A stretch of 39,153 bases of DNA from a virus. The DNA lies in IMG/VR virus record IMGVR_UViG_3300033153_000778, positions 1 to 39,153 of that record, one strand, 5' to 3'. Below are positions 1-39,153 of this stretch, in pieces. The position numbers and the translations under genes are program-made. The first letter of the stretch is position 1. Every line of letters begins with the position of its first letter. The notes under the pieces were generated by a model. That model saw nothing but the letters and a program-made list of their open reading frames with translations. It was not told where the DNA came from and did no database searches.

Positions 1-89
1 CCCCCTTGCCCCGCGCGCTATAAAGACCCCTTGCGGACACGAGGTAACACCAACGCGCGCCCCTGAGCTGATTCTTTGGGGTGTATCCA

Positions 90-106
90 TGCAATTTCCA
101 TGCCAC
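90..106 (-). promoter_or_regulatory. Leftward sigma-54-like promoter
   Basis: Read on the minus strand this is GTGGCATG-GAAA-TTGCA. The invariant GG and GC are exactly 10 bases apart, as sigma-54 holoenzyme requires. It departs from consensus YTGGCACG-N4-TTGCW at the Y and at the second C. It faces off the left window edge. In a circular map that direction leads into the minus-strand virion genes, which is inference. Confidence 0.45.
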
Positions 107-124
107 TCCAAACTTTTTCTTTGT

Positions 125-137
125 TATCAACAACTTG
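125..137 (+). promoter_or_regulatory. IHF-like site 1
   Basis: TATCAA-CAAC-TTG matches the IHF core consensus WATCAA-N4-TTR at every defined base. It overlaps the -24 element of the first sigma-54-like promoter and ends about 38 bases before the second. IHF bending is a regular part of sigma-54 promoter architecture. A one-mismatch relative (TATCAG-TAAC-TTA) lies at 328-340. Confidence 0.45.
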
Positions 138-151
138 GCACGATAGTTGCT
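135..151 (+). promoter_or_regulatory. Sigma-54 promoter P1
   Basis: TTGGCACG-ATAG-TTGCT matches the RpoN consensus YTGGCACG-N4-TTGCW at all defined positions, with GG and GC 10 bases apart. Transcription would start near 162. The 20-base unit TTGGCACGATAGTTGCTACG (135-154) is repeated exactly at 175-194. Sigma-54 promoters need a AAA+ enhancer-binding activator, which is not recognisable in this window and may come from the host. Confidence 0.75.
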
Positions 152-158
152 ACGCGTA

Positions 159-170
159 CACACCCGTGTG
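159..170. promoter_or_regulatory. CACACCCGTGTG dyad
   Basis: The arms CACAC and GTGTG flank CC. The dyad lies between the two tandem sigma-54-like promoters, covering the predicted start of P1 and just upstream of the -24 box of P2. It is a candidate operator; the protein is unknown. Confidence 0.3.
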
Positions 171-174
171 ACCG

Positions 175-191
175 TTGGCACGATAGTTGCT
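175..191 (+). promoter_or_regulatory. Sigma-54 promoter P2
   Basis: This is an exact second copy of TTGGCACG-ATAG-TTGCT, 40 bases downstream of P1. Every consensus base and the GG-N10-GC spacing are kept. Start is predicted near 202. The predicted leader soon contains a hairpin (stem CGCCCA/TGGGCG, 258-277). The sequences around the two copies differ, so the element itself appears to be what is conserved. Confidence 0.75.
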
Positions 192-392
192 ACGTGTGCC
201 TGCGCCTGCGTGTCGCGTCAAAAGGCTCGCGGACATGGATGGCAGGTTAACAGATCGCGCCCATAGGTGCGTGGGCGACTATGCCTCGCGTGTAACGTGC
301 GCGTGTTGGACTCCATTTTCCCTTACTTATCAGTAACTTACAGCACTATTGTGCCATTGGTGGTCACTTGGCATGATTATTTTATCCTTACT

Positions 393-405
393 TATCAACA
401 ACTTA
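393..405 (+). promoter_or_regulatory. IHF-like site 2
   Basis: TATCAA-CAAC-TTA matches WATCAA-N4-TTR at every defined base. It shares the core TTATCAACAACTT with site 1. It lies just upstream of the GTGAC/GTCAC cluster and about 110 bases upstream of the third sigma-54-like promoter. Confidence 0.4.
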
Positions 406-413
406 GCTGCATG

Positions 414-453
414 GTGACACTATTGGTCACTTTATTGTGACAATCTACGTCAC
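414..453. promoter_or_regulatory. Phased GTGAC/GTCAC cluster
   Basis: Four alternating pentamers, GTGAC (414-418), GTCAC (426-430), GTGAC (437-441) and GTCAC (449-453), have starts 12, 11 and 12 bases apart, about one helical turn. A further GTCAC lies at 363-367. The cluster sits 64-103 bases upstream of the promoter at 517, a plausible place for an upstream activating sequence. The binding protein is unknown. Confidence 0.4.
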
Positions 454-516
454 TTGTAGGTATATTAGTATTATCTAATGTAATGTAACTCACTGATTTG
501 TAAGGAGTTTTCATAG

Positions 517-533
517 TTGGCATGGGGGTTGCA
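517..533 (+). promoter_or_regulatory. Sigma-54 promoter P3
   Basis: TTGGCATG-GGGG-TTGCA has one mismatch (C to T in the -24 box) to YTGGCACG-N4-TTGCW, and GG and GC are 10 bases apart. Start is predicted near 544. The site lies between an upstream phased repeat cluster and a downstream perfect palindrome. Confidence 0.6.
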
Positions 534-548
534 TACCTTAGGGTAACT

Positions 549-560
549 GGCAAATTTGCC
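549..560. promoter_or_regulatory. Palindrome GGCAAATTTGCC
   Basis: A perfect 12-base palindrome lies at about +5 to +16 relative to the predicted P3 start. The position suits a repressor operator. No protein is assigned. Confidence 0.35.
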
Positions 561-751
561 TTCACTTTTTGAGGAGTTAACGGATATAGTTACGACTAAA
601 ATTAAAGCCTAGCCTAGGGCTTACTATGCGATTCATTGCATGGTCACTGGACAGGGGAACTACGCCCTGATCATAGGTAGACAAAACTGTAGAGCAGAGT
701 CACATTAGACTATGGCATCCTTATGCCTACTGATAAGTGCTACGCTAGAAC

Positions 752-780
752 TTGACCGTATGGTTAGGGTGGTGTATTAG
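752..780 (+). promoter_or_regulatory. Possible sigma-70 promoter upstream of first gene
   Basis: TTGACC (752-757), 17 bases, then TATTAG (775-780). The -35 box is good and the -10 box has 4 of 6 matches. It points toward the gene at 1028. Weak evidence. Confidence 0.25.
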
Positions 781-1027
781 CCAATGGTAGACAGAGAGTA
801 AGACCTTAGTAGCTTGTAAAACTGTGAGCCGAGGGCATCCCCTTAGGCAGAGCCATGTCGTTGACATTCATGGATAAGACCAATCACTGTACGATTCACT
901 ATGTATAAATCTAGAATAACTGGTATCTATAACTCCAACTAGTGTTATCCCTAGATGGTACACTCGTATCATGTATGGATAGCATTAGACTATCTATAAC
1001 ATTAACTTAGATATTGGAGAGAATATC

Positions 1028-1537
1028 ATGGAACTATTCAACAAGAGAGCCTTTAACGGGCTAAAACTACGCCTTAAGAACCGAGGTACTGAACTTAGAG
1101 CTATTACTCAGAGTATCATTGAGCAAGGGCTAAGCCATTACCTTGAATGCGGGCAGGTAGCGTACCTTAACGAAGCTATGGCTGTAGCAATACAGACTAG
1201 AACCATCCGAACTGTAGCAATGCAGAAGTATATACAGGATGTAGCTAACGTGGTCTGGACTGAGTCTAAGACTAAGAATGGTAAGGTGCGTCACTTTAAG
1301 AAGGTTACTAATGACGATGGCACTAAGCCAGAGGCAGCGGTAGACACAGTGTACGTGAATGCAACCAAGTGGTATGAGCATGACCCAGAGTTAGAACAGG
1401 ATAAGCCTGACATGGATTTCAATGCACAACTGAAGTCTCTTATCACTCGTACAAAGAAGGCTATTGATGACGGACACATCGTTGACAAGGACGCAGCAGA
1501 GACAGCACTAGTAGAGTTAAAGAAATTAGTAGCATAG
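1028..1537 (+). CDS. Hypothetical early protein, 169 aa
   Basis: I do not recognise the family. The protein is mostly helical in composition, with a basic N-terminal stretch (LKLRLKNRG, residues 12-20), a lysine-rich middle around residues 79-92, an acidic patch near 115-128 and a lysine-rich C-terminal helix. No membrane segment or signal peptide is seen. GGAGAG lies seven bases before the ATG. It is the first gene after the control region, so it would be among the first made from those promoters. The mixed charge and helix content fit a nucleic-acid-binding or host-takeover protein, but that is a guess. Confidence 0.8.
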   Translation: MELFNKRAFNGLKLRLKNRGTELRAITQSIIEQGLSHYLECGQVAYLNEAMAVAIQTRTIRTVAMQKYIQDVANVVWTESKTKNGKVRHFKKVTNDDGTKPEAAVDTVYVNATKWYEHDPELEQDKPDMDFNAQLKSLITRTKKAIDDGHIVDKDAAETALVELKKLVA

Positions 1538-1551
1538 AGGAGCTAGCTAGT

Positions 1552-1580
1552 ATACCTAAGATGTGCAAGGTCTTGGGTAT
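1552..1580 (+). other. RNA hairpin after first gene
   Basis: The arms ATACCTAAGA (1552-1561) and TCTTGGGTAT (1571-1580) pair over ten positions with one G-U pair and a 9-base loop. No U-run follows, so an intrinsic terminator is unlikely. It may be a processing or stability element, as RNase III sites are in T7 early RNA. A second hairpin (TTTCCC/GGGAAA, 1627-1645) and a palindrome (ACCAATTGGT, 1613-1622) follow in the same gap. Confidence 0.4.
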
Positions 1581-1717
1581 GCAATGGTAGCTGTTCGTTA
1601 GGCTGTACGGTTACCAATTGGTTATATTTCCCTAAGTACGGGAAAGAATATGGGTGTACAAGGATGTCACTGAGGGAAAGGACTCCGTGCCCCATCAACG
1701 TAGACAGAGGAGAGAGT

Positions 1718-1888
1718 ATGGCACTATCACAACACCAGATATTTAAGTCAGGGTTTAGTAAGACCTTGAGACCTAGTATGCCCTTCGCACCTAAGAAACG
1801 TAGTGCTAGTAAGCACGGTAAGGTAGTAGACAGGGTAGATTTAATCCCACTGTACAACAGTGTAATAGAGGTAAGGAGTAACGTATGA
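1718..1888 (+). CDS. Small basic hypothetical protein, 56 aa
   Basis: The start at 1718 is chosen because AGGAGAGAG stands directly before it; an upstream in-frame ATG at 1664 lacks such a site. The product is short and basic, with a PKKRSASKHGK-like stretch in its middle. No family is recognised. Its stop overlaps the ATG of the next gene (ATGA), which suggests coupled translation and supports both being real. Confidence 0.55.
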   Translation: MALSQHQIFKSGFSKTLRPSMPFAPKKRSASKHGKVVDRVDLIPLYNSVIEVRSNV

Positions 1889-2118
1889 CACCAATCACAC
1901 AAGAGTGGTGCGGACAATACAAGCTAGTACAAGAGGCAGTACCACTGGGTACGAGAGAGCCTAGTAACATGGGTATAGATGCGAGAGAGTTCGATGTGTT
2001 TCTAAGTGGTAGTATACTAGACACCCTCTTTGAGGAGCATGACCATACGCAACACCAATGGCAACCAAGTATGACATTCAGAGAATCTATAGCAGCAGAG
2101 GTAAGTAAGTATGAGTAA
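1885..2118 (+). CDS. Small acidic hypothetical protein, 77 aa
   Basis: The gene starts with an ATGA overlap on the preceding gene and has AAGGAG nine bases upstream. The product is acidic, with several tryptophans and histidines and no recognisable motif or membrane segment. Early position and small size suggest a host-directed or regulatory product, but nothing in the sequence shows its job. Confidence 0.55.
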   Translation: MTPITQEWCGQYKLVQEAVPLGTREPSNMGIDAREFDVFLSGSILDTLFEEHDHTQHQWQPSMTFRESIAAEVSKYE

Positions 2119-2197
2119 GTGTAGTTGTGTACCATTGGCACTGGATATCCTTAGTGCCTTAGTCCCTTTGTTTACTATTATTATAATATTATGGTAA
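2111..2197 (+). CDS. Possible 28-aa membrane peptide
   Basis: This frame starts inside the end of the preceding gene, with GAGG about nine bases upstream. It encodes MSKCSCVP followed by a continuous hydrophobic stretch ending IIIILW, a single membrane-spanning segment. It is too short for ordinary gene callers. The composition fits a single-span phage micropeptide, but its reality is not proven. Confidence 0.35.
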   Translation: MSKCSCVPLALDILSALVPLFTIIIILW

Positions 2198-2219
2198 GGT
2201 AACAGAGATAACTAAGGGC

Positions 2220-2248
2220 TTAACATAGGGTTAGACAATAGGTATATA
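2220..2248 (+). promoter_or_regulatory. Sigma-70-like promoter of amidoligase island
   Basis: TTAACA (2220-2225), 17 bases, then TATATA (2243-2248, running into TATAAA) resembles a housekeeping promoter. It lies in the 187-base gap before the gene at 2385. The rest of the gap is very AT-rich (2240-2300) and includes an AAATAAA/TTTATTT inverted repeat. Start is predicted near 2255. Confidence 0.4.
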
Positions 2249-2384
2249 AATAAAGTTCAATTTATTTTTAATATTTATTTAATAGTTATATAAACCAATA
2301 GGTTACAAGGCATCCATGTCTAACGTGTGTGTCTTGTTGCGTGTTAGTTTCGACACGTCTATAGAGAGATAGGAGTACACTACT

Positions 2385-3275
2385 ATGAGTGTATGTTTCA
2401 GAATAACCTGTGCTGATGGAGTAACAGGTGGTAAGATAACACAAGGGTGTTGGGGTTCCTTCAAGAGTAACCTTCAGCAGTGGGCAGTTAATAATCTAAA
2501 GAAGGACTACGTTCCTGAGTATGATAGAGAGGTACGTAACTTTCGTGAATACCACGATCACCTTAGTCCTACGGATTTACAAGAGGGACTACTCACTAGA
2601 CTTGGTGCTGATGCAGAGGAGTATAAGAAGAGACGCCTTACGATGCAAGGTAGATCTTACAACACACCACTGGAGTCCTTAGCAACAGGCATAACACACA
2701 TCACCTTAGAGAACGTGACGTTTGACGTGATCTCTTACAACAATGCCTTTGATACCTTACTTGCTGAGTACCCTAAGCTATTCGAGGGTGTTGAGGTAGA
2801 CAAGGGTGCAAAGACTATTACATTCTCAATGGATCAACACTACGCTATACTGTACAATCAACTGCGTATATTAAAGTTGTTCTGTGAACAAGAGAGCAGC
2901 TCTGAACTATCAGTACTCAGGGATGCAGTAGCTAACCCAGAGTTATCCTTCTTGTTACTAGCTGTGTACCCTAATAATTATGTAAGGTTAGGGGATAGTG
3001 CTGTTATATATGCATCGGGTCTTGATATGGGTGCTATAAGCCGTATCATTGAAGAACGTGACTGGCTTACAAGTGAGGAGGATAGAGTTAACCCTAAGTT
3101 CAACGCACTAGCCCTTCAGACACTACATAAGCAAGAGGGTGGACGGTCATACGCTCAGGCTCTTACTCCTGTTGCTAATAAGGATAATTATATGTCAGAC
3201 GGTGGTTGCCTAAGAACCTTACCAAAGACATCCAAAGGTTTCATCAAGTACGTAAAGAAAGGGAGAGCAGCATGA
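2385..3275 (+). CDS. Unknown protein heading the amidoligase island, 296 aa
   Basis: I do not recognise a family. The protein is soluble and has no obvious Walker, metal-binding or membrane motifs. The first half is rich in charged helices (WAVNNLKKDYVPEYDREV, about residues 33-50); the middle looks mixed alpha/beta. AGGAG lies eight bases before the ATG. Its stop overlaps the start of the first amidoligase as ATGA, so it is translated with that enzyme and probably serves the same pathway, perhaps as substrate, carrier or partner. That role is inferred only from position. Confidence 0.8.
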   Translation: MSVCFRITCADGVTGGKITQGCWGSFKSNLQQWAVNNLKKDYVPEYDREVRNFREYHDHLSPTDLQEGLLTRLGADAEEYKKRRLTMQGRSYNTPLESLATGITHITLENVTFDVISYNNAFDTLLAEYPKLFEGVEVDKGAKTITFSMDQHYAILYNQLRILKLFCEQESSSELSVLRDAVANPELSFLLLAVYPNNYVRLGDSAVIYASGLDMGAISRIIEERDWLTSEEDRVNPKFNALALQTLHKQEGGRSYAQALTPVANKDNYMSDGGCLRTLPKTSKGFIKYVKKGRAA

Positions 3276-4066
3276 CCTTAGCCTTACTAACACCAGTAAA
3301 AGAAGTAACAGTAGGTGCAGACCCAGAGGTATTCTTTGTTACTAAAGAGAGACTGGTATACCCTGCATGTGGACTCATCGGGGGTACTAAGGAGAACCCT
3401 ATCCCAGTACGTAAGGGTGCACTACAAGAGGACAACGTGATGGCAGAGTTTAACATAGACCCATCGAGTGACGTTGAAGAGTTCATGGATAATATTACTA
3501 TTGTATATGAGGAGTTAAGTAGAAGAGCAGCAGTCAAGGGGTACAACATATCCCAACGGGCTAGTGCTAACTTCCCTATGTTCCTACTCCAAGAGCACAA
3601 GCAAGCACTAGAGTTTGGTTGTTTACCTGACTTCAATGCTTACACCTTGGAAGAGAACAGTACACCTGATGTTAACAGTACACTAAGGACATGTGCTGGA
3701 CACGTACACCTAGGGTTCAAGGCAACCACTGATAACTACATGAAGATGGCAGGTAAGGTAGTGGAGTACCTTGATTGGATAGTAGGACTGTGGACTGTGA
3801 CCAAAGACCCTGATACTGTTAGACGTGAGCGGTATGGAAAGGCAGGGGCATTCAGACCTAAAGAGTATGGGTTAGAGTATAGAGTACCATCTAACTTCTG
3901 GCTTAACAGTGAGTCCCTTAAGAGGACTATGTTTGAGCGTGTTAAGCTAGCGTATGGACTAGCAGCAGCTAACTCAGAGAAGCCTAGCTTTGACAGGGTA
4001 CAAGATGCTATCAATACACATGATGTTGCTGAGTGCAACAGATTACTAGGAGGGTACGTACTATGA
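3272..4066 (+). CDS. COOH-NH2 ligase type 2 (amidoligase)
   Basis: The family joins a carboxylate to an amine using ATP and has the glutamine-synthetase/glutamate-cysteine ligase fold; phage phiEco32 carries the type form. Seen here: GADPE (residues 15-19), an LQEDNVMAEFNI strand (51-62), GCLPDFNAYT (116-125), GHVHLG (143-148) and a G-LEYR segment (about 200-204). The acidic and histidine residues are the expected metal and ATP ligands. Start is at the ATGA overlap with the preceding stop, with GGGAG upstream; a longer frame from 3206 would run through that gene. The substrate is unknown. Confidence 0.85.
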   Translation: MTLALLTPVKEVTVGADPEVFFVTKERLVYPACGLIGGTKENPIPVRKGALQEDNVMAEFNIDPSSDVEEFMDNITIVYEELSRRAAVKGYNISQRASANFPMFLLQEHKQALEFGCLPDFNAYTLEENSTPDVNSTLRTCAGHVHLGFKATTDNYMKMAGKVVEYLDWIVGLWTVTKDPDTVRRERYGKAGAFRPKEYGLEYRVPSNFWLNSESLKRTMFERVKLAYGLAAANSEKPSFDRVQDAINTHDVAECNRLLGGYVL

Positions 4067-4773
4067 CAATACTAGAGTTTAATAAGGACGTGCGGTGGGA
4101 GGGCAGTGGATTCCGAGATGAGTATGGAGTTGAGATGTTGTCTGACCTCAATAGAGTATGGGAAGGGTGCTATGTCTCTATCTTAAATGAACAGTGGTAC
4201 GTAGAGGCACTCGGTACGATAGGTGGTGAGTTATGTATGAAGATCAACTGTCTTACCTCACAGAGGAGGAAGAGGAGAGCTGTGTCCTTCGACCATGTCA
4301 AGTTAGATAAGATACACCCACATTTAGGTTACTTTAATACTAAGACATCCAGTATATACCTGTCTAGAAAGATTAACAGACAGTGGAAGCAGGGCATACA
4401 CCCTAACACAGTGACAGCACACATACCATTCGGTGACCTCATATCTCGTACCTCTGGCATGAATATGTGGGCTGCGGTGGGGATGGAGTCTTACTATGAG
4501 GACGGATTGAGTGGGTTAAGTTGCGATGTAAACTTCTTTGATCCTACCTACCTATCGTATCAACAAGGGGTTAATAAGCTAACAGAGGGAGAGATGATAT
4601 CCGCAGCTCTTAGTAGAGACGTAGCCTTAGCACTACACCCCGCCAATGGAGAGGTACACGTCATGTACCATGAAGAACCTGTCGGTGCTGTTGATGTAAT
4701 TAATAATACTCTTATCCTAAGAGAGGGGTACGCTTGGATAAGAGAAACACTAGAGGAGGTAATAATATTATGA
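4063..4773 (+). CDS. Unknown protein between the two amidoligases, 236 aa
   Basis: No family is recognised. The first 70 residues contain an aromatic-rich beta segment and a basic run (SQRRKRRAVS), followed by a mixed domain with MWAAVGMESYY near residue 140. No membrane or metal-binding motif is seen. Both ends overlap their neighbours as ATGA, and AGGAGG precedes the start. Being locked between two amide-forming enzymes suggests a shared substrate or complex, though nothing in the sequence names its activity. Confidence 0.8.
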   Translation: MTILEFNKDVRWEGSGFRDEYGVEMLSDLNRVWEGCYVSILNEQWYVEALGTIGGELCMKINCLTSQRRKRRAVSFDHVKLDKIHPHLGYFNTKTSSIYLSRKINRQWKQGIHPNTVTAHIPFGDLISRTSGMNMWAAVGMESYYEDGLSGLSCDVNFFDPTYLSYQQGVNKLTEGEMISAALSRDVALALHPANGEVHVMYHEEPVGAVDVINNTLILREGYAWIRETLEEVIIL

Positions 4774-6053
4774 CTATAGTTAGTGAAACCTTTGGGCTAA
4801 CACCAGCAGCAGGCCCCCTGCTTAACGAGTCAAGCCCTGAACTCATAACAGATGACAAGGTGGGTGTTGAGGTAGAGTTAGAGGGGTTTGTGTCATCGAC
4901 ATCTTCCCTTCAGTCCCTCGTAGATAGAAGATGGAATGTAATAGAGGATGGGTCTCTCAGAAATAGAGGCAAGGAGTTTGTTTATGCTCAGCCTATGTTT
5001 GGGGAGGATGTAGTACAAAGTATAAGTAACTTAGGTGAGACCTTCTCTCGCATAGGGGAACAACCTATTGCTAGTGACAGATGCTCCGTTCACGTACACT
5101 TAGATGTAAGAGACCTTGAGTACTCTCAACTCCTATCTCTTACCCTTGTGTACCTACTATGTGAGCCTTACTTCTTTGCAGTAGGTGGTGCGGATAGGGT
5201 AGATAATATATATACAGTACCACTAGCCTTATCAAAGACTTACTTAACATCCCTTGGACAGGCTATGAAAAGAGTGAGGGAGGGTGCAGGTCTAGGTGGC
5301 CCAGCCCACTTGTTTAGATCCCATATAAATAACAGGGTTAAGTACAGTGCATTTAATGTAGCACCTATTATAACACAAGGAAGCATAGAGTTCAGACATC
5401 ACCGAGGGGAGTGGAGACGTAACCCTCTAATCAACTGGGTTAACATGGTGTTAGCTATGAAACGATACACTGTAAACCTTGGTGACCAAGCCATGACACC
5501 TGAGTTCATAGACTCTATTGTTAATGGTGGATATGAGGACTTCATAGATGAGGTGTTCGAAGGTGTAACTATACCACAGTTTGTAGATGGGTGGGATAAT
5601 GCAGCTCGTGTATCTAAGCGTGTGTCTAGTATCGCTACTAGCGGTATAGATGATAGTCCTCTACTCCCATTGCCTACGAATTCAAAGCAGAAGAGTAGGT
5701 TCATCCAAACTCAACACAAGGTAGGACTATCATCTATTAAAGGGTGGAAGGTATTCACTAGTAGGATGAAGGATAGGTACAGGGAGGTGGAAGAAATGGA
5801 AGAGGTAGGGTCGGTACAGTGGGGTTCTACCCCGTTACCTGATGGTCTTCAGGCTCTTATAGATGACGTACAGGTAGTACAATCAGCACCCCCCGTTAGA
5901 CCTCCATCTTCCAGCGGCTTTGCCTCAACCCAACGGGTAATGTATGGAGGTGGTGCTAGTAGTACGGAGTCTCTACTATCCCGAGTAAGGCAGAGTAACG
6001 CAGATAGAGACAGAGAGAGAAATGTATTTTTTACCACAACAGGAGGATCATAA
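4770..6053 (+). CDS. Amidoligase family enzyme (Amidoligase_2-like)
   Basis: This is a second ATP-dependent carboxylate-amine ligase of the glutamine-synthetase-like fold, from a different branch than the gene at 3272. Residues 32-38 (GVEVELE) carry the first acidic metal ligands. DGS (60-62) and KEF (68-70) follow, then SVHVHLD (106-112) and SIEFRHHRGEW (205-215). The last 130 residues are low-complexity, serine- and arginine-rich, and may be a flexible tail. Start 4770 is chosen for its ATGA overlap and the AGGAGG ten bases upstream. Such enzymes occur with amidotransferase and ATP-grasp genes in phages and bacteria. The substrate is unknown. Confidence 0.85.
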   Translation: MTIVSETFGLTPAAGPLLNESSPELITDDKVGVEVELEGFVSSTSSLQSLVDRRWNVIEDGSLRNRGKEFVYAQPMFGEDVVQSISNLGETFSRIGEQPIASDRCSVHVHLDVRDLEYSQLLSLTLVYLLCEPYFFAVGGADRVDNIYTVPLALSKTYLTSLGQAMKRVREGAGLGGPAHLFRSHINNRVKYSAFNVAPIITQGSIEFRHHRGEWRRNPLINWVNMVLAMKRYTVNLGDQAMTPEFIDSIVNGGYEDFIDEVFEGVTIPQFVDGWDNAARVSKRVSSIATSGIDDSPLLPLPTNSKQKSRFIQTQHKVGLSSIKGWKVFTSRMKDRYREVEEMEEVGSVQWGSTPLPDGLQALIDDVQVVQSAPPVRPPSSSGFASTQRVMYGGGASSTESLLSRVRQSNADRDRERNVFFTTTGGS

Positions 6054-6054
6054 T

Positions 6055-7542
6055 ATGTGCGGCATTGTTGGAATGATAGGATCGGGTATCGACTACGGTA
6101 TCAAGAAAGTATTTAAAGACCTACTTATTATTGACACTATAAGAGGGGGGGATAGCACTGGATTTATAGGGGTGGATGGAGATGACGTAGTGGTTGCAAA
6201 GAAAGCAACAGATGGGTACGCCTTCACTAACATGACCATGTTTACTAAGCAGATGTCTGCACTCTCTGGTGCTACCGCCTTGATAGGACACAACAGGTGG
6301 GCAACAAAGGGTAAGGTAACAGATGGTAACGCACACCCCTTCAAGAGTAAGGATACATATCTAGTACACAATGGCTCTCTTACAGGGACAGGGTGGTCTT
6401 ACGGAGCCAACTCATTACACAACGCATCACTCACAGATGTAGACAGTGAGGCTATATGTTTTAACATAGAGCATGAGGGTATCAAGGAGACAGTAGCTAA
6501 GCTCAATGGTGCCTTTGCACTGGTAGTATACAACGATACACTAGGTACCGTATCTTTCTTAAGGAATAAAGAACGACCGCTGTACTTCGCTGAGGTTAAG
6601 GGGCATGACATCCTCCTCTTTGCTAGTGAGGGTGGTATGCTTAGCCTAGTGTGTGAGAAACATGACATAGAACTACGTGAAGAACCTTGGTTGCTTAAGA
6701 CTAACATCATCATGTCCTTCAACGTCCATGAAAAGAAGGATGTATTAGGTACAAGGGATGTAGAGGAGGACATAGTTTACTATAAAGCCCCTGTCTACCA
6801 GTCATACAACAGGAGTGCCAACAGAAAAAAGTCAAGTGGGGTGACAACCTCCCCCCTCTCGTTGGAGCATCAGCGTGGGACTACTGGGGGTAGTGTTGTC
6901 CCTTTCACTAGACAAAAGAAAACCCTCACTGACTTCCAACTTAAGCAGGACGATAAGGTGTTCTTTGTACCTAAAACATTCAAACCCTTCGGTGCACAAA
7001 AGGGTGTCCTAGACCCTAAAGGTTCTATCACAGGTGTAGTATACGGAGGACTCTTAGATCCTAGAGAGATAGGTGAGGGTGTAGTGTACAGTAGAAGACG
7101 TAGCCTCTTTGCAGATATAAAGGGGAGCCTTGTTGAGGGGAACGTGAGTGGTGTATCCTACCCCTCTGGTATAGATAAGGGAGGTAGTGTCTGCCTCAGT
7201 GCAGGAGATAAACTAACGGATAAGCAAGCAGACGAGTACTGGAAAACCAAGAGCGACCTCGATGCACTTGAGGTAATGAAGGAGGAAGTAGATGATAGCA
7301 CCATCTTTCCCTTTCGTGGCCCCAATAATAATCCTATCAACGCTAGTAGGTTTACTCACCTCACCTTGGGGGGGTGCTGCATGTGCCTTGATCCTATCCC
7401 TGTTACTATAGCGTCATCCAAAGAGATATCATGGGTGTATGATGATCAACCTATGTGTAAATCTTGTACAGATTACTACACAGAGAGAGCAGAGGCAGAA
7501 GGGGAGAGCATGGATACATACCTAATGGGTGGTATACTATAA
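6055..7542 (+). CDS. Class II glutamine amidotransferase with C-terminal zinc-ribbon
   Basis: The N-terminal domain is an Ntn-hydrolase that releases ammonia from glutamine. Start 6055 is fixed because Met removal exposes Cys2 (MCGIVG), the family nucleophile, and AGGAGG lies just upstream. RGGDSTG (30-36), GHNRWATKG (78-86), NAHPF (92-96) and VHNGSL (104-109) are classic GlmS/PurF-type motifs. No synthase domain such as SIS or phosphoribosyltransferase follows. Instead there are about 250 residues I do not recognise, ending in two CxxC pairs (441/444 and 468/471), probably a zinc knuckle. Ammonia or a glutaminyl group may be passed to a neighbouring ligase. A distant paralogue role, such as transpeptidation, is possible. 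Confidence 0.9.
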   Translation: MCGIVGMIGSGIDYGIKKVFKDLLIIDTIRGGDSTGFIGVDGDDVVVAKKATDGYAFTNMTMFTKQMSALSGATALIGHNRWATKGKVTDGNAHPFKSKDTYLVHNGSLTGTGWSYGANSLHNASLTDVDSEAICFNIEHEGIKETVAKLNGAFALVVYNDTLGTVSFLRNKERPLYFAEVKGHDILLFASEGGMLSLVCEKHDIELREEPWLLKTNIIMSFNVHEKKDVLGTRDVEEDIVYYKAPVYQSYNRSANRKKSSGVTTSPLSLEHQRGTTGGSVVPFTRQKKTLTDFQLKQDDKVFFVPKTFKPFGAQKGVLDPKGSITGVVYGGLLDPREIGEGVVYSRRRSLFADIKGSLVEGNVSGVSYPSGIDKGGSVCLSAGDKLTDKQADEYWKTKSDLDALEVMKEEVDDSTIFPFRGPNNNPINASRFTHLTLGGCCMCLDPIPVTIASSKEISWVYDDQPMCKSCTDYYTERAEAEGESMDTYLMGGIL

Positions 7543-7563
7543 TTTAAGAGAGAGGAGAAGACT

Positions 7564-7902
7564 ATGTTAGTAGCAGTATATGGTAGCCTGAAGCAAGGCT
7601 ATGGTAACCACAGGTTACTGGAAACAAGTGAGTTCAAAGGGGGTACACAAACTAAACCAGAGTATACTATGTATAGTATGGGTGGGTTCCCTTGTATAAC
7701 AGAGGAAGGGGGTACATCTATAGAGATAGAGGTGTATGAGGTGGAAGACTCAGTGTTCAGTAGACTGGATCAACTAGAGGGATACCCTACCTTTTATAAT
7801 CGTAAGGAGATAGAGACAGAGTGGGGTGATGCATGGGTGTACTATATCAATGACCGTGCTTACCTTGGTAGACTTAACGTAGTGGAGAGTGGGAGGTGGT
7901 AG
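7564..7902 (+). CDS. Gamma-glutamylcyclotransferase-like protein
   Basis: A 112-residue single-domain protein of the GGCT/AIG2 fold, which turns gamma-glutamyl-amines into 5-oxoproline plus the free amine. The glycine-rich YGSLKQGYGN substrate loop (6-15) and the catalytic glutamate in LEGYP (Glu72) are both present, so activity is likely. GGAGAAG precedes the start. Next to two amidoligases it probably cuts or edits the same kind of gamma-amide bond that they form. The direction and true substrate are inference. Confidence 0.88.
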   Translation: MLVAVYGSLKQGYGNHRLLETSEFKGGTQTKPEYTMYSMGGFPCITEEGGTSIEIEVYEVEDSVFSRLDQLEGYPTFYNRKEIETEWGDAWVYYINDRAYLGRLNVVESGRW

Positions 7903-7903
7903 C

Positions 7904-8677
7904 ATGAGAGTCATGCCGTACAAGATAGGAAGTAAGAGTGCCAAGGCATTAGCTCAGGCACTGAGATGTAAGAGGATAAGGCACAACAGTACTACCTTTA
8001 CTAACAGACGTAATCATCTGATAGTTAACTGGGGTTTCAGTGGTATGTCTAGCTACCCACTATATAGGGTACTTAATAAGGTAGATGCTGTACTGTCTGC
8101 TAAGGATAAGAGACAGGCATTCCACATGTTCAGGGAACACAGTGTCATTACACCTGAGTGGACAACAGATAGGAGGGAAGCTCACGAGTGGTGGGCTGCC
8201 AATGAGACGGTGGTGTTAAGGCACAACCTCTATGGGCACAGTGGTGATGGGATTGAAGTAATGACAGGAGGTTCTTATGATGTTAGCCCTCTTGACTTCT
8301 TAATACCTAGCGCACCCCTCTATGTTAAGTACATAAAGAAACTATATGAGTACAGGTACCATGTGTTTGATGGGAGGGTAATAGACATACAACAGAAGAG
8401 GAAGAGACGTAGTGTTACAAATGATCAAGTCAACTATCAAGTTCGTAGTCATCATACTGGTTGGGTTTATTGTCGTGATGATGTACGTCATCGTAGTGGC
8501 CTTGAAGGTCTTGCTATCTCGGCTGTCTCAGCTCTCGGCTTGGACTTCGGAGCTGTAGATATAATATGGAATGAACGACAGCAACAGGGGTATGTACTGG
8601 AGGTTAACACAGCCTGTGGTTTGGAAGGAGAAACAGTAGAGATATATGCTAATGCTATAAGGGGGTATCGTGGATGA
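7904..8677 (+). CDS. ATP-grasp ligase
   Basis: ATP-grasp enzymes activate a carboxylate as acyl-phosphate and join it to an amine or thiol. The 257-residue protein keeps the signatures: a VVLRHNLYGHSGDG nucleotide loop near residue 105, a YVKYIKKLYEYRYHVF segment with the lysine and arginine that bind ATP, an ALGLDFGAVDI strand, and a VLEVNTACGLEG metal-binding loop near the end. An N-terminal domain of about 60 residues precedes them. The ATG at 7904 follows GGGAGG and lies one base after the preceding stop; a GTG at 7889 is less likely. It completes a set of three distinct carboxylate-amine ligases in the island. Confidence 0.85.
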   Translation: MRVMPYKIGSKSAKALAQALRCKRIRHNSTTFTNRRNHLIVNWGFSGMSSYPLYRVLNKVDAVLSAKDKRQAFHMFREHSVITPEWTTDRREAHEWWAANETVVLRHNLYGHSGDGIEVMTGGSYDVSPLDFLIPSAPLYVKYIKKLYEYRYHVFDGRVIDIQQKRKRRSVTNDQVNYQVRSHHTGWVYCRDDVRHRSGLEGLAISAVSALGLDFGAVDIIWNERQQQGYVLEVNTACGLEGETVEIYANAIRGYRG

Positions 8678-8831
8678 TAAAGACAAAGAGTTCTACCGTA
8701 CCGTATGGATAGATAACTGGGAAGAATCCTTTAATGTAGTGAAAGGAAGTAAAGAGGTAGGCACCCAATTACTACATGATTCTATTAAACGTATAAGAAA
8801 AGAGGAGAAAAGAAATGACACCAGCTTGTAA
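8670..8831 (+). CDS. Small protein with GTG start, 53 aa
   Basis: The frame opens at GTG inside the end of the ATP-grasp gene, with a G-rich site (AAGGGGG) before it, and closes inside the start of the next gene. It reads MDDKDKEFYRTVWIDNWEES and then a basic helix with RIRKEEKR. Highly charged, no known family. It bridges the island and the replication arm by overlapping both neighbours. Confidence 0.55.
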   Translation: MDDKDKEFYRTVWIDNWEESFNVVKGSKEVGTQLLHDSIKRIRKEEKRNDTSL

Positions 8832-9018
8832 AGAATTAGGTGAAGCGTTTCTGCATGATGAGTCGTACGCAAACTTATCTATAGAGGCTCTACTATATGT
8901 ACTAGTAAAAGAGGGTGGTATAGCAGAGATTCAGATGGTGCTAGATGGAGTTGATAATTTACTAAGGGAAGAAGAAATATTACAACTTAACACTAGACTT
9001 AGGGAACTAAGTAGGTAA
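8815..9018 (+). CDS. Small acidic helical protein, paralogue of the gene at 16497
   Basis: A 67-residue protein starting MTPACKELGEAF, with LSIEALLYVLV at about residues 21-31 and an acidic, leucine-rich helical tail. AGAGGAG precedes the ATG. The first 31 residues match the product of 16497-16658 (MTPSCKELALAF and LSIEAILWIIV), so the two genes came from one duplication. No family is recognised and the function is unknown. Confidence 0.75.
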   Translation: MTPACKELGEAFLHDESYANLSIEALLYVLVKEGGIAEIQMVLDGVDNLLREEEILQLNTRLRELSR

Positions 9019-9056
9019 CCTTGTTGTCTTATGAGATATAAACAGGAGGAATATGT

Positions 9057-9206
9057 ATGAAGGTAGCCAATGAAACTTATATATGTGAGCGATGTGAACG
9101 AGAGGTTAACCCTATGCACGGTAGTTGTGATGACTTAGAGTGCCCACTGTTTGACCCAAGGTACGAGGAGGAGGAAGAGGATGAGTGCCAAGAACGAGGA
9201 GTGTAA
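9057..9206 (+). CDS. Small zinc-ribbon-like protein, 49 aa
   Basis: Start 9057 has AGGAGG seven bases upstream. The product reads MKVANETYICERCEREV, giving a CxxC pair at residues 10/13, then Cys24 and Cys29 and a run of glutamates near the C-terminus. Four early cysteines fit one zinc site. It overlaps the next gene by 26 bases in another frame. No family is named; the overlap and ribosome site support it as real. Confidence 0.6.
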   Translation: MKVANETYICERCEREVNPMHGSCDDLECPLFDPRYEEEEEDECQERGV

Positions 9207-9408
9207 CTGTGACCAAGCGTTGAACCTTAAGGTCTCTTGTGAACGGTGGGCAAGGGAGTGTGATAGATTATCTGAGGAAAGTAAACGACAAGAGAGTCAC
9301 ATCAGTATAGTGGAAGCAGAGCTTAGGATAGCAGAAGAGTTGTTACAAAAAACACCCGTCTTTAATGAGTACCTGAACAGGTGTATCGCAGAGTGTGGAA
9401 GTGAGTAG
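9181..9408 (+). CDS. Small coiled-coil protein, 75 aa
   Basis: The ATG at 9181 is preferred over one at 9151 because a GAGGAGGAAGAGG purine run lies just before it. Residues about 25-60 form a strong heptad-like helix (SESHISIVEAELRIAEELL style), and early cysteines (CNC) may bind metal. It overlaps the start of the primase-helicase gene. Function unknown; a helper of the replisome is possible from position only. Confidence 0.65.
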   Translation: MSAKNEECNCDQALNLKVSCERWARECDRLSEESKRQESHISIVEAELRIAEELLQKTPVFNEYLNRCIAECGSE

Positions 9409-11116
9409 GTGTATATCCAAGGCTAGCTGCCCTGAGTGTGGTAGTGGCGATGGGGTACAAATCTTTGAGCAGCCTGATGGTAAGCGTGATGCCTACTGTT
9501 ATGCTTGTGACACTAAGTTTAATCAAGTGGATGCCCTGAATGTAGTGGCTAACACACGTAGTAGGGGGAGAGATAGCATTAGTAAACTAACAGTAGAAGA
9601 AGTAATGAAGTTCCAATCGAAAGACCTAAAGGACAGGCGGATACATCAGTCAACGCTTGATCACTTTGGTGTTAAGGTAGGACTCAACGGGGCAGATAGG
9701 GATAAGGTAGACCATCACTTCTACCCTGCTCATACTAAACAAGGGGAGTTAACAGGGTACAAGCAAAGGATTTGTGCCACTAAGGATTTCTATAAGGTAG
9801 GAGATACCAAGGGTTGTATACTCTTTGGACAGAGCCAGTGCCCTGCTAATAAGAAACTTTTTGTAACTGAGGGTGAGATAGATGCCATGGCTCTGTATCA
9901 GGTACTCCTTGATCGTATGCAAACTAAGTTCAAAGAGATGGGGTACCTACCTAGTGTAGTAGGTGTAACAAATGGAGCACAAGGTGCAGCTAACCAGCTA
10001 CTAGATAACATGGACTTCCTTAAGAAGTTCCAAGAGATTATCATAGTCTTTGACAACGATGAGCCGGGGCGTACCAGTGCTGAGAAGGTAGCTAAATCCT
10101 TAGACCATAAGGTATTACTTGCTACCCTACCCTTGAAGGATGCAGGGGAGATGTTACAAGAGGGTAAGGAAGCTGAGTTATACGGTGCAGTACTACGTGA
10201 AGCACAGCCCTATGAACCCGATGGTATACTCAATGCCTCTACTGCATGGGATAGATACAAAGAACGTAAGAGTGTAGAGTGCCACCCGTACCCATCACAG
10301 TTCACTGAGTTGAACAGTAAGACATATGGATGGAGATTCGGTAGTGTGGTCACGGTCACTAGTGGTAGTGGTATGGGTAAGACCTCATTCATGAGGGAAC
10401 TAGAGCATGATATACTTACTACTACTGAAGAGAAGGTAGCTATCATAGCACTAGAGGAAGACATAGGGGATAGCATCGAAGGGTTGATGGCTATTGAACT
10501 TAACAAACGTATCAGTTTACCTGATGTGGAGGTCAGTGATGAGGAAGAAGAAGCAGCATTTAAGAAGCTCTTTGAAGGAGAACGTGTTGAGATGTATGAC
10601 CATTTCGGGGGTATGGATGACACTGATTTGTTTAGCCGCATTAAGTACTTCAATACGTACCTCGGATGTAGGGTTGTGGTTCTTGATCATCTCTCTATTG
10701 TTATTAGTGAGGCTGCGGATCAGGGAGATGAGAGAAGAAGGATAGATGCAGTGATGACCAAGCTAGCTAAGATAGCTAAGTCCTTAGACATAGTTATATT
10801 CTTAGTAGTACATCTACGTAAGGCACCTCAAGGCAAGAGCTTTGAAGAGGGACACGTCCCTACTAGTGATGACCTACGTGGTAGTGGTAGTATTAAGCAG
10901 CTATCGTGGGATGTCATAGCCCTATCTAGGAACCAACAGGAAGAGGACAGTATCAAAAGGAATACTAGTGGTATACATGTACTCAAGTGTCGCTTCACTG
11001 GACGGACAGGGCCTGCTGGGTTCACGTTCTTTGATGAGAACACAGGTAGGATGATGGAAGCTAGTGACCCTAGCGTAGACGTAGATGAGTTTGAAGATGA
11101 AGGAGGAGAATTCTAA
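9395..11116 (+). CDS. Replicative primase-helicase (T7 gp4-like)
   Basis: This single chain makes RNA primers and unwinds DNA at the fork. The N-terminal zinc domain has Cys12, Cys15, Cys35 and Cys38. TOPRIM primase residues are EGEIDAM (160-165) and FDNDEPG (219-225). The RecA-like helicase has Walker A SGSGMGKT (323-330), Walker B VVVLD ending at Asp431, and a DDLRGSGSIKQ loop for DNA contact. Length (573) is near T7 gp4 (566). There is no ATG: GTG at 9395 or 9401 must be used, and the choice is open. It partners the split DNA polymerase downstream. Confidence 0.95.
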   Translation: MEVSRCISKASCPECGSGDGVQIFEQPDGKRDAYCYACDTKFNQVDALNVVANTRSRGRDSISKLTVEEVMKFQSKDLKDRRIHQSTLDHFGVKVGLNGADRDKVDHHFYPAHTKQGELTGYKQRICATKDFYKVGDTKGCILFGQSQCPANKKLFVTEGEIDAMALYQVLLDRMQTKFKEMGYLPSVVGVTNGAQGAANQLLDNMDFLKKFQEIIIVFDNDEPGRTSAEKVAKSLDHKVLLATLPLKDAGEMLQEGKEAELYGAVLREAQPYEPDGILNASTAWDRYKERKSVECHPYPSQFTELNSKTYGWRFGSVVTVTSGSGMGKTSFMRELEHDILTTTEEKVAIIALEEDIGDSIEGLMAIELNKRISLPDVEVSDEEEEAAFKKLFEGERVEMYDHFGGMDDTDLFSRIKYFNTYLGCRVVVLDHLSIVISEAADQGDERRRIDAVMTKLAKIAKSLDIVIFLVVHLRKAPQGKSFEEGHVPTSDDLRGSGSIKQLSWDVIALSRNQQEEDSIKRNTSGIHVLKCRFTGRTGPAGFTFFDENTGRMMEASDPSVDVDEFEDEGGEF

Positions 11117-11661
11117 TGTACATACTTAATAGGAGTGACAAGCACTTTAATATAGAGGCAGTAGAAGAGAAGTATAGTGCTACATACATGGGTATGTGGT
11201 GCTTAAGAACTATAAGTGAGCAGTGGGCTGAGGTACCATCATACATATTCTATACACCTAACCCTGATACATCCCTAGGTCACACCAATTACTTTGGTTT
11301 GTTTACCAGAGCAGGTACAACTTACATCACCAAGGGTGACAGTGCATTCACTGACCTCATAGGTGTAGTGAGTGACGAAGGGGAGGTAGTTATCTCTAGG
11401 TATAGGCATGATTACCACATCTCTAATGATGCGAGTGTATTCATAGATGGTGGAAGAGACTATACAAGGGCTGCTAAGCAGTCAGTAGATGTAGAGGTAC
11501 GGGACGGAGAGTTCTACATAGGAGGAGAGGTGTTAGAAAGGAAGACACCATGCCCCCAATGTGGTAACTGTGGTACACACAAGATGGATTGTTCACATGA
11601 ATGGGAGAAGAGACATGGTAACAGGCAGGCTAGAGAGCTGGCGGATACAACAGGTAACTAA
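11116..11661 (+). CDS. Unknown protein with C-terminal cysteine cluster, 181 aa
   Basis: The body is beta-rich with no recognised fold. Near residue 145 comes CPQCGNCGTHKMDCSHEW, a likely zinc-binding knuckle. The start overlaps the helicase stop by one base (TAATG) behind AGGAGG. Such cysteine tails often bind nucleic acid, but no function can be assigned. Confidence 0.75.
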   Translation: MYILNRSDKHFNIEAVEEKYSATYMGMWCLRTISEQWAEVPSYIFYTPNPDTSLGHTNYFGLFTRAGTTYITKGDSAFTDLIGVVSDEGEVVISRYRHDYHISNDASVFIDGGRDYTRAAKQSVDVEVRDGEFYIGGEVLERKTPCPQCGNCGTHKMDCSHEWEKRHGNRQARELADTTGN

Positions 11662-11827
11662 GAAAGAGTTTATCATCTGGGGGGAGGTGTATGAGGATGT
11701 ACACCAAAGATTCCATGACGGTCAACTAATACATACCTCTGGTATTAAGAACAAAAAGGTAAAAGAGGGAGACACAGTGGCAACTAGGAACAGTACGTAT
11801 CTCCTTGGTACAAAGAGGGGTAGATAA
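11615..11827 (+). CDS. Small hypothetical protein, 70 aa
   Basis: The ATG at 11615 follows GGAGAAGAGAC; in-frame starts at 11561 and 11597 lie deeper in the previous gene and lack a site. The product is basic, with an FIIWGEVYEDV strand and a C-terminal NSTYLLGTKRGR. It looks like a small beta-barrel or tag-like protein. Family unknown. It overlaps the genes on both sides. Confidence 0.6.
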   Translation: MVTGRLESWRIQQVTKKEFIIWGEVYEDVHQRFHDGQLIHTSGIKNKKVKEGDTVATRNSTYLLGTKRGR

Positions 11828-12009
11828 TGACAACGTATGTATTTAAGTGTCCGTGTGGTACAGAGGTGACAGAGAAGAGGAGGTTCGGAGACAATGAGCC
11901 ACCACCGTGCCACCACTGTGAACATGAGATGAAGCAGGTGATAGGAGGTAACCCCTTTATCCTTAAGGGTAAGGGTTGGTATAAGCCTAGCCACCATGAC
12001 CCTATGTGA
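11827..12009 (+). CDS. FmdB-like zinc-ribbon protein, 60 aa
   Basis: It starts MTTYVFKCPCG and has CxC and CxxC pairs (residues 8/10 and 28/31), with proline-rich PPPCHHC between them. That is the layout of the small FmdB-type zinc-ribbon family, whose members are putative regulators of unknown mechanism. The start overlaps the previous stop (TAATG). Confidence 0.65.
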   Translation: MTTYVFKCPCGTEVTEKRRFGDNEPPPCHHCEHEMKQVIGGNPFILKGKGWYKPSHHDPM

Positions 12010-12021
12010 GGAGGAGAAAAG

Positions 12022-12204
12022 ATGTATAGATATGATCCTGATGTTTACTATAACTCACCCTATATGACTAGAGAGGATGAAGGTGAATGGTGCAGGTACA
12101 CCGATGCTATGGATGAAATAACAGACCTAACAGAAATGAATAGGGAACTTGAGCGTGAATTATCTCAGGTTAAACAAGAGTTATTGGAACAGTACAATGG
12201 TTGA
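12022..12204 (+). CDS. Small acidic coiled-coil protein, 60 aa
   Basis: GAGGAGG stands eight bases before the ATG. The first 25 residues are rich in tyrosine and acidic residues; the last 30 form a heptad-like helix (EMNRELERELSQVKQELLEQ). No family is recognised. Its end overlaps the exonuclease gene start by eight bases, so it may be co-made with the polymerase subunits. Confidence 0.65.
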   Translation: MYRYDPDVYYNSPYMTREDEGEWCRYTDAMDEITDLTEMNRELERELSQVKQELLEQYNG

Positions 12205-12679
12205 TGTACTTATCTTTGATACGGAGGCTAATGGGTTACTACATGACGCAACAACGATGCACTGTGCAGTTACAAAGGGTAGCGAGGGGGTTACTAAGTA
12301 TTACCCTAGCGATATTAGGAGCTTCATGGATACTCTTAGTAATCTCCCTACTGATACTATCCTTGTCTGCCACAATCTTATAGGGTATGACCTACCCTTA
12401 ATGGAGAGACTATATGGATACAGACACGAAGGAAGAGTACTTGATACTCTTGTCTTCTCACGTCTACTTAACCCAGAAAGAAGTGGACGACATTCTCTTG
12501 GAGCATGGGGAGAACGACTTGGGCGAGGTAAGGTCGAGCATAACGATTGGGAATTCTTTAGTGAGGACATGTTATTTAGATGCTCTGAAGATGTAGAGAT
12601 AAATTACCTAGTATATAAATACTTAATGAAGGAGGGAGGTATAGATGAAGAGGAACTGGCTCAACTCCCTAGCTATTGA
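12197..12679 (+). CDS. DNA polymerase proofreading exonuclease domain as a separate protein
   Basis: This is the DnaQ-type 3'-5' exonuclease that normally forms the N-terminus of T7-like family A polymerases. The catalytic acids are present: Asp8 and Glu10 (FDTEANGL), Asp65 (NLIGYD) and Asp132 (CSED). At 160 residues it equals the isolated domain. The ATG at 12197 is preferred to one at 12149 because homology begins there. The stop lies inside the polymerase gene, 35 bases after that gene's ATG. It probably binds the polymerase subunit to proofread. Confidence 0.88.
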   Translation: MVDVLIFDTEANGLLHDATTMHCAVTKGSEGVTKYYPSDIRSFMDTLSNLPTDTILVCHNLIGYDLPLMERLYGYRHEGRVLDTLVFSRLLNPERSGRHSLGAWGERLGRGKVEHNDWEFFSEDMLFRCSEDVEINYLVYKYLMKEGGIDEEELAQLPSY

Positions 12680-13976
12680 GCACAGGGAAGCAAGGGTAAT
12701 AGAGGATCAAGCTAGCTATGGATGGCTCTTTGACACACAGAAGTGTAAGAGATACATATACTTCTTACGTGATAGGATGATAAGGGTAGACACTAAGCTA
12801 AGACCAGAGCTACCTAAGCGTGTGAGGCAGTACGGTGTCTCGGTAATGGAACCATTCAAGATGGATGGGCTACCGAAGAAGATGGTAGAGGACTGGGGTA
12901 TCACAGTCGAAGCCCCCTTCACCCGTATATACTTTGAAGATATGAATCTAGGTAGTGACAAGCAGTTAAAGGAGTACCTACTTAGTCTAGGTTGGAAGCC
13001 TACGATGTGGAACTATAGGAAGAAGGATACTATCAATGGTAAGAAGGGCGACCGCACAGGCCCTAAGCTCTCTGAAGAAGGGAAGCTTTGTCCTAACCTT
13101 GATAAGCTAGGTGGTAGCCTCGGGTCATCCCTCGTACTGTACCTCAAGTGTAAGCACCGCAAGGGTTTACTCGAAGGGTTACTCTCTCTCGTACGAGATG
13201 ATGGACGTATCAGTGCTGAAGCTAATACGATAGGGGCTGCCACACATAGGATGACACACAAGGGTATCGTTAACATACCGGGAGCCGGAGCATTCTATGG
13301 TACACCTATTAGAGGATTGTTTATATCTAAGAAGGGGTACAGTATAGTAGGGTGTGATAGCAAGGGTAACCAGATACGTATGCTATGTCACTACATGGGG
13401 GATGATGAGTACACTAAGCAGGTACTCACTGGAGATATACACACAGTACACCAAGAAGCAGCAGGTTTAAGCACCCGACCACAAGCCAAGACATTCTTCT
13501 ATGGATTTATATTTGGTAGTGGTGATGCTAAGACAGGTAAGATTGTTGGGGGTACTGCTAAGGATGGGGCTAGGTTAAAGGCAAGCTTCTTGTCTAAGTT
13601 ACCTAGGTTAAAATCACTAGTCAACAGGGTGAAGAAGAAGGTGGACACCGATGGGTACATACACGGATTAGACGGACGTAAGGTATATGTAGGGAGTAGC
13701 CATAAGGCATTAAATTATCTACTACAATCCGCTGAAGCTATCTATATGAAGTACGCACAGTGTTTACTATGGAAATGGATGAGGGTAGAGAAGCTAGATG
13801 CACACTATGTAGCTACTATCCATGATGAATTTCAATTAGAAGTGAGGGACGATCATGTACCAAGAGTAAAAGAGTTAGCACTAAAGGCAATGCTTAAGGC
13901 AGGGACACACTTAGGTATCTCATTACCCATGGAGGGAGACGTTAAGGTAGGTAAATCATGGGCAGGGACACACTAA
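12645..13976 (+). CDS. Family A DNA polymerase, polymerase domain
   Basis: A 443-residue chain with the palm, fingers and thumb of a T7 gp5-like polymerase but no exonuclease domain. Motif A is VGCDSKGNQIRML with the metal-binding Asp238. Motif B is RPQAKTFFYGFIFG with Arg278, Lys282 and Tyr286. Motif C is ATIHDEF with Asp394. In motif A the usual glutamate (Glu480 in T7, Glu710 in E. coli Pol I) is Gln243. A strong AGGAGGGAGG site stands eight bases before the ATG, inside the exonuclease gene, so separate translation is intended. Tyr286 predicts easy dideoxynucleotide use, as in T7. Confidence 0.93.
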   Translation: MKRNWLNSLAIEHREARVIEDQASYGWLFDTQKCKRYIYFLRDRMIRVDTKLRPELPKRVRQYGVSVMEPFKMDGLPKKMVEDWGITVEAPFTRIYFEDMNLGSDKQLKEYLLSLGWKPTMWNYRKKDTINGKKGDRTGPKLSEEGKLCPNLDKLGGSLGSSLVLYLKCKHRKGLLEGLLSLVRDDGRISAEANTIGAATHRMTHKGIVNIPGAGAFYGTPIRGLFISKKGYSIVGCDSKGNQIRMLCHYMGDDEYTKQVLTGDIHTVHQEAAGLSTRPQAKTFFYGFIFGSGDAKTGKIVGGTAKDGARLKASFLSKLPRLKSLVNRVKKKVDTDGYIHGLDGRKVYVGSSHKALNYLLQSAEAIYMKYAQCLLWKWMRVEKLDAHYVATIHDEFQLEVRDDHVPRVKELALKAMLKAGTHLGISLPMEGDVKVGKSWAGTH

Positions 13977-14128
13977 AGAAGGTAGGGCTTATGCTATTAG
14001 GTGCAGGCATAGCCTTGGTTATCACAGCACTGATGGAGAGGCCACAGGTACACATAATACATTTCATACCACATGCACCACAACAAATCCAAGAACAGGG
14101 GAACTTTCCAAGTGACCCAAGTGTCTAA
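13958..14128 (+). CDS. Small membrane protein, 56 aa
   Basis: The frame opens inside the end of the polymerase gene after AAGGTAGG. It has a basic N-terminus (MGRDTLKK), one membrane span at about residues 9-25 (GLMLLGAGIALVITAL) and a histidine- and proline-rich tail. One span with a polar tail fits a holin-like or spanin-like piece or a host-membrane effector; none can be chosen. Confidence 0.6.
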   Translation: MGRDTLKKVGLMLLGAGIALVITALMERPQVHIIHFIPHAPQQIQEQGNFPSDPSV

Positions 14129-14154
14129 GCTATTAACAACAAAGGAGTTGACAA

Positions 14155-14634
14155 ATGGCAGTATTAAAGAACGTAAGATGTAGATGGGCTAGTATCAAAG
14201 AGCCTAACACTAAGTACGACCCACGTTGGGAGATAGAAGCAGAGCTTACTGATGAACAAGCTGCTATGTTCTCTGATGCAGGGGTTAAACTTAAGGAAGA
14301 TGAGGGTGTTAAGTTAATTAGATTTAAACGTAATGTAACTGGCACTAAGAAGGATGGAACTAAGTATGACCTTGATCCACCTAAGGTAGTTGATGCTCAT
14401 AAGACTCCACTAGATAAACTAGTAGGCAACGGTTCACTTGTTAACATAGCTTACGAGCTACGAGAGTGGAACGTAGCAGGTAACACAGGTGTTAAGCCTT
14501 CACTGAATGCAGTACAGGTACTAGAGTTGGTTGAGTACAGTGGTGGTGGCGGTGGTGCCGATGAGTTCGATGATGTAGGTGAGACAAAGGTAGTAGAAGA
14601 TACGTCTGACCTTGAACCTGACGATATATTTTAA
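14155..14634 (+). CDS. Single-stranded DNA-binding protein
   Basis: The 159-residue protein has a beta-rich body with the GNGSLVNIAYELREW segment usual in phage SSBs of T7-like replication modules. It then has a GGGGG linker and an acidic tail ending EPDDIF. Acidic tails with a terminal Phe contact the polymerase and helicase in T7 gp2.5 and host SSB. AAAGGAG lies seven bases before the start. It coats template strands at the fork. Confidence 0.85.
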   Translation: MAVLKNVRCRWASIKEPNTKYDPRWEIEAELTDEQAAMFSDAGVKLKEDEGVKLIRFKRNVTGTKKDGTKYDLDPPKVVDAHKTPLDKLVGNGSLVNIAYELREWNVAGNTGVKPSLNAVQVLELVEYSGGGGGADEFDDVGETKVVEDTSDLEPDDIF

Positions 14635-14646
14635 TAGGAATATTAT

Positions 14647-14895
14647 ATGAGAACTAACTTAGAAGTAGTATATAATAATAAACATTACCAAGTACTAGTA
14701 TTAGAGGAGCCTATTGTAGATCCAAAGGGTGAGTTATTACCCATGGCCTACGGCTTATACAATACAAGGACTAATGTAATGGAGGCATACAGTACCTACC
14801 TACCAGCAGCAGTCCAAGCAGTACAAGGATTGTCTGAGAAGATAGATGAACTGATGCCTGAACAAGAGAACGTAATCGAGTTGAACGCAAGATGA
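14647..14895 (+). CDS. Hypothetical protein, 82 aa
   Basis: A small protein with a beta-rich N-terminal half and a C-terminal helix (TYLPAAVQAVQGLSEKIDELM). No family is recognised. It sits between SSB and the 5'-exonuclease and overlaps the latter as ATGA, so a part in replication is possible. Confidence 0.7.
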   Translation: MRTNLEVVYNNKHYQVLVLEEPIVDPKGELLPMAYGLYNTRTNVMEAYSTYLPAAVQAVQGLSEKIDELMPEQENVIELNAR

Positions 14896-15686
14896 AAGCA
14901 CTGATAGATGGAGACCTGATTCTTTATAGGGCCTGTCACGCAGTACAATCCAGAGTGTATGTTGGGTACGATAAGGCAGGGAAGCCTATCGCATCTTCCT
15001 CTAGGAAGAGGGAGTTACCTGAGTGTGATAGGGTAGAGTTTAAAACTAGTATTGATGAGGATGGATACGAGGATGCATGTGAGATAATAGATGATAGTTT
15101 AAAGAAAATCTGGGAGGAGACAGGGTGTGATGAGTACACTATATACCTGACTGGAAGGGATAACTTTAGACGTGAGATATATGAGGACTATAAAGGACAC
15201 AGACCTGAGAAGCCTATACTACACAAGGCACTCAGCTTATACATGTTAGACTTCATAGATACCGAGATGGTACACGGAGAGGAAGCTGATGATGCACTAG
15301 GCATACATCAAACTGATGATACTATAATATGTAGCTATGATAAAGACCTACGTATGATACCGGGTAAGCATTACAACTTTAATAAGAAGGAGTTCTTTAC
15401 TATTACAGAAGAAGAAGGTATGCTTAACTTTTACAAGCAACTACTCACTGGTGATAGCACTGATAACATACCCGGGCTCAAGGGTGTTGGCCCTAAGACT
15501 GCGGAGAAGACCCTTGATGGTGGAGTACATGAAAGAGATTTATATGGTATGGTGTTACATACATACCTCAACCATAAAGATTTAGCTGATGTTAGTGAAG
15601 AGGATGTTATAGATACAATCACCTGTAACGCTAGGCTACTATGGATACGAAGAGAAGAGGGTGAGATGTGGAGCCCTCCAGTATGA
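14892..15686 (+). CDS. 5'-3' exonuclease (T7 gp6-like)
   Basis: The PIN/FEN-type nuclease removes RNA primers and resects DNA ends. IDGDLILYRA (residues 4-13) gives the first metal-binding Asp. EEADDALG and SYDKDLRMIPG carry the further acids, and DSTDNIPGLKGVGPKTAEK is the helix-3-turn-helix DNA clamp. Length 264 is close to related phage enzymes. The start overlaps the previous gene by ATGA. Confidence 0.92.
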   Translation: MKALIDGDLILYRACHAVQSRVYVGYDKAGKPIASSSRKRELPECDRVEFKTSIDEDGYEDACEIIDDSLKKIWEETGCDEYTIYLTGRDNFRREIYEDYKGHRPEKPILHKALSLYMLDFIDTEMVHGEEADDALGIHQTDDTIICSYDKDLRMIPGKHYNFNKKEFFTITEEEGMLNFYKQLLTGDSTDNIPGLKGVGPKTAEKTLDGGVHERDLYGMVLHTYLNHKDLADVSEEDVIDTITCNARLLWIRREEGEMWSPPV

Positions 15687-16129
15687 GCGGCACTAAGCAG
15701 TGCTCTACCTGTGATGTAGTGAAGTACCTATCTGCCTTCTACTTAAGAGCAGACACAAGTAAGCACAGAGCACAATGTAATGAGTGTTTTAATAAAGTTA
15801 GAAGGAGTATATACCATAACAATGTAGAACATTATAGAAGAAAACGAAGAGAGTATGCCGCTACGGACAGGGAGAAAGGCCAAGCAAAGGATCGGTACCT
15901 CAAAAGAACGTATGGTTTAACCTTGTCGGAGTATAAGGAGCAGTGTGCAACACAGGACAACAGGTGTGAAATTTGTGACATACAGTGTAGCCTTGTAGTA
16001 GACCATGACCATGATACGGGAGAAGTAAGAGGATTATTGTGTAATAACTGCAACACTGGCATAGGGTTACTTAAGGATGAGCCAGAGGTACTGAAGAAAG
16101 CTATTGAATACATAAGGAGGGGTCAATGA
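15683..16129 (+). CDS. Recombination endonuclease VII-like HNH nuclease
   Basis: The family cuts Holliday junctions and branched DNA (T4 gp49). The C-terminal half shows CEIC, VVDHDHDTGEVRGLLCNNCN and an LGxxxD-like end, the zinc and His-Asp active site. An added N-terminal knuckle has Cys7, Cys10, Cys32 and Cys35. Start 15683 gives an ATGA overlap with the exonuclease gene. It lies directly before a second, unrelated junction nuclease. Confidence 0.9.
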   Translation: MSGTKQCSTCDVVKYLSAFYLRADTSKHRAQCNECFNKVRRSIYHNNVEHYRRKRREYAATDREKGQAKDRYLKRTYGLTLSEYKEQCATQDNRCEICDIQCSLVVDHDHDTGEVRGLLCNNCNTGIGLLKDEPEVLKKAIEYIRRGQ

Positions 16130-16500
16130 TAAAGTACGACAGTAACTTTGAACGTACACTACACGAGGCTGGACTCAAGGGCTGTCAGTTCCACCCCCCT
16201 CGGGTACAGTACACTATCAAGCGTGAGTATGAACCTGACTTCCTCTATCGTAGAGTTATGATAGAAGCTAAAGGTCGCTTCCGCGACCGGCAGGAGTCTT
16301 CTAAGTATATACATATACGTAAAGCCTTACCCAAGGGGTACAAGTTAGTCTTTGTATTCATGAACCACAAGACTAGTATGCCCGGTGCAAGGAGACGTAA
16401 GGATGGTACTAGACAATCAGTGGGGGAATGGGCTACTAAGAATGGATTCATTTGGTATAAACCACGTACCCTACCTAGGGAATGGAGTAAAAAACTATGA
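16126..16500 (+). CDS. Endonuclease I, Holliday junction resolvase (T7 gp3-like)
   Basis: The 124-residue enzyme debranches replicated DNA and degrades host DNA in T7. The catalytic set seen is Glu9, Asp38 (PDF) and Glu47/Lys49 (IEAKG). The C-terminal WATKNGFIWY segment is also typical. It overlaps both neighbours as ATGA, and AGGAGG precedes it. Confidence 0.88.
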   Translation: MIKYDSNFERTLHEAGLKGCQFHPPRVQYTIKREYEPDFLYRRVMIEAKGRFRDRQESSKYIHIRKALPKGYKLVFVFMNHKTSMPGARRRKDGTRQSVGEWATKNGFIWYKPRTLPREWSKKL

Positions 16501-16658
16501 CACCAAGTTGCAAAGAGTTAGCATTAGCATTCTGGGACGACCCTAAGTATGGGGATCTCTCAATAGAGGCTATACTATGGATAATAGTAGAAAAAGATTT
16601 AGGATCTGATGCAGAAAGCATCCTTAAGGGGTTGATTGGTGATGAAAGTAATATCTAA
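16497..16658 (+). CDS. Small protein, paralogue of the gene at 8815, 53 aa
   Basis: It reads MTPSCKELALAFWDDPKYGD and then LSIEAILWIIV, closely matching residues 1-31 of the 8815 product, and then diverges. Start overlaps the endonuclease I stop as ATGA. Keeping two copies 7.7 kb apart suggests separate useful roles. Function unknown. Confidence 0.7.
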   Translation: MTPSCKELALAFWDDPKYGDLSIEAILWIIVEKDLGSDAESILKGLIGDESNI

Positions 16659-16812
16659 AGGAGAACTACTTCACATAAGAGATGTACTACTATCTATACT
16701 TGAAGAAGAAGTAGAGGAAGTAGACATAAGTGAAGCAGAGGAGGCCTTGGAGATCATTGAGGCCTTACTTAACGGAGAGGAGGTAACAGTAGTATGTCAA
16801 GAGTCGGAGTAA
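16642..16812 (+). CDS. Small acidic helical protein, 56 aa
   Basis: It begins MKVISKGELLHIRDVLLSIL and continues with a strongly acidic helix (EEEVEEVDISEAEEALEIIEALL). The start lies inside the end of the preceding small gene and the stop inside the next gene, the coupled style of this arm. Acidic DNA-mimic proteins are common among phage inhibitors, but nothing specific supports that here. Confidence 0.5.
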   Translation: MKVISKGELLHIRDVLLSILEEEVEEVDISEAEEALEIIEALLNGEEVTVVCQESE

Positions 16813-17477
16813 TAGGTGACACACACATACCCTATGAACTGGATGGATACATGGAGTTCTGTAGGGATACCTTTGAACAGTGGGGAGTAGATAGAGTAGT
16901 ACACATCGGTGACCTTATAGATCACCATGCCTTATCCTTCCATGAGTCAGAGCCTACCCTCAAGGGTGCCAATGGTGAGATGATGGATGCTAGGGAACGA
17001 CTACAACCTTGGTACGATACCTTTCCTGAGTTAACATTGATTGTAGGTAACCATGATAAGATACCTGCACGTCAGTTAACTAAGATAGGTATGGATGCAG
17101 AGGTATGGATGAGACCACTCAATGAAGTCTATGAGTTCCCTACTGGATGGACTATGTTAAACGAGGAGGAGATAGATGGGGTTCTTTATCACCACGGTGA
17201 CACTAGCGTGGGTGTCAATGGGTTTCGTAATGACGCCAAGGCACGAATGGTCTCGACTGTTTCAGGCCATTGTCATGGCAACGCTGGCGTTAGTGCTACT
17301 GCTAGCCATCACAGGTTAGTATGGGGTATGGCTACTGGGTGTGGTGTAGACAACACTACTATGGCTATGGTGTACGGTAGGAACTTTAAGAATAAACCTA
17401 TTATCTCCTGTGGTATAGTAATAGATGGAGTCACACCAGTGGTAGAGTTCATGGACATAGGGGAAGCAGGATGGTAG
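16794..17477 (+). CDS. Calcineurin-like metallophosphoesterase
   Basis: A 227-residue two-metal phosphoesterase. The motifs occur in order: GDTHIP (8-13), HIGDLIDHH, VGNHD, HHGD and GHCHG, supplying all metal ligands. Phage members may act on nucleic-acid ends or nucleotides; the substrate cannot be read from the sequence. GGAGAGGAGG precedes the ATG. It lies after the recombination nucleases and before a homing-type nuclease. Confidence 0.88.
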   Translation: MSRVGVIGDTHIPYELDGYMEFCRDTFEQWGVDRVVHIGDLIDHHALSFHESEPTLKGANGEMMDARERLQPWYDTFPELTLIVGNHDKIPARQLTKIGMDAEVWMRPLNEVYEFPTGWTMLNEEEIDGVLYHHGDTSVGVNGFRNDAKARMVSTVSGHCHGNAGVSATASHHRLVWGMATGCGVDNTTMAMVYGRNFKNKPIISCGIVIDGVTPVVEFMDIGEAGW

Positions 17478-17920
17478 AGACACGGCCAAGAGAAAAACAT
17501 GGTATGTGTGACACACCTGAGTACATGGCGTGGCAACATATGAAAGACAGATGCTCTAACCCTAATTATGATAAGAGTAAGAATTACTTAGGTCGTGGAG
17601 TTACTGTATGTGAGAGGTGGCTTGACTCCTTCATAAACTTTTACGAGGACATGGGAGATAAGCCAACTACAAACCACAGCTTAGACAGAGAGGATAATAA
17701 TGGCGATTATGACCCAAGTAACTGTAGGTGGGCCACTAACAAGCAGCAAGTAAACAACAGAAGGGCTCTACCTAACTCCACAGGGTACACTTATATACAT
17801 AGAAACCATAAAGGATTCTTAGTACGTATCAAAAGAGTTTGTTATGGGACGCACGATACAATTAAGGAGGCTATTGTGGTAAGAGATAAAGTATTAGATC
17901 ACGGCAACGGTGACGGATAA
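17471..17920 (+). CDS. HNH homing-type endonuclease with AP2-like tail
   Basis: The N-terminal part has YMAWQHMKDRCSNPN, RGVTVCERW, NFYEDMG, SLDREDNNGDY and NCRWATNKQQVNNRR. These are the hallmarks of free-standing phage HNH nucleases of the type often fused to AP2 DNA-binding domains. The last 45 residues (GYTYIHRNHKGFLVRIK) look like that AP2 domain. It is likely a mobile gene inserted after the phosphoesterase, yet it keeps a short overlap with it and joins the next gene as TAATG. Confidence 0.85.
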   Translation: MVETRPREKHGMCDTPEYMAWQHMKDRCSNPNYDKSKNYLGRGVTVCERWLDSFINFYEDMGDKPTTNHSLDREDNNGDYDPSNCRWATNKQQVNNRRALPNSTGYTYIHRNHKGFLVRIKRVCYGTHDTIKEAIVVRDKVLDHGNGDG

Positions 17921-18147
17921 TGGGACAGTCAAGGTTATTCTCCTTCATAGAACAACTATTTAACATAGGCAGTGGGTTCATCATAGCTGTATTCTTATGG
18001 GCTTACGTAGTTACACCGTACATAGGGATAGAGTATGATGTAGTACAGAGCCTTAACGTAACCCTGTTGTTCACAGTGGTATCCGTAGTACGTGGATACC
18101 TATGGCGTAGAGCTGGTAACTATATAACAGAGAGGTATCACAAGTGA
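17920..18147 (+). CDS. Small phage membrane protein, 75 aa
   Basis: Two hydrophobic segments, about residues 18-38 (GFIIAVFLWAYVVTPYIGI) and 45-58 (VTLLFTVVSVVRGY), are followed by a basic tail. It resembles the small conserved phage membrane family annotated DUF7220; that match is from memory. Start and end overlap the neighbours. A role in lysis or in the host membrane is possible. Confidence 0.7.
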   Translation: MGQSRLFSFIEQLFNIGSGFIIAVFLWAYVVTPYIGIEYDVVQSLNVTLLFTVVSVVRGYLWRRAGNYITERYHK

Positions 18148-18578
18148 GTATACCACTAGAGCTACTGAGTATGGGAGCCAGTGCTGTACTCAGTGGTGTC
18201 ATGACTGTCTGGTCTCAGAGCCTCAAGGATAAGGCTCAGGCACACCAGTCTCTTATAGAGAGGGCTACCCTACAGAATGAGATCTTTACTAAGGCTAGAG
18301 AATTCAAGGGCAGCAAGTCCTTTCAGTTTACACGTAGGATCATAGCCTTGTCATTAGTAGGGGCTATAGTTATACTACCTAAGGTACTACCCCTAGTAGG
18401 TATACCTGTTACTATAGGGTGGACTGAGGTAGAGTCAGGGTTCTGGTTCTGGAGTGATGATAAGACTAACGTAGTATGGCACACAGTGGAAGGGTTAGCA
18501 CTGACACCATGGGATAACCACCTAGTAGCCAGTGTAATAGGCTTCTACTTTGGTAGTAGTGTGGTGAAAAATGTTTAA
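18144..18578 (+). CDS. Holin-like membrane protein
   Basis: It starts with GTG overlapping the previous stop (GTGA). After a short hydrophobic N-terminus and a helical segment, a membrane span lies near residues 66-86 (IIALSLVGAIVILPKVLPLVG) and a second hydrophobic stretch near the C-terminus (LVASVIGFYFGSSVV). Similar proteins in T7-like marine phages are often called holins. No free endolysin lies next to it, so the lysis role is only likely. Confidence 0.6.
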   Translation: MSIPLELLSMGASAVLSGVMTVWSQSLKDKAQAHQSLIERATLQNEIFTKAREFKGSKSFQFTRRIIALSLVGAIVILPKVLPLVGIPVTIGWTEVESGFWFWSDDKTNVVWHTVEGLALTPWDNHLVASVIGFYFGSSVVKNV

Positions 18579-18606
18579 CTTTAAATTAGAGAAAGGATAT
18601 AAACCA

Positions 18607-18897
18607 ATGACCTTACCAACAGATGCACAAGAAAGGAAGGCCGTACCTATCTACAGTGGGGTACTTAAGTACTTCCCTGATGCATTAGCTGCTGTAGCTG
18701 AGTGTAGTAAGAAAGGGAATGATCAGCACAACCCGGGGCAACCATTGCACTGGGCTAAAGAGAAGAGTACTGATGAGCATGATGCTCTGGTTCGACACCT
18801 CATGGAAGCAGGTACCGTAGATACAGATGGAATACGTCACAGTGCTAAGGTAGCATGGCGTGCTCTAGCTGCCCTCCAAAGAGAGCTAGACTCCTAG
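18607..18897 (+). CDS. dATP/dGTP diphosphohydrolase-like protein (DUF5664 type)
   Basis: The 96-residue product carries the strongly conserved run PIYSGVLKYFPDALAAVAECS, then GNDQHNPGQPLHW, KSTDEHDALVRHL and RHSAKVAWRALAALQRE. This is the domain now linked to dATP/dGTP diphosphohydrolases, a metal-dependent all-helical fold. Conserved Glu, His and Asp residues suit it. The ATG at 18607 has AAAGGA nine bases upstream; 18571 is an alternative. It ends the rightward arm and overlaps the opposing tail gene by 12 bases. Confidence 0.75.
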   Translation: MTLPTDAQERKAVPIYSGVLKYFPDALAAVAECSKKGNDQHNPGQPLHWAKEKSTDEHDALVRHLMEAGTVDTDGIRHSAKVAWRALAALQRELDS

Positions 18898-19179
18898 CAT
18901 AACTACGTTGTCAGGCAGAGTAGCATGGGATACTGTATACCACAGCTCTCCTGCTGCCGCCCCTGCCGCCCCTTGCGTAGCCCCACCCTTAGTTACACTA
19001 ATACTTATAGTACCAGCATCTGTGATAGGCCCACCTGTTAGGTTAGTGCCTGTATCTACACTGGTTACTGTACCCTGTGGTGCTTGGGCATCAATGTGGG
19101 TAGTCTCTTCCCTCCATCTCCTATTAGCTAACATACGTTTAGAAGGGTTACGTTGTTCCAGTGGTGTACGTCTACCCAT
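18886..19179 (-). CDS. Small tail-associated protein, 97 aa
   Basis: The last gene of the virion arm. After a basic N-terminus it contains GTVTSVDTGTNLTGGPITDAGTISIS in pieces, a beta motif repeated in many phage tail fibres, and an alanine/glycine stretch. It starts right after the stop of the large solenoid protein. It may be a fibre tip, an assembly factor or a fibre-derived remnant. Confidence 0.7.
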   Translation of the reverse strand: MGRRTPLEQRNPSKRMLANRRWREETTHIDAQAPQGTVTSVDTGTNLTGGPITDAGTISISVTKGGATQGAAGAAAGELWYTVSHATLPDNVVMLGV

Positions 19180-20951
19180 TAGTATGTCAACTTAAGATCT
19201 AGGTCTGTGTGTTTATCTATAGCTTGTACGTAGGCTTCATCAACTACAGTAGCACCGTTAGTTTCATCCACAAACTTACCCGTAGTCCTAGCAACCATAG
19301 TACCAGCAGTACAGCTAGAGTCAAAGGTTAGTGAACCACCTAGCCCCATCTCCACTGTCACTTCATCAAGTACGTTATTACAATCTTTAATAGTAAGACC
19401 CCCACCATGTCCTCTGACACTCATCTTAGATGAACCAATACCATTCATACTTATAGTAGGTCTACTTAGTCCCGCTATAGCACTCGCACTATTCTTCATG
19501 TACACATCACCCGCATCAACACAGAACAAATCCCCTGCTAATGCACAGTTCTCAAAGTGACCGTTAAGCCACATACCTGTCAGCAAGACAGATTCTTGTA
19601 CTATGATAGGACTTGTGTATACACCTTCCAGCCTCACCCTGTGGAACTCAGAGCCCTTGAGGTCATATCCAGCTAAGTCTATTACTGGTGTACCTACCCC
19701 TCTAACAGCCATATTCTTTAAGTCTCTATCTAAAGTAATATCATCTAACACTACTAAGGTAGTAATACCACTAGCCTCAGCATCATCAACAGCATCTGTT
19801 ATATTATTATAAGGCGACTGTTGGTACCCATTTCCATTAGAAGCTAGAGATGAATCAATCCACACCTCTCGCTGTACCTGCCCATGTATATCTTGGACGT
19901 CCAGTCCGCTAACTAACTCAGCCCTTACCGTAGCCCCATTAGAATTATCAGTTAGTTTCCCAACACCTCTAACTATTATCTCCCCGTTTGTTACCGTGCT
20001 GTCCAGTATTACGTGACCGCTGTTGAGATCTATCGAAACGCTGTCTGTGCCTGTCTTGTTTTGGAGCTTTACGCCTCCGTTGTAATTCCTCAAGGCTAAG
20101 GCTTGACCCGATCCTCCCATGTCTATTGTTGGTGTGCCTACTCCCGGTACCCCTGACATGCAGTTGACGAAGTGGGCCACTTGGTTTCCCCCAAGCGTTA
20201 TAGTCGCTGAGTTCAAAATACATGAGTCTATTACCCCTGATACAAAGTTTAATCCATTAATGATACAGTCATAGATGTGGGCATCCCCATCAAGAGTACC
20301 TGTGATTGTAGCTTGTGAGAATGTACTGTCTATAAACGTAGCATCAGCGTGTAGTGTGAAGTTAGATAAGTTTACACCTTGACCCACCAGTTTATAGTCA
20401 GAGAAGTCCTGACTGCTATCTACTACTGCATCTCCGTTAATAAAGAGGGTATCAAAGTCACTCCCTGCTATGACTAGAGCCTCTAGGAAGTTATCCACCT
20501 TAGAAGAAGGTGTACCCATTGGGTAAGTAGTGCCGGTAGTACCGTTAATTACATCTACCCACACACCTCCATTGAAAGTAGCAAACTGTAAGTAGGTAGG
20601 GTCAATGAAGCCAGTGGTATTGTTAGTGTTAACAGATACTTGATTCTTTACCTCTACTTCTCTAATATTGGTGTTACCCTCAATAATATTAACAGAGTAT
20701 AAGCCATCCTCAAACACTAGGTCGTAGTATGTACCGTCTATCTCTGTGATACTAGGAGTAGAGGAGGTAGCAGGTATACGAGAGTACATCAATGGGTGAG
20801 GGAGAGACTCAGGACTATCTGAGTAGTCACTAAGTAGATTCCAGTATGTATCTACTGTAAGCTTATACTTAGTACCACTCTCTAGTGTGAGGTCACTCTT
20901 AGGTATAGTAACTCTAAAAGGAGTTAATGTGTAATCTACTGTTATAGCCAT
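19179..20951 (-). CDS. Tail fibre-like beta-solenoid with internal duplication
   Basis: A 590-residue virion protein. After an N-terminal beta domain (about 1-150) come two related beta-solenoid units, about residues 165-350 and 395-577. Each has short parallel-strand repeats, a PTI-M-G-G segment followed by R and a GG pair, and a closing NGATV (DNSNGATV, then DETNGATV). The fold fits a receptor-binding or tail-spike role. Neighbours are other beta-rich tail proteins. No catalytic motif is evident. Confidence 0.78.
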   Translation of the reverse strand: MAITVDYTLTPFRVTIPKSDLTLESGTKYKLTVDTYWNLLSDYSDSPESLPHPLMYSRIPATSSTPSITEIDGTYYDLVFEDGLYSVNIIEGNTNIREVEVKNQVSVNTNNTTGFIDPTYLQFATFNGGVWVDVINGTTGTTYPMGTPSSKVDNFLEALVIAGSDFDTLFINGDAVVDSSQDFSDYKLVGQGVNLSNFTLHADATFIDSTFSQATITGTLDGDAHIYDCIINGLNFVSGVIDSCILNSATITLGGNQVAHFVNCMSGVPGVGTPTIDMGGSGQALALRNYNGGVKLQNKTGTDSVSIDLNSGHVILDSTVTNGEIIVRGVGKLTDNSNGATVRAELVSGLDVQDIHGQVQREVWIDSSLASNGNGYQQSPYNNITDAVDDAEASGITTLVVLDDITLDRDLKNMAVRGVGTPVIDLAGYDLKGSEFHRVRLEGVYTSPIIVQESVLLTGMWLNGHFENCALAGDLFCVDAGDVYMKNSASAIAGLSRPTISMNGIGSSKMSVRGHGGGLTIKDCNNVLDEVTVEMGLGGSLTFDSSCTAGTMVARTTGKFVDETNGATVVDEAYVQAIDKHTDLDLKLTY

Positions 20952-20954
20952 GTG

Positions 20955-22583
20955 TTACTCGTCTGGTTGTAGAGCTACGATAGTGTTGAACCCTGATACA
21001 TCTACTATTGTACCTGATGTAGTACTAGGCACTTTATATGGTGACACTGAACCTTGCCGTGCTTTAACTTTGATGTCTAACCCAGATGGATCAAAGGCTG
21101 CCTCATAGACAAACCCAACATCCTCGATTATTCCTAGAGCATCAGTCAAACCTGTTAGTATTATATCCCCTGTTGTAATAGTACCTACAGTTTCAGTTGC
21201 ACTTACTTCAACCCTAGCATTTTCTATAGCTGTACCTGCATCATCGGTTACTTTAACTCTAACAGTAAGTAGTCCTGCTGTAACTGTAACTGTACCTGTT
21301 CCAGCGTTGTGTACAGTAGGGGTAGAAGCTCCTACTGCTACTGCTATGTCCTTAGTAGTCCCACCATTGTAAGTTATGTGTATTGTTTCGTTCCCAGTGG
21401 AACCATCTGTTGCAGCATACCCTGAGTCAGAGTTATCCCAAGAGATCGTTGTAGAATCAGTGGTTGTGCCTAACTCAACAGCGTAACCAGTCCCATCAGA
21501 TATAAAATTGTTTCCAGTAAGAGAAGATAGTGTAGCTGCTGTTGAAACTACTGCGGTAGAGGAAGTAGAAGCATCAAAGGTACAATCTGTTAGTGTTGCG
21601 CTGGCCTGAGTTACAGTATCACACCCCCTGAAAGTAACATTAGTTGCAGTATACGCACTACTTAAACCGAAGGTACCCATGTTAGTAAAGGCACACCCAG
21701 TTAAGAGTACTGTCCCAGCAGAGGTAGTAACCCAGTTACCCCTAGTAGAGGAACCCTCTGTTGCTGTAATATTTATATTAGTTAAGGAAACATCACTGCC
21801 TTGGGTGACATCAAACCCTATGAAGTCTGCAGCTACATGTTCCAAATCATTAATAGTTATATTCTTATTACTATCACTGAAGTCACACGCAGTAGTGTTA
21901 GTTGTGTCTCCAAATTCTAATCGGCACTGCATTGTGAAGTTTACAGCAGAGCCCGGTGTCCTCTGGAATTGCCCCCAACGGTTAGTTATACTGTCATTCT
22001 GTACAGCTAGGTCAGTGAAGTTAGCTTGTGCTCCGACACCATCATTGATCTCGATAGACCTACCATACCTTACCTCATCAATACCAAAAGGTGCCCCCTT
22101 AGTAGGGCCTGTAGTAGGAAGGTTAGCTTGTCCTCCATAGGTATCCATGTTGGCTGTTGTTACCGTGCCAGAGGCTTGAGTCCCCTCATCAGGGTCAACT
22201 ACAGCGCATATCCAAGGTGCCCCGTAGTCAATAGTGTCTGACCCTGCATAATGATAAAGGTTCAACGTATTAGAAGCTGACCCTAGTGCAATATCTATAC
22301 CCCCACTAGCCTTAACAGCTAGTGAACCGGGAGTTGCATGTGTTATCCACATAAAAACTGCATTACCTGAGCCAGTTGAGAGCCCAGTGTTAGTAGTATC
22401 CTCTACCATACCCTTAGCTGCACCAGCCCATGCGTTCTTAGAGACACACCTAGTACCCTCGATGAAGTAATCCGTCTCAATATTAAGACCAGATGCACCA
22501 CCACCAAGGGCCGCCCAGTTCCCAGTAGCCGAGGAGTCGGCAACTAGGTCTGTTAGGTCTGTATTATAAGAGGCTGCTGCCAT
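20955..22583 (-). CDS. Beta-helix virion protein, 542 aa
   Basis: Rich in Ser, Thr, Asn, Gly and Asp, with short repeats such as NITINDLEHV, LTNINITATEG and LTGCAFTNMG typical of right-handed beta-helices. A C-terminal domain (about 430-530) resembles the Ig-like or carboxypeptidase-regulatory fold (TVRVKVTDDAGTAIENARVEV). Probably part of the tail fibre or adsorption apparatus. Four bases separate it from the next gene. Confidence 0.75.
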   Translation of the reverse strand: MAAASYNTDLTDLVADSSATGNWAALGGGASGLNIETDYFIEGTRCVSKNAWAGAAKGMVEDTTNTGLSTGSGNAVFMWITHATPGSLAVKASGGIDIALGSASNTLNLYHYAGSDTIDYGAPWICAVVDPDEGTQASGTVTTANMDTYGGQANLPTTGPTKGAPFGIDEVRYGRSIEINDGVGAQANFTDLAVQNDSITNRWGQFQRTPGSAVNFTMQCRLEFGDTTNTTACDFSDSNKNITINDLEHVAADFIGFDVTQGSDVSLTNINITATEGSSTRGNWVTTSAGTVLLTGCAFTNMGTFGLSSAYTATNVTFRGCDTVTQASATLTDCTFDASTSSTAVVSTAATLSSLTGNNFISDGTGYAVELGTTTDSTTISWDNSDSGYAATDGSTGNETIHITYNGGTTKDIAVAVGASTPTVHNAGTGTVTVTAGLLTVRVKVTDDAGTAIENARVEVSATETVGTITTGDIILTGLTDALGIIEDVGFVYEAAFDPSGLDIKVKARQGSVSPYKVPSTTSGTIVDVSGFNTIVALQPDE

Positions 22584-24295
22584 TAGGTATCACTCACTCT
22601 AGCTGGTGTAGTTGAACCTCCACCTGAACCAAGTACTGCTGTAGTTTCAGCGGGTACTGTGGGGCCACCACCTGCACTAGCACCGTATCTCCTACGAATT
22701 ACTAGGGTTCTATCTGCATCGTATACAGTAGTAAAGTCTAATGATGTACCTGCTGCATTAACCTCATCAATGTAAGATATAAAGACGTTAGCTGCTGCTG
22801 TTACAGGGTCTCCACTAAAATCAGTAGAGGTAATAGTAAAGGTACTACCAGTGTACGCACTGTAAGCTATCTTAGTATACTTACCTGAATCACGAAGTGT
22901 ACGTATCTGCACAGAAGCAGGGGTATCTATAGGAATAACAGAATCCATAACCAAAGAGGTTACAGTGGTATTAACTGTAGCGTTCTGCCCTAACTGAGCT
23001 ACATCCAGTAGACCACCAGACTCAGGGCCTACTAGTACGTAGTCCTCTGTAGCAATTAACCCATTGACTGTAAAGGTTACGTTGTTAGGTGGTTGGTTGA
23101 TAGTACCAGTAAGGTCCGTTACTTTATCAGATTGGCTTAAGTCATCAGCTCCTATACCTATACCAAAGGCACCAAGGATAGCAGTACCAGTAGAAGAACC
23201 AAGGAACGGTTGAGATATGGTTTGTGCTGTAACAGTTGCGTTAACATCTACTGTACCTGCACCGTTACCAGTTATAGTCTCTCCGTCACCGGGGAGGACA
23301 CCTGTAAGTAGTTGTATCCATATCTTAGTAGCTGCTGTAGTGCTATTAGTAGCAAGAAGCTGTGCTGTACCTGCTGTAGCACCTGCACCCCAAGATAAAT
23401 CTTCTGGTTCTACTAGTGTACCTGTAGGTGTATCAACATCAATCTCATGTGTGATGCCTCGGAAGATGTCAGCACTAAGGCCATACATAGTCTCTGATGT
23501 ACCCTCTCGTTGAATCCACTGTGCTCTCTCGTAAAAGTTATTCTTACTTTGTGCACCTAGTTCCCAATCAGAGTAGTAGTACTCATCAGTTAAGTTACCA
23601 TCAGCGTCAATGCCAACGTAACCCTCATTGTCATTAACAATATCAGTCCATGTAGCAACAGTACCTACTATTGTGTTGTTATTGTTATTAGCGTTAGCTG
23701 TTAAGGCTAGTACGTTATTACCTCTGTTAGTACCACCACCAATAGAAAACTCAGTGTAAGCTGTACCGAATACACGTTGAGTACCGATAAGTCTACGACC
23801 ATCAGTGTCAACACCACCTGTACGTACTTTAACTAAGAATCTATGTGTAGTAGATGAAGTTGAGTCTTCTACTGCTGCTATCATCTTAGCTTCATTCCAG
23901 AAATCATTGGTTATTCTAACACCATTCTGTATTACCTGAATAGAGGTGGAGTTACCGAACACCTGAATACCATCATAGATCTCATCACCACCTGCTTCAG
24001 TAATAGATGTATCATATATATGTTCCTGTGGGTCTTCTGCTGTAGCACTAGTCAATACATAACTATTAAGTAATGTAATGTTAGTATCAACACCCCCTCT
24101 TGCAGACGGCACGTTATCTATAATAGAGAGCTCATCATCCCCCGAGTCAACCTCTTGGTCGGCAAAATCTTGTAGCGCCCTGTGTAATTCTATACCAGTG
24201 ACGTATGAAGGAGAAGTCCCAGCATGTAAGTCACCTATATATTCTATTTCTTTAGAAGATCTTGTAATCTTCCAATCTGCTGCAACCCATGTCAT
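22583..24295 (-). CDS. Tail structural protein, 570 aa
   Basis: Begins MTWVAADWKITRSSKEIEYIGD, followed by a long beta-rich body with many Gly, Thr and Asn residues and an ANANNNNNTIVG stretch near 215. The partner pair of this protein and the beta-helix protein after it occurs in many tailed phages. Function is inferred from composition and place; no enzyme motif is visible. Confidence 0.7.
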   Translation of the reverse strand: MTWVAADWKITRSSKEIEYIGDLHAGTSPSYVTGIELHRALQDFADQEVDSGDDELSIIDNVPSARGGVDTNITLLNSYVLTSATAEDPQEHIYDTSITEAGGDEIYDGIQVFGNSTSIQVIQNGVRITNDFWNEAKMIAAVEDSTSSTTHRFLVKVRTGGVDTDGRRLIGTQRVFGTAYTEFSIGGGTNRGNNVLALTANANNNNNTIVGTVATWTDIVNDNEGYVGIDADGNLTDEYYYSDWELGAQSKNNFYERAQWIQREGTSETMYGLSADIFRGITHEIDVDTPTGTLVEPEDLSWGAGATAGTAQLLATNSTTAATKIWIQLLTGVLPGDGETITGNGAGTVDVNATVTAQTISQPFLGSSTGTAILGAFGIGIGADDLSQSDKVTDLTGTINQPPNNVTFTVNGLIATEDYVLVGPESGGLLDVAQLGQNATVNTTVTSLVMDSVIPIDTPASVQIRTLRDSGKYTKIAYSAYTGSTFTITSTDFSGDPVTAAANVFISYIDEVNAAGTSLDFTTVYDADRTLVIRRRYGASAGGGPTVPAETTAVLGSGGGSTTPARVSDT

Positions 24296-24313
24296 AGCTG
24301 TATCCTCTCTCGT

Positions 24314-24838
24314 TTAGTAAGTGTATGTTGCTCGGTCATCCCAAGTCTTTGTGAAATCTGTAGTACCATCGGCCCAACGTATATCAACATCTGGGTCGTT
24401 AGTTGAATCTATCCTCTTTATCCTCCAAGAAGGAGCACTGGTATTAGTACCTGCTTCTACTTCTCCTATGTATATATAAGGACTCTCATCATCTATTAGT
24501 TTATCGTACATAGGGTCTTCTGCCTCTATAATAGTTGTACCACCACCGGGGAAGTAGTTATTAGTTTTAGCTAGAGATTGCCTTAGACTATTCTCCATCT
24601 CCATGACTATCTTCTTAAACTTCTCGAACTCTTCCTTCTCCAGTAGTTTTTCTTTGTTAGCTAGTACCTCTTTAGTAACAGTAGTAGTAATACCAGCAGC
24701 TCCTTGAGCCCCCGTAGCACCACGTGGCCCTGTTACCCCTTGCTGTGGCATAGGTATACTACCTACCGCATCTTGTACAGCCTTGTGTACCCGTATAGTA
24801 TCGTATTGTTCCTTAGATATAGGAGTTAACTTAAGCAT
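24314..24838 (-). CDS. Small fibre protein with collagen-like repeat
   Basis: Residues 34-49 are five Gly-X-Y triplets (GVTGPRGATGAQGAAG), then a coiled-coil helix (about 60-90) and a beta-rich end. The triple-helix plus coiled coil predicts a trimer, as in fibres or fibre connectors. It overlaps the lysozyme gene by eight bases. Confidence 0.75.
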   Translation of the reverse strand: MLKLTPISKEQYDTIRVHKAVQDAVGSIPMPQQGVTGPRGATGAQGAAGITTTVTKEVLANKEKLLEKEEFEKFKKIVMEMENSLRQSLAKTNNYFPGGGTTIIEAEDPMYDKLIDDESPYIYIGEVEAGTNTSAPSWRIKRIDSTNDPDVDIRWADGTTDFTKTWDDRATYTY

Positions 24839-25922
24839 CTAGTATCTCTGAGCTCTTCATAGCTACTACACTACCGTCCTCTCTCTGGAAGTAGGAGATA
24901 TCTGAGAGCTGCTCAGTTATAACCTTATCTGTCTCATCTACCCTAGTAATCGCCTTAGCAATCCCAGCATCCCTCTTCTCTTCGGACTCTCTTCTTCGTT
25001 GGTCTTGTTCTTCTTGTTGCTCTCTGATGAGGGAGTCTTCTGCTTCGGTTCGTTTGTCTCTTTCCAGTGTTTCTTGTAGTTCTCTATCTCGTCCATCAGC
25101 CTCTTGCTCCATAGATTCAATGTACTTATCATCTAAAGATAGAACCCTCCCCTTCTCTGTCTCACGTTCCTGCTCTTTCTGCATAGCATAAGCTAGAAGC
25201 TTAACACGAGTTTGTTTACCAAACCTATCCCAGTCAGGGAGTATACTCTTTAGGTTACGAATCTGAGCCTCAGCTTTAAGGCTCGCTACTTGTTCCTTGG
25301 TAGGGGTGGCAGTGTCTTTGTCCTTCTTAAAGCTAGCCCTTTTTGCCTGCATCTTATGAAGACGTGGCCTCCACAGTTCTTGAAACGGTTTAACCCTGCC
25401 TAATCTTTTCCCACCAAATGTCCTACTTGTCTGTGCTAGTACCTGCTCTACATTATTATTCTTTATAGCCTTAGCTAACTTAGGCCAATTGAAGTCACCA
25501 ACCTTAACCTTGGTGCCGTCCCTTTTAGTGTAAGCATCCTTAGCTTCTAATGTACCTACATTAAATGTTATCTCCGTAAGTATATTTTTATAAGTAGGGT
25601 CTAAGTCGTCCCACTTAACACTGGGTATAGGGTCGTGCTTTATCCACTCCTTCATAGCTTTCTTTCTATGAATTATTAAGTCCTGTATTAATAGGTCATG
25701 TGCTTGCTTCTCAGTAATACCCCTAGTTATATCTACGTCAACACCGTTTATCTTAATGACCTTCTGCCCACCTAAGATGGCATGACCGTATGCTACTGTC
25801 GGATGGTTCTCTCCTTTTAGTATATAAGGGTACCACTTACCACCAGCTAGTCCTTCCTCTACCCCATTTTCTTCTTCCTTCAGGGTATCAATAAACTCTT
25901 TGTCTTGTGTAAACCTCATCAT
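24831..25922 (-). CDS. Virion-associated lysozyme (GH24-like) with coiled-coil tail
   Basis: The first 180 residues resemble T4-type lysozyme: an EEENG segment with the catalytic Glu, PTVAYGH, ITEKQAHDLLIQDL and TEITFNVG. The Asp of T4 lysozyme is not obvious; the KGENHPT region differs, as in other virion-borne variants. The rest (about 185-363) is a long charged coiled coil. It follows the internal virion proteins, so it probably opens the peptidoglycan during DNA entry. Confidence 0.78.
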   Translation of the reverse strand: MMRFTQDKEFIDTLKEEENGVEEGLAGGKWYPYILKGENHPTVAYGHAILGGQKVIKINGVDVDITRGITEKQAHDLLIQDLIIHRKKAMKEWIKHDPIPSVKWDDLDPTYKNILTEITFNVGTLEAKDAYTKRDGTKVKVGDFNWPKLAKAIKNNNVEQVLAQTSRTFGGKRLGRVKPFQELWRPRLHKMQAKRASFKKDKDTATPTKEQVASLKAEAQIRNLKSILPDWDRFGKQTRVKLLAYAMQKEQERETEKGRVLSLDDKYIESMEQEADGRDRELQETLERDKRTEAEDSLIREQQEEQDQRRRESEEKRDAGIAKAITRVDETDKVITEQLSDISYFQREDGSVVAMKSSEILDA

Positions 25923-27619
25923 TAACCTGATGCCTTATCAATTGCTAACTTAGCTGCCTTGATGAACTCTTCTTCTTTTTCTAAGTCCTCCGGTGCTATA
26001 GATCCTTGGAAGTAAGCAGCATTCTCTACTTTCCATGCCTCTAGTACCTCTTCATACTTCTTACCTTCCATATTAGCTACAGACTCTATGTATAGGTTTA
26101 ACCTCTGTGCGTATTTAGGGTCACTAGGGTACTGTATGTGCCCGCTTGATGTATCTAAGAAGGGTAAGGCGTTATTCTTTATATATATATCTTTACCAGC
26201 AAGTATTAAAGAGGAGTCTACATCCTGTAGCTGTATCATAAAGTTATCTTTAGCTCTACTCAGAGCAGGGTTCTTAGCTAACACTACCCCCTGCTTACTA
26301 GCACCTACCATAAGAAATGCATCCCATGTCTTAGGGCTGTACATAGTAGGGTTCTGTATTGTACTCTCTTGTACCCCTAGTATAACATTGATCTCATTGA
26401 ACCCATTTACTGCGTCCTGTGGTGTGTACTTCTCTCCTTGTGACGATAGTATATCACTGAATACACCTGTGACTAAGCCAGCGTACTCATTGAGAGCCCT
26501 GTTGTTCACAGCGAACCCTTCGAACCCTGCGTTACTGGGGTTATCTCTTGTTGCGAACAGTAATCCTTGTGATACTAGCTCAGCTATGTCTACCTTACCC
26601 TTCGATTGAGATAACATCTTAAGTAGTACAGGGTAGTTACCTAACTCTGATAGTTTCTGCAGTTGTAGTAGGTTATCTTGGTCTTTAACAGAGCCATACC
26701 TATTAAATACTGCAGTGGATTTACTCAGGTTAGTCTGGTAATCATACATATCCTTGAGTGTAGGGTCTTTTATAAGAGCTAAGAGTGCCTCTTTCTTCTG
26801 TGTTAACCCTAGTAACGAACGGTCAAGCTCATCCTTAGATAAGTCAGAGAAACCAGCGTTATCATATATACCTTTTATAGCTTCATTGTAGGTTTGATTA
26901 ATAAAAGATGACGCTTCAGTCTTCTGCTCTGGTGTGTACGACTGGAATAACTCAGTACTAGGGGTTAACTCCGCATCCCATAGTTTACCTAGTGTACCAG
27001 ACATAAAACTACCCATACTGTTAGCTAGTCTAAGGGAGGTATCTTTATTAGTAAGCCCTAGTTCTTTAATCATCTCATTAGCACGGGTTTGCTCTGCTAT
27101 CTGGTTCTTCTCAAAGTTAATTTGCTGCAACTCTGCTACCTGTGCTACCAGTGGTAGAGTGGGGTCTATATTATTCTCCTCTACTTGCTGCTTAAAGTCA
27201 TCTATCTGTTTCTCTTGACGACTACGTTGGTGTAGGTATGATTCTTTCTCTATCTGTACACTAGCAGAACCCGGGCCAGCATCGTTTAATATCTTAGAGA
27301 TATCATCTGCGTACATAGGGTTAGCCTTCTGGTACGTCAGAGCTAAGTTCTCTAAGTGAGTAGCGGTTTGTGTAGGTGTAGTGCTTGATTGCCTAGCTGC
27401 TTCCTTTACCTTAGATATGTCATCCCTAAGTTGAACTAGGGTGTTAGCCTTCACCTTGGCCCTCTCGATTTGAGCAGCTTGTTGCTCTGTATCCTTGTGA
27501 ATTTGAAATGCAGTCACACCTGCGTTAGCTAACTGTGCTAGCCCTGCTGTAGTATTAATTATATTAGGTGCAATAGCCCTAGGGTTACTAGTTCTACCTT
27601 GTAGTCTTGGGCCCGGCAT
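25922..27619 (-). CDS. Internal virion protein, T7 gp15-like by position
   Basis: A 565-residue, mostly helical protein with an alanine- and glutamine-rich N-terminal coiled coil (about 25-130). I see no enzymatic motif. It sits directly after the giant 1553-residue protein and before the lysozyme. In T7 the gp14-gp15-gp16 set forms the ejection tube; here the two large genes are in the reverse order. Confidence 0.7.
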   Translation of the reverse strand: MPGPRLQGRTSNPRAIAPNIINTTAGLAQLANAGVTAFQIHKDTEQQAAQIERAKVKANTLVQLRDDISKVKEAARQSSTTPTQTATHLENLALTYQKANPMYADDISKILNDAGPGSASVQIEKESYLHQRSRQEKQIDDFKQQVEENNIDPTLPLVAQVAELQQINFEKNQIAEQTRANEMIKELGLTNKDTSLRLANSMGSFMSGTLGKLWDAELTPSTELFQSYTPEQKTEASSFINQTYNEAIKGIYDNAGFSDLSKDELDRSLLGLTQKKEALLALIKDPTLKDMYDYQTNLSKSTAVFNRYGSVKDQDNLLQLQKLSELGNYPVLLKMLSQSKGKVDIAELVSQGLLFATRDNPSNAGFEGFAVNNRALNEYAGLVTGVFSDILSSQGEKYTPQDAVNGFNEINVILGVQESTIQNPTMYSPKTWDAFLMVGASKQGVVLAKNPALSRAKDNFMIQLQDVDSSLILAGKDIYIKNNALPFLDTSSGHIQYPSDPKYAQRLNLYIESVANMEGKKYEEVLEAWKVENAAYFQGSIAPEDLEKEEEFIKAAKLAIDKASG

Positions 27620-30600
27620 TATTTATCTCCCTCAAGTTTTTCTATAGTTTGTTCAGGTTCTTGTACAAACAACTCATCAAGAATCTGCTCATAAGCTGGT
27701 AGCTCTTCATCGTTTGCCAAGGATCTCACAGTACGTGATACATTTACCACATCCATCTCAATTGCAGCTCTCTTCATAAGTTCCTGAAGTAGATCACTGC
27801 TACCCTCTCGTACTTCTAGTTTATCTAGGTACATCTCAGCGACCAGTGCCCTGACTCTACCTCGACTCTCATTCTTAATAGAGTATAACCAAGATGTTAT
27901 ATCTTTAGCTCTAGAGACTATATCTTCTAATGAATCATCATCTTTACGTGCATCATATAGATGGAACAAGGCTCCTACGATACGCTTGGCAGTCTCCTTT
28001 TCATGCATTACTTGTAAGGATAGGTTATGCTTAGCTTCATAGTAAACTGATTCCTTGTATGAACCTAGTCCTAAGCTAGCCTTAGCCCACGCCTCTATTA
28101 ACGTAGCCTTAACAGTTTCATCCCCATGCTTATCTATGAAGGCACGGACATCTGCTGCTATCATACCTTTATGGTAGTTATTAAGGCCAGAGGACATACC
28201 CCTACCCATTACCTTTAAGGATTCCAGCAACACTTCTTCTACTATATCATCCTCACCCATCTCACCAAACATATCCATCACATCATTGACCGCTACGGAA
28301 GTACGTCTAATAGCTGCTGCACTAGCACCAAACATAGACTCAATACCCGACTTGTCAGCGAAGATCATATCAAAGATAGACCCTACTGCAAACGTAGCGC
28401 CACCAAAAGGGGCGAAGGATGAAAAGTTAATGTAAGTACCTTTATAATCTTTCTTATCTAATCCGTACAACTCTCCAGCAGACTCTAAACCTTTATTAAT
28501 AAGTAGTGTAGCACCACCCTCTGTGATAATTCTGTGGATATCAGGATTTATCTCTGACTCTGTTAGCTCTGTGTATTTATCAGCTATACCATTAACAACA
28601 CTAGATACACCCCACGCACTAGCTCCAAACATAAGCGTCTGTGTTGTAGCAATAGAAGCCCGTTGTCCCTTAGAGAGAGAAGGGTTCTGCCCTAGTATAG
28701 CAGCTAATGCTTTATGTTGGAACGATAGGAACTGTGTAGCATTCTTAAGTAGACCACGTTGATACCCAAAGGCACCACTCTCTGTCATAGAGAACGTCAT
28801 CTGTCTCGTAGTTTGCCCTAGCTCTAGTGGAGATACTGTCTTACCAGCCCTCTTGTTTAAATGTTTAAGTACCATGTAAGTAGAAGCTAGGTTACCCACC
28901 TCACCAGCGTTAAAGCCAAACTTCCTCGCCATACGTGGTGCCCATAAGGCTACGTTAGCTGCATGAGCACCTGTCTGTCCAGCTAGTGACCTACCTATAG
29001 GGTTAATAGGTTCAGGCATTAGACCTGTAGTGAACTGGTGGCTGTCAACAGACTGACTGAGCCCTGTATCTAACCACTCATCTACTTCCTTACCAAATTC
29101 TTTTAATGACAAGCCTCGTGCCTTAGCAAAAGCAGGGGCTAGCTTACTCCATAGAGAAGCATTGTGTCTGATGGACGAGCCTGCTATCATAGAGCTTGCA
29201 TCTATTAAATGCTTACCTGATCCCATATATAATGGAGCTAGTGGTGCAAGCATAAGATGCTGTGACATCTGTAGTGGTAACTGTCTGAAAGGGTTAGTAG
29301 CTAAGAATGAGAAGAATGCATACGACTTAGCTGCATCCATTGGATCTTTCTTACCTAGTATATCTGCTGTCTTATGTGCTGCAGTCCCACCAGTCTTACC
29401 ATCTATGTATACTGCTAACCTAGTCAGTGCCCCTCTCCATCCCGCTGTAACAGGATCTTCATACCTACCCATTCTATTCACGTAGTCCCATGCAGCTACT
29501 GCATTGTTATACAGTGGAAGTAGGTCAGGTCTTTTGGGTACTAGGATTCCTTTGCTAGTAAGAGGGAAACTAAATATCCCATCGTTATTCTTAGCTAGGA
29601 GGTCTAGTCCATATCTATCAGCGAACTGCTTACCGAAGAAATCAACGAAACCTTTTTCCATTTTCTCTACTACTGGTATCTTAGATAGGTGACTAGCTGC
29701 CTTGTGTACACTAGATTGCATAGCTTCAAAGGTAGGTAGTATATTAGATAAACCACCGCCATCTTTCTCTAGTAGAGCACCACGCTTACCCTTATGTAGT
29801 AACCCATTAGCCATAGCTAGTTCAAAGGCAGACTCACCGTCATTCAGATCCTTGATCACCTCCCTACCAAACCTAACGTTCATTGTTGCCCCATCAGCTA
29901 TCATAGATGGAGATAAGAACTCCTCTTTTAAACTAGTGAGGAGAGAGTTCGCTTCATTAATAGAGTTAGCTGCGCCTTTAACATGGGTACGCCCTTTAAG
30001 TGTAGCACCCCCATCGATCTTAAGCATCTCGGATAACTCTATATAGTACTTATCTTCATGGCGCGTGAATACATACCCATCTATATAGGGTAGTGGGTCA
30101 TCTGGTATACTTTTAACTTGCTTCAGTCCGTTAGGTGGTACATACATATAGTTGAAACCTTCTCCACCTACACGTTCTTCAGACCTTAGTTTAAATATTT
30201 GTCCTATCCTATTTTCTACACTAGTTTTAATCTCTGCAGTTAGGGCTGTGGGTCTACCTGTTGTAATGTCTAGTACTGTACGCACACTACTGAGGTCTGT
30301 ACTAGCCTCTAGTAATTTACCGTATGTAATAACACCATCCAACTCATGTAGTGCATCGAACGCACCATCTAACAGTCCTTGCTTCACACGCCTGTTCATA
30401 GTAAGGTAAGTAAGATCGGACTTAGTTACCATACCTAGGTATGCTTTATATGACGCAGGTGTCACAGGTTTAATACTATCAGTACCAGCTATTGCATCTT
30501 CCCATCGGATGACACCGGGCACACCATCTCCCCTATCTATCGCACCCTTAGCCATTAGTGTGACTGCACCTAGTCTATCTTGTTGACTCAGACCTTTGAA

Positions 30601-32280
30601 GGATCTATCTATATTATTAATCTGACTCAGTACTGAGGCCTCGAAATCATTCAGTGCTCCTAGTTTAAGAGAATCCTTAGGTGCAAACAGTCCATTCACG
30701 TCAGTGAAGTACTTGCTTAGCCTAGGGTCTACCACTGATGTAACCGAGGGGGTTATAGCAGCAAAGTCTACATAAGGAGTCTCAGTAGGCAGGTGCTCTA
30801 CTGTTTCTGTCTGGTAAAAGTACTCACCCTTATCGGTAGAGGATATACTATCTTGCTTCACCTTAACTATCTTACCTGAGGGTGCTCGCTTCCATAAACT
30901 AACACCCTCATGTCTACGCCTCTTAGCAGCACTTAGTGCACCGTGTACCGTAGTATACCCACGTGCTGCAGTAGCACCTATAGTAGTAATAACATTGTAC
31001 TTACCACCACCCAGTGCAGTAGCACCACTCTTATTAACATGTATTCTTCCACCAGCATTACGTTCTACTATATCTTTAATAAGTCTAGCAGTAGTAGGGT
31101 TATCTGTTTGGTACCTACCTAATATATTAGTAGCCTTAGTACCCATCTCAGCAGCAGCATCTATAACATCTACTGGTGCACCCTCAAGTACTTTAGCTCC
31201 CGTACCTTTTCCCGGGAAGTGTGTGTCCATGAGCATGTGAGGGACTGATTGACCAAAGGCTTCAGTAGCCTCAGATGTATCTCTTAGTATGTTAACGGCA
31301 GCTAGCTCTCTAGCTAACACAGGATTAGTCCTATTAGCTACACCTAATGTAGAGGTAATACCATTCAATCCTAGCTTAGCCCACCCAGCTAATGTGATTA
31401 CATCAAGGGGTACTATTATATTTTCTATTAGTCTGTCCCAATCGAAGTCATCTTCAGTAGATACTGTATCAAGCATAGCCTCTACAGTAACCATGGCCTC
31501 GAATCCATTGTGATCCTTGACCCAACCTTCTTGTTCTTTAAGGAACGACACCATCTTCTGTGCCCACTTTACTTTCTCTTTAGAACCAAGAGACCTGAAG
31601 GTATCTTTAAGTGTATGGTATTGCTCACCTGTCCATACTTCATCCCACATAGAGGGCTCTTCCCCCATCATGTGTGTGTACAAACCTGTTATCTTATTCG
31701 CATGACTCCTAGGTATACTAAGGTCAAGCACATCAAACCAGAAGTCAGTAGAGGGGGAATCAAAGGACACCTCCTTCAAGTTAATGACCTCAGGTTTCAT
31801 AAATTCTATTTCAGCGTTAGCCTCGTGCATCTCTTGTAGCTCAAGTGCTCGTACTGCTTGTTGCTGGGCATAAGCTGGTGCCCCTCCTGCATCATAAGTA
31901 TTCACAGTAGCATTAGCATAGGATTGGTACAAGGGTGTCTTGTTCCTTTGTATCTGTAGCTCCCGTACTCCCTGTAAGAAGTCCTCTTTAGCATTAGTAG
32001 GTACAGCAGGGTCAATGAGTACATCAGTAGCAGCTTCTCGGTCTAGAGTTTCCTCTTCGATCTTTGTGAATTCAGAGATATCCTTTACATCCTGAGAGGC
32101 ACCAGTCATAAGTAAGTCTTGGCGTATATTAAAGTATGCCTCTTCAGCACCATCACCTATAACGAAGGCAGCCTGTGCAGCAGTAGTAGATGCAGCGTGT
32201 GAAGGGATACCTTGTATCTCCTCCTCTTGCTCTGCAAATACGTTTAACTCTGGATCAGTACTGTATATATTATCTTCCAT
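27619..32280 (-). CDS. Giant internal virion (ejection) protein, 1553 aa
   Basis: The largest gene of the window, 4.66 kb. It is helix-rich, with an acidic N-terminus and hydrophobic segments around residues 990-1030 (FFSFLATNPFRQLPLQMSQHL region) and near 1230-1260 that could insert into membranes. Size (T7 gp16 is 1318) and place between a gp14-like and a gp15-like protein argue for the ejectosome. I see no transglycosylase motif in its N-terminus; the muralytic role lies in a separate gene. Confidence 0.78.
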   Translation of the reverse strand: MEDNIYSTDPELNVFAEQEEEIQGIPSHAASTTAAQAAFVIGDGAEEAYFNIRQDLLMTGASQDVKDISEFTKIEEETLDREAATDVLIDPAVPTNAKEDFLQGVRELQIQRNKTPLYQSYANATVNTYDAGGAPAYAQQQAVRALELQEMHEANAEIEFMKPEVINLKEVSFDSPSTDFWFDVLDLSIPRSHANKITGLYTHMMGEEPSMWDEVWTGEQYHTLKDTFRSLGSKEKVKWAQKMVSFLKEQEGWVKDHNGFEAMVTVEAMLDTVSTEDDFDWDRLIENIIVPLDVITLAGWAKLGLNGITSTLGVANRTNPVLARELAAVNILRDTSEATEAFGQSVPHMLMDTHFPGKGTGAKVLEGAPVDVIDAAAEMGTKATNILGRYQTDNPTTARLIKDIVERNAGGRIHVNKSGATALGGGKYNVITTIGATAARGYTTVHGALSAAKRRRHEGVSLWKRAPSGKIVKVKQDSISSTDKGEYFYQTETVEHLPTETPYVDFAAITPSVTSVVDPRLSKYFTDVNGLFAPKDSLKLGALNDFEASVLSQINNIDRSFKGLSQQDRLGAVTLMAKGAIDRGDGVPGVIRWEDAIAGTDSIKPVTPASYKAYLGMVTKSDLTYLTMNRRVKQGLLDGAFDALHELDGVITYGKLLEASTDLSSVRTVLDITTGRPTALTAEIKTSVENRIGQIFKLRSEERVGGEGFNYMYVPPNGLKQVKSIPDDPLPYIDGYVFTRHEDKYYIELSEMLKIDGGATLKGRTHVKGAANSINEANSLLTSLKEEFLSPSMIADGATMNVRFGREVIKDLNDGESAFELAMANGLLHKGKRGALLEKDGGGLSNILPTFEAMQSSVHKAASHLSKIPVVEKMEKGFVDFFGKQFADRYGLDLLAKNNDGIFSFPLTSKGILVPKRPDLLPLYNNAVAAWDYVNRMGRYEDPVTAGWRGALTRLAVYIDGKTGGTAAHKTADILGKKDPMDAAKSYAFFSFLATNPFRQLPLQMSQHLMLAPLAPLYMGSGKHLIDASSMIAGSSIRHNASLWSKLAPAFAKARGLSLKEFGKEVDEWLDTGLSQSVDSHQFTTGLMPEPINPIGRSLAGQTGAHAANVALWAPRMARKFGFNAGEVGNLASTYMVLKHLNKRAGKTVSPLELGQTTRQMTFSMTESGAFGYQRGLLKNATQFLSFQHKALAAILGQNPSLSKGQRASIATTQTLMFGASAWGVSSVVNGIADKYTELTESEINPDIHRIITEGGATLLINKGLESAGELYGLDKKDYKGTYINFSSFAPFGGATFAVGSIFDMIFADKSGIESMFGASAAAIRRTSVAVNDVMDMFGEMGEDDIVEEVLLESLKVMGRGMSSGLNNYHKGMIAADVRAFIDKHGDETVKATLIEAWAKASLGLGSYKESVYYEAKHNLSLQVMHEKETAKRIVGALFHLYDARKDDDSLEDIVSRAKDITSWLYSIKNESRGRVRALVAEMYLDKLEVREGSSDLLQELMKRAAIEMDVVNVSRTVRSLANDEELPAYEQILDELFVQEPEQTIEKLEGDK

Positions 32281-32714
32281 TATTCTACCTTAGCTTTAGG
32301 AGTTGCGAACACTGCTGCTGCACTCAAGGCAACAGAAGCTATAGCAGAGAATGTCTGTGCTTGTGATTGATCATTTGCCGCTGCTTGTAGGTAACTCTCT
32401 TGTCGCTGAGAGAATGCTAATAGCTGCTGGTTGAAAGTAATATTACTACCTAACTGAGACATCAAGGAACCTGACGCACCAAGCTGTCCACTGCCACCTA
32501 AGGCACCTGTCTGTGCACTTACGTTAGTAACTTGTCCTATTAGTTGCCTTGCATCCTCTATACTCTCGATGTTAGCTTTCCTAGACTCTATAGCTCTACG
32601 TCTACCCTCTACTTTCCTAGCTTTATCCTGTGCTTTCCTAGCTTTCCTAGATTGTACTGTACTAGCTACAGTAGAGGTCACGGCTATAGCTACAGCTACG
32701 TAAGCCATTGTCAT
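32280..32714 (-). CDS. Internal virion protein, T7 gp14-like
   Basis: A 144-residue protein with a hydrophobic N-terminus (AYVAVAIAVTSTVAS), a basic helix (RKARKAQDKARKVEGRRRA), a glutamine-rich centre and a hydrophobic alanine-rich C-terminal segment (SAIASVALSAAAVFA). That layout is typical of gp14-type ejection proteins, which form the outer-membrane part of the channel. Synteny agrees. Confidence 0.75.
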   Translation of the reverse strand: MTMAYVAVAIAVTSTVASTVQSRKARKAQDKARKVEGRRRAIESRKANIESIEDARQLIGQVTNVSAQTGALGGSGQLGASGSLMSQLGSNITFNQQLLAFSQRQESYLQAAANDQSQAQTFSAIASVALSAAAVFATPKAKVE

Positions 32715-33127
32715 TATTGATACTCCTCACTAGAAACTTCATTAACGATAGCCTCTACGTCTACCTCATCTGTAACATGGAAGGTTAACCATAAGGTCTC
32801 CTCATGTACAGCGATAGCTCTCTTGGTGTTAGGCTCAGTGATAAAGAAGTAAGGGCCTTGTACCCTCTCTTTAGTACCATCTGGTTTAGATATAGTAACA
32901 TCTCCACTTACTATAACGCTAATGTGTTGTGTTTTATGAACCCTACTTGTTAGTACTGTATCCTTAGGTAGGGTAATAACCCTCATGTAAGCCCCCTCAG
33001 CGAAGATGTGCTGTAGTGGTAGCTCAACCTGTGGCATCTGCTTCAGCTCATCTTCTAAGGCTTTTATATTCTCCTTATCGGGTATAGCTAACCCTTGATA
33101 GAACTTCTCTGCTAGCTCAGTACTCAT
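32714..33127 (-). CDS. Cupin-fold protein in the tail cluster
   Basis: The 137-residue product shows a cupin barrel: RVITLPKDTVLTSRVHKTQHISVIVSGDVTI holds a His pair, and GPYFFITEPNTKR and ALWLTFHV-like strands follow. Cupins bind small ligands or metals; some are structural. It occupies the T7 gene 13 position between nozzle and gp14. A virion assembly role is possible. Confidence 0.7.
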   Translation of the reverse strand: MSTELAEKFYQGLAIPDKENIKALEDELKQMPQVELPLQHIFAEGAYMRVITLPKDTVLTSRVHKTQHISVIVSGDVTISKPDGTKERVQGPYFFITEPNTKRAIAVHEETLWLTFHVTDEVDVEAIVNEVSSEEYQ

Positions 33128-34377
33128 CAGTATTGTCCATCCATTGTAATAGGTAAGGTAAGACCTATGAGTCTCATATCTTTCCCAGCTTCAGTATCAT
33201 ACCGTAAGCCTAGTGCCTTCCCGTTACCACGTATCTTAATCCTAGTAACCACAACGTCAGACATAGCACTAAAGGAACCATCATCTTCTGCTAGGGGGTC
33301 TCTGAATCTATAAGCTTGTCTCTGTCTACCTACTTTACTATTACCTACTACTGAGTTCCATCCCCACTGTGGAGTAAGGAGTGCACTAGATGGGTATGTG
33401 TATATAGGTGTACCATCGCCATCTACACCTGAGACTGTCTGTTCAGTAAACTCAAAGTAGTTAGTAACGTAAGGGGCTGCCTTATCAAACTGTGGGTTAT
33501 CTAATGTCAGTGCTGCTAACTCTAGGTGACCCTCTATGGGAGAGGCTCCAAAGTCTACAAAATCTGCATCGTTAAACTCTGCTACACTATATAACGGTGT
33601 TACTCCGTCATCATTGTACGTAAGGAACTTAGTACTATTTGCTGTATTAGATGCTTGAGAGAAGAAAGGGAACGCTAACCTAGCTGTAGCTGTAAGGGCT
33701 ACGTTCTCTGTGTCAAAGTAGTGTGGATACCAAGCACCACCTTTAAACCTAAGGTTCAATGAGTGTTGTAGTTTATTAACTGTACCGTAGTAAAAGCTAT
33801 ACAGCTTCTCTTTATTATCATAGAGAGATACTGAGTTCTGTACCTCAGCCAGAGGTATGTCATTATAGTAACTATCAATAGACCCCTCTGTTATATTAGT
33901 AGCTACTACCCTTCTTGATTCTTGGGTAGCACCTACTTGGTAGATACCATCGTTAGCTGCATAGATAACTGTATCATCTACATCTATTACTGATCTCTTA
34001 GATACACAGCCTATCTTAGTAACTCTGGATACTACGTAGGAGATAGGGGCAAAGCCCTCTGACCCACCAGAGATAGCCCATACACCATTGTCTGCTACGA
34101 CTAGGAGTGCAGATGTAAGAGGTATCAGCTTTAATACTTTACCTAGTTCAGATATCTTAACTGTTCCACCGTCACTGTCGATTAAACTATTGATCTCTTC
34201 GGCAGTAGGGTCAGCCTCTTGATAGCACTTACCTGCTCTGTTTATATCTGTTAGTACCTGTGAGTAGAATAAGGTAGTACTCCATCGGGTACTTTGTACC
34301 CCTGCATACCACACTCTTCCAAAAGCAAAGGCTACTTCCTCAGGTCTGTTGTCTGTTGTCTCTATTGTTATAGCCAT
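33127..34377 (-). CDS. Tail nozzle protein, C-terminal part (T7 gp12-like)
   Basis: A 416-residue beta-rich protein. Its opening, RPEEVAFAFGRVWYAGVQSTRW, followed by TLFYSQVL, matches the beta-propeller part of T7-like tail tubular protein B. The N-terminal half is the separate gene just upstream, whose stop ends one base before this ATG. Together they total 747 residues, near T7 gp12 (794). No strong ribosome site precedes it, so it probably relies on coupling. Confidence 0.78.
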   Translation of the reverse strand: MAITIETTDNRPEEVAFAFGRVWYAGVQSTRWSTTLFYSQVLTDINRAGKCYQEADPTAEEINSLIDSDGGTVKISELGKVLKLIPLTSALLVVADNGVWAISGGSEGFAPISYVVSRVTKIGCVSKRSVIDVDDTVIYAANDGIYQVGATQESRRVVATNITEGSIDSYYNDIPLAEVQNSVSLYDNKEKLYSFYYGTVNKLQHSLNLRFKGGAWYPHYFDTENVALTATARLAFPFFSQASNTANSTKFLTYNDDGVTPLYSVAEFNDADFVDFGASPIEGHLELAALTLDNPQFDKAAPYVTNYFEFTEQTVSGVDGDGTPIYTYPSSALLTPQWGWNSVVGNSKVGRQRQAYRFRDPLAEDDGSFSAMSDVVVTRIKIRGNGKALGLRYDTEAGKDMRLIGLTLPITMDGQY

Positions 34378-34378
34378 A

Positions 34379-35374
34379 TTAAGGTAGCCACTCTGGGTCT
34401 AGGGGTTCTTTCCACCATATAGGATCTACAGTGTCACTAAATGTCTCTGACGTACCTGCTGTTACTGCGCCACCGTTGGCTGCCCAGTACCCACCACTTG
34501 CATCTACAGTTCCATTACGTAGCCCTTCATAGTCTATATAGAAAGGGTTAATAACAAAGTGTCCTTTAGGTGCTGGAGTATTTCCTAGTGTAAGGTCAAG
34601 TAAGTAGTCTGCATCGTAGATAAGGTTACCATCTCCATCATCTACTACACCTAGTAGTGCTATGTCAGCATTGCTAGGGTACGCGCTGTTTGTTGTATTA
34701 AACTGTGCAATAGGATCTACAAAGGAACCTGCTGCTACTATACGTCTAGTCTGTGCCCATCCTTGGTTGTTCAGGTTATAGTCATGCTCCTGTGCGTTAG
34801 TAGCCGGGCGTTCATCTACCTCTAATGAGTCATCAATACCAGTAAGATCTCTAATAGATAAGCCTACTACTGTGCCAGATACAGTGCTTGTGTCTGGGTC
34901 ATACGCTAGGTAGAAGGGGGTAATCTCTCTGCCTACTACAAATAACTTACCCTCTCCGCCAGCCATAGAGACTGGAGCTGTTTCAACTGTAGAGAATGCA
35001 GGTGCTACCATAGTATCTAGGTCAAAAGTAAACTGTTTAATACCTGCTGCTACACTAGTGGCTCCATCTTCAAAGAAGAATAGGGTTGCCCCTATCTGGA
35101 ATACGTGTAGGTTTAAGTCACCATCACCATTCACTGAGTCCCACTTGGTGTACGCTGTAGCATTAGTATCAGTAACATCTTCTGTAAGGGAAAAGAATGA
35201 AGACCCTACTTCTTTATTAATACCTAACCTACGTTGACGCACAGAGCCGTCATCATTAAAGGTGAAGTTTAACTCAGACACAGTACTGCCCTCAATAGGA
35301 GTTAGCTTAGATTGCTCTGTAACTAATCCTTTTGAAGGTGATAGTAACTGCTTTATTCCAGAAGCTCTTGGCAT
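34379..35374 (-). CDS. Tail nozzle protein, N-terminal part (T7 gp12-like)
   Basis: A 331-residue protein starting with a KGLVTEQSKLTPIEGSTVSELNFTFNDDG segment (read in parts), the usual beginning of T7-like nozzle proteins, with RQRRLG following. It ends DPEWLP just before the C-terminal gene begins, in a different frame. Probably forms the nozzle ring with that product. Confidence 0.78.
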   Translation of the reverse strand: MPRASGIKQLLSPSKGLVTEQSKLTPIEGSTVSELNFTFNDDGSVRQRRLGINKEVGSSFFSLTEDVTDTNATAYTKWDSVNGDGDLNLHVFQIGATLFFFEDGATSVAAGIKQFTFDLDTMVAPAFSTVETAPVSMAGGEGKLFVVGREITPFYLAYDPDTSTVSGTVVGLSIRDLTGIDDSLEVDERPATNAQEHDYNLNNQGWAQTRRIVAAGSFVDPIAQFNTTNSAYPSNADIALLGVVDDGDGNLIYDADYLLDLTLGNTPAPKGHFVINPFYIDYEGLRNGTVDASGGYWAANGGAVTAGTSETFSDTVDPIWWKEPLDPEWLP

Positions 35375-35377
35375 TCT

Positions 35378-35584
35378 TTATCCTAAGTGGTTATTAATAG
35401 CTCTCTGTGCTGCATCGTGTGATGTATACATACCACCCATACCTTTTGGTGGGTGCCCTCCCTCTGACCTATGGATCGAGTACAAGGCAGGCCATGTCTT
35501 ATCTGCTTTAACGATTAGTTTATTCTTGTTGTTACGTATCTGTTCTATAGTTTCACGCTGAGGTTTTTCGGTCTTACCTGTCAT
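35378..35584 (-). CDS. Small basic hypothetical protein, 68 aa
   Basis: Located between tail tube A and the nozzle. Basic N-terminal half (RNNKNKLIVKADK), then a glycine- and histidine-rich part with WPALYSIHRSEGGHPPKGMGGMYTS. It looks like a compact beta domain. No family is recognised. Its ATG overlaps the preceding gene's stop by one base. Confidence 0.65.
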   Translation of the reverse strand: MTGKTEKPQRETIEQIRNNKNKLIVKADKTWPALYSIHRSEGGHPPKGMGGMYTSHDAAQRAINNHLG

Positions 35585-36345
35585 TACTTTCTCCCAAAGC
35601 CGGGTATGGCTTGTTTATTAATTTTGTCTATCTTGGATCTTTGCACAGCCATAGAGACTAGGGCTCTCTTAGCATCAACAGGGCTGTCTACCTGCTTGAG
35701 TCTTAAGTGGCTCTCTCTGTTTAGCTCTGCTTGGAATAGGGGGTACATTCCTTCAGGAAAATCAGGGATGTATTGGTCATCTAAACTAAACACGCTAGAC
35801 TTAACAGCGTAGATAGTGTTGTTTGTTTGTTGTAACGTAGTGTCGTTGTTGATGTCGTATGAATCAAAAACAAGGTGCTCGTTATCAAAGGATGTATAGT
35901 ATGTAGGGTCACTGTTAGTCTTAATGAACATCCGTACATCATCGAAGGATAATACTTCTACTGTATCACTCTCCATAGACTCTGTGTACACACCGTTGTC
36001 ATCCTTCGTAAGGGTGAGCCTTCCGTTAGATAGGTTTATGAAAGCCTCTGGTGTAATCCATGTTATATCCTTACCTCTGTACTTAACCCAAAGGATTTCA
36101 CTTACTTCCTTAGGTACTTTCAGGTAGTTAGGTTTTTCACTATCTGCAAGGGAATCTAGTTTAGCTAATATCTTAGAGTGAGGCCAGTCATATATACTAT
36201 GCATGTACTCATATAGTTGAGCAGCAAAGCTCGCTATCTGTTCGCTCTCTTCTGTACCACCATCACCTAAGTATATAGTATCTATAGTATCACTATCCAT
36301 AGCCTCTAGTGTGTTCTTAACTATCTGTAATAGTGTCTTAGCCAT
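35584..36345 (-). CDS. Tail tubular protein A (T7 gp11-like)
   Basis: The 253-residue adaptor between portal and nozzle. It has the usual helical start (LLQIVKNTLEAMDSDTIDTI), EESEQIASFAAQLYEYM with WPHSK, a beta-rich middle with YLKVPKEVSEILWVKY, and a C-terminal helix (FPLFQAELNRESHLRLKQ type). Order agrees with T7. AAGAGAG lies before the ATG. Confidence 0.85.
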   Translation of the reverse strand: MAKTLLQIVKNTLEAMDSDTIDTIYLGDGGTEESEQIASFAAQLYEYMHSIYDWPHSKILAKLDSLADSEKPNYLKVPKEVSEILWVKYRGKDITWITPEAFINLSNGRLTLTKDDNGVYTESMESDTVEVLSFDDVRMFIKTNSDPTYYTSFDNEHLVFDSYDINNDTTLQQTNNTIYAVKSSVFSLDDQYIPDFPEGMYPLFQAELNRESHLRLKQVDSPVDAKRALVSMAVQRSKIDKINKQAIPGFGRK

Positions 36346-36381
36346 AGTGCTCTCTTAGTGTATTATATGTTAGACAACATT

Positions 36382-36403
36382 GGAGGGGATAAAGTTCCCC
36401 TCC
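36382..36403 (-). terminator. Hairpin after the head genes, possible partial terminator
   Basis: GGAGGGGA and TCCCCTCC pair perfectly over 8 bases with a 6-base loop, 17 bases beyond the stop of the decoration-like gene. No U-run follows on the minus strand, so complete intrinsic termination is doubtful. Place and strength recall the terminator after T7 gene 10, which lowers tail-gene expression. RNA processing or stabilising is an alternative. Confidence 0.45.
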
Positions 36404-36419
36404 TCCGAAGTTTCTTTTA

Positions 36420-36872
36420 CTACAGTACGTAGTACTCTACACGGATCTCAAACACACCAGCAGTAGCCGTACCTGTGAATGTGAATGTTAACTGTGTATC
36501 ATACTGTAACTCAGTACCGATGTAAGCTCCTGTACCTGAGCTAATACCAGCAGTCAAGGCGGAGTCGCCTATCGCTAGGAAGCCATCAACGTCTGGATTA
36601 GATCCATCAGCTTCTGAACCACCTACTGTGTAGTCTGTTGCCCCTGTTACTGCAGTAGTTACATTAACGTCACAAGACTTAATGACTGCACCCGCAGGGA
36701 TTGTTAAAACTACCTCATCATTAGCATCAGCAGTAGGTAGGTTATTGTAATCAAACTCATACTTAGCAATTTCCACTGCTGAAGTATTACCGATTACAGA
36801 ACCAACCCCCTGATCTACTGTACGAGGCCCGTAGTAGATTGAACTACCAATTGAACTCTGTTCGCGTCCCAT
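36420..36872 (-). CDS. Capsid decoration or head-fibre-like protein, 150 aa
   Basis: After a short N-terminal extension the protein is one beta-sandwich-like domain rich in Gly, Thr and Ala (VVLTIPAGAVIKSCDVNVTTAVTG, read in parts). It follows the major capsid gene by 11 bases. Such proteins commonly coat capsids; no direct proof here. Confidence 0.65.
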   Translation of the reverse strand: MGREQSSIGSSIYYGPRTVDQGVGSVIGNTSAVEIAKYEFDYNNLPTADANDEVVLTIPAGAVIKSCDVNVTTAVTGATDYTVGGSEADGSNPDVDGFLAIGDSALTAGISSGTGAYIGTELQYDTQLTFTFTGTATAGVFEIRVEYYVL

Positions 36873-36883
36873 AATTAAATCTC

Positions 36884-37864
36884 CTAGTACGCTGTGCTAG
36901 ATATAGCAATTGTAGATAATGTTTCAAGGCGTTGTGCACCGAAACCCCAACGTGCTGTAACATGAAACTCATCTCTGCGTTTACTAATGTTACGATCACC
37001 TTCTACCCGTGGCTGTCGTCTCCAAGCATTCATGAATGGCTTAAGAGAATCATCAGCTACACACATAGCAATACCAATCTTCATACCAGCAACGTGACTG
37101 TTATCAGCTCCAGCAGGAGGCAATACACCAGTAGCGGTAATAGATTCAGTAACTGCATCAGGTAACCTACTTGATACCCACATGTCAAATCCGTACATGT
37201 TGCGTAGGAACTTCCGGCCTTTTACAAAGCCTTCTCCTACCATGCCTTCAAACATAGGGTTGTTAGTGAACGCCTGAGCACCTACAGCTTTGTTGAAAGT
37301 CATCTCAGCAATAGGAGGTAGTATTAAAATACGACCCTCATCAGGCACCTTAGCCTCATCGAATGCTAGCTTAAGGTAAGCAATATCATCTAGTGATAAT
37401 ACATTACTACCCCCTGATGCTAGGATACGGTGTGCTAGGTTGTTAATCTCATTAGGATCGGCAGAAGTCTGCGCGCTCTGTTGAGATAGCATGTCAGTTT
37501 CATAGGCTTCAGCGATAGCGCGTAGGGACTGTGGAACAATCTCTGCTTCTACTGCTGCTGCTTTGTAACCGTCTTCTTTAAGTTCGTCAGAGACGTAACC
37601 ACCTGTACCTTTGTGCTCATTGATTGTCATGGTCACAGTGCCGGTATCTAGTGGACTTAAAGGAGTATCTTCACCCTCTGCAATATCATGCAAAGGCATT
37701 TGACCAACAGTGGGAATTTGAAGGAGTGAACCGTCACCGAATTCGGATACGTCTCGTGTTAAACCCTCTGGCAAAAAGCCATCTTCCAACTGCTTAAGCA
37801 GGTCGTTCGAATGTACAATCGCGCGTATAGCGGGATCTGTATTCGCAATGATGTTTCCACCCAT
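36884..37864 (-). CDS. Major capsid protein (HK97 fold)
   Basis: A 326-residue protein of capsid size with VSDELKEDGYKAAAVEAEIV (spine-helix region), ILILPPIAEMTFNKAV, an NNPMFEGMVGEGFVKG loop near residue 200, and a C-terminal DEFHVTARWGFGAQRLETL stretch. These are typical of T7-like and marine phage coats. The second ATG (37864) is chosen because AGAGG sits eight bases upstream of it but only two from the first (37870). The scaffold gene precedes it. Confidence 0.88.
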   Translation of the reverse strand: MGGNIIANTDPAIRAIVHSNDLLKQLEDGFLPEGLTRDVSEFGDGSLLQIPTVGQMPLHDIAEGEDTPLSPLDTGTVTMTINEHKGTGGYVSDELKEDGYKAAAVEAEIVPQSLRAIAEAYETDMLSQQSAQTSADPNEINNLAHRILASGGSNVLSLDDIAYLKLAFDEAKVPDEGRILILPPIAEMTFNKAVGAQAFTNNPMFEGMVGEGFVKGRKFLRNMYGFDMWVSSRLPDAVTESITATGVLPPAGADNSHVAGMKIGIAMCVADDSLKPFMNAWRRQPRVEGDRNISKRRDEFHVTARWGFGAQRLETLSTIAISSTAY

Positions 37865-37884
37865 TGTCATTTCCTCTTAAATAG

Positions 37885-38586
37885 TTATTGTTGTAGTGCT
37901 TCTAACTGTCTTACAAACTGTGCTGTCCGTTCTTTTGAAGTCAGACTTAACACAGGCTTTGTCTCAGTACCCGATGGTACTTCCTGAAAGTTAGAAGTTC
38001 GTATTGTACTAGTATGTGTAGGTGCTGGTGCTACCCTTGCTTGTATGGATGGTAAGAAGGTACGTTCAAATAACCTAGGGTTACTCTCTGCCATCTTATC
38101 TACATCCTCCATTGATAGCCCTATATCAGTAGCTACCTCCTGCATCTTCACAATGAACTCATCTCCGTATGCAGTCTGTGCTTTATTAATACACCCCGTA
38201 CGATTGGTGTTAGCTACGTCTGCACTCTTTATTGAGCTCACTTGATTACCTACTAGTTCTTTTATTTGGTCTTGTGTAAGACCTGCTTCCTGCTTCTCTC
38301 CTTGACTATTAAGCACCTCTTCTAGAGACTGAGATGTTGCTACCTTCTCATTAGCTTCGTCTAACTGAACACGTAGTTGTGCGTTCTCAGCTTCGATATT
38401 ACTAATGTGACTGTCAGCATTACTGATCTTAGTCTTCACATCTTCCATTGTTGCGAATGCTCGTTCACCTACTATAAGGGCTACGTTCTGGTCTGAACTA
38501 GGCTCTTGGTTTAGTGCTGTACTCTCCGGTACTACTGCGTCAGCCTGAGGGTCTATGGCTTGTGCGGCAAATGTATTACTAGGCAT
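37885..38586 (-). CDS. Capsid scaffolding protein
   Basis: The 233-residue, helix-rich, acidic protein has a disordered N-terminus, a coiled coil at about residues 50-95 (AENAQLRVQLDEANEKVATSQ region) and a basic C-terminal end (LTSKERTAQFVRQLEALQQ), the part that usually binds coat protein. It lies between portal and capsid genes as in T7. Confidence 0.82.
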   Translation of the reverse strand: MPSNTFAAQAIDPQADAVVPESTALNQEPSSDQNVALIVGERAFATMEDVKTKISNADSHISNIEAENAQLRVQLDEANEKVATSQSLEEVLNSQGEKQEAGLTQDQIKELVGNQVSSIKSADVANTNRTGCINKAQTAYGDEFIVKMQEVATDIGLSMEDVDKMAESNPRLFERTFLPSIQARVAPAPTHTSTIRTSNFQEVPSGTETKPVLSLTSKERTAQFVRQLEALQQ

Positions 38587-38589
38587 GGT

Positions 38590-38820
38590 CTACCCCTTCT
38601 TTGGAAATAAATTTAATATATCTTTAGCCATCTTACGTTGCCCCATTAGGTGTGCATAATGTGCAGCATACCCGGGCTCGTTGAATAGTTTCTCGTCCTC
38701 TTCCTTTGTCAGGGCTAGGTCAATCTTCTTTTCAATGGCTTCCTTTATTACATCTAAAGCGAAGTTCGCTTCATAATAATCTTGTTTAAACCTCTTCTGT
38801 ATTAGGTATAGGTCTACTCT
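38590..38820 (-). CDS. Small reading frame without a normal start codon
   Basis: An open frame of about 76 codons ends at the TAG at 38590-38592 and fills the gap between scaffold and portal. It reads VDLYLIQKRFKQDYYEANF, then an alternating acidic/basic helix, and ends MAKDILNLFPKKG. It looks like real protein, yet has no ATG, GTG or TTG in frame before codon ~61. A good AGGAGGAG site (38831-38838) leads to a TTG at 38824 in another frame. The portal stop overlaps its beginning. A rare start, a -1 ribosomal shift from the portal, or a sequence error could explain it. Confidence 0.5.
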   Translation of the reverse strand, partial: RVDLYLIQKRFKQDYYEANFALDVIKEAIEKKIDLALTKEEDEKLFNEPGYAAHYAHLMGQRKMAKDILNLFPKKG

Positions 38821-39153
38821 TCAACTGGAGCTCCTCCTGTTACGGACTGTGCTGCCTGTGTTAGTTGTTGTAGCTCTTGTTGTTCAAAGAGTCTACCGAA
38901 CTCTACGTATAACTCTAGGTCGTCTAACCCTAGTAACTCTTCATACATCTTAGCTAGCCTCTTTGAGGGGAAGTGCTGAAGCACTAACGGATCTTGTGAA
39001 GCTAGTTGTATTAGTTGAGTAGCGTTAGCTATAAGCTGCTGCTGCCTTGCAAAGTGTCTAGCTCCAATAGGAACTAACTTACCATTAATCTTAAGGTCTT
39101 CTTTAGTGATCTGTAGGAACTGTTCAACACCTACTGTCTGGTCTACTACCTTA
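38814..39153 (-). CDS. Portal (head-tail connector) protein, C-terminal part
   Basis: The gene runs off the right window edge; 112 codons are visible. They include QFLQITKEDLKINGKLVPIGARHFARQ (in parts), then QLIANATQLIQLAS, HFPSKRLAKMYEELLGL and a glutamine-rich end. The IGARHFA segment and the place before scaffold and capsid mark the T7-like portal C-terminus. The N-terminal part and start are not in the window. Confidence 0.78.
   Translation of the reverse strand, partial: KVVDQTVGVEQFLQITKEDLKINGKLVPIGARHFARQQQLIANATQLIQLASQDPLVLQHFPSKRLAKMYEELLGLDDLELYVEFGRLFEQQELQQLTQAAQSVTGGAPVEE

Follow-up and report, generated by a model that had tools for sequence, protein, structure and literature searches.

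Based on the sequence, positions 90-533 of the IMG/VR virus record IMGVR_UViG_3300033153_000778 likely constitute a cluster of sites for the host sigma-54 (RpoN) holoenzyme, which would serve as promoters of the early/replication operon. This record (39,153 bp, analyzed in its entirety and hereafter termed the window) is an incomplete contig that holds most of the genome of a Zobellviridae-like podophage. Its replication genes occupy the + strand from 1028 to 18.9 kb and its structural genes the - strand from 19.2 to 38.6 kb, which is the Zobellviridae layout, in which the replication and structural arms converge and the control region is divergent. The major capsid protein is 29-46% identical to its homologues, with coverage of at least 80% in 115 of 116 records, and nearly all of the capsid-matching records with a classification belong to Zobellviridae; no terminase was found among the window proteins scanned. 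Two products are divided over neighboring genes: DNA polymerase A over overlapping genes at 12149-12679 (exonuclease part) and 12645-13976 (polymerase part), and a tail appendage protein (phrog_8094) over two adjoining genes at 33127-35374, a split also seen in the locus L003. The contig begins within the leader and lacks the left flank of the control region. The leader (1-1027) is devoid of ORFs of 60 aa or more and spans about 1 kb because the first early gene, ORF1 (1028-1537, + strand; 169 aa, phrog_1448, function not assigned), starts at 1028. It gave no BLASTN match to phage records, Rfam and tRNA searches likewise returned no match, and no close relatives were found using ORF1 as a marker.

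This leader contains every strong sigma-54 site in the window. The original prediction held that it contains two identical, consensus-perfect sigma-54 promoters without a comparable match elsewhere. The 20-mer TTGGCACGATAGTTGCTACG is indeed present on the + strand as two exact copies (135-154 and 175-194), with no other occurrence within 3 mismatches in the 39,153 bp, and two matches to it were obtained in 0/100 shuffles. Both copies fit TGGCACG-R-N3-TTGCW with the GG-N10-GC spacing, as had been claimed. The corresponding sites P1 (135-151) and P2 (175-191), each TTGGCACGATAGTTGCT, are 40 bp apart, and the starts predicted for them near 162 and 202 are consistent with the positions of the -12 GC. 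On a matrix set by hand from the published sigma-54 consensus this pair scores 19.3. The claim of uniqueness was wrong, as the same scan recovered two further sites close by, namely P3 (TTGGCATGGGGGTTGCA, 517-533, + strand; score 19.1, predicted start near 544) and P4 (GTGGCATGGAAATTGCA, 106-90, - strand; score 17.0, predicted start near 79), giving four sites rather than two. All four match TGGCAYR-N4-TTGCW exactly, with GG and GC 10 bp apart. P1-P3 are noncoding and directed to the operon at 1028, and thereby to the primase/helicase (9395-11116, + strand) that we used as a marker of the replication genes; P4 is the exception, facing away from the early genes, and counts against the early-promoter reading. 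No other site in the window scores 15 or more, all four fall within the first 540 bp, and the best score outside 1-540 is 13.9; hence, genes do not harbor the many equally good matches that had been named as potential counter-evidence. Comparison of the matrix scan with shuffled sequence, the check proposed along with the prediction, left the shuffles empty (0 sites in 15 window shuffles at a cut-off of 17, and 0 in 200 shuffles of 1-1027 at a cut-off of 15). These shuffles, the reversed-pattern and spacing controls and the conservation in relatives given below make it very improbable that the matches arose by chance and that early transcription proceeds from ordinary sigma-70 promoters, for which one may cite three weak sigma-70-like sites in 1-1100 that do not rise above shuffles. 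Sigma-70 promoters may act alongside the sigma-54 ones. The leader further contains, at 367-383, a good -24 half lacking the -12 GC (TTGGCATGATTATTTTA), perhaps a decayed sigma-54 site. It also carries three diverged copies of TTATCAACAACTT (114-139, 317-342 and 382-407), possibly a replication origin; two of these are one mismatch off a DnaA box (TTATCCACA), and one abuts the -24 element of P1.

Relatives of the window were recruited via its COOH.NH2 ligase (28 loci). This ligase belongs to a cluster of peptide-bond-forming and related enzymes at 3206-8677, which also encodes an amidoligase, an aminotransferase-like glutamine amidotransferase, a gamma-glutamyl cyclotransferase and a RimK-like ligase, and is common to PA11, ctOsX528 and Vibrio 1.208.B. 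The nearest relative found (locus L231 on contig G036, 47,973 bp) closes to a circle as assembled, because its ends overlap by about 91 bp. Its exact consensus sites are confined to one leader, the same leader as that of the window, at 47855, 47892 (identical to 10), 261 and 343 (- strand), i.e. five exact places in the record and four once the overlap is removed; the sites at 47855 and 47892 are 37 bp apart, and a weaker site occurs at 418. The first genes of G036 and of the cultured Vibrio phage VpV262 show no homology to ORF1 of the window; the first longer gene past the G036 leader (1383-1949) codes for a pentapeptide-repeat-like protein with ADLRNADL repeats. G037 carries two sites and G038 carries five, in both cases ahead of the same gene cluster; none were found in G041, G042 or any AT-rich relative (GC of 0.35 or less). 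Across G036-G042, which were picked by the ligase alone, the exact pattern occurs 13 times and its reversed counterpart once.

The predicted layout in the window has two promoters in tandem (135 and 175) followed by a distal one at 517, which is preceded by one imperfect and two perfect dyads. The perfect dyads, GTGAC-N7-GTCAC at 414-430 and 437-453, are centred about -122 and -99 from the P3 start and are candidate activator sites; the imperfect one, GTGCC-N7-GTCAC at 351-367, has one mismatch and is centred about -185. A blind search for repeated perfect dyads, with no motif specified beforehand, returned GTGAC-N7-GTCAC as the single repeated dyad of the window leader and as the identical single result in the G036 leader, where its centres lie -155 and -114 from the predicted start of the distal 418 (+) site. 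We found this dyad solely in these two genomes. The enhancers of many sigma-54 promoters are situated about 70-150 bp upstream (PMC3844500); hence, the dyads of the window and G036 stand at enhancer-like distances, and a sigma-54 activator would perhaps bind there. The dyad may alternatively be a repressor operator, and a search for it as a known activator site gave nothing usable. Profile searches, in which the positive controls were detected, revealed no sigma-54 activator domain (PF00158) in the window, G036-G038, VpV262, 1.235.O, PA11 or O4, and none above the cut-off in 30 array-bearing records; the RpoN DNA-binding domain (PF04552) was not found in the window, G036-G038 or VpV262. Sigma-70 region 2 (PF04542) is likewise not detectable in the window, with PA11, a member of the same family that encodes such a protein, as the positive control. 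RNA polymerase (PF00940) had no match in the window, a result to be read with the control genomes, which also lack a match, and with the incompleteness of the contig. As neither a phage RpoN nor an activator domain was detected in the genomes searched, the activator would be that of the host. Upon DNA entry the host E-sigma54 would form closed complexes on the leader, to be opened by a AAA+ enhancer-binding protein of the host that perhaps occupies the dyads; under this proposal early transcription would be tied to the state of that activator. Transcription itself, its timing, its dependence on RpoN and which activator acts are all inferred, and rpoN is assumed to be present in the host.

The sites are also concentrated in the control regions of named Zobellviridae. 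Among 21 of these, 12 of the 23 sites scoring at least 14.5 lie within the 5.3% of the sequence that forms the divergent control region (binomial p 4e-10); when the same sequences are read backwards 0/8 sites do so. The clearest case is VpV262, with 6 of its 7 sites between the terminal repeat (138 bp) and ORF1 (1034): those at 172, 213, 254 and 309 are on the + strand and those at 276 and 331 on the - strand. As in the window, sites in VpV262 and other family members are clustered in the leader before the early genes, and the pitch of 41 bp shared by three VpV262 sites compares with 40 bp in the window. A single perfect site is present in 1.235.O, and PA11, O4, GX1 and 1.208.B have one control-region site each. 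The number and strength of the sites vary, and the dyad was not found in these phages. The trait is patchy in Zobellviridae, since ICP2, Citroviruses, SIO1, ICBM1, CW02, RIO-1, PS32B.6 and others, about half of the named members tested, lack a control-region site; this patchiness counts against the proposal.

Beyond the named phages, tandem pairs conforming to the strict pattern were recovered from IMG/VR at 80 or more loci (of 117 new loci checked, among the 120 stretches listed), as against 4 loci with one extra spacer base in the full IMG/VR scan, so that the exact -24/-12 spacing is at least 20-fold enriched over the one-base-longer control. The exact pattern was counted 186 times in 30 records, against a single occurrence of the reversed pattern; this contrast is inflated by the fact that most of the records were picked for such sites. 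Base preferences at positions unused for selection follow the published mrNrY...R...TTGCW consensus. Whenever a replication gene could be located, the sites are directed to the replication genes in a computed ratio of 56:14 (55:14 without a double-counted G036 site), and the arrays in a ratio of 19:2. The position conserved in relatives, the spacing, the orientation and the base preferences thus support the original prediction that a phage control region contains sigma-54 promoters: it probably named the right kind of element and underestimated its breadth, which extends to VpV262 and many metagenomic phages. The identity of the two window 20-mers extends past the bases required by sigma-54, and origin-like repeats (TTATCAACAAC) likewise occur in its leader, as might be expected of sites for a phage protein, such as replication-initiator iterons or sites of a phage regulator, with an incidental likeness to sigma-54 promoters. 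We regard this as improbable because arrays keep GG-N10-GC constant while their four-base spacers vary freely, phages of differing GC content and array sequence obey the same rule, and spacings altered by one base hardly occur.

The arrays, which reach densities of 12 sites per kb, show same-strand spacing peaks at 26-29, 35-38, 39-41 and 45-46 bp and leave a gap at 31-34 bp; the lower bound of 25 is set by the search pattern. In the contig G021 most sites are on the early-gene strand, several of them immediately ahead of an early gene. In G015 many small genes are surrounded by sites that switch from strand to strand, and between 13500 and 26000 (L335) several copies of a sigma-54 cassette (+, 46 bp, +, 77 bp, -) are interspersed with small genes. 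Strand alternation of this kind suits better a role as a sponge or brake, in which sigma-54 or its holoenzyme is bound mainly in closed complexes that cannot be opened and either titrate host sigma-54 or delay transcription until a signal arrives, and for this reason we retain that role as a rival explanation. Packed arrays elsewhere, alternating strands at 19-25 bp, are also too dense for all sites to be independent promoters at once, and a phage activator was not found. The sponge or brake role is nonetheless unlikely in view of the orientation bias to replication genes, the dyads at the right distance for enhancers, the presence of just four sites in the window and the single sites immediately ahead of early genes in G021. 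We accordingly favor promoters, and consider it probable that many environmental phages, comprising part of Zobellviridae and distant others, use sigma-54 arrays as early control regions, with infection licensed by host enhancer-binding proteins; the packed arrays, with same-strand pitches near 27, 37, 41 and 46 bp and often alternating strands, would then be an undescribed control architecture. The notion that such arrays are an ordinary feature of bacterial chromosomes was rejected, the triple-site pattern being found in only 9 genome contigs, of which L220, L227 and L228 have phage-type genes nearby and L221, L225 and L226 look bacterial. Near-identical tandem repeats, each with a sigma-54-like site and apparently non-phage, are present in L226 (Gracilibacillus, 7711-7879; pitch 50-51 bp) and L221 (Devosia, 906-1020; pitch 49 bp).

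The window shares with bacterial sigma-54 promoters (-24/-12, TGGCAC-N5-TTGC) the consensus, the spacing and the presence of enhancer-like dyads ahead of the distal site, but its sites are clustered on both strands of a phage leader and appear placed to drive a replication operon. Phage T7 has tandem strong host-polymerase promoters, A1-A3, near its genome end ahead of the early genes. The cluster in the window is similarly tandem and similarly located; however, T7 relies on sigma-70 promoters and then on its own polymerase, whereas the window has sigma-54 sites and no polymerase was found in this incomplete contig. The likeness to phiEco32-type phages would lie in the reliance of a phage, apparently without its own RNA polymerase, on the choice of sigma factor; these phages use a phage-encoded sigma factor, whereas no such gene was detected in the window and host sigma-54 would serve. 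In our searches of the open literature we found no report of phages using sigma-54 promoters. Salmonella rpoN mutants are phage-resistant through indirect effects (PMC8744999), of the kind that follow when loss of rpoN deprives a cell of flagella and restricts its glutamine, and for Pectobacterium phage Q19, of another phage group, there is a weak claim of a sigma-54-like protein (PMC7693777). Sigma-54 control has hardly ever been linked to phages, and similar clusters are present in the nearest complete relative, VpV262 and dozens of environmental phages. According to a paper on a Klebsiella member, Zobellviridae have no RNA polymerase of their own and their transcription "is regulated differently" (PMC9960094); for part of the family, the sites described here offer a concrete candidate answer. 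The start of infection would depend on an activator-dependent host polymerase, and hence on host physiology. If the array-bearing environmental phages behave alike, sigma-54 control of infection would be widespread and overlooked.
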